Source of the DNA: Hevea brasiliensis
Taxonomy: Eukaryota > Streptophyta > Magnoliopsida > Malpighiales > Euphorbiaceae
Length of the DNA: 64,000 nucleotides
Assembly (NCBI RefSeq): GCF_030052815.1
Contig: NC_079501.1
Coordinates: 96,798,190-96,862,189 of the forward strand
Reading direction: 5' to 3'
This document shows positions 1 through 64,000 of the stretch, piece by piece; the stretch's first letter is position 1; each line of letters starts with the position of its first letter. Below the pieces are notes generated by a model. That model made no database searches, was not told where the DNA came from, and saw only the letters and a program-made list of their open reading frames with translations. Both the position numbers and the translations under genes were made by a program.

Positions 1-449
1 ATGATATTTGTTTTAGTTTGTTAGTCACCAAAGTGGCCGAACTATGAATGATGTTTACATGCATATAAAAATTATCAATTATCCATACTAATAGATGCCT
101 CTGATAAAAAATGGATTAATTGATATTCACTAGTCATTAGAGTATAAGGATTTTACTCAAAGGTAAATAAATTATTCTATAAATAGTAAAAATTATGAGG
201 ACAATAATATTTTATCAAATATATATTGGATGTCCAAAGATAATATGTATATATGATGTGGGTTAATTATTTTCCAATCAAGTTTAAAGGTATTTAATTT
301 AGGATAGTATGTTATAGTATCTACCCAAAGGAGAACTATAGTATACTTTAACTGTTAAAGTTATCTAAATCTATTTTGAGCATATAAATATCATATTGTA
401 GTTGTTTCTCTTCATTCGCAAGCTTAATCTATTATTGTTCTAATAGATT
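1..449 (+). other. Upstream flank of decayed copia element
   Basis: AT-rich sequence ahead of the recognisable gag region. It should hold the 5' LTR and leader of the copia element, but I see no sequence matching the 3' LTR-like region near 7.1-7.57 kb and no tRNA-Met primer site (TGGTATCAGAGC). The 5' LTR is therefore outside the window, deleted, or too decayed to see. Confidence 0.3.
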
Positions 450-3400
450 GAACTTCTTTGAATGGTGTGAGCAAGTCAGGTTCCATTTAGGTATCATGGA
501 CCTTGACTTGGCATTATTGGAAAACTAACTCACTACTATTATGGATACCATAAGTAATGGGAATGGTTAAACAAATTAAGCCTTTTGTTTTTTGTGATTG
601 ACTATTGCTAACAACATAAGGACTATAATTCCACAAACTAAAAATGCAAAAGAATACCTTAAACTTGTGGACCTTAAACTTATGAAATACATGTTCCATT
701 CTGAGGTTAAGTCACTTATTAGTACTCTAATGGCATAACTCATGATCATCAAGTATGATGGATCGAAAAGTATGCAAGAGCACATTATTGGAATGAGTGA
801 TACTGCGGCAAAACTAGAAACCTTAAGGATGGCAGTTGATAATTCCTTCTTGGTGTAGTTCATTCTAAACTCATTATCTCCTGAATAAGGGCCATTTCAA
901 ATTAATTACAACATTATTAAGGATAAGTGGAATGGTAATGAATTGACTAGTAAACTAGTTTAGGAGGAAATAAGACTAAAGAATTAAGGAACTCATTTTA
1001 TCATCATTATAGGTCAAGAAGCTGATGAAGGACTTAAAGTTAAAGCCTAGAAGTTTAAGTAGAAAAAGAAAGGATCTTCAAATGTTACTTAAGCTGAGGA
1101 AAAGGAATAAATGGTACTAGGACACTATTAGAAAGATTGCTAGAAAGATAAAGGTTGATTTGAAAAGAAAGGTAATATTTATAGTTATGTATATTTCAAA
1201 TTAAACTTATTTGAAGTTCCTAATAATACTTGATGGTTTGATTTTGGTACTACTACTTATGTATCCAATGTGATAAAAGGATTCCTTACAATGCAAACCG
1301 AAAACCCAACTAAAACTTCCTATTTATGGAGAACCATATGAAGGCTCCAATTGAATGCATAGAGACTTACCATTTGGTCCTAGATAATGGCTATTAATTA
1401 GACCTATTACAAACCCTCTATGTGCCTTCAATTTCTAGGAATGTCATTTTTGTTTGAAAACTTGATGAATTTGGTTCAATGTTAAGTTTGAGCATAAATG
1501 TTTTAGTTTATTTAATAATAAAGATAATTCCATTATTATTTCCAGAATTCTTACTGATGCTCTATATAGACTGAAACCTAGTGATAATTTTGTTGAATCC
1601 TTGCCTGTCACTTATAACAATATTGGAATTAAGCATAGTAGACTGAATGAGAATTCTGCTTTCTTGTGGCATAAGCATTTAGGTCACATATCTAACAAAA
1701 GATTAGAAAAGTTAATAAAGAATGGAATTCTACTAAGTTTAGATATTACTAATCTTGATGTGTGTGGATTGCATTAAGAGAAAACAAACTAAACACAATA
1801 AGAAAAAAGCCACAAGAAGCAGTAAGCTTCTTGAAAAAATACAGATCGACATATGTTAACCTTTTGATACTCTATCTTTTGGTGGAAAAAAAATACTTTA
1901 TCGCTTTTATTGATATTTTTTAAGTTATAGATATATTTAATAAAAATCTCAATCAATAGATATACTAGAAGTTGGGGTTGAAAGGTAATTAGATAGAAAG
2001 GTGAAAATAATAAGGTTAGATAGAGGTGGTCTATGGGAAACATAAAGAATTGGGACACTATGTCTTGGTCCATTTGTAAAGTTCTTAGAAAGTCATGGCG
2101 TATGTGTATGGGGTGGCTAAAAGGTGAAATCAAACTTTAATGGACATGGTTAGAAGTATGATGAGTAACTCTTCTTTATTGATGATTTTTTACGTTGTAG
2201 ATACATTTAATGAAAAATCTTAATCAATAGATGTACTAGAAGTTAAGATTGAAAGGTAATTAGATAAAAAGGTGAAAATAATAAGGTTAGATAGAGGTGG
2301 TGAATACTATGGGAAACATAATGAATTGGGACAATATGTCCTAGTCCATTTGTAAAGTTCTTAGAAAGTCATGGCGTATGTGCATGGGGTGGCTAAAAAG
2401 TGAAACCAAACTTTAATGAATATAGTTAGGAGTACGATAAATAACTTTTCTTTACTTATATCTTTGTGGATGTATGAACTTAAAACCACTATATACTTGT
2501 TAAATAGGGTTCCTAGTAAAGCAGTCTCAAAACACCTTATGAATTGGGACTAGAAGGAAACCTAGTTTAAAGCACTTATATGTTTAGATTGTTGAGAGAA
2601 AACAAGAATTTATAATCTACATGAAAAGATATTAGATTCTTAAATGATAAGTGAATACTTTACTAGTCATCTAGAGAAATCAAAAGGGTATAGGTTTTAT
2701 ATTCAAACCATAGTCTGAAAATTGTGGAAACTAGTAATGCTAGATTTCTTGAAGAATGATGAAGTTAGTGGGAGTGTTAAAAGATGGGATACAGATATAT
2801 AGGAAATTAAAGTTGATTTTTTTATGCCTATTAATATTTCTATATCCACCCCTACTCCATGTGTTGTTCTAGTAGTTGTTAAATGTTCTAACAATGCTAC
2901 ATAACATGATGATGAAACATAACCTTAAGAAACTAACCTATGAAGAACTAATGAATGTGAACCACAAAAAAAAAAAAAAAAAATTCCATTAAGAGGACCT
3001 CAAAGAGAAAAGAGATTGGCAATTGTTGATAATTATGTGGGTTACTTAGAAGAGTTAGATTTTAACATAAGGAATCAATAAATATTCAATTTCATTTTCA
3101 TAAGCCATAGGAAAGCACTGAGTCTGACAAGTGGTTAAACGCCGTGAAAGATGAGTTAAAATCCATGGAACAGAATAAAGTATGGGATTTCATCGAATTG
3201 CTTAAAGGATTTAAATGAGTTAGGTGTAAATGGGTCTTTAATACCAAGTGCAACTCGAATGGTAAAGTCAAATGATATAAAGTAAGACTTGTTACCAAGG
3301 GTTAACTCAGAAGTATGGTGTTGACTATAAGGAGACTTTCTCACCAATTTTAAAGAATTAGACTCATTAAGAATTATTATGTGGTGGCTTATTATGATTT

Positions 3401-4036
3401 AGAGTTGCACCAAATAGATGTAAAAACAACCTTTCGAAATGGAAAACTTGAAAAAAAAGTTTATGTGGACCAACCTAAAGGTTTAAAAAGGTCATATGGT
3501 GTGTAAACTTAAGAAATCAATATATAGACTAAAGTAATCTTTCCACCAGCGGTATATTAAGTTCAATGATACTATAAAGTCTTTTTATTTAAAGAAAAAG
3601 TCATTGATTGATGTATATATCTTCATATCAGTGAGAGTATGCTTATTTTCTTAATTCTGTATGTTGATGATATCTTACTTAGTGCAAATTATTTGGGTAT
3701 ATTACGTGAGACTAAAGATTTTTTTTCTCAAAGAATTTCGAAATAAAAGATATAAAAGAGGCATCCTTTGTGATTGAAATAGAAATTTTCTATGATAGAT
3801 CACAAAAACTGTTAGGATTGTTTTAGAAAGTATTAATAGAATTCTAGAGAGATTTAACATGCATAAATGTTTAGCAGGAATTGTTCCCATATAGAAAAGG
3901 GACAAATTTAGTGTCAATCAATGTGCAAAGAGATGTGAAACGTAAAGAAATAGAATCAATTCCTTATGCTTTAGTTATGGGCAATTTAATTTATGCTCAA
4001 GCCTGTACGATTCCTTATCCTAAAATTGATCACTAG
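450..4036 (+). pseudogene. Ty1/copia gag-pol pseudogene, 5' part (gag, integrase, reverse transcriptase)
   Basis: Order and residues are those of a Ty1/copia polyprotein, broken by many stops and frameshifts. Near 450-540 a frame reads WCEQVRFHLGIMDLDLALL, the usual start of copia gag. At 640-990 the gag repeat domain follows (KEYLKLV, YDGSKSMQEHI, FILNSLSPE, FQINYN). At about 1660-1740 the pre-integrase motif LWHKHLGHISNKRLEKLI appears, then integrase remnants to about 2720. Reverse transcriptase begins near 3100 (SDKWLNAVKDEL, KVWDF) and keeps the catalytic block YVDDILL at 3660-3680. The frame is interrupted at 4042 by TRIMs and resumes at 6151. The element is dead as a coding unit. Assignment to the copia superfamily is firm; the lineage is not assigned. 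Confidence 0.9.
1907..2450 (+). repeat. Tandem duplication inside copia integrase region
   Basis: Two diverged direct copies of about 270 bp (about 1907-2177 and 2178-2450) share long stretches, such as the block coding for DRGG followed by GKHNELGQ. Normal copia integrase has this segment once, so this is an internal duplication within the dead element. Confidence 0.75.
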
Positions 4037-4041
4037 AAAGC

Positions 4042-4281
4042 TGTAACGATTGGGCTCAAACCACTAGAGGAATTGTCCGCTTTGACCATAAACCTCACGG
4101 TTTTGTCCCATAGGTGGAATGGAGAACTTTCCAGGAGGTCACCCATCCTAGGATTTCTCTCAAGCGAGCACGTTTAACCCTGGAGTTCTTCCAACTCTCT
4201 AGGCCATTCCACCAAAAGGCGCCTCTTGTGATTAGTTCCTCTATTTTATATATCATTACTTTTTGAATCCAAGACCATCTC
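4042..4281 (-). mobile_element. TRIM family B LTR, outer part (continues at 5310-5344)
   Basis: Starts TGTAACGATTGG and matches the uninterrupted B LTR at 5433-5708. The remaining 35 bp lie at 5310-5344, beyond a nested family A insertion that duplicated ATCTC (4277-4281 and 5305-5309). Together the parts give about 275 bp. On the - strand it carries the box ATCCCACATCG at 5320-5330 and TATATAAA at 4245-4252. Confidence 0.88.
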
Positions 4282-5304
4282 TGTAACACCCTAGGCAAAT
4301 CCCACATCGACAAAACACGGGAGATATGCTGGGTGTAACGGCCCGACCCACTAGTGATATTGTCCGCTCTGAACCGAAGCCCTCACGGTTTTAAAACGCG
4401 TCACTAGGGGTTATGAACCACCAACTTATAAACCCAGCATCTCTCCCGTGTTTTGCCGATGTGGGATTTGCCTAGGGTGTTACAATCCACCCCCCTTATG
4501 GGACTCAGTGTCCTCGCTGAGGTTTGCCCCACCATCGTTCAAGGTTGCACGCGGAGCGGCTCTGATACCACAAATGTAATGGCCCGGCCCACTAGTGATA
4601 TTGTCCGCTCTGGGCTGAAGCCCTCACGGTTTTATAACGCGTCAATAGGGGTTACGAATCGCCAACTTATAAACCCAAAGATCTCCCGTGTTTTGTCGAT
4701 GTGGGATTTGCCTAGGGTGTTACAATCCACCCCCCTTATGGGACTCAGCGTCCTCGCTGAGGTTTGCCCCACCATCATTCAAGGTTGCACGCGGAGCGGC
4801 TCTGATACCACAAATGTAACGGCCCGACCCACTAGTGATATTGTCTGCTCTGAACCGAAGCCCTCACGGTTTTAAAATGCGTCACTAGGGGTTACGAACC
4901 ACCAACTTATAAACCCAGCATCTCTCCCGTGTTTTGCCGATGTGGGATTTGCCTAGGGTGTTACACTGGGTTTATAAGTTGGTGGTTCGTAACCCCTATT
5001 GACGCGTTTTAAAACCGTGAGGGCTTCGGCCCAGAGCGGACAATATCACTAGTGGGCCGGGCCGTTACATTTATGGTATCAGAGCTCGCGCAACCTTGAA
5101 CGATGGTGGGGCAAACCTTAGCGAGGACGCTGAGTCCCATAAGGGGGGTGGATTGTAACACCCTAGGCAAATCCCACATCGACAAAACACGGGAGAGATG
5201 CTGGGTTCATAAGTTGATAGTTCGTAACCCCTATTGACGCGTTTTAAAACCGTGAGGGCTTCAGCCCAGAGCGGACAATATCACTAGTGGGTCGGGCCGT
5301 TACA
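4282..5304 (+). mobile_element. TRIM family A element (+), nested in B LTR, itself interrupted by an A trimer
   Basis: Flanked by perfect 5-bp repeats ATCTC. The 5' LTR is split into 4282-4333 and 4971-5069; the internal region is 5070-5153 with the primer site TGGTATCAGAGC starting at about 5074 and the purine tract AAGGGGGGTGG at about 5141-5151; the 3' LTR is 5154-5304 (151 bp). The split in the 5' LTR is the insertion of a family A trimer in the opposite orientation at 4334-4965. Confidence 0.92.
4334..4965 (-). mobile_element. TRIM family A three-LTR concatemer (-), flanked by CTGGG
   Basis: Three LTRs (4334-4484, 4575-4724, 4815-4965; 151, 150 and 151 bp) alternate with two 90-bp internal segments (4485-4574, 4725-4814). 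The whole 632-bp unit is flanked by perfect CTGGG repeats (4329-4333, 4966-4970), so it entered as one piece or expanded in place after insertion. It lies in the LTR of a sister element of the same family. Confidence 0.93.
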
Positions 5305-5344
5305 ATCTCCGTGCTTTGCCGATGTGGGATTTGCCTAAGGGACC

Positions 5345-5432
5345 TTTCTCCCCCCCTTTCGGGACTCAGCGTCCTCGCTGAGGTTTGCCCCACCATCGCT
5401 CAAGAGGACACGCGAGCGGCTCTGATACCAAT
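5345..5432 (-). mobile_element. TRIM family B internal region
   Basis: An 88-bp non-coding segment between two B LTRs. On the - strand it has the initiator tRNA-Met primer site (from 5430 downward) two bases from the LTR, and a polypurine tract (from about 5361 to 5346). Its middle, around the GACGCTGAGTCC block, is shared with family A. Confidence 0.85.
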
Positions 5433-5708
5433 TGTAACGATTGGGCTCCAACCACTAGAGGAATTGTCCGCTTTGGCCATAAGCCTCACGGTTTTGTCCC
5501 ATAGGTGGAATGGAGAACTTCCCAGGAGGTCACCCATCCTAGGATTTCTCTCAAGCGAGCACGTTTAACCCTGGAGTTCTTCCAACTCTCCAGGCCATTC
5601 CACCAAAAGGCGCCTCTTGTGATTAGTTCCCCTATTTTATATATCATTACTTTTTGAATCCAAGACCATCTCCGTGCTTTGCCAATTTGGGATTTGCCTA
5701 AGAGACCT
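5433..5708 (-). mobile_element. TRIM family B LTR, uninterrupted copy
   Basis: Matches the outer B LTR over about 275 bp and serves as the empty-site reference for the nested A insertion. Its inner end runs directly into a shortened hybrid internal segment (5709-5758) that resembles family A, lacks the polypurine tract, and leads into an A LTR at 5759. Confidence 0.85.
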
Positions 5709-5758
5709 AGCCCCACCATCGCTCAAGGTTGCACGCGGAGCGGCTCTGATACCACAAA

Positions 5759-6150
5759 TGTAATGGCCCGGCCCACTAGTGATATTGTCTGCTCTGGGCT
5801 GAAGCCCTCACGGTTTTAAAACGCGTCAATAGGGGTTACGAACCACCAACTTATAAACCCAGCATCTCTCCCGTGTTTTATCGATGTGGGATTTGCCTAG
5901 GGTGTTACAATCCACCCCCCTTATGGGACTCAGCGTCCTCGCTGAGATTTGCCCCACCATCGTTCAAGGTTGCACGCGGAGCAGTTCTGATACTACAAAT
6001 GTAACGGCTCGGCCCACTAGTGATATTATCCGCTCTAGGCTGGAGCCCTCACGGTTTTAAAACGCGTCACTAGGGGTTACGAACCATCAACTTTTAAACC
6101 CAGCATCTCTCCTGTGTTTTGCCGATGTGGGATTTGCCTAGGGTGTTACA
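5759..6150 (-). mobile_element. TRIM family A two-LTR unit forming the right end of the composite
   Basis: LTRs at 5759-5909 and 6000-6150 (151 bp each) flank a 90-bp internal region (5910-5999). The outer LTR abuts the AAAGC target duplication. The two ends of the composite are therefore LTRs of different families (B on the left, A on the right). Confidence 0.9.
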
Positions 6151-6720
6151 AAAGCTGCAAAGAAAGTTTTATGGTACCTATAATGAATTAAAGATTTCAT
6201 GCTCACTTATAGGAGATTTAATCATTTAGAAGTGGTTGGATGCCCATATTCAGATTTTGCTGGATATGTTGACAGTAAAAATCTATTTTAGTTACCTATT
6301 CCTATTAGATGAAGGAACAATATTATCAAAAAATGCCAAATATAGTCTGTCATTGCTTCATTCATTATGAAAGGAGAATTTGTAGCATGTTTGAAGTTAT
6401 AATTCAGGCATTATGGTTGTAAAATTTTATCTTAGGACTTGAGGTAGTCAACATCATTAGTAAGCTGCTGATAATTTAATGAAATAATTCCATAGCAGTA
6501 TCTTCTCCATGAACAACAAATATGCCAAAGGTACCAAGCATATGGAATTAAAGTATTTTGTCGTTAAAGAAGGAAGTTCAGAAACGAAGAATGTCTATTG
6601 AGCATAATAATATTGATCTCATGATAGTAAATCCGTTAATTAAGGGTTCACAACCTAAGACATTTAAAGAACATTTTCTTAGAATGGGTCTTGGTTGTAG
6701 TAACATATAATGTATTGACT
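6151..6720 (+). pseudogene. Ty1/copia pol pseudogene, 3' part (RNase H)
   Basis: Continuation of the copia polyprotein after the TRIM block. Frames read KAAKKVLWYL at 6155, SDFAGYVDSK near 6255, MKGEFVAC near 6367, KHMELKYFVVKE near 6537, MSIEHNNIDLMIVNPL near 6590 and PKTFKEHFLRMGL near 6655. These are the conserved RNase H and C-terminal motifs of copia pol, again with scattered stops. Confidence 0.88.
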
Positions 6721-7072
6721 TTGATACTCTGAGCTCATTGATGTGTTTCTGACATACATTAAAGTATTTCTTATTTCTCATGATTATGTACACATGATAT
6801 TTTGAGTGAATGATGACAGAAAAAGTCTTTTGAAACATTATTGTAGACCATGATGTGATATACATATATCTATTATAAACCTACTATAGTAAATTACTAG
6901 TGTTGTGGTATATGGAAGGAAGTATATGATTGAACATTGTATAACTGCCATAACGCACACTTAGTAATTTATTATAGGAAGGTAATTATGAAGTATGTTA
7001 TGGAAATGATTTGTTTATTCCATGTGTGCCTAATGTTTATACTATTAAAGTTTATATTACTTAATTATCATG

Positions 7073-7569
7073 CAAAGTGGGAGAATATAAGATTTTTGCT
7101 TGGTAATTAATATTACCATATGGGCCAAAATCAATTCCTTTAATGTGACACAATATTAATTGATATTTACTTTAATTAATACAAATCCTAATTATACAAG
7201 AATTACTTTAATTAAAGTAAATCCTAATCGTTTATAAATTACTTGACAGACGTACCAGATTAAATCTTGGATATATATATGTGTGTGTATGTGTATAAGC
7301 TGGTCCTCTCTCTATCCATAAAGATACACAAATTCTCTTTCATAAAGTCAGAGATATTATGGTCATCTCAAGAAAGTCTTCCTTAACTAAAGTTTTGTGT
7401 GTGAATCAATAAAGGTCAAGAGAGAGAAATCAGTTCATTAAATCAAAATGTCTCTCTCAATCATTACCATGGCTCAATTAAACTTCGCATCAGATATACT
7501 TTTTACATCCATGAGAATTTATTTGTTCAAGATCCATTATTAGGGTGATAGTTGAATCTTATGTTTACA
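7073..7569 (+). mobile_element. Probable copia polypurine tract and 3' LTR
   Basis: AAAGTGGGAGAAT at about 7075 resembles the usual copia polypurine tract that immediately precedes the 3' LTR. The following 480 bp are non-coding and end near 7569 in a TTTACA terminus. No second LTR copy is in the window to confirm the limits. The stretch 6721-7072 is decayed, non-coding copia tail. Confidence 0.5.
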
Positions 7570-7843
7570 ATTCATATTATGTTTATAATTATTATAGTTT
7601 ATTAAGAATTATTTTTTTACATCACATGGATAGTCACACATCATAAATCTTATTGGTGATAGAAATAAAATTCAAATTGGTAATAACTACCGAGGCAAGA
7701 ATTCATTATTTGCAAGGATGTAAATGAAGATAATAGGAGGGCATACCACAATCCTCATAAGAAAGGCCAAGCCCTCTTCATGTTTGGCAGCAGTGTTGAA
7801 TATTTGACAGGGTTGAAATCATATGCCTTAATGCATTGACAGA

Positions 7844-7906
<63 letters not shown>

Positions 7907-9427
7907 GACAGAGTCTAAGTGAGAAGACTCACTTATATCCTAAAACCAAGGTTGACTCCATGAAGCTTTATATATAAAAAAATGGATTCTTTCTGTGACA
8001 AGTATATATAAAAAAAAGGCTAAATACTTTTTTTTTTTGCCTATTTCACACCTCAACTCAATAAATATGCATCACTTAAATACAAAATTGCATGTAGTCC
8101 CGAAAGTGAGCTGCACGCCCATATAAGCTAGCAAGTGTCTATCAAATGGACTACAGAAAATTTGAGCTGGCTAAATTAGCTATGGGAAACTATTTTGAGA
8201 TATAAAGAATAACAATTTATGAGCATCAAGAAAGATTAACCATTTCTCATTCAAACTTTTCAAGTAGACGTACATGAATAAGAAAACAAACATTATACGA
8301 CCTGTCATATGTGTACAACAATTACATCTCTACGTTCTTAATCACTGGAGCCATACAAGGATACATTCTCCTCTTTTGTTAAATATAAACAATTGAAAAC
8401 TTGAAAGATGATTTGGGCAGAGGAGAAAAATCTTTTAGATAGTAACTTATCCTTTTTCATTTTAGACAATAATGAAATGACCACATAAATGGGGAGATTT
8501 TATTTTAATAAATTAAAATTAAGTGACTAAAAATTAGATAACCACATAAATTGAGGGATTGTGCATATAATTTACCCATTAAATTTGCTCAGTTATATAA
8601 TATTGATGCTACTGGAAGTCCTCGGGTCCTGGTCCTGATGCCACGTAGACTTGCAATAAGAGAAACGGTGAGGTGGATGGCCTACTTGGCAGGCCACTTC
8701 GACACTCAAGTTAAAGATTTTGATTAAAAGTGTTTTCAGAGAATGTTAAAAGAGCTAGTTGAAAAGAATTACAGAGTGAGTATGCGTACCCGTCTCTGGT
8801 CTCTTTGTTGGTATTTATAGGCTTTTTAGAGAAATAGCCATCACTCTGTTTATGGAGGTAATTATGGTTGAAATTTTGGGATTGTCAGCGTGAAATCAGT
8901 TTTTTGCTTGATTGCTGGAGTGATTATTGCTCTGTCTATGAGATCCAGGCTCTACTTGGCATAGTTGTTGCTCGGTATAACTTTCGTTTGCCTTGTTGGG
9001 TGAATAAAGGTTTTTGTTCGATCTTATTTTGTTTGGTTGTGACTCATGACCTTCTAAATACTATCTGGATTTTTGATTGCCACACTAGATATAATTGTGA
9101 CTTTCTAATTGCCACGCTAGACACAATTTTGACTAATTGACTAAGATTTTGGGTGGGTAGTATCAAATATTATGGGTGGCTGAAGTCTACAACCTAATCT
9201 GGCGAGTACTGAGCAAATTAAATTTTAATTCATTTTAATATGGGTTTATGTAAATAATTGAATTATTTTATACATTAAAATAACTAGCCAATTCAATATT
9301 TCAATCCAACCATTTGTTTCATTTCATATACTTTCAAACGTGAGATTCCCAACAACTTAGAGATACAAATAAAGGACAGGAATAAAGTGAGAATTCGTGA
9401 ATGAAAAGCAATTGGCAAATTGATGTT
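7570..9427. other. Non-coding spacer, unclassified
   Basis: I see no gene here. It contains a (TA)n microsatellite at about 7847-7903. At about 8620-8860 there is a GC-richer patch with a TATTTATAG box that looks like leader or promoter DNA of an unidentified transposon. At 9070-9135 there is a short imperfect tandem repeat. The 90-residue frame at 8868-9140 has no recognisable motif. Confidence 0.4.
7847..7903. repeat. (TA)n microsatellite
   Basis: About 28 uninterrupted TA dinucleotides. Confidence 0.95.
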
Positions 9428-9750
9428 CTAAAAGGTAGAGAACTTAATCTGTTAGGCACATTTTCCACTTGGAAACACTGGACATTCATTGACGTTTGAT
9501 CCAGAAGCGTCCACACATAAGTAAATTTGGTAAAGCTGGCTGTTGCCTGACTCATCAAAATTGCACTCTATCCATGGAGTATAGCCTATTGCTGCTTGTA
9601 TTGCACTCTTGATGCTGCTCAAGCTATATGTTGCCCCATTTGGCTCTATTCCTATTACATTAGTTTTTAATTTACTGTTAAATGAGAATTATTGTATAAT
9701 CTTGGGTACAACTACTATAAACTGGTTATATTAGAATGATTTCAACAACC

Positions 9751-10110
9751 TTAAATTAAATATTTGCTATGAGATTGTGCAGAATCAAGATACTACCTCT
9801 GTTCATTTTTATCTATCGCATTTGATTTTATACAGTAATTAAAGAAATAATTGCATAATCTCATTTTTATAAAAATATACTAGTAATTGATTAAATTATT
9901 CTTTATCTCGCTTAATTACTCATTTTATAAATATTTATTTGATTAAAATAGTTAATACTCATTGATTTTCTAAATGTGATGGATAATTTTGGACCCAAAA
10001 AAAACCCCAAATGCGAAAGATAAAAATGGATGAAGGGAGTACTTATTATTTTAAACATATGCACATCTTAATTAACATTGCATGAATCTCATAGCAAATA
10101 TTTAATTTAA
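9751..10110. repeat. Perfect 26-bp inverted repeat enclosing the Stowaway MITE
   Basis: Positions 9751-9776 and 10085-10110 are exact reverse complements. They lie 16-45 bp outside the MITE ends, so they are not its own terminal repeats. They may be the ends of an older MITE into which the Stowaway element jumped. Confidence 0.85.
9793..10039. mobile_element. Stowaway-type MITE in RNase intron 3
   Basis: Terminal inverted repeats of about 31 bp (left begins CTACCTCTGTTCATTTTTAT, right reverse complement begins CTCCCTTCATCCATTTTTAT) are flanked by the TA dinucleotide on both sides, the signature of Stowaway/Tc1-mariner MITEs. It is 247 bp, AT-rich and non-coding. Confidence 0.9.
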
Positions 10111-10443
10111 CACTTCGTCCCATTTCAAGTTTTTTTTAAGTTTTTTGTACAAGAATTAAGAAAATGATGAAATAATCTCATTTTTATTTATATAAAAAAA
10201 AGAAATAATGAAATAATCTCATTTTTATAAAAAAAAAAATACTAATAATTGACTCAAGTATCTTTGTATTTAATTAAGATAGAGAAAGGTGATAACGAAC
10301 AAATAAATGCATAGGTAATAACAACAGAAAAAGGTAAAATTAGAAAAAAAAATAATTAATATTTTTTTATTTTTTAAAAAAACAAATAAAGTGGGATAAA
10401 AATAAATTGTTTTAAACATCACCTGAAATGGGGCAGAGATAGT
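10111..10443. mobile_element. Probable second Stowaway-like MITE in RNase intron 3
   Basis: Imperfect terminal inverted repeats: the left reads CTTCGTCCCATTTCAAG and the right reverse complement reads CTCTGCCCCATTTCAGG. The interior is AT-rich with repeated blocks of the form AATGAAATAATCTCATTTTT. No clean TA duplication is visible, so the limits are approximate. Confidence 0.5.
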
Positions 10444-10700
10444 AGCTGTTAAGCTTTTTCTTATATAAGAACAAACAATTTATATAAATTGACATGTATC
10501 AGGATTCACCTGCATTCTTAAGAGGCTGGAGAATTACTTGCTTCTTGAAGTCAAGGGCTGCCTTGAAGCAGTCATGTTGGTCAACAACCGACTCAGAGCA
10601 TGTGCCATGCTTGTCCCATTCATGTGATGTGACCAAAAGGCCACTCCATTGCCACTTGGGTTGGCCAATTCTTTTGCATACTGCTTCTTAGGTCTGAAAT

Positions 10701-11890
10701 CTATACATTAATTTGAAGAGTATTGGATCATAAGAGGTGTGTTGGGGGGGTGGGCGGTTGTTGGTTGAGGGTTGTTGTGGTTGTGATATAAAGATTTCAA
10801 CAATGAAATGGCCATTGACAACTAGTATCACTTTAAAGTAATGACATTGCTATTGACAATTAGCATCACATAGAGGAACCTTCATTGTTAAAGTCTTGGA
10901 ATTGTTTATTTTAACTTCATCAAATTAAGATTAAGGTTTTATAATGAACGAGTTTTAATTCAAAGAAGTTGTTATTAAGATTATAAGATTTCAAGTTCAA
11001 ATTTCAATCGGAATTGATTATAAAAAAAAAGTAAAAAATTAAGATTTGATGAGATGTAAAATTGTAATTAGGGCTGGTGCATGAATTTGTTTTTTTACAA
11101 CAAATGATATGTGAATGAGCCCGACTATTGGTTTGGTTCTGGTTCAAATCGGCCTGGAATCAGAACTGTGAAACCCCAAGATTCTGGTCCGATTCTTATT
11201 CAAATCTAATAGTTTTTTTTTTTTATTTTGAAATAAAAAGGCAATTTAGTCCATAATCGTCCGGTTCAATTCCGATTCAGTTCTAGTCCAATTCAATTTT
11301 TGTTTGAGTCAAAGACGAATTTAACTGATTCCAATTCGATTATGATGTGGTTTAAAGTGGTCTAATTCTAATTTGGGTCCGATTCTAAATTGGCCCTTGA
11401 CTGGGTTGATTTGTGTAGCATGTGTGATGTTGTGAGAGACTATTCACAAATTTTTCTCATATAATGATTCCCTTTCAACAAACGAAAGAACTCCTTTTCA
11501 AGTGGCAGTGGAGGTTCATCTCTTAATTGAAATTGAATCAGAATTGAATTAATCTAATTTAAAATTAAAATTAGATTAAAAAAGATTACAATCATATGAA
11601 CTTAAATTGAATTTGAATTGAGTTAGAATCAATTTAATTGATAAGTTCACTTTTGAGCTAAAATTAAAATTTCTTCTTTTATTAAAAAAAATTTATCACC
11701 GAATTTGATCAAAATCAGACTAAATTGGGAAAGAAAACCATGATCGAAATTGAGGACCCTTCAATCCTAGTCCCCTTGGTCTTGAAACTATAACTAAACA
11801 GTGGCCACCTTAGGCGGAGAGAAATGGCTGAGATTATGCTCGACTCTATTTGGGAATGTGTTTAAAAAGTTGATCTAAAATCACTTTAAA
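10701..11890. other. RNase intron 2, proximal part, duplicated at 48.3-49.6 kb
   Basis: Non-coding. From the block CAATGAAATGGCCATTGACAA (about 10801) onward it matches 48299-49560 closely in order and sequence, and more distantly 41690-42300. It shows that the DNA at 48 kb is a copied piece of this RNase intron. Confidence 0.7.
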
Positions 11891-11999
11891 TAAAAAAAAA
11901 ATTAATATTATTAAAAAAGTAATTTAAAAAATTATTTTACTGTTTTAAGATTCTTATAATTAAAATGTCTTGTAGTTAAGAAAAGAGAGGAAAAAAAAA

Positions 12000-13330
12000 T
12001 TATAAGAGAAGTAAAAAAAATAAAGGCTAATTTCTTTATTTTGTTAGAAGAAAAAAGAAAGAAGAAAAAAAAATAAAAATTGAGTTCCCTTATTTTGTAA
12101 GAAAAAAAAAAAACTTCCGAGGATTTGTGTAGAGAATGCCTTAAGAGCATTTTGAACCATTTTATAATTAGGCGGAATAGAGTGGAAATCAATATTAATT
12201 TTTTTATTTTTCCTCTATGTCTTTTTTCCCTTTAAATTAGTTTTTAATTTATTTTATTTTAAATTTTAATTTTATAAAATATTTTATTTTAATTCAGAAT
12301 TTTAAATTAAAAGTACGCGTAATTGAAATATTTATTCAAATATATATAGCAAAATAGATTTGATATAATAATAAATTATTATTTTACTAATATATTTTTG
12401 TTACAGATAACAATATTGAATATATAAATGATCTAATTGTGAAATTATATTGTAAATAATTTATCATACTATTTAACTATAAAATTATATTATACTATTC
12501 AACATAGCCATTTTTTAATATAATTTTATTTATTCAATCTAAGCATAATAATAAAAATGTAATATTTTTTTTCACTTTTATTTCTTTCAAAATATGAAAA
12601 TATACAAATCATTTCTTTTTCTATGAAAAATATTTATAAGGAAAAATAATAATTTTCCTTTCTATAAGAATTTTACTTTCCATATAATTCCACATACTTT
12701 TCATTCATTAACTTTCCTATCTACATAAAAATGAAAGCTGGGAAAGAAAAAGTAATTGGAATTATAAAGAAAAATAAAATTCCTATGGAAAGATATATTA
12801 TTATTTTTCATGTTTGTAAGAAAAAATAAATCACTTTTCCTTGCAAACATGAAAAATAAAAATATTCCTTTCCATAGAAATTTTATTTCCCTTATAATTT
12901 TAATAACTTTTTTTTTCCAGTTTTCATTTCCATGTAGATAGTAAAGTTAAAGAATGAAAAGAGCGTGAAATTATATGGAAAGTAAAATCTCTACAGAAAG
13001 CAAAATTATTATTTGTCCTTACAAATTTTTTCCATAGGAAAAGAAAAGGAAAGAAAATGATTTGTATAATTTTTCATGTTTTGATGGAAAGAAAAGAGAT
13101 GAAAGAAAATTATTACATTTTTACTATTATAATCATATTAAATAAATAAATTTATAAAAAATTAACATTATTTTATTATTATTTTTGCTAAATTTGAGCA
13201 AAAAATAAAATGATTTTTCACACAAATTCTCATAATTTTTTTTCATTTCATCTTTTCCTCTTTCTTTTCCTCGATTTTTCAACAAACCTTAATTATGCAC
13301 TGTAAATAGTTCATCATATAGAATCACTAT
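12000..13330. repeat. Foldback (palindromic) element in RNase intron 2
   Basis: A-rich and T-rich arms are inverted around a centre near 12820-12850, with matching blocks such as TTTTACTTTCCATATAATTC on the left and its complement on the right. The same element recurs at about 43.5-44.6, 49.8-51.1, 52.2-53.2 and 58.1-59.2 kb. It is non-coding. It could be a long foldback MITE; no target duplication is clear. Confidence 0.65.
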
Positions 13331-13648
13331 ACTCAATAGAGTTAAAAAAAAAATCTAATAATAGAATAGGAAATTACCTTATTTTTATTGAAGGGATTAC
13401 TATAATCACAATTTGAAGGGTAATTCCGATCCTTTTAATTAGGCCAAAGCCCATGAATGCCAAAATCAGCAGTAGGTTTTCCAGTGGTTGGGTAGCAGCA
13501 ACTTTGCTTTGTATCACAGTATGAACCTGGCCACTGTATTACAAACAATAATTTCATTTTTTTTAATTAAAAAAAAAAACTCAAATCAATCACGAAGTTT
13601 GCCTAGGCTACCAAAAAGCTTCATCAAGATTGAATTGTAGGCTTTCAT

Positions 13649-13808
13649 CCTCGTTCAACTTTCAGAGATTATAGGCTTCTAATACTCTTTATCTAATTTC
13701 TTTTATAAGTTTTTTTTTTTTTAGTGAGATTATGCAGTTTATAGGTGTATTTATAAGCCAAAATGAAAGGTTTTGGAGATGAGTATCTTGCCAATCTTAT
13801 CAGTCTAA
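13649..13808 (-). promoter_or_regulatory. RNase upstream region with TATA box
   Basis: TATAAATA on the - strand at 13748-13755 lies about 100 bp upstream of the first ATG. The same arrangement occurs before other copies, for example 59738-59745 before the 59.6-kb copy. The promoter DNA stops abruptly near 13808, where it joins spacer DNA also seen near 40150, which marks a deletion junction. Confidence 0.6.
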
Positions 13809-14647
13809 AGGAGAAGAAACAAACCAAAAAGCTTACTCTTTTTTCCCTTTTAATAAAAAAAAAAAAATTTCAAGTGGGCTATGAACGTTCAGCTCTGAAT
13901 TGAAATTGAATTAATTTAATTTAAAATTAAAATTAGATTAAAAATATTAAAATTATATTAACTTAAATTGAATTTGAATTGAGTTGGAATCATGTTGAAA
14001 TTGAGCTATTACTTTCAAACCAAAATTAAAATAAAAAAAATATATCACCGAATTTAATCAAAACTGGACTAAATTGAAAAAAAAAAAAAAAATCAAAATT
14101 GAGGACCCTTCAATCCAACTGCAATCCTTTCAGTCTTGAAACCAGAACTGGTCAGTGGTCACCATAGGCAGAGAGAAATGACAAAGATTATGCTTGACTC
14201 TATTCGGGATTATGGTTAAAAAGTTGATCTAAAATCACTTTAAATAAAAAAAATACTATTTTAAATATTATTAAAAAGGTAATTTAAAAAAATTATTTTA
14301 CTGTTTTGAGATTCTTATAACTAAAATGTTCGCAGTTAAGAAAAGAGAGTGAAAAATGGTAAGAGAAGAAAAAAAAAAGTCAATTTCTTTATTTTATTGA
14401 AAAAAAATAGAAAGAAAAAATAAAAATTCAATTCCCTTGTTTATGTAAGAAGCGGAAAGAAAAAGGAAAATCTTGCGAAGATTTGTGTGGAAAATACTTA
14501 AATAGCATTTTAAACTATTTTAAAATTGAGGGGGAATAGAGTGAAAGGTAATATTAATTTTTTTGTCTATTTTTCTTCTATGCACTTTTTCGTACAAATT
14601 AATTCTTAATCTTATTTTATTGTAATTTTATAAAATATTGTAACTAT
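13809..14647. other. Repeat-unit spacer, copy 1
   Basis: Non-coding DNA shared with about 40150-41029, 56290-57813 and parts of 48050-49700. Landmarks are a poly-A tract, a short inverted repeat around AATTTAAAATTAAAATTAGA, and the conserved block GAGGACCCTTCAATCC. It leads into the inverted exon 2 fragment. Confidence 0.6.
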
Positions 14648-14704
14648 AAGGTTGGGAATTACACTTCAAATTGTGAATCTGGTAATTCCTTTAATCAAAA
14701 TAAG
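14648..14704 (+). pseudogene. Inverted 57-bp fragment of RNase exon 2 with donor site
   Basis: The + strand carries the last 57 bp of RNase exon 2 (frame G-N-Y-T-S-N-C-E-S-G-N) followed by the start of intron 2, opposite in orientation to all RNase exons around it. The upstream break is at the same base (after AACTAT) at 29979, 41030 and 57814, so one rearrangement was copied several times. Confidence 0.85.
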
Positions 14705-15103
14705 GTTCCCTATTCTATTATTAGAATTTTTTTTTTTAATTTTATTGAGTATATTGATTCATTTTGAACAGTATTAAAGTGCACACTTTTTTGTTATAAA
14801 ATTTTTATGTTTTTTTATATTTAATTTATTCACTTGTTATAATTATTAGGGCATTATAAGAGTCTATTTGACATTATCGTTTGAGCTTATATTGAGAAAA
14901 ATATTATAAAAATTTTATAACAAAAAAGTGTGCATTGTAATATTGTTCATCATGATGAATCAATATACTCAATAAAATTGCAGAAAAAAAAAAGAAAAAA
15001 AAAAGAAGAAAATTTGATAATAGAATAGGGAGTTATCTTATTTTGATTGAAGGGATTGCTAGAATCACAATTTAAAGGGTAATTCCGATCCATGTGTTTA
15101 GGC
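14648..15103. repeat. Palindrome of RNase exon 2/intron 2 sequence, short form
   Basis: The left arm (about 14648-14840) and right arm (about 14905-15103) are inverted copies of the 3' end of exon 2 plus the first part of intron 2, separated by a loop of under 100 bp. The same short form is at 29979-30397. Confidence 0.85.
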
Positions 15104-15130
15104 CAAAGCCCATGAATGAGAAAATCAATA

Positions 15131-16117
15131 GGAGTAAATTTTAACAACCATCCTTGAACATATATAGTTGTAACACTACAGTCCTTCAATTTAAAAATGT
15201 AACATAAAACCCCCTCAACTTTCAAATTGTGCACAATAATATCCCTCCAACCTCCAATCACTGGTTTTTCAGTTAGACGTTGACCTGGACAGTTCCAGCG
15301 TAACGCTTAGTCATCATTTCTCTTTCCTTTCTCAAGCCATGTGCAAATTGAATCCTTCTACTCTTTATAGAGAAAATAATTTTTCATGTATAGAGAGAAT
15401 AATTTTATACTTTGCATAAAAAAGGAAAGAAAAATACTGACTAAGTGTCACGCTGGATCTGTTCACACCAGCATCTAACTAGAAAATTAGTAATTGAAAG
15501 TTAAAGGGATTTTACAGTGCAAAATTTAAAAATTGAGGGGGTTTTATGTTACATTTTAAAATTGAAGGACTATAATATTACAATCATATAAGTTCATGGA
15601 TAGTTGTTAAAATTCCCAATAAATTAAAAGGAAAATTTTACCGTACAGCCATACGACCGGCTATGTTATATGGTAGTGAGTGTTGGGCACTGAAAGAGTC
15701 GTATGCATCTAAGATAAGAGTTGCAGAGATGAGAATGTTAAGGTGGATGAGTGGCCATACTAGACTAGATAAAGTCCGTAATGAGAGTATCAGAGAAAAG
15801 GTAGGAGTGGTGCCAATTGAAGATAAGTTGAGAGAAGGGAGATTGAGGTGGTTTGGTCATGTGAAGCGTAGACATACGGAGGCTCCAGTTAGACAAGTAG
15901 AGCACATTAGGTTAGAGGATAGAAAGAAAAAAAGGGGTAGACCTAAATTAACTTGGAGGAGAGTAGTACAACATGACTTAGAAGCATTACACATTTCTGA
16001 GGATTTAACCTAAAATCGTTCAGAGTGGAAAAAGCGAATCCATATAGCCGACCCTAAATTTTTGGGATAAAGGCTTAGTTGAGTTGAGTTGAGTTGTATA
16101 GTTGTTAAAATTAATCC
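15131..16117. mobile_element. MITE with long terminal inverted repeats, in RNase exon 2
   Basis: Long imperfect terminal inverted repeats (about 15131-15230 and about 15525-15614 plus 16113-16117) begin GGAGTAAATTTTAACAACCA on the left and GGATTAATTTTAACAACTAT on the right strand. They are flanked by AATCAATA (15123-15130) and AATCAAGA (16118-16125), an 8-bp duplication with one mismatch. Without the inserted LINE it is about 490 bp and non-coding. The size and long repeats suggest a Mutator-like or hAT-like MITE. Confidence 0.82.
15615..16097 (+). mobile_element. 5'-truncated RTE-type LINE
   Basis: Flanked by a perfect 15-bp target duplication ATAGTTGTTAAAATT (15600-15614, 16098-16112). The frame from about 15621 to 16012 encodes the C-terminal end of a plant RTE-like reverse transcriptase protein: FYRTAIRPAMLYGSECWALK, MLRWMSGHTRLDK, REKVGVVPIEDKLREGRL, RWFGHVKRR, KKRGRPKLTW. 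A stop ends the frame at 16011-16013, and further family-like residues (RSEWKKRIHIADP) follow it. The 3' end is a short GAGTT repeat instead of a poly-A tail, as is typical of RTE elements. It sits inside the terminal repeat of the MITE. Confidence 0.92.
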
Positions 16118-17089
16118 AATCAAGAATGGTTTTTCAAAGGATTAGGTAGCAGCAACTTTGCTTTGTATCACAGTATGAACTTGGCCACTGTATCACAAAC
16201 AATCATTTCACTTAGAAAAATAAATTATGAAGCTTAACTATTAACTGATTAATTTACCTGTTGAACAAAGTAGAAGAAATCAAAATCTTGTGAAGCACAA
16301 AGGAGAGAAGCTATAGAGGGTGTTGCAAGGATTTTGCAATCGCTAGGCATTTCATCAAAGTGGAAAGTGAGGAGTCCCACTTTAATTTTGACAGAAAATT
16401 AAAGAAAACCATTTATTATTTAAAAAAATTTAAAAAGAATATTTACCACTTCTAATTCAAAGGTCCAGGGTTCGGAGTCCGTATACGTGTAGGAAAAGTG
16501 TTAGGCACCCCACAGTCATCCCTAAATAAGGCAGATAGATTTAATAATGTGCTCATAGAAATAATTTTAATGGAGTTTAAATCTTAATATTAGTTCCCTG
16601 TATTTGTTCAAAAAGGGCATAAATATGGGAACACATAAATACCTTACTAGTGAGTCAAGTAAGTAAAACGATCTTAACAATGAATTTTGACTATATTTTA
16701 TTTATTATAAAATGGCAAAAGGTAACCAATTTTATATTGATTTTGAAATAAAAGTATAAGAATGTTTAATAAGCTTTCAAATTTGATTGTTGATGAATTT
16801 CCTAGAGAAAAACAAATTTTAATCTAAAATCCTTTACTAAAAATTTGCAGTCAAATGAGATTAAATCTAAAATCCTTTACTAAAAATTTAATTTTCTAAA
16901 ATTTAAGATGTTTGCAAAATAAAAGTGGACATTAAAGAATTTACCGACAAAAAATTAAGTTTTGCTTAAACTAAAAGAGGTGTATGCTGAAGATGGAATC
17001 ATTTTGCCAAAAGTGAAAGACATTTTAGAAAATAAGAGGAAATTTTAATTTTTCGAAGCATAATTCATTTATCAATTAAGAAATTAAAT

Positions 17090-17770
17090 TAATATAAGTT
17101 ATGACTTCCATTCATTTTAATCAGTATCCTGATTAAAAGGAATGTGTTAATTAATACCTAAAGAGTTTGACTCATTAACAAGTACCCTTACTTAATAAGA
17201 TCAAAGTTTCATCGTCGGCACTAATTAACCACAATCTTAATCTTTATTAATTTAATAAAAAATTATCAATAAGTTAAGCATAATTTAAATGTCGTAGAGA
17301 AGAGATTGGATCAATACAAATCAAAATTTGCATTCTTTTAATCAGTACCCCTATTAAAATAAATTTGTTAATTTAATGCCTAAAGAGTTTAATCAATTAG
17401 CAGGTATTTCCACCAAACCAAATCAAAGTCTCATCATTGATATTAATTTAACCATAATCTTAATTTTTATTAATTCAAATAAATTTATTATTTACCAGTT
17501 TTGTTAAAAAACATACTTTTATTAGTTCAATTATTTAGCAATCGTACACTTTGTAACCCATGACTTAAACTCTTTTAATAATTATAGAAATAAAATTAAA
17601 TTAATATTGATCAAGGTTTTCATTCTTTTAACCAGTACCCCAATTAAAAGAATGTATCAATTAATGCCTAAAGAGTTTAATCCACTCATGGATACCCCAC
17701 TAAATAGAATCAAGATCTCATCATTGGCACTAATTAATCTCAATCTTAACCTTTATTAATTTAATTAAAC
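17090..17770 (+). repeat. Three long degenerate repeats inside the LTR
   Basis: A block with ATTCTTTTAATCAGTACCCC, GCCTAAAGAGTTTAATCC and CAATCTTAATC occurs near 17110, 17330 and 17615, at spacings of about 220-280 bp. The sister LTR carries matching blocks near 31430 and 31720. Confidence 0.7.
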
Positions 17771-18186
17771 TACAAAACATACATGCACTTTCACAATTAA
17801 ATGTAGTTTAATAACAAAAGAATTAATAGATATCAAATCAAATATAATATACTTACAAATTTGCTGAAATTTCGGTAGAGTTTTTTCTAAAAAAAATAGG
17901 ACATTTCTCAAATTTTAACAAAATACAACCTGCACAAAATTGTCATCCTTACCTGCACTTATTCATTCATCTTCTACCTTAACAAGAAAATCACATAAAA
18001 ATAAAAATAAAATAAAGAAATTCGACCAGGGGTGGATTTTGGTTTTAGATAAAATCTTAACTTCGTGAACTTATTTTCTATTCCTTCTAAACGACCATTT
18101 GTTTACTTCGGAATTCATAACACTAAAAGCACAATGAATAGAAGAACTTCAAAAAAAAAATCTGTTTGATAATTAAAATAATAATA

Positions 18187-18870
18187 ACTTAAGGGGTATC
18201 TCCTTATTTAAGTAATTAAAGAGTACCCTCTTCAACTACTAAAAAGAAATATTTTATACAGAAAGGACATATTAATTTTTATCAATTTAGATGATTCAAG
18301 GTGTCTTTCCTATTTGAGTGGCTCAAAGGAAAAAAACTATAAAATTATTTGGCCCAAATAATTTAATAATAATTTGAGAGCATCTCCCAATTAAGTGGCT
18401 TAGAGGGTACCCCTTTAACTACTAAAAAAAGACATTTTAATAGAAATATTTTATTTGACTTAATAAATTAGGAACTATTTAAGGGGCATCCCCCTATTTA
18501 AGTAGTTAAGGGGTACCCCTTTTACTACTAACACGATATATATATATATGTTTAAAAAAATTATTTGATTTAAATAATTTGAATAATTAATAACAAGTAA
18601 AGGGGCGTCCCCATTTAAGTAATTTAAGTGCATCCCTTTAACTACTAAAAAAATTTGTATATAAAAATATTATTTGATTTAAATAAATTTTAATGATTAA
18701 TAACAATTTAAGGGATATCCCCCATTTAAGTATTTTGAGGGGTAGCCCCCTTTAACTACTTAAAAAAAAATTGCATCTCTAAAAAAACTTAATAAACTAG
18801 TAACAATTTAAGGGGCATCCCCCGTTTAAGTAGTTTAAGGGGTACCCATTTAACTATTAAAAATTCTATA
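18187..18870 (+). repeat. Seven degenerate tandem repeats of about 105-110 bp inside the LTR
   Basis: Units start near 18187, 18290, 18365, 18478, 18597, 18708 and 18806. Each has the core TTAAGGGGCATCCCCC, then TTTAAGTAGTTTAAGGGG, then TACCCCTTTAACTACTAA. The sister array is at about 32300-32980. Confidence 0.85.
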
Positions 18871-19641
18871 GAAAAAAAAAAATCTTTTGTTTTGAAAATA
18901 AATTGGTTTTTCTCTATTTGTAGGTTCTATAATTTGACATGATCAATATAGTTCACACAGTGGAATATTCACTACTTTAATATTAAATCTCAGAGTATAG
19001 CTCAAGTATTCACTTTGGCATATGCACTATGGCTGGATCCATCACAATGAGGCAGTATTTGCTTTGGCTGATGCACTATGGCCGAATCCATCACAATGAG
19101 GCATCCCAAAGTTATGGACAAAGACATTTCAAAAACTATAATACACGTTTAACTCATGGAAACAATTTTCTATTAGCATGCTATTTGTACTAAATAAGAC
19201 ATGTTCTAACTTTCTTGGCTTTTCACTAGTTAATAGTAACATAGTTACAATTTTAAAACCACCATGAACTTGTTAAAAAAAAAAGTCCTTCAAAATGAAA
19301 TTAATGATAATGCTAACAGCAAACTACAAGTGCAGAACCTTCCCATTACCAAAATATAAAGTCCACGGAGTGTCTCCTATCATTCAGATCCTAATATGCC
19401 CATTTAAACAATAAAACAACACTTCCTAGAAAGTACTAGTAGTGAAAAGTTAGCATCTACACATATGAACGGTTAGGAATAATTGACAGTTCAGGTTCCT
19501 CTAAATCCAAAAGTGTGTGCTTGCCTTGAAACACCACACAATCAAAATTTCACACAACCCAAATAGAAGCCCATTGAAGTTGATCAATAGCAGATTAAAC
19601 ATAACTTGCAAACACAGAGAACAATATAAATCATTTGATTA

Positions 19642-19643
<2 letters not shown>

Positions 19644-19680
<37 letters not shown>
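19644..19680. repeat. (TA)n microsatellite inside the LTR
   Basis: A TA run that is long here but short at the matching place in the sister LTR (about 33748-33758). Confidence 0.9.
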
Positions 19681-19683
<3 letters not shown>

Positions 19684-22600
19684 CAATCATTCATCATCTA
19701 TGGAGAGCGCACAAAGACCAATCAAGACAAAATCAACAAAATTTCACCTGAACTTAGATGGAATGATACTTTGCTTTTGTGCAAAAACGGACACTTTGGA
19801 GAAATAAGGGAACAAACCAATCTGGCCCTGAATGTGGATCTGCTTTGCGGGTACAGGTTCTGTTGGTGGTAAAACCATAAAAAGAAAAGAAAGAGTCTTG
19901 ATGTCAATGAAGGACATGGAGGGGAACGTCTATGTCACAAAGGAGGGGAAAGTTAGTGCAATGATGTTCGCAAGAGGCACTGAAAGTTGTGTCTCCACTT
20001 GGATCTAATAGAGGTAAAGTGTGAATAGGGTGGTGTTTCTTATAAAACGGCAAGAGGATGTGTGTTTTGTCTTGAGCCCTTGTGACATTGTAAGGGATGG
20101 CATTTACAAGGAGTAAAAATTCGAAAATCAAGGGCCATGATTTAAGATACCAAAAGAAAGGTTGAGATTAAAAGAATGAATTTTATTTTTGATTTATTAT
20201 TATTATAATTATTATTATTATTATTATTATTATTTAACCTTAAATCTAATGGTAAAAAAAAAATCGAAGATTTAGATTAAAAAAGGACTATTTGGTTTTT
20301 TTTCCTTTTGATCTAAGGATCAAGATTTGCTCTTACAAATTTAATCAATGGTTGAAATTAAATTGTATAAAATTTGTCTTCTTTACTTTAACTAATGTCA
20401 CACCCTACCCCTCCGTAAGGCATAACATGATCCCATAGTATACCTAATGAATTATCAAACTTTACCTACTGATAGCTCATTAAATACACTACAAAGGATT
20501 TTAAAACCTTTTCTTATTTCTTTTTACAATGGTGAACACTTTTGACATGTATTAAAAATTTTTAACTGAAGTGAAACAAAATAACAAATCTGAGTATCAA
20601 TAATTTCTGTAAAAATTTTGGCAGAGTGTCATCTGTATTTTGAATAAAACGGTTCTTCAAAAACCTGTAAAAAAGCACTTCCAATATATATTTCTTCAAT
20701 CCCAAACTCCAATAATAGTTCAACATAATAAATTTCTCAACTCAATTCAACATCAATTTTTCAGTTTTTTTCAAAAGCTGAGATAAAAGAAATATGTCAC
20801 AATATTTTTACAAGCCAAAATAATTTACAATTTTAGTTTACAATTGCTCAAGACCAAGTACAATATATATATATACAGTGCACATACATTACAACAAAGA
20901 CTACAAAATATGGTATACTTAATATACTCGGCAAAATCTCAAAATGTAGCACAAGCAGCCTATTCTGCTGCTTTGTTCGTCTGTCTACCTGCGACAGCAA
21001 TGAAAAAGCTATCGTTGAGCCAATGTCTCAGTGGTGCACAACATTAAGAAAATACAATTTAAAATCATAAACCATAAATCATATGAACTGTGGATACTTA
21101 AAATCATAGTTAAATTCAAAAGACAGAGAATGTCATAAAGAATTTAAACTCCATTTCACAATATCACAATAAATATCAATAAATTATACACACAGCTTAA
21201 TCATGATTCCATAGTCCAATTCATCCCAAAAGCCGATGGCTAGTGAGGAATAACATAGCTAGCTAGCAAATAAATGAGTACTCATTCTATTCGTCCTCAA
21301 CAGGCACACACCTCAATACTTCAGCCAGAGAGAGAATTCAAAGTCAATTCGTCCCACTAGACAAGCTAACGAGGAATTTAATCAAATATACATGATAGCT
21401 GTGGTTAAGCAATAAGTATCCATCAAATTTCCATTCAAACAATTTTCCACAATTTAAAACAATAACATACAAATAATCATAATTTATTTCAATTGAAAAA
21501 TTCAAAAGAAATAACTGTTGTGCACAAACCTCTGAAGAGTAACCTCTTGGCCCTGACTCAGTGTTTCCTTCCCCTTCCCTAAGTCTTTGCTAAATGAAAC
21601 ACACAATTTGAAGTATTTCAGTACTCATTTAAACTGTCTCTAACAATAAGGTTCAATAATTAGTTTATTTAATTCTATTGTTTTCTTTAGTCAATCTATA
21701 ATATTGACCCTTGATGCACTCTAGGTGAATTAGGTTTAATGTTACCAATATGTCACATTTTGCATTTCAATATGCTGCCAATATAGTGCAATTTACAATT
21801 TCTACAAGTTGGCATTCATTGCCAAATTATTTCAAGCATCATTGTATGTAAATGTCAAGTTCTCAATTTTTGTGTGCTAGATTGGTCTAGCTTAAAGTCC
21901 TATTTCTCTTGGTTTTTAGCTTCTGGTCAAAGAAGCAAAATTGTAGCTCTATGTCTTATTGCACTCGGGGCAAAATTTCAGGTCATTCTGAGTTGTATAG
22001 ACCAAGATATGGTCAATTTACTAAAGCTGGACAGATTGCACTAAAATGGCAACTTTAGGTCATTTCTGGTTCTAGCAGTTTTTATTCCCGAACTTGTGCA
22101 AGCATTTTGACTTGCTTATGGTCATTTCTGGGTTTTGGTGTCTTCATAATAGTTGTATATCTATGTCTAATCTATCCATGGTAAAAATTTCAGGTCATTT
22201 GGACCTGTTTTGAGTGAGTTATGGCAAAAAAACTAACTGCTGCCCAAATTGTCAATTTTCAGGCTTTCAAGTCACTAATCCTGATTTGGTCATTTCTCAA
22301 GTTACTTTCTGGATAGAATTTAGGTAGGCTTTCTTCATGAAAGTTGGCACATTTTGTGCCTATTTTTACCTCCAATTGGCCTTATACCAATTGGAGTCAC
22401 ACACTTAGGGTTATAGGCCCATTTGCACACTGCCCTCTACATGCCTTTCAAACACCAAACCAACACACATTCACCAACTATCTCCTCACTTCTCCATACC
22501 ATTCTGCATTTGGCACTAACCATAACCATTCAATTCTTTACATTATAGGTCAACTTGGACAGAATATAACAACTTCAAAATACACCAAATGCAGTCACAA

Positions 22601-23930
22601 TTCACAAAGTTCAAACCCAACAATATATACACATAAATACTTCTAATTATCACACATACTTCCATCATCAAATTACATACCTGTCACTACTATTCCACAC
22701 ACATAGGCTGCCATTTTTTTTGTACAATACTTCAATAACATTTCATGAATTTGAACATGATCAATTTCCATTATGAGGCTGCCAAACATCCTTACATATC
22801 AACTTCCATTTTTACTTTTCAAGCTCACCATTCAAACTTTATACATGGGAATCAACTTCAATACATATAAGCACTTAATTTAACATCCCAAACTACCATT
22901 TACATGTAAAAATAAGCTATACATGATGAAGTTCCATGGCTGCTGAAATGCTCCATCACCAATAATTCATCAAACCTCAAAACTTCTTCCATAAATCAAA
23001 TAACCACAACATCAACTCAAAGTTTAACAAAGAAAGGATGAAGAAATGAACATGTACCTCAAGTGGAGCTTGTCAAAACTCCTTCAAATCTCTCCCTTCT
23101 TGCTCCCAAACTACTGCCCAAGGTGTATACTATAACTTTAATGAAGAACTCTTAAGGAAATTGTGGCGAAATCATGGATGCATGGAGCTTGGTTAAGCTT
23201 TGGCCATAGAGTCCCATGGAGGATGAATTCGGCTGTCTTGGAAATGAGAGGTTGAAGATGAAATTTCAGCCCACATTTGTGATATTTTAATGTCCACTAA
23301 CTTAACTTAGTGGAGCACTAAGTTTGGTTAATGATTTAATAATCCAAAGTTTCCAATTTTGCAATTTTGTCACCATTCTTCCACTATTTATATTATGTAC
23401 CACAATTTAATTTTTGTATGACATTTTCAAAGTTTAATATCATTTATTTTTAATGGACATTTAGGTCAAAAAACAACTCAGGATGTCAATTTACCAAAAT
23501 GCCCCTATTCGGATTGTATTCCCAATTTTTCGGTAACACCAGTTTTTGTCGGTTTCTCGATTTCTCGTTTTTCCTTGTACTAATTAATTAAATTTTTTTT
23601 TTATATTTCTAATGACATTTATACTTCAATAAGTCTTTAATTATGTCTTGAAACTAAATTTCGAGGGTTCTCTGCAATCCTGGGGTCGGCTATTGCCTGC
23701 GCCGTAACTTCCCCGTGCGGTCACCCATCGCTACGGTTTTCGGCTCGTTTAACTTGGTTACATTTCATTGCTATTATTTTTCTTTTGTTTTTCTTGTATT
23801 TTCCTTTCTTTTATTTCATTATTTTATGTCTCCTCACTAACATTTAAATGTAGTTCTAGGCATCCTAGCTGTCCGGACAGACACTGGTCACCAGAACAGT
23901 AGAACACACTACCGAACATAGGTGTGTTAC

Positions 23931-24718
23931 TGTAATGGCCCGGCCCACTAGTGATATTGTCCGCTCTGGACCGAAGCCCTCATGGTTTTAGAACGCGTCA
24001 ATAGGGGTTACGAACCACCAACTTATAAACCCAGCATCTCTCCCGTGTTTTGTCGATGTGGGATTTGCCTAGGGTGTTACAATCCACGTCAATAGGGGTT
24101 ATGAACCACCAACTTATAAACCCAGCATCTCTCCCGTGTTTTGTCGATGTGGGATTTGCCTAGGGTGTTACAATCCACCCCCCTTATGGGACTCAGCGTC
24201 CTCGCTGAGGTTTGCCCCACCATCGTTCAAGGTTGCACGCGGAGCGGCTCTGATACCAAATTGTAATAGCCTGATCCTTCTCCAGTTAGTATTGTCCGCT
24301 TTGGCCCATGGGCCTCACGGATTTGTCCCTTGGGAGGTTTCATTCCCAAAAGCGTGCTGACCAGGTGAGGAAGGCTCCCACATATATGGCCCAAATCTTT
24401 TCTTCCCGTTTCCGATGTGGGACACGAAGTTTTCACCCCAGTGCGTAGCTGGTTGAACAAGCACGTCCCAACCCCATCCCTGGGTCGTGACAAGCCCACC
24501 AGCTTCCGCCTGGTGCGTCCTCGCACCACACACCATACTAGAGGGAACCAGGCTCTGATACCACAAATGTAACGGCCCGGCCCACTAGTGATATTGTCCG
24601 CTCTGGACCGAAGCCCTCACGGTTTTAGAACGCGTCAATAGGGGTTACAAACCACCAACTTATAAACCCAGCATCTCTCCCGTGTTTTGTCGATGTGGGA
24701 TTTGCCTAGGGTGTTACA
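23931..24718 (-). mobile_element. Composite TRIM of families A and C, flanked by GTTAC
   Basis: Flanked by GTTAC (23926-23930, 24719-24723). From left to right: A LTR (23931-24081, 151 bp), a partial A LTR (24088-24172, 85 bp), A internal region (24173-24261), a third TRIM family C LTR starting TGTAATAGCC at 24262 and ending near 24435, a C internal region with its own tRNA-Met primer site complement (about 24550-24563), and an A LTR (24568-24718, 151 bp). Family C is unlike A except at both LTR ends and at the ATCG box. It lies near the end of the solo LTR at 20396. Confidence 0.9.
24381..24423 (-). promoter_or_regulatory. USE-like box and TATA box in TRIM family C LTR
   Basis: On the - strand GTCCCACATCG (24413-24423) is followed after exactly 24 bp by CATATATG (24381-24388). 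This is the layout of plant U6-type snRNA promoters. Function is inferred only. Confidence 0.5.
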
Positions 24719-25627
24719 GTTACAACTAATTCTTGATCTAATGGTGGAGGAATTAAATCTTTAAAAAAATAAGAGCTAGGATTTAATGGTACTAACATTT
24801 GTCTTTATTTCTTTAACAGACCCCCAATCTAATTGTGCAAAATTAATTCCTAAAATATTTAATGGCTAAGATTAATTTAGGACTATTTTGCTTATTACTT
24901 TTTGATATAAGGGTCTAGATTTGCTTTTAGAAATTAAAAAGGCCTATATTCAAATGTGCAAAAATTAATTTAGCCAACTCCTATTCCAAGGGTGGAAAAT
25001 TAAATTCTAAGAAAATAGATGGCTAAAATCACTTTGTACTATTTTGTCATTTTCATTTTTAATCCTAAGGTCTAAATTAATCCTTACAAAAATTAATGAT
25101 CAAGATTAAAAGGTGTAAAACGCATTAAATAATTTTAATCTAGGGGTGGGAATCAAATCCTAACAAAATTAAAAGTTAAAATTAAATTTGTTTTTATTCT
25201 CTTTAATCTAATGGCTAAGAAACAAAATTAAAAAGAAAATAAAGTGTAATGATTAATTAAAACAATTTTACTCTTTTTCTTTCATTTTTAAAATTAAATT
25301 TTAAATCTAAAAATGAAATTAAATTTTTATAAAATTGATAGTCAAAATTAAAATCAAATTACAATTTAGAACTAAAATAAAAGTGGAATTTAATTAAAAA
25401 AACGTAAATGAGCTAGGGAATTAAAAGTAAAATTAAAATAAAATTGAAAATTAAATTAGAATTAAAGTAATAGTGAAAACAACAATCCAATCGATAAAAT
25501 TATATTTAATTATTTATTTTTTAATTAATTAAATTTTTATTTATTATTATTTTTATAGGGCCAAATAAAATATAGTTTCTTAAAAAAAAAAAGATTTTAT
25601 TGGCCCGAACAAAATATAGTGTCTACA

Positions 25628-25672
25628 GAGGGCTACCAAAAGCTTCATCAAGATTAAACTATAAGCTTTCAT
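25628..25672 (-). pseudogene. RNase T2 exon 1, 5' half
   Basis: This is the other side of the exon 1 cut at 16320. It encodes the signal peptide start (first in-frame ATG at the 25670-25672 complement, then a second Met codon eight codons on). The TATA position upstream reads TATTAATA in this copy, so the box is damaged. Confidence 0.85.
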
Positions 25673-26901
25673 CCTCATTCAACGTTCAGAGATTATGGGT
25701 TTTTAATACTCTTATCTAATTTCTTTTATAATTTTAATGAGAATATGTTGTTTATAGCTGTATTAATAGGCCAAAATGGAAGGTTCTGGAAAGGAGGATC
25801 TGTCAATCTTATCAGTCTATATTATTCATGACATTATTTAACCATTTCCTCATTATTGGCATATGTCGGCTATCCCTCCTTCCCTACATGGGTTTACAAT
25901 TTTTGCTTTCCTTCTTTAGCCAACATGATCATAATTGACTCTAATCATTATCCTTGCCTCAATGGTTGAAATTAAATTGTACAAAATTTGTCTTCTTTAC
26001 TTTAACTAATTCTTAATCTAATGGTGGGGGAATTAAATCTTTAAAAAAATTTTGACCTAGGATTTAATGATACTAACATTTGTCTTTATTTCTTTATCAA
26101 ACCTCCAATCTAACGGTCCAAAATTAATTCCTAAAATATTTAATGGCTAAGAATAATTTAGGACTATTTTGCCTTATTACTTTTTGATTTAAGGGTCTAG
26201 ATTTGCTTTTAGAAATTAAAAAGGCCTAGATTAAAATGTGCAAAAATTAATTTAGCCAACTCCTATTCCAAGGGTGGAAAATTAAATCCTAAGAAAATAA
26301 ATAGCTAAAATCACCTTGCACCAATTTGTCATTTTCACATTTAATCCTAAGGTCTAAATTAATCCATACAAAAATTAATGATCAAGATTAAAAGCTGTAA
26401 AATGTTTTAACTAATTTTTAATCTAGGGGTAGGAATCAAATCCTAAGAAAATTAAAAGTTAAAATTAAATTTGTTTTTATTCTTTTAAATCTAATGGCTA
26501 AGAAATAAAAATAAAGTGTAAGGATTAATTAAAACAATTTTACTCTTTTTCTTTAATTTTTAAAATTAAATTTTAAATCTAAAAATGAAATTAAATTTTT
26601 TAAAAATTAATGGTCAAAATTAAAATCAAATTACAAATTAGAACTAAAATAAAAGTGGAAGTTAATTAAAAAAACTTAAATGAGCTAGGGAATTAAAAGT
26701 AAAATTAAAACAAAATTGAAAATTAAATTAGAATTGAAGTAATAGTGAAAACAACAATCCAATCCAATCGATAAAATTGTATTTAATTATTTATTTTTTT
26801 AATTAATTAAATTTTTATTTTTTATTATTTTTATAAGGCCAAACAAAATATAGTGTGTTAAAAAAAGATTTTATTAACCTATACAAAATATAGTGTCTAC
26901 A

Positions 26902-26946
26902 GAGGGCTACCAAAAGTTTTATCAAAATTGAACTATAAGCTTTCAT
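26902..26946 (-). pseudogene. RNase T2 exon 1, 5' half, array copy 2
   Basis: Same 45-bp half exon as at 25628, with minor substitutions. There is no downstream exon; the LTR end lies directly next to it. Confidence 0.85.
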
Positions 26947-28177
26947 CCTCATTCAACGTTCAGAGATTATGGGTTTCTAATACTCTTATCTAATTTCTTT
27001 TATAATTTTAGTGAGAATATGTTGTTTATAGTTGTATTAATTGGCCAAAATGGAAGGTTTTAGAAATAAGTATCTATCAATCTTATCAGTCTATGTTATC
27101 CATTCCATTGTTTAACCATTTTCTCATTATTGGCATATGCCGGCTGTCCCTCCTTCCCTACATGGGTTTTTCAATTTTTGGTCTCATTTTTTAGCCGACA
27201 TGATTATAATTGACCCTAATCTTGATCCTTGCCTCAATGATTAAAATTAAATTGCGCAAAATTTGTTTTCTTTACTTTAACTAATTCTTGATCTAATGGT
27301 GGGAGAATTAAATATTTTAAAAAAATAAGGGCTAGGATTTAATGGTAATAACATTTGTCTTTATTTCTTTAACAAACCCCTAATATAATGGTCCAAAATT
27401 AATTCCTAAAATATTTACTGGCTAAGATTAATTTGGGACTATTTTGTATTATTAATTTTTGATCTAAGGGTTTAGATTTGCTTTTACAAATTAAAAGGCC
27501 TAGATTAAAATGTACAAAAATTAATTTAACCAACCTCTACTCCAAGGGTGGAAAATTAAATCATAAGAAAATAGATGGCTAAAATCACTTTTACCATTTT
27601 GTAATTTTCACTTTTAATCCTAAGGTCTAAATTAATCCTTACAAAAATTAATGATCAAGATTGAAAGGTGTAAAATGCATTAACTAATTTTTAATCTAGG
27701 GGTGGGAATCAAATCCTAAGAAAATTAAAAGTTAAAATTAAATTTGTTTTCATTCTCTCAAATCTAATGGCTAAGAAATAAAATTAAAAAGAAAATAAAG
27801 TGTAGGGATTAATTAAAACAATTTTACTCGTTTTCTTTAATTTTTAAAATTAAATTTTAAATCTAAAAATGAAATTCTATTTTCATAAAATTGATGGTCA
27901 AAATTAAAATCAAATTACAATTTAGAACTAAAATAAAAGTGGAATTTAATTAAAAAAACTTAAATGAGCTAGGGAATTAAAAGTAAAATTAAAATAAAAT
28001 TGAAAATTAAATTAGAATTAAAGTAATAGTGAAAACAAGAATCCAATCGACAAAATTGTATTTAATTATTTATTATTTTAATTAATTAAATTTTTATTTA
28101 TTATTTTTTTAAGCCAAACAAAATAGAGTGTCCTAAAAAAAAGATTTTATTGACCTGAATAAAATATAGTGTCTATA

Positions 28178-28222
28178 GAGGGCTACCAAAAGCTTCATCA
28201 AGATTGAACTATAAGCTTTCAT
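28178..28222 (-). pseudogene. RNase T2 exon 1, 5' half, array copy 3
   Basis: Same half exon with start codon. The junction to the LTR end reads GTCTATA then GAGGG. Confidence 0.85.
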
Positions 28223-29454
28223 CCTCATCCAACTTTCAGAGATTATGGGTTTCTAATACGCTTATCTAATTTCTTTTATAATTTTAGTGAGAATATGCTG
28301 TTTATAGCTGTATTAATAGGCCAAAAATAAAAGGTTTTAGAAATGAGTATCTGTCAATCTTATCAGTCTATATTATCCATGGCATTGTTTAACCATTTCC
28401 TCATTATTGGCATATGTCGGTTGTCCCTATTTTCGTACATGGGTTTTCATTTTTGCTTTCCTTCTTTAGCCAATGTGATCATAATTGACCATAATCTTGA
28501 TCCTTGCCTCAATAGTTGATATTAAATTGTACAAAATTTGTCTTCTTTACTTTCACTAGTTCTTGATCAAATGGTGGGAATTAAATCTTTTAAAAAAATG
28601 AGGACTGGGGTTTAATGGTACTAACATTTGTCTTTATTTCTTTAACAAACCCCCAATCTAATGGTCCAAAATTAATTCCTAAAATATTTAATTGCTAAGA
28701 TTAATTTGGGACTATTTTGTCTTATTACTTTTTGATCCAAGGGTCTAGATTTACTTTTACAAATTAAAGGGCCTCGATTAAAATGTACAAAAATTACTTT
28801 AGCCAACTTCTAATCCAAGGGTGGAAAATTAAGTCCTAAGAAAATAAATGGCTAAAATCACTTTGTACCATTTTGGCTTTTTCACTTTTAATCCTAAGGT
28901 CTTAATTAATTCTGATAAAAATTAATGATCAAGATTAAAATGTATAAAATGCTTTAACTAATTTTTAATCTAGGGGTGGGAATCAAATCCTAAGCAAATT
29001 AAAAGTTAAAATTAAATTTGTTTTCATTCTCTTAAATCTAATGGCTAAGAAATAAAATTAAAAAGAAAATAAAGTGTAAGGATTAATTAAAACAATTTTA
29101 CTATTTTTCTTTAATTTTTAAAATTAAATTTTAAATATAAAAATGAAATTCTATTTTTATAAAATTGATGGTCAAAATTAAAATCAAATTACAAATTATA
29201 AATAAAATAAAAGTGGAATTTAATTAAAAAAACTTAAATGATCTAGGGAATTAAAAGTAAAATTAAAATAAAATTGAAAATTAAATTATAATTAAAGTAA
29301 TAGTGAAAACAACAATCCTATCGATAAAATTGTATTTAATTATTTATTTTTTTAATTAATTAAATTTTAATTATTTTTATTTTTATAGGGCCAAACAAAA
29401 TATAATGTCTTAAAAAAAAAGATTTTTTGGTGCAAAAAAAATATAGTGTCTACA

Positions 29455-29817
29455 GAGGGCTACGAAAAGCTTAATCAAGATTGAACTATTAGCTTTCATT
29501 CTCATTCAACTTTCTGAGATTATGAGTTTCTAATACTGATATGTAATTTCTTTTATAATTTTAGTGAGAATATACTATTTATAATTGTATTAATAGGCCA
29601 AAATGGAAAGTTCTGGAAATGAGTATCTGTCAATCTTATCAGTATATATTATCCATGGCATAGTTTAACCATTTCCTCATTATTGGCATATGTCGGTTGT
29701 CCCTCCTTCCCTACATGGGTTTTCAATTTTCGCTTTCCTTCTTTAGCCAACATGCTCATAATTGACCCCAATCTTGATCTTGCCTCAATGGTTGAAATTA
29801 AATTGTACAAAATTTGT
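29455..29817 (-). pseudogene. RNase T2 exon 1 half and upstream DNA, partial fourth unit
   Basis: Half exon at 29455-29499, upstream DNA to about 29784, then about 30 bp of LTR tail. At about 29817 it switches into repeat-unit spacer DNA through a short shared sequence (ATTTGTG). This is the right edge of the 1.27-kb array. Confidence 0.8.
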
Positions 29818-29978
29818 GTGGAAAATACTTAAATAGCATTTTAAACCATTTTAAAATTGTTGGGGAATAGAGTGAAAGGTAATGTTAATTTTTTTTTCTA
29901 TTTTTCTTCTATGCACTTTTTCGCACAAATTAATTCTTAATCCTATTTTATTGTAATTTTATAAAATATTGTAACTAT

Positions 29979-30397
29979 AAGGATGGGAATTACACTTCAA
30001 ATTGTGAATCTAGTAATCCCTTCAATCAAAATAAGGTAACTCCCTATTCTATTATCAGAATTTTTTTTTAATTTTATTGAGTATATTGATTCATTATGAT
30101 GAACAGTATTACAGTGCACACTTTTTATTATAAAATTTTTATGTTTTTTTATATTTAATTTTATTCACTTATTATAATTATTAGGGCATTATAGGAGTCT
30201 ATTTGACATTATTGTTTGAGCTTATAATGAGAAAAATATTATAAAAATTTTATAACAAAAAAGTGTGCATTGTAATATTGTTCATCATGATGAATCAATA
30301 TACTCAATAAAATTGCAGAGAAAAAAAGAAAAAAAAAAGAAGAAAATCTAATAATAGAATAGGGAATTACCTTATTTTGATTGAAGGGATTGCTAGA
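29979..30397. repeat. Palindrome with inverted RNase exon 2 fragment, short form, copy 2
   Basis: The left arm begins with the 57-bp exon 2 fragment on the + strand (29979-30035, donor GTAAC intact). The right arm returns to exon 2 on the - strand at 30371-30397. The loop is short, as in the 14648 copy. Confidence 0.85.
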
Positions 30398-30619
30398 CCA
30401 AAGCCCATGAATGACAAAATTAGCAGCAGGTTTTCCAGTGATTAGGTAGCAACAACTTTGCTTTGTATCACAGTATGAACCTAGCCACTGTATCACAAAC
30501 AATCATTTCACTTAGAAAAATAAATTATGAAGCTTAACTATTAACTGATTAATTTACCTGTTGAACAAAGTAGAAGAAATCAAAATCTTGTGAAGCACAA
30601 AGGAGAGATAGGTAGAGGG
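30371..30619 (-). pseudogene. RNase T2 fragment, exons 1-2, cut by LTR; exon 1 resumes at 35407
   Basis: Exon 2 (30371-30487) is 39 bp shorter than the 156-bp standard, an in-frame loss of 13 codons just after the active-site block IHGLW. The WP pair of the first motif reads WL. Donor and acceptor dinucleotides are intact. Exon 1 runs from 30558 to 30619, where the large LTR enters at the same base as in the 16-kb copy; the start codon half lies at 35407-35451. Confidence 0.88.
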
Positions 30620-33600
30620 TGTTGCAAGGATTTTGCGATCGTCAGGCAATTCTCATTGAAGTGGAAAGTGAGGAGTCGTCACTTTAATTTTGAGGGAAAA
30701 TTAAAGAAAACTATTTATTATTTAAAAAATTTGAAAAGAATGTTTACCACTTCGAATCCAAATGTCTAGGGGTTAGAGTTCGTATACGTGTGGGAAAGGT
30801 ATTTGGCACCCCACAGTCATCCCTAAATAGGGCAGATAGATTTAATAATATGCTCATACAAATAATTTTAATGGAGTTTAAATCATAATATTAGTTCCCT
30901 GTATTTGTTCAAAAAGAACATAAATATGGAAACACATAAATACTTTACTAGCAAGTCAAGTAAGTAAAATGATCTTAACAATGAATTTTGACTATATTTT
31001 ATTTATTATAAAATGACAAAAGGTAACCAATTTTATATTGATTTTGAAATAAAAGTATAAGAATGCAAAATAAGCTTTCAAATCTGATTATTGATGAATT
31101 TCCTAAAGAAAAAAAATTTTTTTTGAAGAAGACCTAAGTGGTAATTTTGCAGTCAAATGAGATTAAATCTAAAATCTTTTACTAAAAATTTAATTTTCTA
31201 AAATTTAAGATGTGTGCAAAATAAAAGTGGACATTAAATAATTTAACAACAAAAAATTAAGTTTTGCTTAAATTAAAAGAGGTGTATGCTGAAGATGGAA
31301 TTATTTTGCCAAAAGTAAAAGCCATTTTAGAAAATAACAATTTTAATCTTTATTAATTTAATTAAAAATTATTAATAAGTTAAGCATAATTTAAATGTCG
31401 CAGAGAAGAGATTGGATTAATGCAAATCAAAATTTGCATTCTTTTAATCAGTACCCCAATTAAAATGAATGTGTTAATTTAATGCCTAAAGAGTTTAATT
31501 AATCAGTAGGTATTCCCACCAAACCAAATCAAAGTCTCATAATCGATATTAATTTAACCATAATCTTAATTTTTATTAATTCAAATAAATTTATTATTTT
31601 TCAGTTTTGTTAAAAAACAAACTTTTATTAGTTCAATTATATAGCTATCGTACACTTTGTAACCCATGACTTAAACATTTTTAACAATTATAGAAATAAA
31701 ATTAAATTAATATAAGTAAAGGTTTTCATTCTTTTAACCAGTATCCCAATTAAAAGAATGTATCAATTAATGCCTAAAGAGTTTAATCCACTCATGGATA
31801 CCTCACTAAATAGATTCAAGATCTCATCATTAGTACTAATTAATCCCAATCTTAACCTTTATTAATTTAATTAAACTACAAAACATACATGCACTTTCAC
31901 AATTAAACGTAATTTAATAACAAAAGAATTAATACATATTAAATCAAATATAATATACTTACAAATTTGCCGAAATTTTGGTAGAGTTTTTCCTAAAAAA
32001 AATTAGACATTCTCAAATTTTAACAAAATACAACCTGCACAAAATTATCATCCTCGCCTGCACATTTATTCATGCATCTTCTACCTCAACAAGAAAATCA
32101 CATAAAAATAAAAATAAAATAAAGAAATTCGACTAGGGGTGGATTTTGGTTTTAGATAAAATCTTAACTTGGTGAACTTATTTTCTATTCCTTCTAACTG
32201 ACCATTTTTTTACTTCGGAATTCATAACACTAAAAGCACAATGAATAGAAGAACTTCAAAAAAAAAAAAAATCTGTTTGATAATTAAAATAATAATAACT
32301 TAAGGGGTATCTCCTTATTTAAGTAATTAAAGAGTACCCTCTTCAACTATTAAAAAGAAATATTTTATACAGAAAGGACTTATTAATTTTTATCAATTTA
32401 GATGATTCAAGGTGTCTTTCCTATTTGAGTGGCTCAAAGGGAAAAAAAAACTATAAAATTATTTGGCCCAAATAATTTAATAATACTTTGAGGGCATCTC
32501 CCAATTAAGTGACTTAGAGGGTACCCCTTTAACTACTAAAAAAAGACATTTTAATAGAAATATTTTATTTGACTTAATAAATTAGGAACTATTTAAGGGG
32601 CATCCCCCTATTTAAATAGTTAAGGAGTACCCCTTTTACTACTAACAAAAAATATATATATTTAAAAAAATTATTTGATTTAAATAATTTTAATAATTAA
32701 TAACAAGTAAAAGGGCATCCCCCATTTAAGTAGTTTAAGGGTATCACTTTAACTACTTAAAAAATTTGTATATAAAAATATTATTCGATTTAAATAAATT
32801 TTAATGATTAATAACAATTTAAGGGGTATCCCCCATTTAATTAGTTTGAGGGGTAGCCCCCTTTATCTACTAGAAACAAAAAATGCATTTCTAAAAAAAT
32901 TTAATAAACTAGTAACAATTTAAGGGGCATCCCCCGTTTAAGTAGTTTTAGGGGTACCCCTTTAACTGTTAAAAATTCTATAGAAAAAAAAATCTTTTGT
33001 TTTGAAAATAAATTGGTTTTTCTCTATTTGTAGTTTCTATAATTTGACATGATCAATATAGTTCACACAGTGGAATATTCACTACTTTAATATTAAATCT
33101 TTGAGTATAGCTCAAGTATTATGGCCAGATCCATCACAATGAGGCAGTATTCACTTTGGCTGATGCACTATGGCCGAATCCATCACAATGAGGCATCCCA
33201 AAGTTATGGACAAAGACATTTCAAAAACTATAGTACACGTTTAACTCATGGAAACAATTTTCTATTAACATGCTATTTGTATTGAATAAGACATGTTCTA
33301 ACTTTCCTGGCTTTTCACTTGTTAATAGTAACATAATTACAATTTTAAAACAGCCATGAATTTGTAAAAAAAAAAAAAAGTCCTTCAAAATGAAATTAAT
33401 GATAATGCTAACAGCAAAATACGAAGTGCCGAACCTTCCCATTACCAAAATATAAAGTCCACGGAGTGTCTCCTGACATTCAAATCCTAATATGCCCATT
33501 TAAACAATAAAACAACACTTCCTAGAAAGTACTAGTAGTGAAAAGTTAGCATCTACACATATGAACGGTTAGGCATATTTGACAGTTCAGGTTCCATCTC

Positions 33601-35406
33601 AATCCAAAAGTGTGTGCTTGCCTTCAAACACCACACAATCAAAATTTCACATAACCCAAATAGAAGCCCATTGAAGTTGATCAATAGCAGATTAAACATA
33701 ACTTGCAAACACAGAGAACAATATAAATCGTTTGATTATCCTTGTAATATATATATAAACTCAATCATTCATCATCTATGGAGAACTCACAAAGACCAAT
33801 CAAGACAAAATTTCACCTGAATTTAGATGGAATGATACTTTGCTTTTGTATAAAAACGGACACTTTGGAGAAATAAGGGAACCAACAAATCTGGTCCTGA
33901 ATGTGGATCTGCTTTTGCGTGTACAGGTTCTGTTGGTGGTTAAAACCATAAAAAGGAAAGAATGAGTCTTGATGTCAATGAAGGACAAGGAAGGGAACAA
34001 CTTCTATGTCAAAGGAGGGGAAAGTTAGTGCAATGGGTCTCAATATGGACTATCATTGTGAAAAAAAGAGGCGCCCCATCAGGCTGCGTTAGCAAGAGGC
34101 GCTGAAAGTTGTGTCTCCACTTGGATCTAATAGAGGTAAAGTGTGAATAGGGGATAATGAAACGCTGATGGGATGTGTTTCTTATAAAACGGCGAGGGGA
34201 TGAGTGTTTTGTCTAAAGCCCCTGTGATATTGTAAGGGATGGTATTTTTAAGTACTAAAAATTCTAAAATCAAGGGCCATGATTTAAGATACCAAAAGAA
34301 AGGTTGAGATTAAAAGAATGAATTTTATTTTTGATTTATTATTATTATTATTATTTAACCTTAAATCTAATGGTAAAAAAAAATCAAAGATTTAGATTAA
34401 AATAGGACTATTTTGTTTAATTTCCTTTTGATCTAAGGATCAATATTTGCTCTTACAAATTAAATCAATGGTTGAAATTAAATTGTACAAATTTGTCTTC
34501 TTTACTTTAACTAATTCTTGATCTAATGGTGGGGGAATTAAATCTTTAAAAAAAATAAGGGCTGGGATTTTATGGTACTAACATTTGTCTTTATTTCTTT
34601 AACAAACCCCCAATCTAATGGTCCAAAATTAATTCCTAAAATATTTAATGGCTAAGATTAATTTGGGACTATTTTGTCTTATTACTTTTTGATCTAAGAG
34701 TCTAGATTTGCTTTTACAAATTAAAAGGCCTAGATTAAAATGTATAAAAATTACTTTAGCCAACTCCTAATCCAAGGGTGGAAAATTAAATCCTAAAAAA
34801 ATAGATGGCTAAAATCACTTTGTACCATTTTGTCATTTTCACTTTAAATCCTAAGGTCTAAATTAATTCTTACAAAAATTAATGATCAAGATTAAAAGGT
34901 GTAAAATGCTTTAACTAATTTTTAATCTAGGGGTGGGAATCAAATCCTAAGAAAATTAAAAGTTAAAATTAAATTTGTTTTTATTCTCTTAAATCTAATG
35001 GCTAAGAAATAAAATTAAAAAGAAAATAAAATGTAAGGATTAATTAAAACAATTTTACTCTTTTTCTTTAATTTTTAAAATTAAATTTTAAATCTAAAGA
35101 ATGAAATTAAATTTTTATAAAATTGATGGTCAAAATTAAAATCAAATTACAAATTAGAACTAAAGAAAAAGTGGAATTTAATTAAAGAAATTAAATGAGC
35201 TAGGGAATTAAAAGTAAAATTAAAATAAAATTGAAAATTAAATTAAAATTAAAGTAATAGTAAAAATAACAATCCAATCGATAAAATTATATTTATTTAT
35301 TTATTAATTAATTAAATTTTTATTTATTATTATTTTTATAGGGCCAAACAAAATATAGTGTCTTAAAAAAGATTTTTATTGGCCCAGACAAAATATAGTG
35401 TCTATA
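30620..35406 (+). mobile_element. Large solo LTR (Ogre/Tat-like), copy 2
   Basis: 4787 bp and collinear with 16321-25627, including the sub-repeats. It lacks the nested LTR and TRIM, so it provides the empty site. The left target repeat is GAGGG (30615-30619); the right one has decayed to GATGA (35407-35411). A 60-bp stretch near 34030-34090 and a shorter TA run distinguish it from copy 1. Open frames in it (33221-34000) are chance frames. Confidence 0.82.
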
Positions 35407-35451
35407 GATGACTAACTAAAGCTTCATCAAGATTGACCTATAAGCTTTCAT
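35407..35451 (-). pseudogene. RNase T2 exon 1, 5' half (partner of 30371-30619)
   Basis: Start-codon half of exon 1 with a decayed junction to the LTR. Upstream DNA continues to the right as the upstream module of the repeat unit. Confidence 0.8.
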
Positions 35452-37001
35452 CCTCATTCAATTTTCAGAGATTATGGGTTTCTAATACTCCTATCTAATT
35501 TCTTTTATAATTTTAGTGAGAATATGCTCTTTATAGCTCTGTATTAATAGGCCAAGATGGAAGGTTCTGGAAATGAGTTCTGTCAATCTTATTAGTCTAT
35601 ATTATACATGGCATTGTTTAACCATTTCCTCATTATTGGCATATGTCGACTGTCCCTCCTTCCCTACATGGGTTTTCAATTTTTGCTTTCCTTCTTTAGC
35701 CATCATGATCATAATTATCTTGATCCTTGCCCAAATTTATCTTGTATTAGATCAAAATGTTATTGCATCTCTAGCCGTGTATTTTTGTTTGAACTTATTC
35801 GCATTATAACAACAACCAAGTCTTAATTTTAATTAATTAGAATAGGCTATATGAATTATTTTTTATCATTTTCATCATTTAACTCTATTGTGCACTAAGT
35901 CCATTCACTGGCGGATTTAGGAAAAAAAAATTCGGGATGTATATAAGCAAATTATATGATATATTTGGTATATTAAAAAATAGTATGCTGAAAACTCATA
36001 CAAAAGCAATTAAATTTTAAATTTAGAAAGATAAGACTCATTGTTTTGTGAGTGAATGTGCATATGCACTATAAACACACAATAATATGATCAATTTATA
36101 GAGGTCGATTGATTTCCTATTGGTAAAAATAGGTTCTCCATTAAAAAAAGGTTTCAATACTTAAATTTATTAAGGGTCAATTTAAACCAATAAATAAATG
36201 TATAAAGGTGACATAAAAAAAAGAGGGGTCAATTGACCCCTCTTTTATAGGAATAGATCAGCTGCCGAGTCCATCTTAATATTCAAAATTTGTAAATCTT
36301 GTGATACTATTTCCTTCTACGTCATCTTAGTCCTCTTCCTTTCCCTTTTCACCCATTCCCCTACTAATTTAGCACACTTCTACTTGAGTCAATTTACTCA
36401 CATTGAAATTAAATTTTCTTTTGCAACAATTTTAAAAGTGTAGTATCCCAATTTGTCATGGACACAAGAAACACCAATAATAAATAAGTGGTTTTTTAGT
36501 TGTTAATTTCCTAGGTTGAATTGGAAGTATATAACTATAATTAAGGGTTTATTGAAAAGGATATAATCTAAATTATGGTAAGATAATAATTAATAATAAT
36601 AATGATTTCATATGTAGGTTGGTGGAAGTGCAACGTGCAATTGAGCTCTGCCTTCATCACTCTCTGTTGGGCGTCTTCATCGGCTCGTGAATAAGCTCGG
36701 TCACAAGTTTAGTTCTGGTTCGAATTGGCCTAGAGTCAGAATTGTGAATTCGCAAGGTTTCAATCTAGCTCTAGTTTAAATCAAACAGTTCAATTTTTTT
36801 CATTTTTAAAATAAAAAGACGATTACCTTTTGGTTCGGTTCTGATTCAATTCCAGTCCGATTAAATTGAAGTTTGAATCAAAGATGAATTTAACCGATTC
36901 CAATTCAATTATGGTTTGGTTCAAATTGGTCCAATTCTGATCCAAGTTCGATTCTGAAATGGCCTTTGCTGTGTCTATATGTGTGGCATGTGTGATGTTG
37001 T
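35452..37001. other. Upstream module of RNase repeat unit, copy 1
   Basis: Non-coding and collinear with 44990-46970, 53667-55230 and 59643-60817 plus 63522-63930. It contains the damaged RNase promoter, a hAT MITE (35906-36267) and a conserved tract near 36700-36960 with repeated GGTTC and GATTC blocks. Small open frames here occur in only some copies and are not credible genes. Confidence 0.75.
35906..36267. mobile_element. hAT-type MITE, copy 1
   Basis: Terminal repeats (consensus CAGTGGCGGAT from all copies) flanked by AGTCCATT and AGTCCATC. 8-bp duplications and CAGTGG ends are typical of hAT elements. The interior has the 16-bp palindrome GGGGTCAATTGACCCC. All four copies sit at the same place in the repeat unit, so insertion predates the array. 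Confidence 0.82.
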
Positions 37002-39079
37002 TGAAGATGCGGAAGCATGAAAAACACAAGTTTAGATCATTGAAATTCAAAATTTTTTATCTAGGGTCACATGCATCATACAATATTCATTTTTATCTAT
37101 TTGATTTCAATGATAAACAGCATATTAAAACTCTTTTAATATATTTTTGGATCTACATTTGCCATTTAAGATTTTAGAATTAATTAGATTAATTATTAGA
37201 ACCCTAGATTAGATCAAGAAGAAGTGCACTAACCTTTTTGATGCACTGTAGTGTGTTTGGCACCTTTGGGATGCGTCTTTAGGACACCAGATGTTGTCCC
37301 TATAGCTTGTCCACACCAAGATCACCTATGGCAGCCCTTGAATAGCTTCTAAAGCTTTTTCTATTAATTAGAAAATCAAGTTTTGCCTTTTAAGAGATTA
37401 AAGATGTAAACAGGACACTAGAAACAATTTTTAGTATTTTTAATTCAAGAGATTGTTTGCTAATCTCTTGGAATTGATGAGAGATGAAGAAGAAGAGAGA
37501 ATGGCAGCCTCAAGGGTGGCAGCACAAAGGGAGGCAGCAGCTGGTTGTGTTTTGTTCTTTCATCCTTACACTTATATAACTAGGTTACCACTCAAAACCT
37601 TTGCCACATGTCACTTCCTGATTGGCTCTAGGTTTAATTGACTCAATCACATTGTGCCAAGTGTCAAACCTATATTTAATCTTAATTTTAATCATCTTAC
37701 ATGATTAAAAGACATTTGGCAAGTTTATGTGTAGTACCATGTGAAATGACCAAAATGCCCCTGTGTCTTAATTTTGAGTTCTCAACCCAAAATAATTATT
37801 TCTCTTCTTCTAATCAATTTATATCAAATATAAATTAATTAATTAATCTCTATTAATTAATTTCTCATTAATTAAATTCATATTTAAACACTTTAAATAT
37901 AAATTTAACTTATACTATACATCCAATAACCTAGATTTGGTTTCAAGCCATGCTAGGGACTTTGTAATTTAATTGCAAACCAAACCTATTTAATTAATCA
38001 ATTAAACTCTTTAATTAATTAATTAAATCATATTTAATTTGGTGATTACTTGTGTATGTGTGTGACTTAATAGGCTCATCACTAATTGGCAATGAGACAT
38101 GATATCAACTCTTAATATCATCAGAACTCTTTCTTACCATAAATGATTTCTCTAAACTATTTTATGCACCTCATAGACCATGGTTAACACCTAGCATAAC
38201 ATGCCATGGCCACCCAATCAGTAATAAAGTTTACCTTAAATGAACCTATAATCATATGTTACCATGCACTAGAATCTCTTTATTACAAAATCCCAATTCG
38301 AGCTGGAGTCATGGTTTATGTCAAACCCCATTTGCTATGAATATTATGTTCTCTTTTAATTTCAGTTCTTGATTAAAAGATTTTTCTCATTAGAAACTCT
38401 TTTCTGAATAAATCTATCTGTCCTGGCCAGGAACTTGAAACATCAAGAACAATTAAATAAACATAGGATTTTATCCCTATTTACTTAGAGGAACAGATTC
38501 CATCTTGATCAACACCTACCTCTATATATAACTAGTAGGAGCCAACACATGCCCATATACCCATACACAGTACAAGTATGAAAGCAGTATCAAACTCAAA
38601 CCACCTATATACAAGATAACTGTGCTATCTTAGGTCTAAAGATTATATGCACTGATATGATTTATGATAATACATTGACAAGAGTAAACTCCATGTGCTT
38701 GTCATAAATGTCACTGGTTCGGCCTACTTATCATGTATACTCCTATCATGTTTGTCATATGGCATGAGACTCATCATTCCATCTTATTTACATCTCATAT
38801 AAATAACTTGGGAACAAACATGATTACAATCTTTCTGGATAAGTCATGTCCTTATTGTGAAGTATCCTCGATTGTGAACCTATTTATGATACTTTGTGCT
38901 AGAAATACTGTCACTCATATTCTTAACAACTTAATAATAGAATTTCTAACAAAATATCAATGGACATTTTCTATTACACATAAATATATTATGTAAATGG
39001 AAAAATAAAAATGCATTTTATTAATAAAACATGTACAAGATACATACTAAATGATATGCTCCAGGGCATACTACTAACA
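37002..39079 (-). mobile_element. Solo LTR (probably copia), inserted in copy 1 only
   Basis: On the - strand it starts TGTTAGTAGTATGCCC and ends GCATCTTCA, 2078 bp. It is flanked by GTTGT (36997-37001) and GCTGT (39080-39084), a 5-bp duplication with one mismatch. Sister units at 46980, 55230 and 63910 read straight through (GTGATGTTGTGAGAC). It has no coding domain. The start sequence resembles long LTRs of plant copia elements; that lineage call is from memory of the pattern. Confidence 0.88.
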
Positions 39080-39084
39080 GCTGT

Positions 39085-40193
39085 GAGACACTATACAAAG
39101 TTATCATTTTTTTTTTTGTCATATATGTGGAAAAAAAAAGGACGAAACAAAATAACTTTGTTGGTGAAGGACTAATTTGACATAGAAAGATTACTAATTT
39201 ATACTATATATAACTATGGGAAGGGGGAACATTGGCTTTGCCAAACATGCCCTTCATCAAATTAATTATAATTATGTTTTTATTATTTAAATTAATTCTA
39301 ATGTTTCTATAAATTTAAAATTTTTAATTTTAGAGTTCACTAAATTTAAAATTCTTAGTTTTACTTATATTTAACTTCAATTAAATATAAATTTTTTCAT
39401 AATATGTAATTAACTAAAACAAGAAAATAATAAGGAAAAATAAAAAGAAAACATTTTAAATAAAAGTATTTGTATTAAATAATATGACAATAAAAATTTC
39501 AAGATATGAACATAATAAAAATGAAAATTTTATAATGATAATGCACCATCTTAACAAAAATACATTTCAAAATTGTTCTATTTTCTAATTTTATAAATAA
39601 TTGTCTTTCACTTTAATCTTGCTATTCAATTTCATTATGCAAGTTAATATTATTTTAATTATGAAAAATTAAAATAAAATATATGCAAATCCAACTTACT
39701 TTTTTTAAAAAGTAAAATGATAGAGTTTGAACAAATTTAACACAATGAAACTAATTTACATTTATTATTAATTTATTTTGATTTTTAAACATTTTCACTT
39801 ATTTGTATTTTTAAAACATTATTATATCTTTTTTTACTATATTACATTTCATATTATAATTAAGTTAACACTATATGTTAATAATATAACACATAACTTT
39901 CATAAAAAGGAAATGATTGGATTAAAAAATAATTTTTAAATTGATAAATATTTTATTTATATAATTAATTAAAATGACATTAAAATTAATAGTTTATTTA
40001 AATAATTAAATATAATATTTATAATACTATGATAATATTATATAATATATAAAAAATTAATAAAAAATTATATAAAAAAAATTAAATCATGAGTATCTAT
40101 ATCGAGTATAGTAACAGGCAACACTTTGTAAAAAAAATAGTAAAATAATAAAGAAGAAACAAACCAAAGGGCTTATTCTTTTTTCCCTTCTAA

Positions 40194-40228
<35 letters not shown>

Positions 40229-41029
40229 CTTTTCAAGGGTACAGTAGAGGTTCAGCTATGAATTGAAATTTAATTAAAATTGAATTAATCTAATTTAAAA
40301 TTAAAATTAGATTAAAATAATTACAGTTAATATATAACTGAAATTAAATTTGAATTGAGTTTGAATCAAATAGGAATTGGACGGTAACCAATAAGTTCAC
40401 TTTGGAACAAAAAATAGAATTTCCTTCTTTTTTTTTTTTTTAAATAATCACTGAGCTTATCAAAACGGAAATAAATTAAATAAAAAAAAAAGAAGCAAAA
40501 TTGAGGACCCTTCAATCCAACTCCAATCCTCTTGGTCTTGAAACTGGAACTGGACAGTGGCCACCATAGGCGGAGAGCAATGGCAGAGATTATGCTTGAC
40601 TCTATTCGGGATTAAGGTTAAAAATTTGATCTAAAATCACTTTAAATAAAAAAAATATTATTTTAAAAAATTTTAAAAATTTATTTTACTGTTTTGAGAT
40701 TCTTATAATTAAAATGTTTGCAGTTAAGAAAAAAGAGAGAAAAATGATAAGAGAAGAAAAAAAAGGTCAATTTCTTTATTTTATTTAAAAGAAAAGAAAG
40801 AAAAAATAAAAATTCAATTCCCTTATTTTTGTAAGAAGCGAAAAGAAAAAGAAAAATCTTGCAAAGATTTGTGTGAAAAATATTTAAATAGCGTTTTAAA
40901 CCATTTTAAAATTGGGGGGAATAGAGTGAAAAGCAATTTTTTTTTTCCTGTTTTTCTACTATGCACTTTTTCGTACAAATTAATTCTTAATTTTATTTTA
41001 TTGTAATTTTAATAAAATATTGTAACTAT
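39085..41029. other. AT-rich spacer of repeat unit, copy 1
   Basis: Very AT-rich non-coding DNA, collinear with about 46975-48260 and 55230-57813. It contains a poly-A run near 40194-40223 and the conserved block GAGGACCCTTCAATCC near 40503. Confidence 0.6.
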
Positions 41030-41640
41030 AAGGATGGGAATTATGCTTCGAATTGTGAATCTGGTAATCCCTTCAATCAAAATAAGGTAACTCCCTATTC
41101 TATTATCAGATTTTTTTTTTTTTAAAACTTCATTGAGTATATTGATTCATTATGATGAACAATATTACATTGCATACTTTTTTGTTATAAAATTTTTATG
41201 TTTTTTTATATTTATTTTATTCACTTATTATAATTATTATGGCATTATAAGAGTCTATTTGACATTATTGTTTGAGCGTATATGAAGAAAAATATTATTT
41301 AAAAGATTAATATTTATGAAGAATCTTTAATTAATGTATATTTTGTATTAAGTAGAGGGAGAGAAAAATCATAGGGGAAGGGGGAAAAAAAGATGATTCT
41401 CTTGTTTTATTGGAAGGACAAAAAGAAAAGAAAAAAGGAAAAATTAGAAGTGCATTTCACCCTGTTTTGTAAGCAAGAAAAATATGAAAAGAAAAAAAAT
41501 TATTTGAATTTGTATAGAAAGCCATTTCATTTTCCACTCAAATTGAGTGAAAAATAATGTAAAATAATATTAATTTTTCCTATTTTCCCTCTATACCCTT
41601 TATTCTTCAAATAATTATTCTTTTGCGTACTGCTTTGAAA
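41030..41640 (+). pseudogene. Inverted RNase exon 2 fragment and left palindrome arm only
   Basis: The 57-bp exon 2 fragment (41030-41086) with donor is followed by intron and foldback DNA to about 41615. It then breaks into a remnant of the RNase exon 3 start region (about 41620-41650, compare 10672-10702) instead of the expected right arm. This is a truncated palindrome. Confidence 0.7.
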
Positions 41641-41649
41641 TCTATACCA

Positions 41650-43208
41650 TTCATTTGAAGTGTCGTTGTGTGGTGTCTGGCATGGGGATAAAGATTTCAA
41701 CGACGAATTGGCATTGACAACCAGCATCACTTGAAAGTAATGAAATTGCTATTGACAATTAGCATCACATAGAGGAACCTTCATGGCAAGGTCTTGGAAT
41801 TAATTTAATGATATTGTGATACCGAAGATGTTGTTAAGATTATAAGATTTCGAGTTCAAATTTAAATTGGAACTAATTATAAAAAAAAAAAAAGTAAAAA
41901 ATTAAGGTTTTGTGAGATGTAAAATTGTAATTCAAGCCGGTGCATGAATTTGTTTTCTCACAACAAATGTATGTGAATAGGCTCAGTCATCAGTTTGGTT
42001 CTAGTTCGAATTGACTCAGAATTAACAATGTGAATTCCCAAGGTTCTGATCCGATTCTAGTTTAAATCTAACAGTTTATTTTTTTTTTAATTTTTATTTT
42101 TAAAATAAAAAAGGCGATTCAATTTGAAACTGTCCAGTTTGGTTCTAATTCAATTCTAATACAATTCAATTTAGGTTTGAGTCAAAGACGAATTTAACCG
42201 ATTCCAATTCAATTATGGTTAGGTTTAAATTAGTCCAATTCTAATCTAGATCTGATTCTAAATCGACCCTTGGCTATGTCTATAGCTATGGCATGTGTAA
42301 TGTTGTGAGACACTATACACAGTTGTTAGATTTTTTTTTTTCTCATATATGAGAAAAAAGTAATGGACGAAACAAATTAACTTTGTTGGTGAAAGACTAA
42401 TTTGACATAGCAAAATTACTAATCTATATCATATATAAATGTGGAAAGGGGGGAACATTGGCTTTTCCAAAAATGCCATTTATTCTTCAAATAAATTATA
42501 ATTATATTTGTATTATTTAAATTAATTTTAATATTTGTATAAATTTAAAATTCTTAATTTTAGAATTCACCACATTTAAAATTCTTAGTCCTACTTATAC
42601 TTAACTTCAATTAAATATAAAATTTTTATTAGATGTAATTAACTAAAATAAGAAAATAATAAGTAAAAAAAAAGGGAAACATTTTAAATAAAATTAATTG
42701 TATTAAACAATATGACAATATAAAATTTCAAGATATCAATATAATGAAAATGAAAATTTTATAATGATAATGCACCATATTAACAAAAATACATTTTAAA
42801 AATTATTCTATTTTCTAATTTTGTAAATAATTTTCTTTTACTTTAATCTAGCTATTCAATTTCATTATACAAATTAACATTATTTTGAATTATAAAAATT
42901 AAAATAAAATATATGCAAATCAAACTTAAAAAAAGGAAAAATTATGGAGTTTGAACAAATTTAATTAAATGAACTAATTTACATTTATTATTAATTTATT
43001 TTAATTTTTAGATATTTTCACTCATTTATATTTTTAAAACTTATTATTATATCTTTTTTTTAATATTTTATTTCATATTATAATTAAGTAAACATTATAT
43101 GTTAATAATATAACACATAACTTTCACAAAAATATGATTGAATTAAAAAAATAATTCTTAAATTGATAAATATTTTTATTTATATAATTAATTAAAATGA
43201 CATTAAAA
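41650..43208. other. Mixed RNase intron 2 and AT-rich spacer DNA
   Basis: 41690-42290 resembles the RNase intron 2 segment at 10800-11400. From about 42300 to 43208 it switches to the AT-rich spacer seen at 39100-40000, which again ends in an inverted exon 2 fragment. No gene. Confidence 0.55.
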
Positions 43209-44718
43209 TTACAAGGATGGGAATTATCTTTCAAATTGTGATTCTAGCAATCCCTTCAATCAAAATAAGGTAACTCCCTATTCTATTGTCAGATTTTTTT
43301 TTTAATAACTTTATTTACTATATTGATTCATTATGATGAACAATATTACAGTGCACACTTTTTTGTTATAAAATTTTTACGTTTTTTTATATTTATTTAT
43401 TCACTTATTATAATTATTATGGCATTATAAGAGTCTATTTGACATTATTATTTGAGCTTATATTAAGAAAAATATTATTTAAAAGATTAATATTTATGAA
43501 GAATCTTTAATTAATGTATATTTTGTATTGAGTGGAGGGAGAGAAAAATGATAGGGGAAGGCGGAAAAAAAGATGATTCCCTTATTTTGTTGGAAGGACA
43601 AAAAGAAAAGAAAAAAAAGAAAAATTAAAAGTGCATTCCGCTCTGTTTTGTAAGAAAGAAAAATATGAAAAGAAAAAAAAAATTATTTGGATTTGTATAG
43701 AAAGCCATTTCATTTTCCACTCAAATTGAGCAAAAAATAATAGAAAATAGTATTAATTTTTCCCATTTTCCCTCTATATCCTTTATTCCTCAAATAATTA
43801 TTCTTTATTTATTCAATATTGGAATAATTATAAAAATGTAATAATTTTCTTTCCTCAATTTTCCTTTTATCAAAACATGAAAAATCACTTCCTTTCCTTT
43901 TATTTTCTTTACTTTCTATATGGATTTTACTTTCCATAAAATCCCACTCACTTTTACTTTCCATAAAATCCCACTCACTTTTTCTTCCATAAGTTTTCTA
44001 TTTACATAGAAATAAAAGCTGGCAAAGTAAAAGTGACTGAAATTATAAGGAAAATAAAATCTCTATCGAAATGAAAATTATTTTTTTTCATAGAGAAAAG
44101 AAGGAAAGGAAGTAATTTATTTATTCATTTATTTTCCATGTTTGTATAAAAAGAAAATTGAGAAGAGAAAATTATTGCATTTTACAACTATGCCCAAATA
44201 AATAAAAAAAATTATATTAAAAAATAACTATTTGAGGAAAAAAGGGCATAGAGAAAAAACAGGAAAAAGTAATATTGTTTTTCACTATTTTCCGTTCAAT
44301 TTGAGCAGAAAGTAAAATGGCTTTCCATACAAATCCAAATAATTTTTTTTTCTTTTCATATTATCCTTCTTACAAAACAGGGCAGAAATGCACTTTCATA
44401 TTTTTTTTCCCTATCATTTTCCTCTCCTTTTTAGTCAATGCAAAATATAACTTAATTAAAGATTCTTAATAAATATTAATTTTTAAGATAATGTTTTTCT
44501 CAATATAATAAGTGAATAAATTAAATATAAAAAATAACCAAACATAAAAATTTTATGACAAAAAAGTGTGCACTGTAATATTATTCATCATGATGAATCA
44601 ATATACTCAATAAAGTTACAGAAAAAAAATCTAAAAATCTAATAATAGAATAGGGAGTTACCTTATTTTGATTGAAGGGATTGCCAGAATCACAATTTGA
44701 AGGGTAATTCCGATCCTT
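43209..44718. repeat. Long palindrome with foldback element, flanked by exon 2 ends
   Basis: The left arm starts with exon 2 sequence on the + strand (about 43212-43269, donor GTAACTCCC). The right arm ends in exon 2 on the - strand (44662-44718). The arms are about 650 bp each and imperfect; the loop is near 43930-44090. An almost exact duplication of about 30 bp (TTTTACTTTCCATAAAATCC) lies near 43930-43980. Confidence 0.85.
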
Positions 44719-44989
44719 GTAATTAGGCCAAAGCCCATGAATGACAAAATCGGCAGCAGGTTTTCCAGTGGTTGGCTAGCAGCAACTTTGCTTTGTGTCA
44801 CAGTATGAACCTGGCCACTGTATCACAAACAATCATTTCACTTAAAAAAAAAAAATATGAAGCTTAACTATTAACTTATTAATTTACCTGTTGAACAAAG
44901 TAGAAGAAATCAAAATCTTGTGAAGCACAAAGGAGAGATAGGTAGAGGGCTACCAAAAGCTTCATCAAAATTTAATTATAAGCTTTCAT
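44662..44989 (-). pseudogene. RNase T2 fragment, exons 1-2
   Basis: Exon 2 is 44662-44817 (156 bp, full length) with intact GT donor and AG acceptor and a complete IHGLWP block, but the Tyr codon after QSCC is a TAG stop. Exon 1 is 44888-44989 (102 bp from the first ATG), with a stop at codon 6. The second in-frame Met (codon 9) opens a clean signal peptide reading MKLLVALYLSLLCASQDFDF, so codon 9 may be the true start. Exons 3 and 4 are missing; the palindrome replaces them. Confidence 0.92.
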
Positions 44990-45458
44990 CCTCATTCAAC
45001 TTTCAAAGATTATGAGTTTCTAATACTCTTATCTAATTTCTTTTATAAAGGTTTTTTTTAGTGAGAATATGCTGTTTATAGCTGTATTTATTGGCCAAAA
45101 TAGAAGGTTCTGGAAATGAGTATCTGTCAATTTTATCAGTCCATATTATCCATGGCATTGTTTAACCATTTCCTCATTATTGGCATATGTCGGCTGTCCC
45201 TCCTTCTCTACATGGGTTTTCAAATTTTCCCTTTCCTTCTTTAGCCATCATGATCATAATTGACCCTAATTTTGATCCTTGTCCATATTCATTTTGTATT
45301 TGATCAAAATGTCATTGCATCTCTAGCTGTGTATTTTTGTTTGAGCTTATTCGCATTATAATAGCAACCACGTCTTAATTTTAAATTAAGTAGAATAGAT
45401 TATATGAATTCTTTTTCGTCATTTTCATCATTTAACTCTATTGTACACTAAGTCCATC

Positions 45459-45846
45459 CAATGGTGGATTTAAGAAAAAAAATTTTCAGGATATATATGG
45501 GAAAATTATATGACATATTTGGTATATTAAAAAATAGTATGCTGAATACTCATACAAAAGTAATTAAATTTTAAATTTAAAGAGATGAGACTCACAGTTT
45601 TGTGAGTGAATGTGCGCATACACTATAAACACACAATAATTTGATTAATTTATAGAGGTCGATTGATTTCCTATTAGTAAAAATAGGTTCTCCATTAAAA
45701 AAAGTTTTCAATACTTAAATTTATTAGGGGTCAATTTAAACCAATATATAAATATATAAAGGTGACTTAAGAAAAATGAGGGGTCAATTGACCCCTCATT
45801 TTTCTTAAGTCACCACCCCTCTTTTATTGGAATAGATCTGCCACCG
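45459..45846. mobile_element. hAT-type MITE, copy 2, with expanded palindrome
   Basis: Flanked by AGTCCATC on both sides (45451-45458, 45847-45854). It is longer than its sisters because of an extra segment that creates a perfect 54-bp palindrome (45761-45814). Confidence 0.85.
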
Positions 45847-45992
45847 AGTCCATCTTAATATTCAAAATTTTAAATTTTGTGAAACTACTTCCTTCTTCGT
45901 CATCTTAGTTCTCTTCCTTCCCCTTTTCACCTCTTCCCCTACTAATTTAGCACACTTCTACTTGAATCAATTTACTCACATTGAAATTAAAT

Positions 45993-46383
45993 TGTAACAC
46001 TCTAGGTAAATCCCACATCGACAAAACACGGGAGAGATGCTGGGTTTATAAGTTGATGGTTCGTAACCCCTATTGACGCGTTTTAAAACCATGAGGGCTT
46101 CGGCCTAGAGCGAACAATATCACTAGTGGGCCGGGCCATTACATTTGTGGTATCAGAGTCGCTCCGCTTGCAACCTTGAACGATGGTGGGCAAACCTCAG
46201 CGAGGACGTTGAGTCCCATAAGGGGGGTGGATTGTAACACCCTAGGCAAATCCCATATCAACAAAACACGAGAGAGATGCTAGGTTTATAAGTTGGTGGT
46301 TCGTAACCCCTATTGACGCGTTTTAAAACCGTGAGGGCTTCGGCCCAGAGCGGACAATATTACTAGTGGGTCGGGCCATTACA
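45993..46383 (+). mobile_element. TRIM family A, complete two-LTR copy with TAAAT duplication
   Basis: The cleanest TRIM in the window. LTRs are 45993-46143 and 46233-46383 (151 bp each). The 89-bp internal region has the primer site TGGTATCAGAG at 46148-46158 and the polypurine tract AAGGGGGGTGG at 46220-46230. Flanking repeats TAAAT (45988-45992, 46384-46388) are perfect. Sister repeat units near 36410, 54635 and 60610 show the empty site. It has no coding capacity, so it must use proteins of another element. Confidence 0.96.
46010..46052 (+). promoter_or_regulatory. USE-like box and TATA box in TRIM family A LTR
   Basis: ATCCCACATCG (46010-46020) matches the upstream sequence element of plant snRNA genes. 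TTTATAAG (46045-46052) follows after 24 bp, the spacing of U6-type Pol III promoters. A T4 run at 46081-46084 would stop Pol III almost at once. Activity is inferred. Confidence 0.5.
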
Positions 46384-48295
46384 TAAATTTTCTTCTGCAA
46401 CAATTTTAAAAGCATACCATCCCAATTTGTCATGGACACAAGAAACAACAATAATAAATAAGTGGTTTTTTGTTGTTAATTTCCTGGATTGAATTGGAAG
46501 TATATAACTATAATTAAGGGTTTATTAAAAAGGATATAATCTACATTATGGTAAGATAATATTTAATAATAATAACGATTTCATATGTAGGCTGGTGGAG
46601 TTGCAACGTGCAATTGAGCTCTGCCTTCATCACTCTCTGTTGGGCGTTTTCATCAGCTCGTGAATAGGCTCGGTCACTATTTTGGTTCTTGTTCGAATCG
46701 GCCTAGAGTCAGAATTGCAAATTCGCAAGGTTCCAATCCGGTTCTGGTTTAAATCTAATGGTTCAATTTTTTTTTTTAATTTTTAAAATAAAAAGGTGAT
46801 TTAGCCTGGAACCATCTGGTTCAGTTTTGATTCAATTCCAATCCAATTCAATTGAAGTTTGAATCAAAGATGAGTTTAACCAAGTCCAATTTAATTATGG
46901 TTTTGTTCAAATTGATCCAATTTTGATCCAGGTGTGATTCTGAATCAGCCTTTGCTAGGTCTATATGTGTGGCATATGTGATGTTGTGAGACACTATACA
47001 AAGTTGTCATTTTTTTTTCTCCTATATGTGGAAAAAAAAAAGGGATGAAACAAAACAACTTTGTTGGTGAAGGACTAATTTTACATAGAAAGATTACTAA
47101 TTTATACTGTATATAAATGTGGGAAGGGGGGAACATTAGCTTTGCCAAACATGCCCTTCATTCTTCAAATTAATTATAATTATGTTTTTATTATTTAAAT
47201 TAATTTTAATGTTTCTATAAATTTAAAATTTTTAATTTTAGAGTTCACTAAATTTAAAATTCTTAGTCCTACTTATATTTAACTTCAATTAAATATAAAT
47301 TTTTTTATAAGATGTAATTAACTAAAATAAGAAAATAATAGATAAAAAAATAAAAAAAAACATTTTAAATAAAATTATTTGTATTAAACAATATAAAATT
47401 TCAAGATATCAATGTAATAAAAATGAAAGTTTTATAATGATAATGCACCATATTAAAAAAATACATTTCAAAATTGTTCTATTTTCTAATTTTATAAATA
47501 ATTTTCTTTCACTTTAATCTAGCTATTCAATTTCATTACGAAAGTTAATATTATTTTAATTATGAAAAATTAAAATAAAATATATGTAAATCACTTTTTT
47601 AAAAAAAGAGTAAAATAATAGAGTTTGAACAAATTTAATACAATGAACTAATTTACATTTATTATCAATTTATTTTGATTTTTAAACATTTTCACTTATT
47701 TATATTTTTAAAACTTATTATCATATCTTTTTTTACCATATTACATTTCATAATATAATTAAGTTAACACTACATGTTAATAATATAACATAAAACTTTC
47801 ATAAAAAAAATGATTAGACTAAAAAAATAATTCTTAAATTGATAAAATTTTTATTTATATAACTAATTAAAATGAGATTAAAATTAATATTTTATTTAAA
47901 TAATTAAATATAATATTTATAATACTATGATAACATTATATCATATAAAAAATTAATAAAAAATTATATAAAAAAAATTAAATCATGAATATGTACATCG
48001 AGTATAGTAACATGCAATGCACTTTGTAAAAAAAAAAAAGTAAAATAATAAAGAAGAAGAAAAAAAACAAAAGGCTTATTATTTTTTCCCTTTTAACAAA
48101 AAAAAAATTCTTTTCAAGTGAATAGTGGAGTTTCAGCTATGAATCGAAATATAATCAAAATTGAATTTATCTAATTTAAAATTAAAATTAGATTAAAAAT
48201 AATTACAGTTATATTAACTGAAATTAAATTTGAATTCATTTTGAATCAAATAGGAATTGGACGCTAAACGATAAGTTCACTTTGAAGGGAATTGT

Positions 48296-51168
48296 ATAAC
48301 AATGAAATGGCCATTGACAATTAGTATCACTTTAAAGTAATAATATTGCTATTGACAATTAGCATCATATAGAGGAACCTTCATGGGTAAAGTCTTGGAA
48401 TTGTGTATTTTAACTTCATCAAATTAAGATAAGGATTTTAAAATGAATGAGTTTTACTTCAATGAAGTTGTTATTAAGATTATAAGATTTCGAGTTTAAG
48501 TTTCAATAAGAACTTATTATAAAACAAAAAAAGTGAAGTAAAAAATTAAGATTTTATGAGATGTAAAATTGTAATTCGGGCTTGTGCATGAATTTACTTT
48601 CTTACGACAAATGATACGTGAATAGGCTTGACTATCGGTTTGGTTTTGATTTTAATCGGCCCAGAATCAGAACTGCAAATCCCCAAGGTTCTGGTCTGAC
48701 TATTATTCAAATCTAATAGTTCATTATTTTTTTTTTAAATGTTAAAATAAAAAAGGCAATTTAGTCCAAAACTGTCCGGTTTAGTTCCGATTCAATTTCA
48801 GTCTAATTCAATTTTGGTTTGAGTCAAAGACGAATTTAACTGATTCCAATTCAATTATGATATGGCATAAATTGGTCTAATTCTGATCTGGGTCCAATTC
48901 TAAATCAGCTCTTGATTGGGTCTATGTGTGTGGCATGTGTGATGTTGTGAGAGACTATTCACAAAATTTTTTTTTTTCTCATATATGTAGGAAAAAGAAA
49001 GGGATGAAACAAAATAACTTCGTTGGTAAAAGACTAATTTGACGTAGAATGATTACCTAATAAAATAATAAAGAAGAAGAAACAAACCAAAAAGCTGATT
49101 CTTTTTCCCCTTCTAACAAATAAAAAAACTTCTTTTCAAGTGGGCGGTGGAGGTTCAACTCTGAATTGAGACTGAATCAAAATTGGATTAATCTAATTTA
49201 AAATTAAAATTAGATTAAAAATGATTACAATTATATTAACTTAAATTAAATTTGAATTGAATTGGAATCAAATTGTAATTGCACTGTAACTAATAAGTTC
49301 ACTTTTGAACCAAAATTAAAATTTTCTTTTTATTAAAAAAAATTATCAGCGAATTTGATCAAAATCAGAATAAATTGGGAAAGAAAACCATGATCGAAAT
49401 TGAGGACCATTCAACCCTAACTCCAGTCCCCTTCGTCTTGCAACTAGAACTGAACAGTAGCCACCTGAACAGTGGCCACCGTAGGCGGAGAGAAATGGCT
49501 GAGATTATGCTCGACTCTATTGGGGATCGTGGTTAAAAAGTTGATCTAAAATCACTTTAAATAACAAAAAAAAAATACTACTTCAAATATTATTAAGAGA
49601 AGGAAAAAAAAAAGTCCATTTCTTTATTTTGTTGGAAGAAAAACGAAAGAAGGAAAAAATAAAAATTGAATTCCCTATTTTGTAAGAACAAAAAAAAAAA
49701 AAAAACTTCTGACGATTTGTGTAGAGAATGCTTAAAAAGCAATTTGAACCATTTTACAATTAGGCGGTATTTTAATTTAAAATTTCAAATTGAAAGTATG
49801 CGTAATTGAAAGATTTATTCAAATTTATATAGCAAAATATTATTTTATTAGTATAACTCTATCAAATATAAAAATGATCTAACTGTGAAATTATATTATA
49901 AATAATCTATCATACTATTTAGCAATAAAATTATATCATACTATTCAAAATAGCCATTTTTTAATATAATTTTATTTATTCAATGTAAACATAATAATAA
50001 AAATGTAATAATTTTTTCTCTTCATTTTTATTTCCATCAAAATATGAAAATATATAAATCATTTCTTTTCCTATGAAAAAAATTTACAAGGAAAAATAAT
50101 AATTTTCCTTTCTATTGAGATTTTACTTTCCATATAATTCCACATACTTTTCATTCATTAACTTTCCCATCTACATAGAAATGAAAGCCGGGAAAGAAAA
50201 AGTAATTGAAATTATAAGGAAAATAAAATTCCTATGGAAAGATTATTATTTTTCATGTTTGTAAGGAAAAATAAATCACTTTTCCTTACAAACATGAAAA
50301 ATAATAATCTTCCTTCCCATAGAAATTTTATTTTCCTTATAATTCAAAACACTTTTTCTTTTCCAACTTTCATTTCTATGTACACGGTAAAGTTAAGGAA
50401 TGAAAAGACAATGGAATTATATGAAAAGTAAAATATCTACGGAAAGGAAAATTATTAATTTTCCTTATAATTTTGTTTCATAAGAAAAGAAAAGGAAAGG
50501 AAGTGATTTGCATAATTTTTCATGTTTTGATGGAAAGAAAAGCGATGAAAGTAAATTATTACATTTTTACTATTATGCTCAAATTAAATAAATAAAATTA
50601 TATTTAAAAATAACTATTGGAGGAAAAAAAAAACATAGAGAGAAAACATAAAAAATTAACATTATTTTTTACTATTTTTGCTTACTTGGGGCAAAAAATA
50701 AAATGATTTTCCACGTAAATTTTCATATTTTTTTTTTCATTTCATCTTTTTCTTCTTATAAAACAGGGCGAATTAGACTATTTTATTTTCATTTTTTTTT
50801 CCTTCAAAAAAAACAAGGAAATTGTCTTTTTTCCCCGTCTCCTATCATTTTCCTCTTCCTTTTCCTCAATACAAAACATGCATTAGTTAAAGATTCTTAA
50901 TAAATATTAATTTTTAGATAATGTTTATCTCAATATAAACTTAAAAATAATGTCAAATAGACTCTTATAGTGCGATAATGATTATAATAAGTGAAAAAAT
51001 AAAATATAATTTTAAAAATTAAATAAATTAAATACAGAACATAATGAAACATAAAAATTTTTTAACAAAAAAGTTATGCACCGTAAATAGTTCATCATGT
51101 AGAATCACTATACTCAATAGAGTTCAAAAAAATATATATGTATATCTGATAATATAATAGGGAATTAC
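48296..51168. other. Copied segment of RNase intron 2 with foldback element
   Basis: Collinear with 10800-13377 of the long RNase pseudogene, including the foldback element (about 49790-51100 here). It shows that this unit was copied from, or shares a parent with, the 13-kb pseudogene rather than the 44-kb copy. Short frames at 50234-50900 are T-rich chance frames. Confidence 0.75.
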
Positions 51169-51479
51169 CTTATTTTGATTGAAGGAATTACCAGAATCAC
51201 AATTTGAAGGGTAATTCTCATCCTTGTAATTATTAGGCCAAGGCCCGTGCATGCCAAAATCAGCACCAGGTTTTCCTTAGGCCACTGTATCATAAACAAT
51301 CATTTCACTTAAAAAATTATATATAAAAAAAAAACTCAAATCAATTATGAAGCTGAACTATTACCTGATTAATTTACTTGTTGAACAAAGTAGAAGAAAT
51401 CAAAATCTTGTGAAGCACAAAGGAGAGATAGGTAGAGGGCTGCCAAAAGCTTCATCAAGATTGAACTCTAGGCTTTCAT
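51169..51479 (-). pseudogene. RNase T2 fragment, exons 1-2
   Basis: Exon 2 (51169-51284) has lost about 43 bp including the QSCCYP region and has a 3-bp insertion before the LWP block. Exon 1 (51378-51479) has TAG at codon 4 from the first ATG, but is open from the second Met (codon 9). The last base of exon 1 is A instead of G before an intact GTAA donor. Confidence 0.88.
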
Positions 51480-52023
51480 CCTCATTCAACTTTCTGAGAT
51501 TATATATGGATTTCTAATATTCTAATCTAATTTTTTTTATGAGGATTTTTTTTAAGTGAGATTATGCTGTTTCTAGCTGTGTTTATGGTTAAAAAGTTGA
51601 TCTAAAATCACTTTAAATAAAAAATACTACTTTAAATATTATTAAAAAAGTAATTTAAAAAAATTATTTTACTGTTTTGAGATTCTTATGATTAAAATGT
51701 TCTGCAGTTAGAAAAAGAGAGAGAAAAAAATGGTAAGAGAAGAAAAAAAAAGTCAATTTCTTTATTTTGATGAAAGAAAAAATAAAGAAAGAAAAATAAA
51801 AATTCAATTCTCTTGATTTTGTAAAAAATGAAAGGAAAAAGGAAAATCTTGCGAAGATTTATGTGCAAAATACTTAAATAGCATTTTTTTTTCCATTTTA
51901 AAATTTAGCGGAACAGGGTGAAAAGTAATATTAATTTTTTTTCTATTTTTCTTCTATGCACTTTTTCACACAAATTAATTCTTAATTTTATTTTATTTTA
52001 ATTTTATAAAGTATTGTAACTAT
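51480..52023. other. Promoter remnant joined to repeat-unit spacer
   Basis: About 100 bp of RNase upstream DNA switches near 51585 into spacer DNA (GTTAAAAAGTTGATCTAAAA) that elsewhere precedes the inverted exon 2 fragment. A large part of the unit has been deleted here. Confidence 0.6.
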
Positions 52024-53379
52024 AAAGATAAGAATTACGCTTCAAATTGTGATTCAAGGTAACCCCTATTCTATTATCAGACTTTTTTTTTTTAACTTTA
52101 TTGAGTATATTGATTCATTATGATGAACTATGTATAGTGCATCACTTTTTATACAATTTTTATGTTTTGTTATTTTTCATATTTAATTTATTCATCTAAT
52201 GATTATATTCAGGAAAAAAAATTAATATTTATTAAGAATTTTTAACTAAGATATATTTTGCATTGAGTAAAAGGGAGAGGAAAATGATAGGGGAAGGGAA
52301 AAAAAATTTCTCTTATTTTGTTGGAAGGAAAAAGGAAGAAGGAAAAAGTAAAATTCCAATCCATTCTTTTGTAAGAAGGAAAATATGAAAAGAAAAAAAG
52401 TTATTTGGATTTATATGAAAAGCTATTTTATTTTCCCCCTAAATTGAGCAAAAAAATAGTAAAAAAATTTTTCTATTTTCCCTCTATGCCCTTTTTTCCT
52501 CAAATAGTTATTTTTTAATATAATTTTGTTTATTCAATATGGGCATAGTTATAAAATATAATAATTTTGTTTTCTCACTTTTCTTTTTCATACAAATATG
52601 GAAAATAAATAAATCACTTCCCTTCTTTCTTTTTCTTATGGAAAAGATTTTCCTTAAAAACATGGAAGGCAATAATTTTTGTTTCCATAGGGATTTTATT
52701 TTCCTTATGAAAATTAATTATTTTCTATATTTGTAAGGAAAAATAATTATTTTCTATCAAAAAAAAGAAATAAAGAAAGTAATTTATTTATTTTCCATGT
52801 TTAAATAAAAAGAAAAGTGAGAAGAAATAATTATTACATTTTACAACTATGCTCATGTTAAATAAATAAAATTATATTAAAAAATAATTATTTTAGGAAA
52901 GAAGGGCACAGAGGGAAAATAGAAAAAATTAGTACTGTTGTCACTATTTTCCTCAATTTGGACAGAAAATAAAATGGTTTACCATACAAATCCTAATAAG
53001 AGAATTGTCTTATTTTTCCCCCCTTCCCCTATCATTTTTCCTCTCTTACTCAATACTAAATATAACTTAATTAAATATTCTTAATAAAAATTAATTTTTT
53101 AGATAATATTTTTCTCAATATAAGCTCAAATAATAATGTCAAATAAACTCCTATAATGCCATAATGATTACAATAAGTGAATAAATTAAATATAAAAAAT
53201 AACCAAACATAAAAATTTTATAACAAAAAAGCGATGCACTGTAATGTTATTCATCACAATGAATCAATATACTCAATAAAGTTACTAAAAAAAGAAAATC
53301 TGATAATAGAATAGGGAGTTACCTTATTTTGATTGAAGGGATTGCCAGAATCACAATTTGAAAGATAATTCCCATCCTT
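52024..53379. repeat. Long palindrome with foldback element, copy at 52-53 kb
   Basis: The left arm begins in a decayed exon 2 fragment (about 52024-52058, + strand). The right arm ends in exon 2 on the - strand (53323-53379). The loop is near 52680-52740. Confidence 0.82.
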
Positions 53380-53666
53380 GTAATTAGGCCAAAGCCTATG
53401 AATGCCAAAATCAACAACAGGTTTTCTAGTGGTTGGGTAGCAACAACTTTGCTTTGCATCACAGTATGAACCAGGCCATTGTATCACAAACAATCATTTC
53501 ACTTAAAAAAAAAAAAAAAAACTCAAATCAATTATGAAGCTTAACTATTAACTGATTAATTTACCTGTTGAACAAAGTAGAAGAAATCAAAATCTTGTGA
53601 AGCAGAAAGGAGAGATAAGTAGAGAGCTGCCAAAAGCTTTATCAAGATTGAACTATAAGCTTTCAT
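53323..53666 (-). pseudogene. RNase T2 fragment, exons 1-2, both open
   Basis: Exon 2 (53323-53478, 52 codons) has no stop: WPGSYCDAKQSCCYPTTRKP, then DFGIHRLWPNYKDGN. The first active-site His is kept, but the Gly of IHGLWP is Arg. Exon 1 (53565-53666) is open from the first ATG through FFYFVQQ; the second Met is Ile here. Donors are GT, but the intron 1 acceptor AG reads AA, so normal splicing would fail. Exons 3-4 are absent. It is the least damaged of the short copies. Confidence 0.92.
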
Positions 53667-56600
53667 GGTCATTCAACTTTCAGAGATTATGGTTTTCTAA
53701 TACTCTTATCTAATTTCTTTTATAATGGTTTTTTTTTAGTGAGAATATGCTGTTTATAGCTGTATTAATAAGCCAAAATGGAAGGTTCTGAAAATAAATA
53801 TCTGTCAATCTTATCAGTCTATATTATCCATGGCATTGTTTAACCATTTCCTCATTATTGGCATATGTCGGCTGTCCCTCCTTCCCTACATGGGTTTTCA
53901 ATTTTTTCCTTTCCTTCTTTAGCCATCATGATAATAATTGACCCTAATCTTGATACTTGCCCAGATTCATTTTGTATTAGATCAAAATGTTGTTGCATCT
54001 CTAGCCGTGTATTTTTGTTTGAGCTTATTCGCATTATAACAACAACCAAGTCTTAATTTTTAAATTAATTAGAATATGATATATAAATTCTTTTTTATCA
54101 TTTAACTCTATTGTACATTAAGTCCATCCAGTGGTGGATTTAGAAATAAAATTTCCAGGATATATATAGGCAAATTATATGATATTTTTGGTATATTAAA
54201 AAATAGTATGCTAAATATTCATACAAAAGCAATTAAATTTTAAATTTAGAAAGATGAGACTCACAGTTTTGCGAGTGAATGTGCAAATACACTACAAACA
54301 TACAATAATTTGTTCAATTTATAGAGGTCAATTGATTCCTATTGATAAAAATAGGTTCTCCATTAAAAAAAGCTTGGTTTCAATACTTAAATTTATTAAG
54401 ACTCAATTTAAATCAATATATAAATGTATAAAGGTGACTTAAGAAAAACGATGGGTCAATTGACCCCTCTTTTATAGGAATTGATCTGCCACTGAGTCCA
54501 ATCTTAATATTCAAAATTTTAAATCTTGTGATATTACTTCCTTCTATGTCATCTTAGTCTTCATCCTTCCCCTTTTCACCTCTTCCCCTACTAATTTAGC
54601 ACACTTCTACTTGAGTCAATTCACTCACACTGAAATTAAATTTTCTTCTGCAACAATTTTAAAAGTGTACTATCCCAATTTGTCATGGACACAAGAAACA
54701 CCAATAATAAATAAGTGGTTTTTTGTTGTTAATTTTCTGGATTGAATTGGAAGTATATAACTATAATTAAGGGTTTATTAAAAAGGATATAATCTATATT
54801 TTGGTAAGATATTATTTAATAATAATAACGATTTCATATGTAGGTTGGTGGAGGTGCAATGTGCAATTGAGCTCTGCCTTCATCACTATCTGTTGGGCGT
54901 CTTCATCAGCTCATGAATAGACTCGGTCACCAGTTTGGTTCTAGTTCGAATCGGCCTAGAGTTAGAATTGGGAATTTGCAAGGTTCCAATCTGGTTATTG
55001 TTTAAATCTAATGGTTCAATTTTTTTTTTATTTTGAAAATAAAAAGGCGATTCAGCCTGGAACCATCTGGTTCAGTTCTGATTCAATTCCAGTCCGATTC
55101 AATTGAAGTTTGAATCAAAGATGAATTTAACCTATTCCAATTCAATTATGGTTTGATTCAAATTGGTCCAATTTTGATTTGGGTCCGATTCTGAATCGGC
55201 CTTTGCTGGTTCTATATGTGTGGCATGTGTGATGTTGTGAAACACTATACATAGTTGTCAGTTTTTTTTTTCTCATATATGTGGAAAAAATAAAGGGATG
55301 AAACAAAATAACTTTGTCGGTGAAGGACTAATTTGACGTAGAAAGATTACTAATTTATACAATATATAAATGTGGGAAGGGGACAGCATTGGCTTTGCCA
55401 AACATGCCCTTCATTCTTCAAATTAATTATAATTATGTTTTTATTATTTAGATTAATTTTAATGTTTCTATAATTTTAAAATTTTTAATTTTAGATTTCA
55501 CTAAATTTAAAATTCTTAGTTCTACTTATATTTAAGTTTAATTAAATATAATTTTTTTATAACATGTAATTAACTAAAATAAGAAAATAAGAGGTAAAAA
55601 AAATAAAAAAAAAACATTTTAAATAAAATTATTTGTATTAAACAATATAACAATATAAAATTTCAAGATATCAATGTAATGAAAATGAAAATTTTATAAT
55701 GATAATGCACTATATTAACAAAAATACAATTCAAAATTTTTCTATTTTTTAATTTTATAAATAATTTTCTTTCACTTTAATCTAGCTATTCAATTTCATT
55801 ATGCAAGTTAACATTATTTTAATTATGAAAAATTAAAATAAAATATATGCAAATCAAAATTATTTTTTAAAAAAAGTAAAATAATAGAGTTTAAACAAAT
55901 TTAACAAAATAAACTAATTTACATTTATTATTAATTTATTTTTATTTTTAAACATTTTCACTTATTTATATTTTAAAAACTTATTGCTATATCTTTTTTT
56001 ACCATATTACATTTCATTTTATAATTAAGTTATCACTATATGTTAATAATATAACACATAATTTTAATAAAAAAATGATTGGATTAAAAAATAATTTTTA
56101 AATTGATAAATATTTTTATTTATACAATTAATTAAAATGACATTAAAATTAATATTTTTTTTAAATAATTAATTATAATATTTATAATACCATGATAACA
56201 TTATATTATATATAAAAAATTATATAAAAAAAATTATATATATATATATATAAGTGCATCGCACTTTGTAAAAAAAATAGTAAAATAATAAAGAAGAAGA
56301 AACAAACCAAATGGCTTATTATTTTTTCCCTTCTAAAAAAAAAAAAAACTTCTTTTCAAGTGGACAATGGAGGTTCAGCTATGAATTGAAATATAATCAA
56401 AATTGAATTAATCTAATTTAAAATTAAAATTAGATTAAAAATAATTACAGTTACATTAACTGAAATTAAATTTGAATTCATTTTGAATCAAATAGGAATT
56501 GGACGGTAACTGATAAGATCACTTTCGAACCAAAATTAAAATTTCCTCTTTTTTTTAATAAAAAAAATAATCACTGAACTTATCAAAACAGGACTAAATT

Positions 56601-57238
56601 ATTAAAAAAAAACAAAAAAAAACCATGAGAAAAAATTAAGTTAACACTATATGCTATAAAGTTAACACTATATGTCAATAATATAACGCATAACTTTCAC
56701 AAAAAAATGATTGGATTAAAAAAATAATTCTTAAATTGATAAACATTTTTATTTATATAATTAATTAAAATGACATTAAAATTAATATTTTATTTAAATA
56801 ATTAAATATAATATTTATAATACTATGATAACATTATATCATATATAAAAAATTATATACAAAATTAAATTACGAATATATATATTGAGTATAGTATCGT
56901 GCAATGCACTTTGTAAAAAAAATAGTAAAATAATAAAAAAGAAGAAACAAACCAAAAGGCTTATTATTTTTTCCCTTCTAACAAAAAAAAAACTTATTTT
57001 TAAGCGGACGGTGGAGGTTCAACTATGAATTGAAATATAATCAAAATTGAATTAATCTAATTTAAAATTAAAATTAGATTAAAAATAATTACAGTTATAT
57101 TAACTGAAATTAAATTTGAATTAAGTTTGAATCAAATAGGAGTTGGACGGTAACCGATAAGTTTACTTTCGAACCAAAATTATAATTTCCTTTTTTTTTT
57201 TGTTTAAATAATCACTGAACTTATCAAAACCGGACTAA

Positions 57239-57273
<35 letters not shown>

Positions 57274-57813
57274 TCGCAAAATTGAGGACCCTTCAATCCA
57301 ACTCCAATCCTCTTGGTCTTGAAACTAGAACTGGACAGTGGCCACCATAGGCGGAGAGCAATGGCAGAGATTATGCTTGACTCTATTTGGGATTATGGTT
57401 AAAAATTTGATCTAAAATCACTTTAAATAAAAAATACTATTTTAAATATTATTAAAAAAAAGTAATTTAAAAAATTATTTTGCTGTTTTGAGATTTTTGT
57501 GATTAAAATGTTTGCAGTTAGGAAAAGAGAGAAAAATAATAAGAAAAGAAAAAAAAGGTCAATATTTTTATTTTATTGAAAGAAAAAAAGAAAAAATAAA
57601 AATTCAATTTTGTTGTTTTTGTAAGAAATGAAAAGAAAAAAGAAAATCTTGCGAAGATACTGAAATAGCATTTTAATTAAACCATTTTAAAGTTGAGGGG
57701 AATAGAGTGAAAAGTAATATTAATTTTGTTTTTTATTTTTCTTCTATGCACTTTTTCATACAAATTAATTCTTAATTTTATTTTATTGTAATTTTATAAA
57801 ATATTGTAACTAT
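53667..57813. other. Upstream module and AT-rich spacer of repeat unit, copy 3
   Basis: Complete unit spacer without later large insertions, useful as the empty-site reference. It holds the hAT MITE (54129-54494), the conserved upstream tract, the AT-rich spacer, a local duplication of spacer DNA (about 56020-56560 and 56640-57180) and poly-A runs near 57241-57270. Short frames at 53855-54442 lie in RNase upstream or MITE DNA and are not genes. Confidence 0.75.
54129..54494. mobile_element. hAT-type MITE, copy 3
   Basis: CAGTGG and CCACTG ends, flanked by AGTCCATC on the left and AGTCCAATC on the right. Confidence 0.85.
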
Positions 57814-59346
57814 AAGGATGGGAATTACACTTAAAATTGTGATTCTGGTAATCTCTTCAATCAAAATAAGGTAACTCCCTATTCTATTGTCAGATTTTTT
57901 TTTTAATAACTTTATTTACTATATTGATTCTTTATGATGAACAATATTGCAGTGCATCACTTTTTTGTTATAAAATTTTTATGTTTTATTTTTTTATATT
58001 TATTTTATTCACTTGTTATAATTATTATGGCATTAAAGGAGTCTATTTGATATTATTGTTTGAGCTTATATTGGGAAAAACATTATCAAAAAAATTAATA
58101 TTTATTAAGAATCTTTAATTAAGTTGTATTTTGTATTGAGTAAAAAGTAGAGGAAAATGACCGGAGAATGGGAAAAAAAAGATAATTCACTTATTTTGTT
58201 GGAAGGAAAAAGGGAGAAGGGAAAATTAAAAGTCTATTCCGCTCTATTTTGCAAGAAGGAAAATATGGAAAGAAAATAGTTATTTATATTTATATGGAAA
58301 ACTATTTTATTTTTCGCCAAAATTGAGTGGAAAATAGTGAAAAACAGTATTAATTTTTTCTGTTTTCCCTCTATGCCCTTTTTTCCTCAAATAGTTATTT
58401 TTTAATATAATTTTATTTATTCATTATGGGCATAGTTATAAAATGTAATAATTTTCTCTTCTCACTTTTCTTTTCATATAAATATGGAAAATAAATAAAT
58501 CACTTCCCTTCTTTCTTTTCCCTATTGAAAGGATTTTTCTTACAAACATGGAAAAAAATAATTTCGTTTCTATAGGGATTTTATTTTCCATAGGAAAATT
58601 AATTATTTTCCATATTTGTAAGGAAAATTAATTATTTTCCATCAGAAAAAAAAAAGAAAAGGAAGCAATTTATTTATTTTCCATGTTTAAATGAAAAGAA
58701 AAGTGAGAAGAGAAAATTATTATATGATCATATTGAATAAATAAAATTAGATTAAAAAAATAATTATTTGAGGAAAAAAGGGCTTAGAGGAAAAATAGAA
58801 AAAATTAACAGTGTTTTCACTATTTTCCGCTCAATTTGGGCAAAAAATAAAATGGCTTACCATACAAATCCAAATAATTTTTTTTTCTTTTCATATTTTC
58901 CTTTTTAAAAAGCAAGGCGGAATGCAATTTTAATTTTTCTTTCTTCCTTTTTTCTTCCAACAAAATAAGAGAATTATCATTTTTTTTCCTTTCCCCTATC
59001 ATTTTTCCTCTCTTTTTACTCAATACAAAATATAACTTAATTAAAGATTCTTAATAAATATTAATTCTTTAGATAATATTTTTCTCAATATAAGCTCAAA
59101 TAATAATATCAAATGGACTCCTATACTGCCATAATGATTATAATAAGTAAATAAAGTAAATATAAAAAATAACAAAACATAAAAATTTTATAACAAAAAG
59201 TGATGCACTGTAATATTGTTCATCATAAAGAATCAATATACTCAATAAAGTTTTTTTTAAAAAAATCTGATAATAGAATAGGGAGTTAACTTATTTTGAT
59301 TGAAGGGATTACCAGATTCACTATTTTAAGGATGATTCCCATACTT
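57814..59346. repeat. Long palindrome with foldback element, copy at 58-59 kb
   Basis: The left arm starts with the inverted 57-bp exon 2 fragment (57814-57870, + strand) and its donor. The right arm ends in exon 2 on the - strand (59290-59346). The loop is near 58580-58640. Confidence 0.85.
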
Positions 59347-59642
59347 GTAATTAGGCCAAAGCCCATGAATGCCAAAATCAACAGCAGGTTTTCTAGTGGT
59401 TGGGTAGCAGCAACTTTGCTTTTATCACAGTATGAACCTCGCCACTGTATCACAAACAATCATTTTACTATATATTAAAAAAATTTTAAAAAAAAAACTC
59501 AAATCAATTATTAAGCTTAACTATTAACTGATTAATTTACCTGTTGAGCAAAGTAGAAGAAATCAAAATCTTGTGAAGCACAAAGGAGTGATAGGTAGAG
59601 GCCTACTAAAAGCTTCATCAAGATTGAACTCTAGGCTTTCAT
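59290..59642 (-). pseudogene. RNase T2 fragment, exons 1-2
   Basis: Exon 2 (59290-59444) is 155 bp, with a 1-bp loss near the CDTKQ codons, a stop after GNHP, and a donor changed from GT to TT. The IHGLWP block is intact. Exon 1 (59541-59642) has TAG at codon 4 and is open from the second Met. A TATA box (TATAAATA, 59738-59745 on the - strand) lies 96 bp upstream of the first ATG. Confidence 0.9.
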
Positions 59643-60817
59643 CCTTATTCAACTTTCAAAGATTATAGGTTTCTAATACTCTTATCTAATTTCTTTTATA
59701 AAGGCTTTTTTTAGTGAGAAAATGTTGTTTATAGCTGTATTTATAGGCCAAAATGGAAGGTTCTGGAAATGAGTATCTGTCAATCTTATCAGTCCATATT
59801 ATCTATGGCATTGTTTAACCATTTCCTCATTATCGACATATGTCAGCTGTCCCTCCTTCTCTACATGGTTTTCAATTTTTTTCCTTTCCTTCTTTAGCCA
59901 TCATGATGATAAATTGACCCTAATCTTGATCCTTGCCCAGATTCATTTTGTATTAGATCAAAATATCGTTGCATCTCTAGCCGTGTATTTTTGTTTGAGC
60001 TTATTGGCATTATAACAGCAACCAAGTCTTAATTTTAAATTAATTAGAATAGGCTATATGAATTATTTTCATCATTTAACTCTATTGTACACTAAGTCCA
60101 TTCAGTGGCTGATTTAGGAAAAAAATTTCCAAGATATATATAGGCAAATTATATGATATATTTGGTATATTCAAAAAATGGTATGCTGAATACTCATACA
60201 AAAGCAATTAAATTTTAAATTTAGAAAGATGAGACTCATAATTTTGTGAGTAAATGTGCATATACACTGCAAACAGACAATAATTTGATCAATTTATAGA
60301 GGTTGATTAATTTCCTATTGGTAAAAATAGGTTCTCCATTAAAAAAAGGTTTCAATACTTACATTTATTAGGGCTCAATTTAAACCAAAAAATAAATGTA
60401 TAAAGGTGACTTGAGAAAAATGAGGGGTCAATTGACCCCTCTTTTATAGGAATAGATTCGCCACTGAGTCCATCTTAATATTCAAAATTTGTAAATTTTG
60501 TGATACTACTTCCTTCTACGTCATTTTAGTCCTCTTCATTCCCCTTTTCACCCATTCCCCTACTAATTTAGCACACTTCTACTTGAGTCAATTTACTCAC
60601 ATTGAAATTAAATTTTCTTCTGCAACAATTTTAAAAGCGTATTATCCCAATTTGTCATGGACACAAGAAACACCAATAATAAATAAGTGGTTTTTTGTTG
60701 TTACTTTCCTGGATTGAATAGGAAGTATATAATTATAATTAAGGGTTTGTTAAAAAGGATATAATCTAAATTATGGTAAGATAATAATTAATAATAATAA
60801 CGATTTCATATATAGGT
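59643..60817. other. Upstream module of RNase repeat unit, copy 4
   Basis: Collinear with the other upstream modules, with the RNase TATA box at its left end and a hAT MITE at 60103-60466. It continues at 63522 after a solo LTR. No gene. Confidence 0.75.
60103..60466. mobile_element. hAT-type MITE, copy 4
   Basis: Flanked by AGTCCATT and AGTCCATC, with CAGTGG and CCACTG ends and the central GGGGTCAATTGACCCC palindrome. Confidence 0.85.
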
Positions 60818-60983
60818 TGCAATAACCCGATATTTTTTCTTAAATTCTATTTTTTAAATTGAAAATATTATTTTGAATTAGATATTTCAATTGAATGTTA
60901 TTTTAATAAAATTACTATTATTTAGAAATTTAAATTTATGTCATGGATTTAATTATAAACATTTCCAAGAATTTATTTAAACA

Positions 60984-61044
<61 letters not shown>

Positions 61045-63521
61045 TTCTTTATGGTTTAATTTTTCATATATAGTATTTTAGACTTACTTGAAAAAATATA
61101 TAAAAGATCAAGGACTTATTTGAAATTTTTCCCATGAATGAATATAGACAATATGTATGTCCATATTCATTCCCAGCAATTAAAAGAAAACGCAGCAGCA
61201 CCTACCTTCCCACCCCCCCCCCCCCCCCCCTCTCTTCATCTTCTTCATCTCTCATTCTCTCATTTCTCCCTCTCTCTTTCTCTCTTTTTTCGGTGAGCCA
61301 CCATCGCCAGTGACACCCTCTAGCATGGCATAGCTCGAACGACCCTCTAGGCTAGCTCCAGTGGTGGCCAAAACCACCAAAAGTGGTGGCAAGCGAGGGA
61401 GAAAAGAGAGAAACTCATGAGCAGGGGCAGCAGTTTTTTAGCGCGATTCTGACTTCATCCTACTTCCGATCAAGGCCATTTCAGGTGGTGTTAGAAAGCT
61501 TATTTCGAAAGCTTTCTTTTGATACAAATTTTGCAGCAAATGGAGGTCGGATGAGTGAGATATGAAGGAGAGAAATTTCGAATTTTTCAAGCTTTTCATT
61601 TAGATCTAGGACGATCTGACCTTTGGATTGAAAATCTGAGACCACCATTGGACTTAGGACAACAAAACCTTCTAGATGGGACAGGCCCCGCTTCGATCGG
61701 ACGCCGTTTGAAAAAAGCAATCATCGGACGGTCGAGATCGCTTTGTAAGATTTTAAGACTTTTTCAATTCCCAAAAATTAAAAATAATTTTATGATAATT
61801 ATTAACAATTTTCGGGTTTAATTTAGGTGTAATCGGATTGATAATAGCTCACCAGCACTTGGGACTGAGTTTTCGGCTAGATCCAGCTGCCCGGTGGCCC
61901 ATCCCAGAACGTAGCCAATATTATAGTCAATTCTAGAGTTTTCAGACACCCCAGATGCATTCCGAGCATCAGAATCGGCATAGGTAAACCCAAATCCTAA
62001 GTTTCCTTAATTACCTAGTATCGGGTTTAGAATAAAAATTCATAAAATATTCACGGGTGATTAGAAAATTATAATTCTTTTTTGTAATAGTCTTATAATC
62101 TTGTTAAGGATGGCGGGGCAAAATTTTAGAATTTTTAGAGCTCATTTGAGTGATTTTTGCAGGATGTTAGTTTTAGGAGCTACAACATAATTTTTCAATT
62201 TTGTGATTATTGTCTGATTTGGAGGGCTGAGGGGTCACGTAATGTTGATGAGATATAGATATGAGATTTGTAATTTAGAAGTGTTATTTAAACCACTTTG
62301 TAGGTTGGGTAGGTCCTAGATACAGGGAGACTCTTTCAAATTTTCGGCATAAATTAAAGCGTCTTTTGCCTCTTTAAAGTTTTATTTTGAATTAGTACTG
62401 ATAAAATTTATAATATAAATGTTCAGGTGATCAGGATCAGCCATCCTTCTTCACCTAGTCGTCATAGTAGTCTCCGATAATCAGTGGTAGATATTGATTT
62501 TATTTACAATTTCAATATTATTATATATTCAAGGCATGCTCATGCATCACATATAAATATATGTATAGGCACGCGTTATGTTGCATTTTCTTATTTGCAA
62601 AATGGATGTGGATGTCGTCTTAGGCTAATTTGGAGTTGTGTACGTGTATCAACATACGTGTAGCGTGGTGTAATGGACATAGGTAGGACGAGCAAATTGG
62701 CTTGAGCTAGTCTCGCTTGGGGACTAATACTTTTTATGAAATTCGAGGTGAGTACGGCTTTGAGTTGATCTCGTTAACCCCCGCATTTGGATTATTAAGC
62801 GAAAGTCTGACTCAAGTTGATCTCGCTGGTAGGCATTGATTAAGAGAGCTGTATAGGAGATCAGCTCCCATATGTATACGTATTTAATGTGATATATGGG
62901 TGTGTGAGTACTCCAAATTATTCTTTGTATGAGTGTTGTTTGAATTTGGCTGAATATGATGATCTATAATGCATTTCATCCTTAGGAATGCCTTAGATTT
63001 AGACAGTTATAAAAATTGTATTTAAAATTAATATCTTACTCAATGAGTCGAATGTTCACTCTTGTTCACCCTATTTTTCCAGGCTATATGAGAGTTCTTT
63101 TTCAGAATAACCTGATTCTTTCCTCGCAGGTTTATTAACAGTTATTTATTTGTATTATTATTTTCTAAAATTGTAATTTATAACTCCATATGTGTTAGCA
63201 CTAGTAATAATCTTGTCAAGTACTATGTAACTTTAACTTTTGGTATTTTAATAAATGCAAAATTTTTATGATATTTAAAATATTTGCAAATAGCGGTATC
63301 AGGGTTAAGTTAGACTCCCCTAACTTTAGTTTTTTATGGTTATCGGGTTTGGTTGATCCAAATAAAAATGTAATATTCTATTTTATTTTATTCACATGTT
63401 GGGCCTCAGTTTTTGACCCTGGTTATGGATTTGGGAACAACAAGGCTTACTACAGGTCTGAGGGGCTTTATGCTGGCTTAGGTCCCAGTGCCGGTCCGAC
63501 CTGTGGGATCAAGTCGTGACA
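60818..63521. mobile_element. Solo LTR (gypsy-like), inserted in copy 4 only
   Basis: Starts TGCAATAACCCG, ends GTCGTGACA, 2704 bp, flanked by perfect TAGGT repeats (60813-60817, 63522-63526). The sister unit near 54838 shows the empty site. It has no coding domain and no internal LTR pair. It contains a (TTA)n tract (about 60984-61044), an 18-base C run (61213-61230) and a GC-richer middle. Frames at 61383-61821 and 63268-63519 are non-homologous chance frames. The type fits a long Ty3/gypsy LTR. Confidence 0.88.
60984..61044. repeat. (TTA)n microsatellite
   Basis: About 20 uninterrupted trinucleotides. Confidence 0.95.
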
Positions 63522-64000
63522 TAGGTTGGTGGAGGTGCAACGTGCATTTGGCCTTCATCACTCTCTATTGGGTGTCTTCATCAGCTCGTGAATAGGCTTG
63601 TCACCAATTTGGTTCTGGTTCGAATCGGCCTAGAGTCAGCATTGCAAATTCGCAAGGTTCCAATCCGGTTCTAGTTTAAATCTAACGATTCAATTTTTTT
63701 TTAATTTTTTTATTTTTAAAATAAAAAGGCAATTCTACTTGAAACCATCTGGTTCGGTTCTGATTCAATTCTAGTACGATTCAATTGAAGTTTGAATCAA
63801 AGATGAATTTAACCAATTCTAATTCAATTATGGTTAGGTTCAAATTGGTCCAATTCTGATCCAGGTCCGATTCTGAAACGGTCTTTGCTAGGTCTATATG
63901 TGTGGCATGTGTGATGTTGTGAGACACTATACATAGTTGTCATTTTTTTTTCTCATATATGTGGAAAGAAAAAGGGACGGAAAAAAATAACTTTGTTGGT
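63522..64000. other. Upstream module of RNase repeat unit, copy 4, continued
   Basis: Matches 54838-55320 and 46585-47070. The repeat unit runs off the end of the window, so the array probably continues. Confidence 0.75.

What the first reader, a model, noticed from the sequence alone, without database searches (positions are those of the whole stretch)
4042..6150. Inter-family TRIM concatemer (B-B-A-A) with different LTRs at its two ends but one target duplication
A single AAAGC duplication brackets a unit whose left end is a B LTR and right end an A LTR. The junction lies in the short internal region that A and B share. This could be integration of a chimeric cDNA made by template switching between co-packaged RNAs, or later recombination between a B and an A element. 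A recombination that left the outer end exactly at the target repeat seems less simple.
Basis: partly seen in the sequence, partly recalled or inferred. Interest (0 to 1): 0.85.

Follow-up and report, generated by a model that had tools for sequence, protein, structure and literature searches.

The report
Hybrid mini-retrotransposon inserted as one unit
Two kinds of tiny plant retrotransposon, one carrying a 5S-RNA-like promoter (Cassandra) and a relative without it, appear to have been joined end to end before inserting into the genome as a single piece, and similar mixed pieces occur elsewhere in the same genome.

Summary
4042-6150 (outer elements on the - strand) is a mixed tandem TRIM array bracketed by one exact AAAGC duplication. 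One outer end is an A LTR (U3 end), the other a B LTR (U5 end). B is Cassandra: its LTR holds a 5S-rRNA-like stretch. A fits a published 5S-less "Cassandra-like" TRIM. The A side of the joint ends 49 nt into the A internal; the B side starts within about 4 nt of the B LTR start. So it is not an exchange inside shared homology.

The exact joint was found only here and on a redundant contig, but the class recurs. Of 38 fetched A arrays, 22 have an exact TSD (permuted flanks: mean 0.6, max 4 in 1000 shuffles); 3 of those 22 have ends from two families (A and C), and 7 are inverted with same-family ends.

Best reading: cDNAs of related TRIMs were joined before integration, and integrase used one competent LTR end from each. 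Template switching as such is not shown. A second A-A-B-B locus (L052) lacks a TSD, which counts against generality.

The parts
4037..4041 (.). left copy of target duplication AAAGC of the outer composite
4042..4281 (-). Cassandra (B) 3' LTR, U5 side; ends at the TSD; interrupted after 4281 by nested elements
   Evidence: 97% identical to the B LTR at 5433-5708
4113..4212 (-). 5S rRNA-like stretch in the left B LTR
   Evidence: RF00001, 21.8 bits (gathering 38), model 1-120
4282..5304 (+). nested A TRIM (386 bp without its own nest), TSD ATCTC 4277-4281 / 5305-5309
4334..4965 (-). second nested layer: A array LTR-int-LTR-int-LTR, TSD CTGGG 4329-4333 / 4966-4970; outer LTRs 3 differences, middle LTR 14-15 from them
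5305..5345 (-). rest of the left B LTR (U3 side); 5305-5309 is the second ATCTC copy
5346..5432 (-). B internal region with PBS and G-run PPT
5433..5708 (-). Cassandra (B) 5' LTR, lacking about 2-4 nt at its U3 start
   Evidence: start of other B copies
5504..5603 (-). 5S rRNA-like stretch in the right B LTR
   Evidence: RF00001, 23.6 bits (gathering 38), model 1-120
5706..5711 (.). B-A joint: B LTR start joined to nt 49 of the A internal
   Evidence: 44-nt probe found only at this locus and contig C23 in the 1.88 Gb genome
5710..5758 (-). first 49 nt of an A internal region (PBS side)
5759..5909 (-). A LTR (inner)
   Evidence: 12 of 151 differences from the outer A LTR
5910..5999 (-). A internal region
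6000..6150 (-). A LTR (outer); its U3 start (TGTAACACCC in sense) abuts the TSD
6151..6155 (.). right copy of target duplication AAAGC

Best explanation
The outer unit is one integration of a DNA made before integration from a Cassandra (B) cDNA and an array cDNA of its 5S-less relative A. Shown: one exact TSD; outer ends from two families; the same frame across the site when the unit and one AAAGC are removed; a joint found only at this locus (and its redundant contig), placed at the B LTR start and 49 nt into an A internal; the same class (ends from two families, one exact TSD) at three other loci. Inferred: the U3 end of a nearly complete B cDNA was joined to a broken or unfinished A array, by end joining or by reverse transcriptase running off one molecule onto another; integrase then inserted the product using the A U3 end and the B U5 end. 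A, B and C share their PBS, and their LTR edges are alike, so use of the same enzymes is plausible but untested.
For: TSD and ends. Frame across the site. Joint at the B LTR start. Joint not found elsewhere. Ends from two families with exact TSD: L012, L013, L016, 3 of 38. Inverted arrays with same-family ends and exact TSD: 7 of 38, which ordinary first- and second-strand transfer does not give. A LTR joined to another B LTR start in L052. In direct all-A arrays the outer LTR pair was strictly the closest in 8 of 9 three-LTR arrays, 8 of 15 in all with 3.7 expected, so arrays may pass through reverse transcription as units.
Against: L052 has the same A-A-B-B order but no 5-bp TSD, so such an order can also arise without one clean insertion, or lose its TSD. 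In the 6 direct A arrays with more than three LTRs the outer pair was the closest in none. The copia reading of the flanks rests on frame and on a motif recalled from memory. The two A LTRs of the unit differ more (12/151) than the two B LTRs (9/275), p=0.058; this fits different A templates, but separate ages are not excluded. The C23 copy is colinear over 10 kb, so it is no independent replicate. 16 of the 38 A arrays have no exact zero-offset TSD. No reads or other accessions were available.
Confidence: 0.68

Rival explanations
1. Two successive insertions: B at AAAGC, then an A array using the adjoining copy of AAAGC as its own target, then a deletion removing the B edge, the middle AAAGC, one A LTR and part of an A internal.
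For: The joint looks like a deletion; A elements have inserted into A and B LTRs in this very locus.
Against: Needs an insertion at exactly the same 5 bp and a deletion ending within about 4 nt of the B LTR start. Three other loci with ends from two families and exact TSDs would each need a similar coincidence.
Confidence: 0.13
2. Post-integration recombination or gene conversion between a resident B and a nearby or ectopic A element.
For: Usual explanation of complexes without TSDs (PMC1950507); L052 shows the same order without a TSD.
Against: Recombination of neighbours should give different flanking 5-mers and lose flank; here the 5-mers match and the frame is continuous. The A-type sequence runs to the last base before the TSD, so a conversion tract would have to stop exactly there.
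Confidence: 0.1
3. Integrase-independent, Rad52/SSA-type insertion of an incoming cDNA into a resident element at PBS, PPT or LTR (described for Tf1 in PMC12786077, section 16 read).
For: Explains A-C-A at 23931-24718 with both joints at the PBS, and A arrays with alike outer and unlike middle LTRs.
Against: It leaves both outer ends of the resident in place, so it does not give one A end and one B end at locus 1.
Confidence: 0.05
4. Assembly artefact.
For: TRIM arrays are hard to assemble.
Against: The same structure, with its flanks, is on a second contig, C23, and the nests carry their own TSDs.
Confidence: 0.04

Closest known systems
Tandemly arrayed TRIMs (TA-TRIMs), Gao et al. 2016, PMC4717578 (search passages and section 8 read)
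   Same: Three or more LTRs with shared internals inside one TSD; also an array of two inverted TRIMs with one TSD (Fig. 2 legend, C).
   Different: The section read names arrays by subfamily and mentions no mixed ones; here the two ends belong to different families.
Template-switching complexes, Sabot and Schulman 2007, PMC1950507 (whole text read)
   Same: Complex element with one flanking TSD, read as one integration.
   Different: Their criterion of highly similar outer LTRs fails at locus 1. It holds for the nested array 4334-4965 and for A-C-A at 23931-24718 (3 of 151 differences each).
Long tandem arrays of Cassandra, Kalendar et al. 2020, PMC7215508 (search passages read)
   Same: Cassandra arrays, ascribed to recombination and/or template switching.
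   Different: The passages read report no differences between repeat units and no partner of another family.
Cassandra and 5S-less Cassandra-like TRIMs, PMC10853983 (passages and section 21 read)
   Same: B carries 5S-like sequence in its LTR; A lacks it, has a TATA-like stretch at nt 54 of its LTR (48 nt in the paper) and an internal like B's.
   Different: In the passages read the paper reports coexistence in two Asteraceae species, not joined elements. The species of this window is not known to me.
Recombination between Onsen copies during transposition bursts, PMC5668417 (abstract and outline read)
   Same: Chimeras made in the replication cycle before integration.
   Different: Within one family.
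Tandem LTR-retrotransposons in rice, PMC11899658 (passages read)
   Same: Tandem arrays ascribed to single insertions with one TSD.
   Different: The passages read describe arrays of alike units.

Membership tests
TRIM (A) | Short element, two short LTRs, PBS and PPT, no coding, 5-bp TSD | tested here: met
   Element 45993-46383, 391 bp with 151-bp LTRs, TSD TAAAT; PBS TGGTATCAGAGC by eye; no ORF scan was run
Cassandra (B) | 5S rRNA-derived stretch in the LTR | tested here: met
   RF00001 full-length matches, 21.8 and 23.6 bits, below gathering 38; 24.8-27.6 bits in other B loci
Cassandra (B) | Transcription by RNA polymerase III | not testable with these tools
   no expression data
Cassandra-like TRIM (A) | Internal region shared with Cassandra, no 5S in the LTR, TATA about 48 nt from the LTR start | tested here: met
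   A vs B internal and adjoining LTR edge 80.5% over 123 nt, E 5.5e-26; no 5S hit in the A parts of 3900-6300; TTATA at nt 54
Tandemly arrayed TRIM | At least three LTRs and two internals within one TSD | tested here: met
   four LTRs, TSD AAAGC
Sabot-Schulman template-switching complex | Flanking TSD | tested here: met
Sabot-Schulman template-switching complex | Highly similar outermost LTRs | tested here: not met
   outer LTRs are A and B; not filed here
Post-insertion recombinant complex | No matching TSD; loss of intervening flank | tested here: not met
   AAAGC on both sides and continuous frame

The most novel reading that the evidence does not exclude
In this genome TRIM cDNAs of at least three related families are joined in any order and polarity before integration, and integrase then pairs whatever two competent LTR ends lie outermost, even from different families. 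The Cassandra lineage here may depend on this: its U3 end starts (T)AAAGG instead of TG, and 0 of 11 intact same-strand Cassandra loci had an exact 5-bp TSD at their ends, whereas 4 of 5 composites that cover that end with another competent end have one (locus 1, L014, L053, L069; L052 does not).
Probability: 0.35. Interest if true: 0.78.

Novelty: new variant of a known kind. Interest (0 to 1): 0.62.

Why it matters
Mixed ends inside one target duplication separate two questions that like-ended tandem arrays leave open: whether arrays form before or after integration, and whether integrase needs both ends from one element. They also put Cassandra and its 5S-less relative physically in one insertion, including a hybrid A/B LTR in L014. 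That is a route by which the 5S promoter module could be gained or lost, a question left open in PMC10853983.

Tried and rejected
A switch inside shared A/B homology (first reading from one B-like base) was rejected: that base is polymorphic in A, 36 of 163. Contig C23 as an independent copy was rejected: colinear over 10 kb, 96.4%. A tRNA upstream of B in L066 (my first guess, note) was rejected: ARAGORN found none in 15 of 15 loci given, out of 20 fetched; Rfam gave U6atac. External relatives for the probes used: none in viral contigs, phages or genome contigs. Sequence strings in papers: 0 papers. That foreign LTRs upstream of Cassandra copies share one TSD with them could not be shown from two loci.

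Full report
What is there. All coordinates are window +; the outer elements lie on the - strand. The unit 4042-6150 is flanked by AAAGC on both sides. In + order it reads B LTR, B internal, B LTR, 49 nt of A internal, A LTR, A internal, A LTR. The left B LTR is interrupted by an A element on the + strand (4282-5304, TSD ATCTC), itself interrupted by a three-LTR A array on the - strand (4334-4965, TSD CTGGG). Without the nests the outer unit is 1081 bp.

Identities. B is Cassandra: the Rfam 5S model matches over its whole length at 4113-4212 and 5504-5603, below the gathering score. A has 151-bp LTRs without 5S; its internal and LTR edge align to B at 80.5% over 123 nt; TTATA lies at nt 54. This fits the Cassandra-like TRIMs of PMC10853983. 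A third family, C, shares PBS and LTR-edge motifs.

One insertion. Removing the unit and one AAAGC leaves one frame, with stops, reading ...IDH*KAAKKVLWYL**IKDFMLTYRRFNHLEVVG.... I take this as Ty1/copia RNase H from memory; no database call confirmed it. The neighbour-recombination model predicts unmatched TSDs and lost flank, and neither is seen.

The joint. The A internal stops at nt 49 and B begins at TAGGTCTC; free Cassandra copies begin at (T)AAAGGTCCC, so B lacks about 2-4 nt. No PPT is left at the joint. The base that suggested a switch in shared sequence is polymorphic in A (36 of 163). A 44-nt joint probe with up to 3 mismatches matched 2 places, this locus and contig C23, with 0 control matches. 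C23 is colinear with the window over 10 kb at 96.4% and in the unit carries many homopolymer-type indels, so I treat it as a redundant copy.

Genome-wide class. One search scored 40 of 6776 candidates and found 338 matches, of which part is listed; the listed ones fall into 40 clusters: the window, C23 and 38 others, all 38 fetched. Parsed: 22 of 38 have an exact zero-offset TSD (permuted flanks mean 0.6, max 4 in 1000 shuffles). By ends, the 22 are 12 direct and 7 inverted with same-family ends, and 2 direct and 1 inverted with ends from two families. Those three are L013 (GGATA) and L016 (AAATG), with C and A ends in direct order, and L012 (TTAGA), A and C, inverted with both ends U5. Real units of a second family occur in 6 of 38 (L012, L013, L014, L016, L037, L041); a seventh listed, L034, has only a 19-nt PBS match and I do not count it. 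L041 has no exact TSD. L014 (AGAAA) holds Cassandra and a hybrid LTR: A to about nt 127-129 joined to B from nt 19.

Two kinds of joint. In locus 2 (23931-24718, GTTAC), L013, L016 and L037 the A-C change lies at the PBS, as expected from plus-strand transfer onto a foreign cDNA or from annealing of PBS ends. Locus 1, L012, L014, L041 and L052 have irregular joints. In 15 direct all-A arrays the outer LTR pair differed by 5.3 on average against 10.7 for other pairs and was strictly the closest in 8 (3.7 expected): 8 of 9 with three LTRs, 0 of 6 with more. Some arrays thus seem to pass through reverse transcription as units.

Cassandra copies. One search scored 40 of 2351 candidates; I fetched 20 places. 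L052 has A-int-A-TTTGT joined to B-int-B, the same order as locus 1 with a different joint, and no 5-bp TSD; this counts against a single clean mechanism for all. L063 has B units followed by C. In 11 loci with intact same-strand B only, none had an exact 5-bp TSD at the ends (the nearest chance match was 7 nt off, L066); the other 9 of 20 were composites, truncated or cut. L053 and L069, with a U5 end on both sides, have exact TSDs (AAAGG, AGATC). In nine loci the B U3 start lies a few nt after what looks like a foreign LTR end. In L050, L053 and L066 it lies at or near U6 or U6atac sequence (97.6, 65.5, 79.7 bits).

Verdict. What is new relative to the papers read is ends from two families in one TSD, with Cassandra as one partner, as part of a recurrent class. 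Searches for earlier reports; none of the titles, abstract starts or passages seen describes ends from two families in one TSD. Maiwald et al. 2021 and Yin et al. 2014, both on Cassandra recombination by their titles, and Yang et al. 2023 (alt-EJ of retrotransposon DNA, by title) are not held, so priority is uncertain.

Noticed in passing
23931-24718: A-C-A composite, TSD GTTAC; outer A LTRs differ at 3 of 151, middle LTR from a third family C; both family changes at the PBS; the A LTR at the 23931 side also has a partial 91-nt duplication.
   Followed up: partly
L050 (G000:C9:53655300), L053 (C9:71233800), L066 (C6:78122700): Cassandra U3 start joined to or close to U6 (97.6 and 65.5 bits) or U6atac (79.7 bits) sequence; in L053 a U6 fragment ending at the U6 3' end lies between an inverted B piece and B, inside one TSD AAAGG.
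   Followed up: partly
L051, L054, L056, L058, L059, L061, L062, L064, L068: Cassandra U3 start sits a few nt after LTR-like ends (..GNGTNACA) of what look like several repeat families, without an exact 5-bp TSD in the 7 of these with intact ends; L051 and L058 share about 87% identical upstream DNA. Unexplained.
   Followed up: partly
L010, L011, L028, L029, L030, L032: Inverted A arrays with U3 ends on both sides and one TSD (exact in five; in L011 2 nt off because its start is mutated); in L010 and L011 a U5 end is joined near nt 54-61 of an inverted LTR, possibly a one-ended strand transfer between cDNAs.
   Followed up: partly
A, B and C LTRs: All carry RTCCCACATCG near the U3 start followed by a TATA-like stretch, which recalls the plant snRNA promoter element USE (recalled, from no call).
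   Followed up: no
23690-23770: Another 5S-like stretch on the - strand (GATGGGTGACC..GGGAAGTT), local score 36 against the B 5S part, 0 of 500 shuffles as high; no Rfam match.
   Followed up: partly
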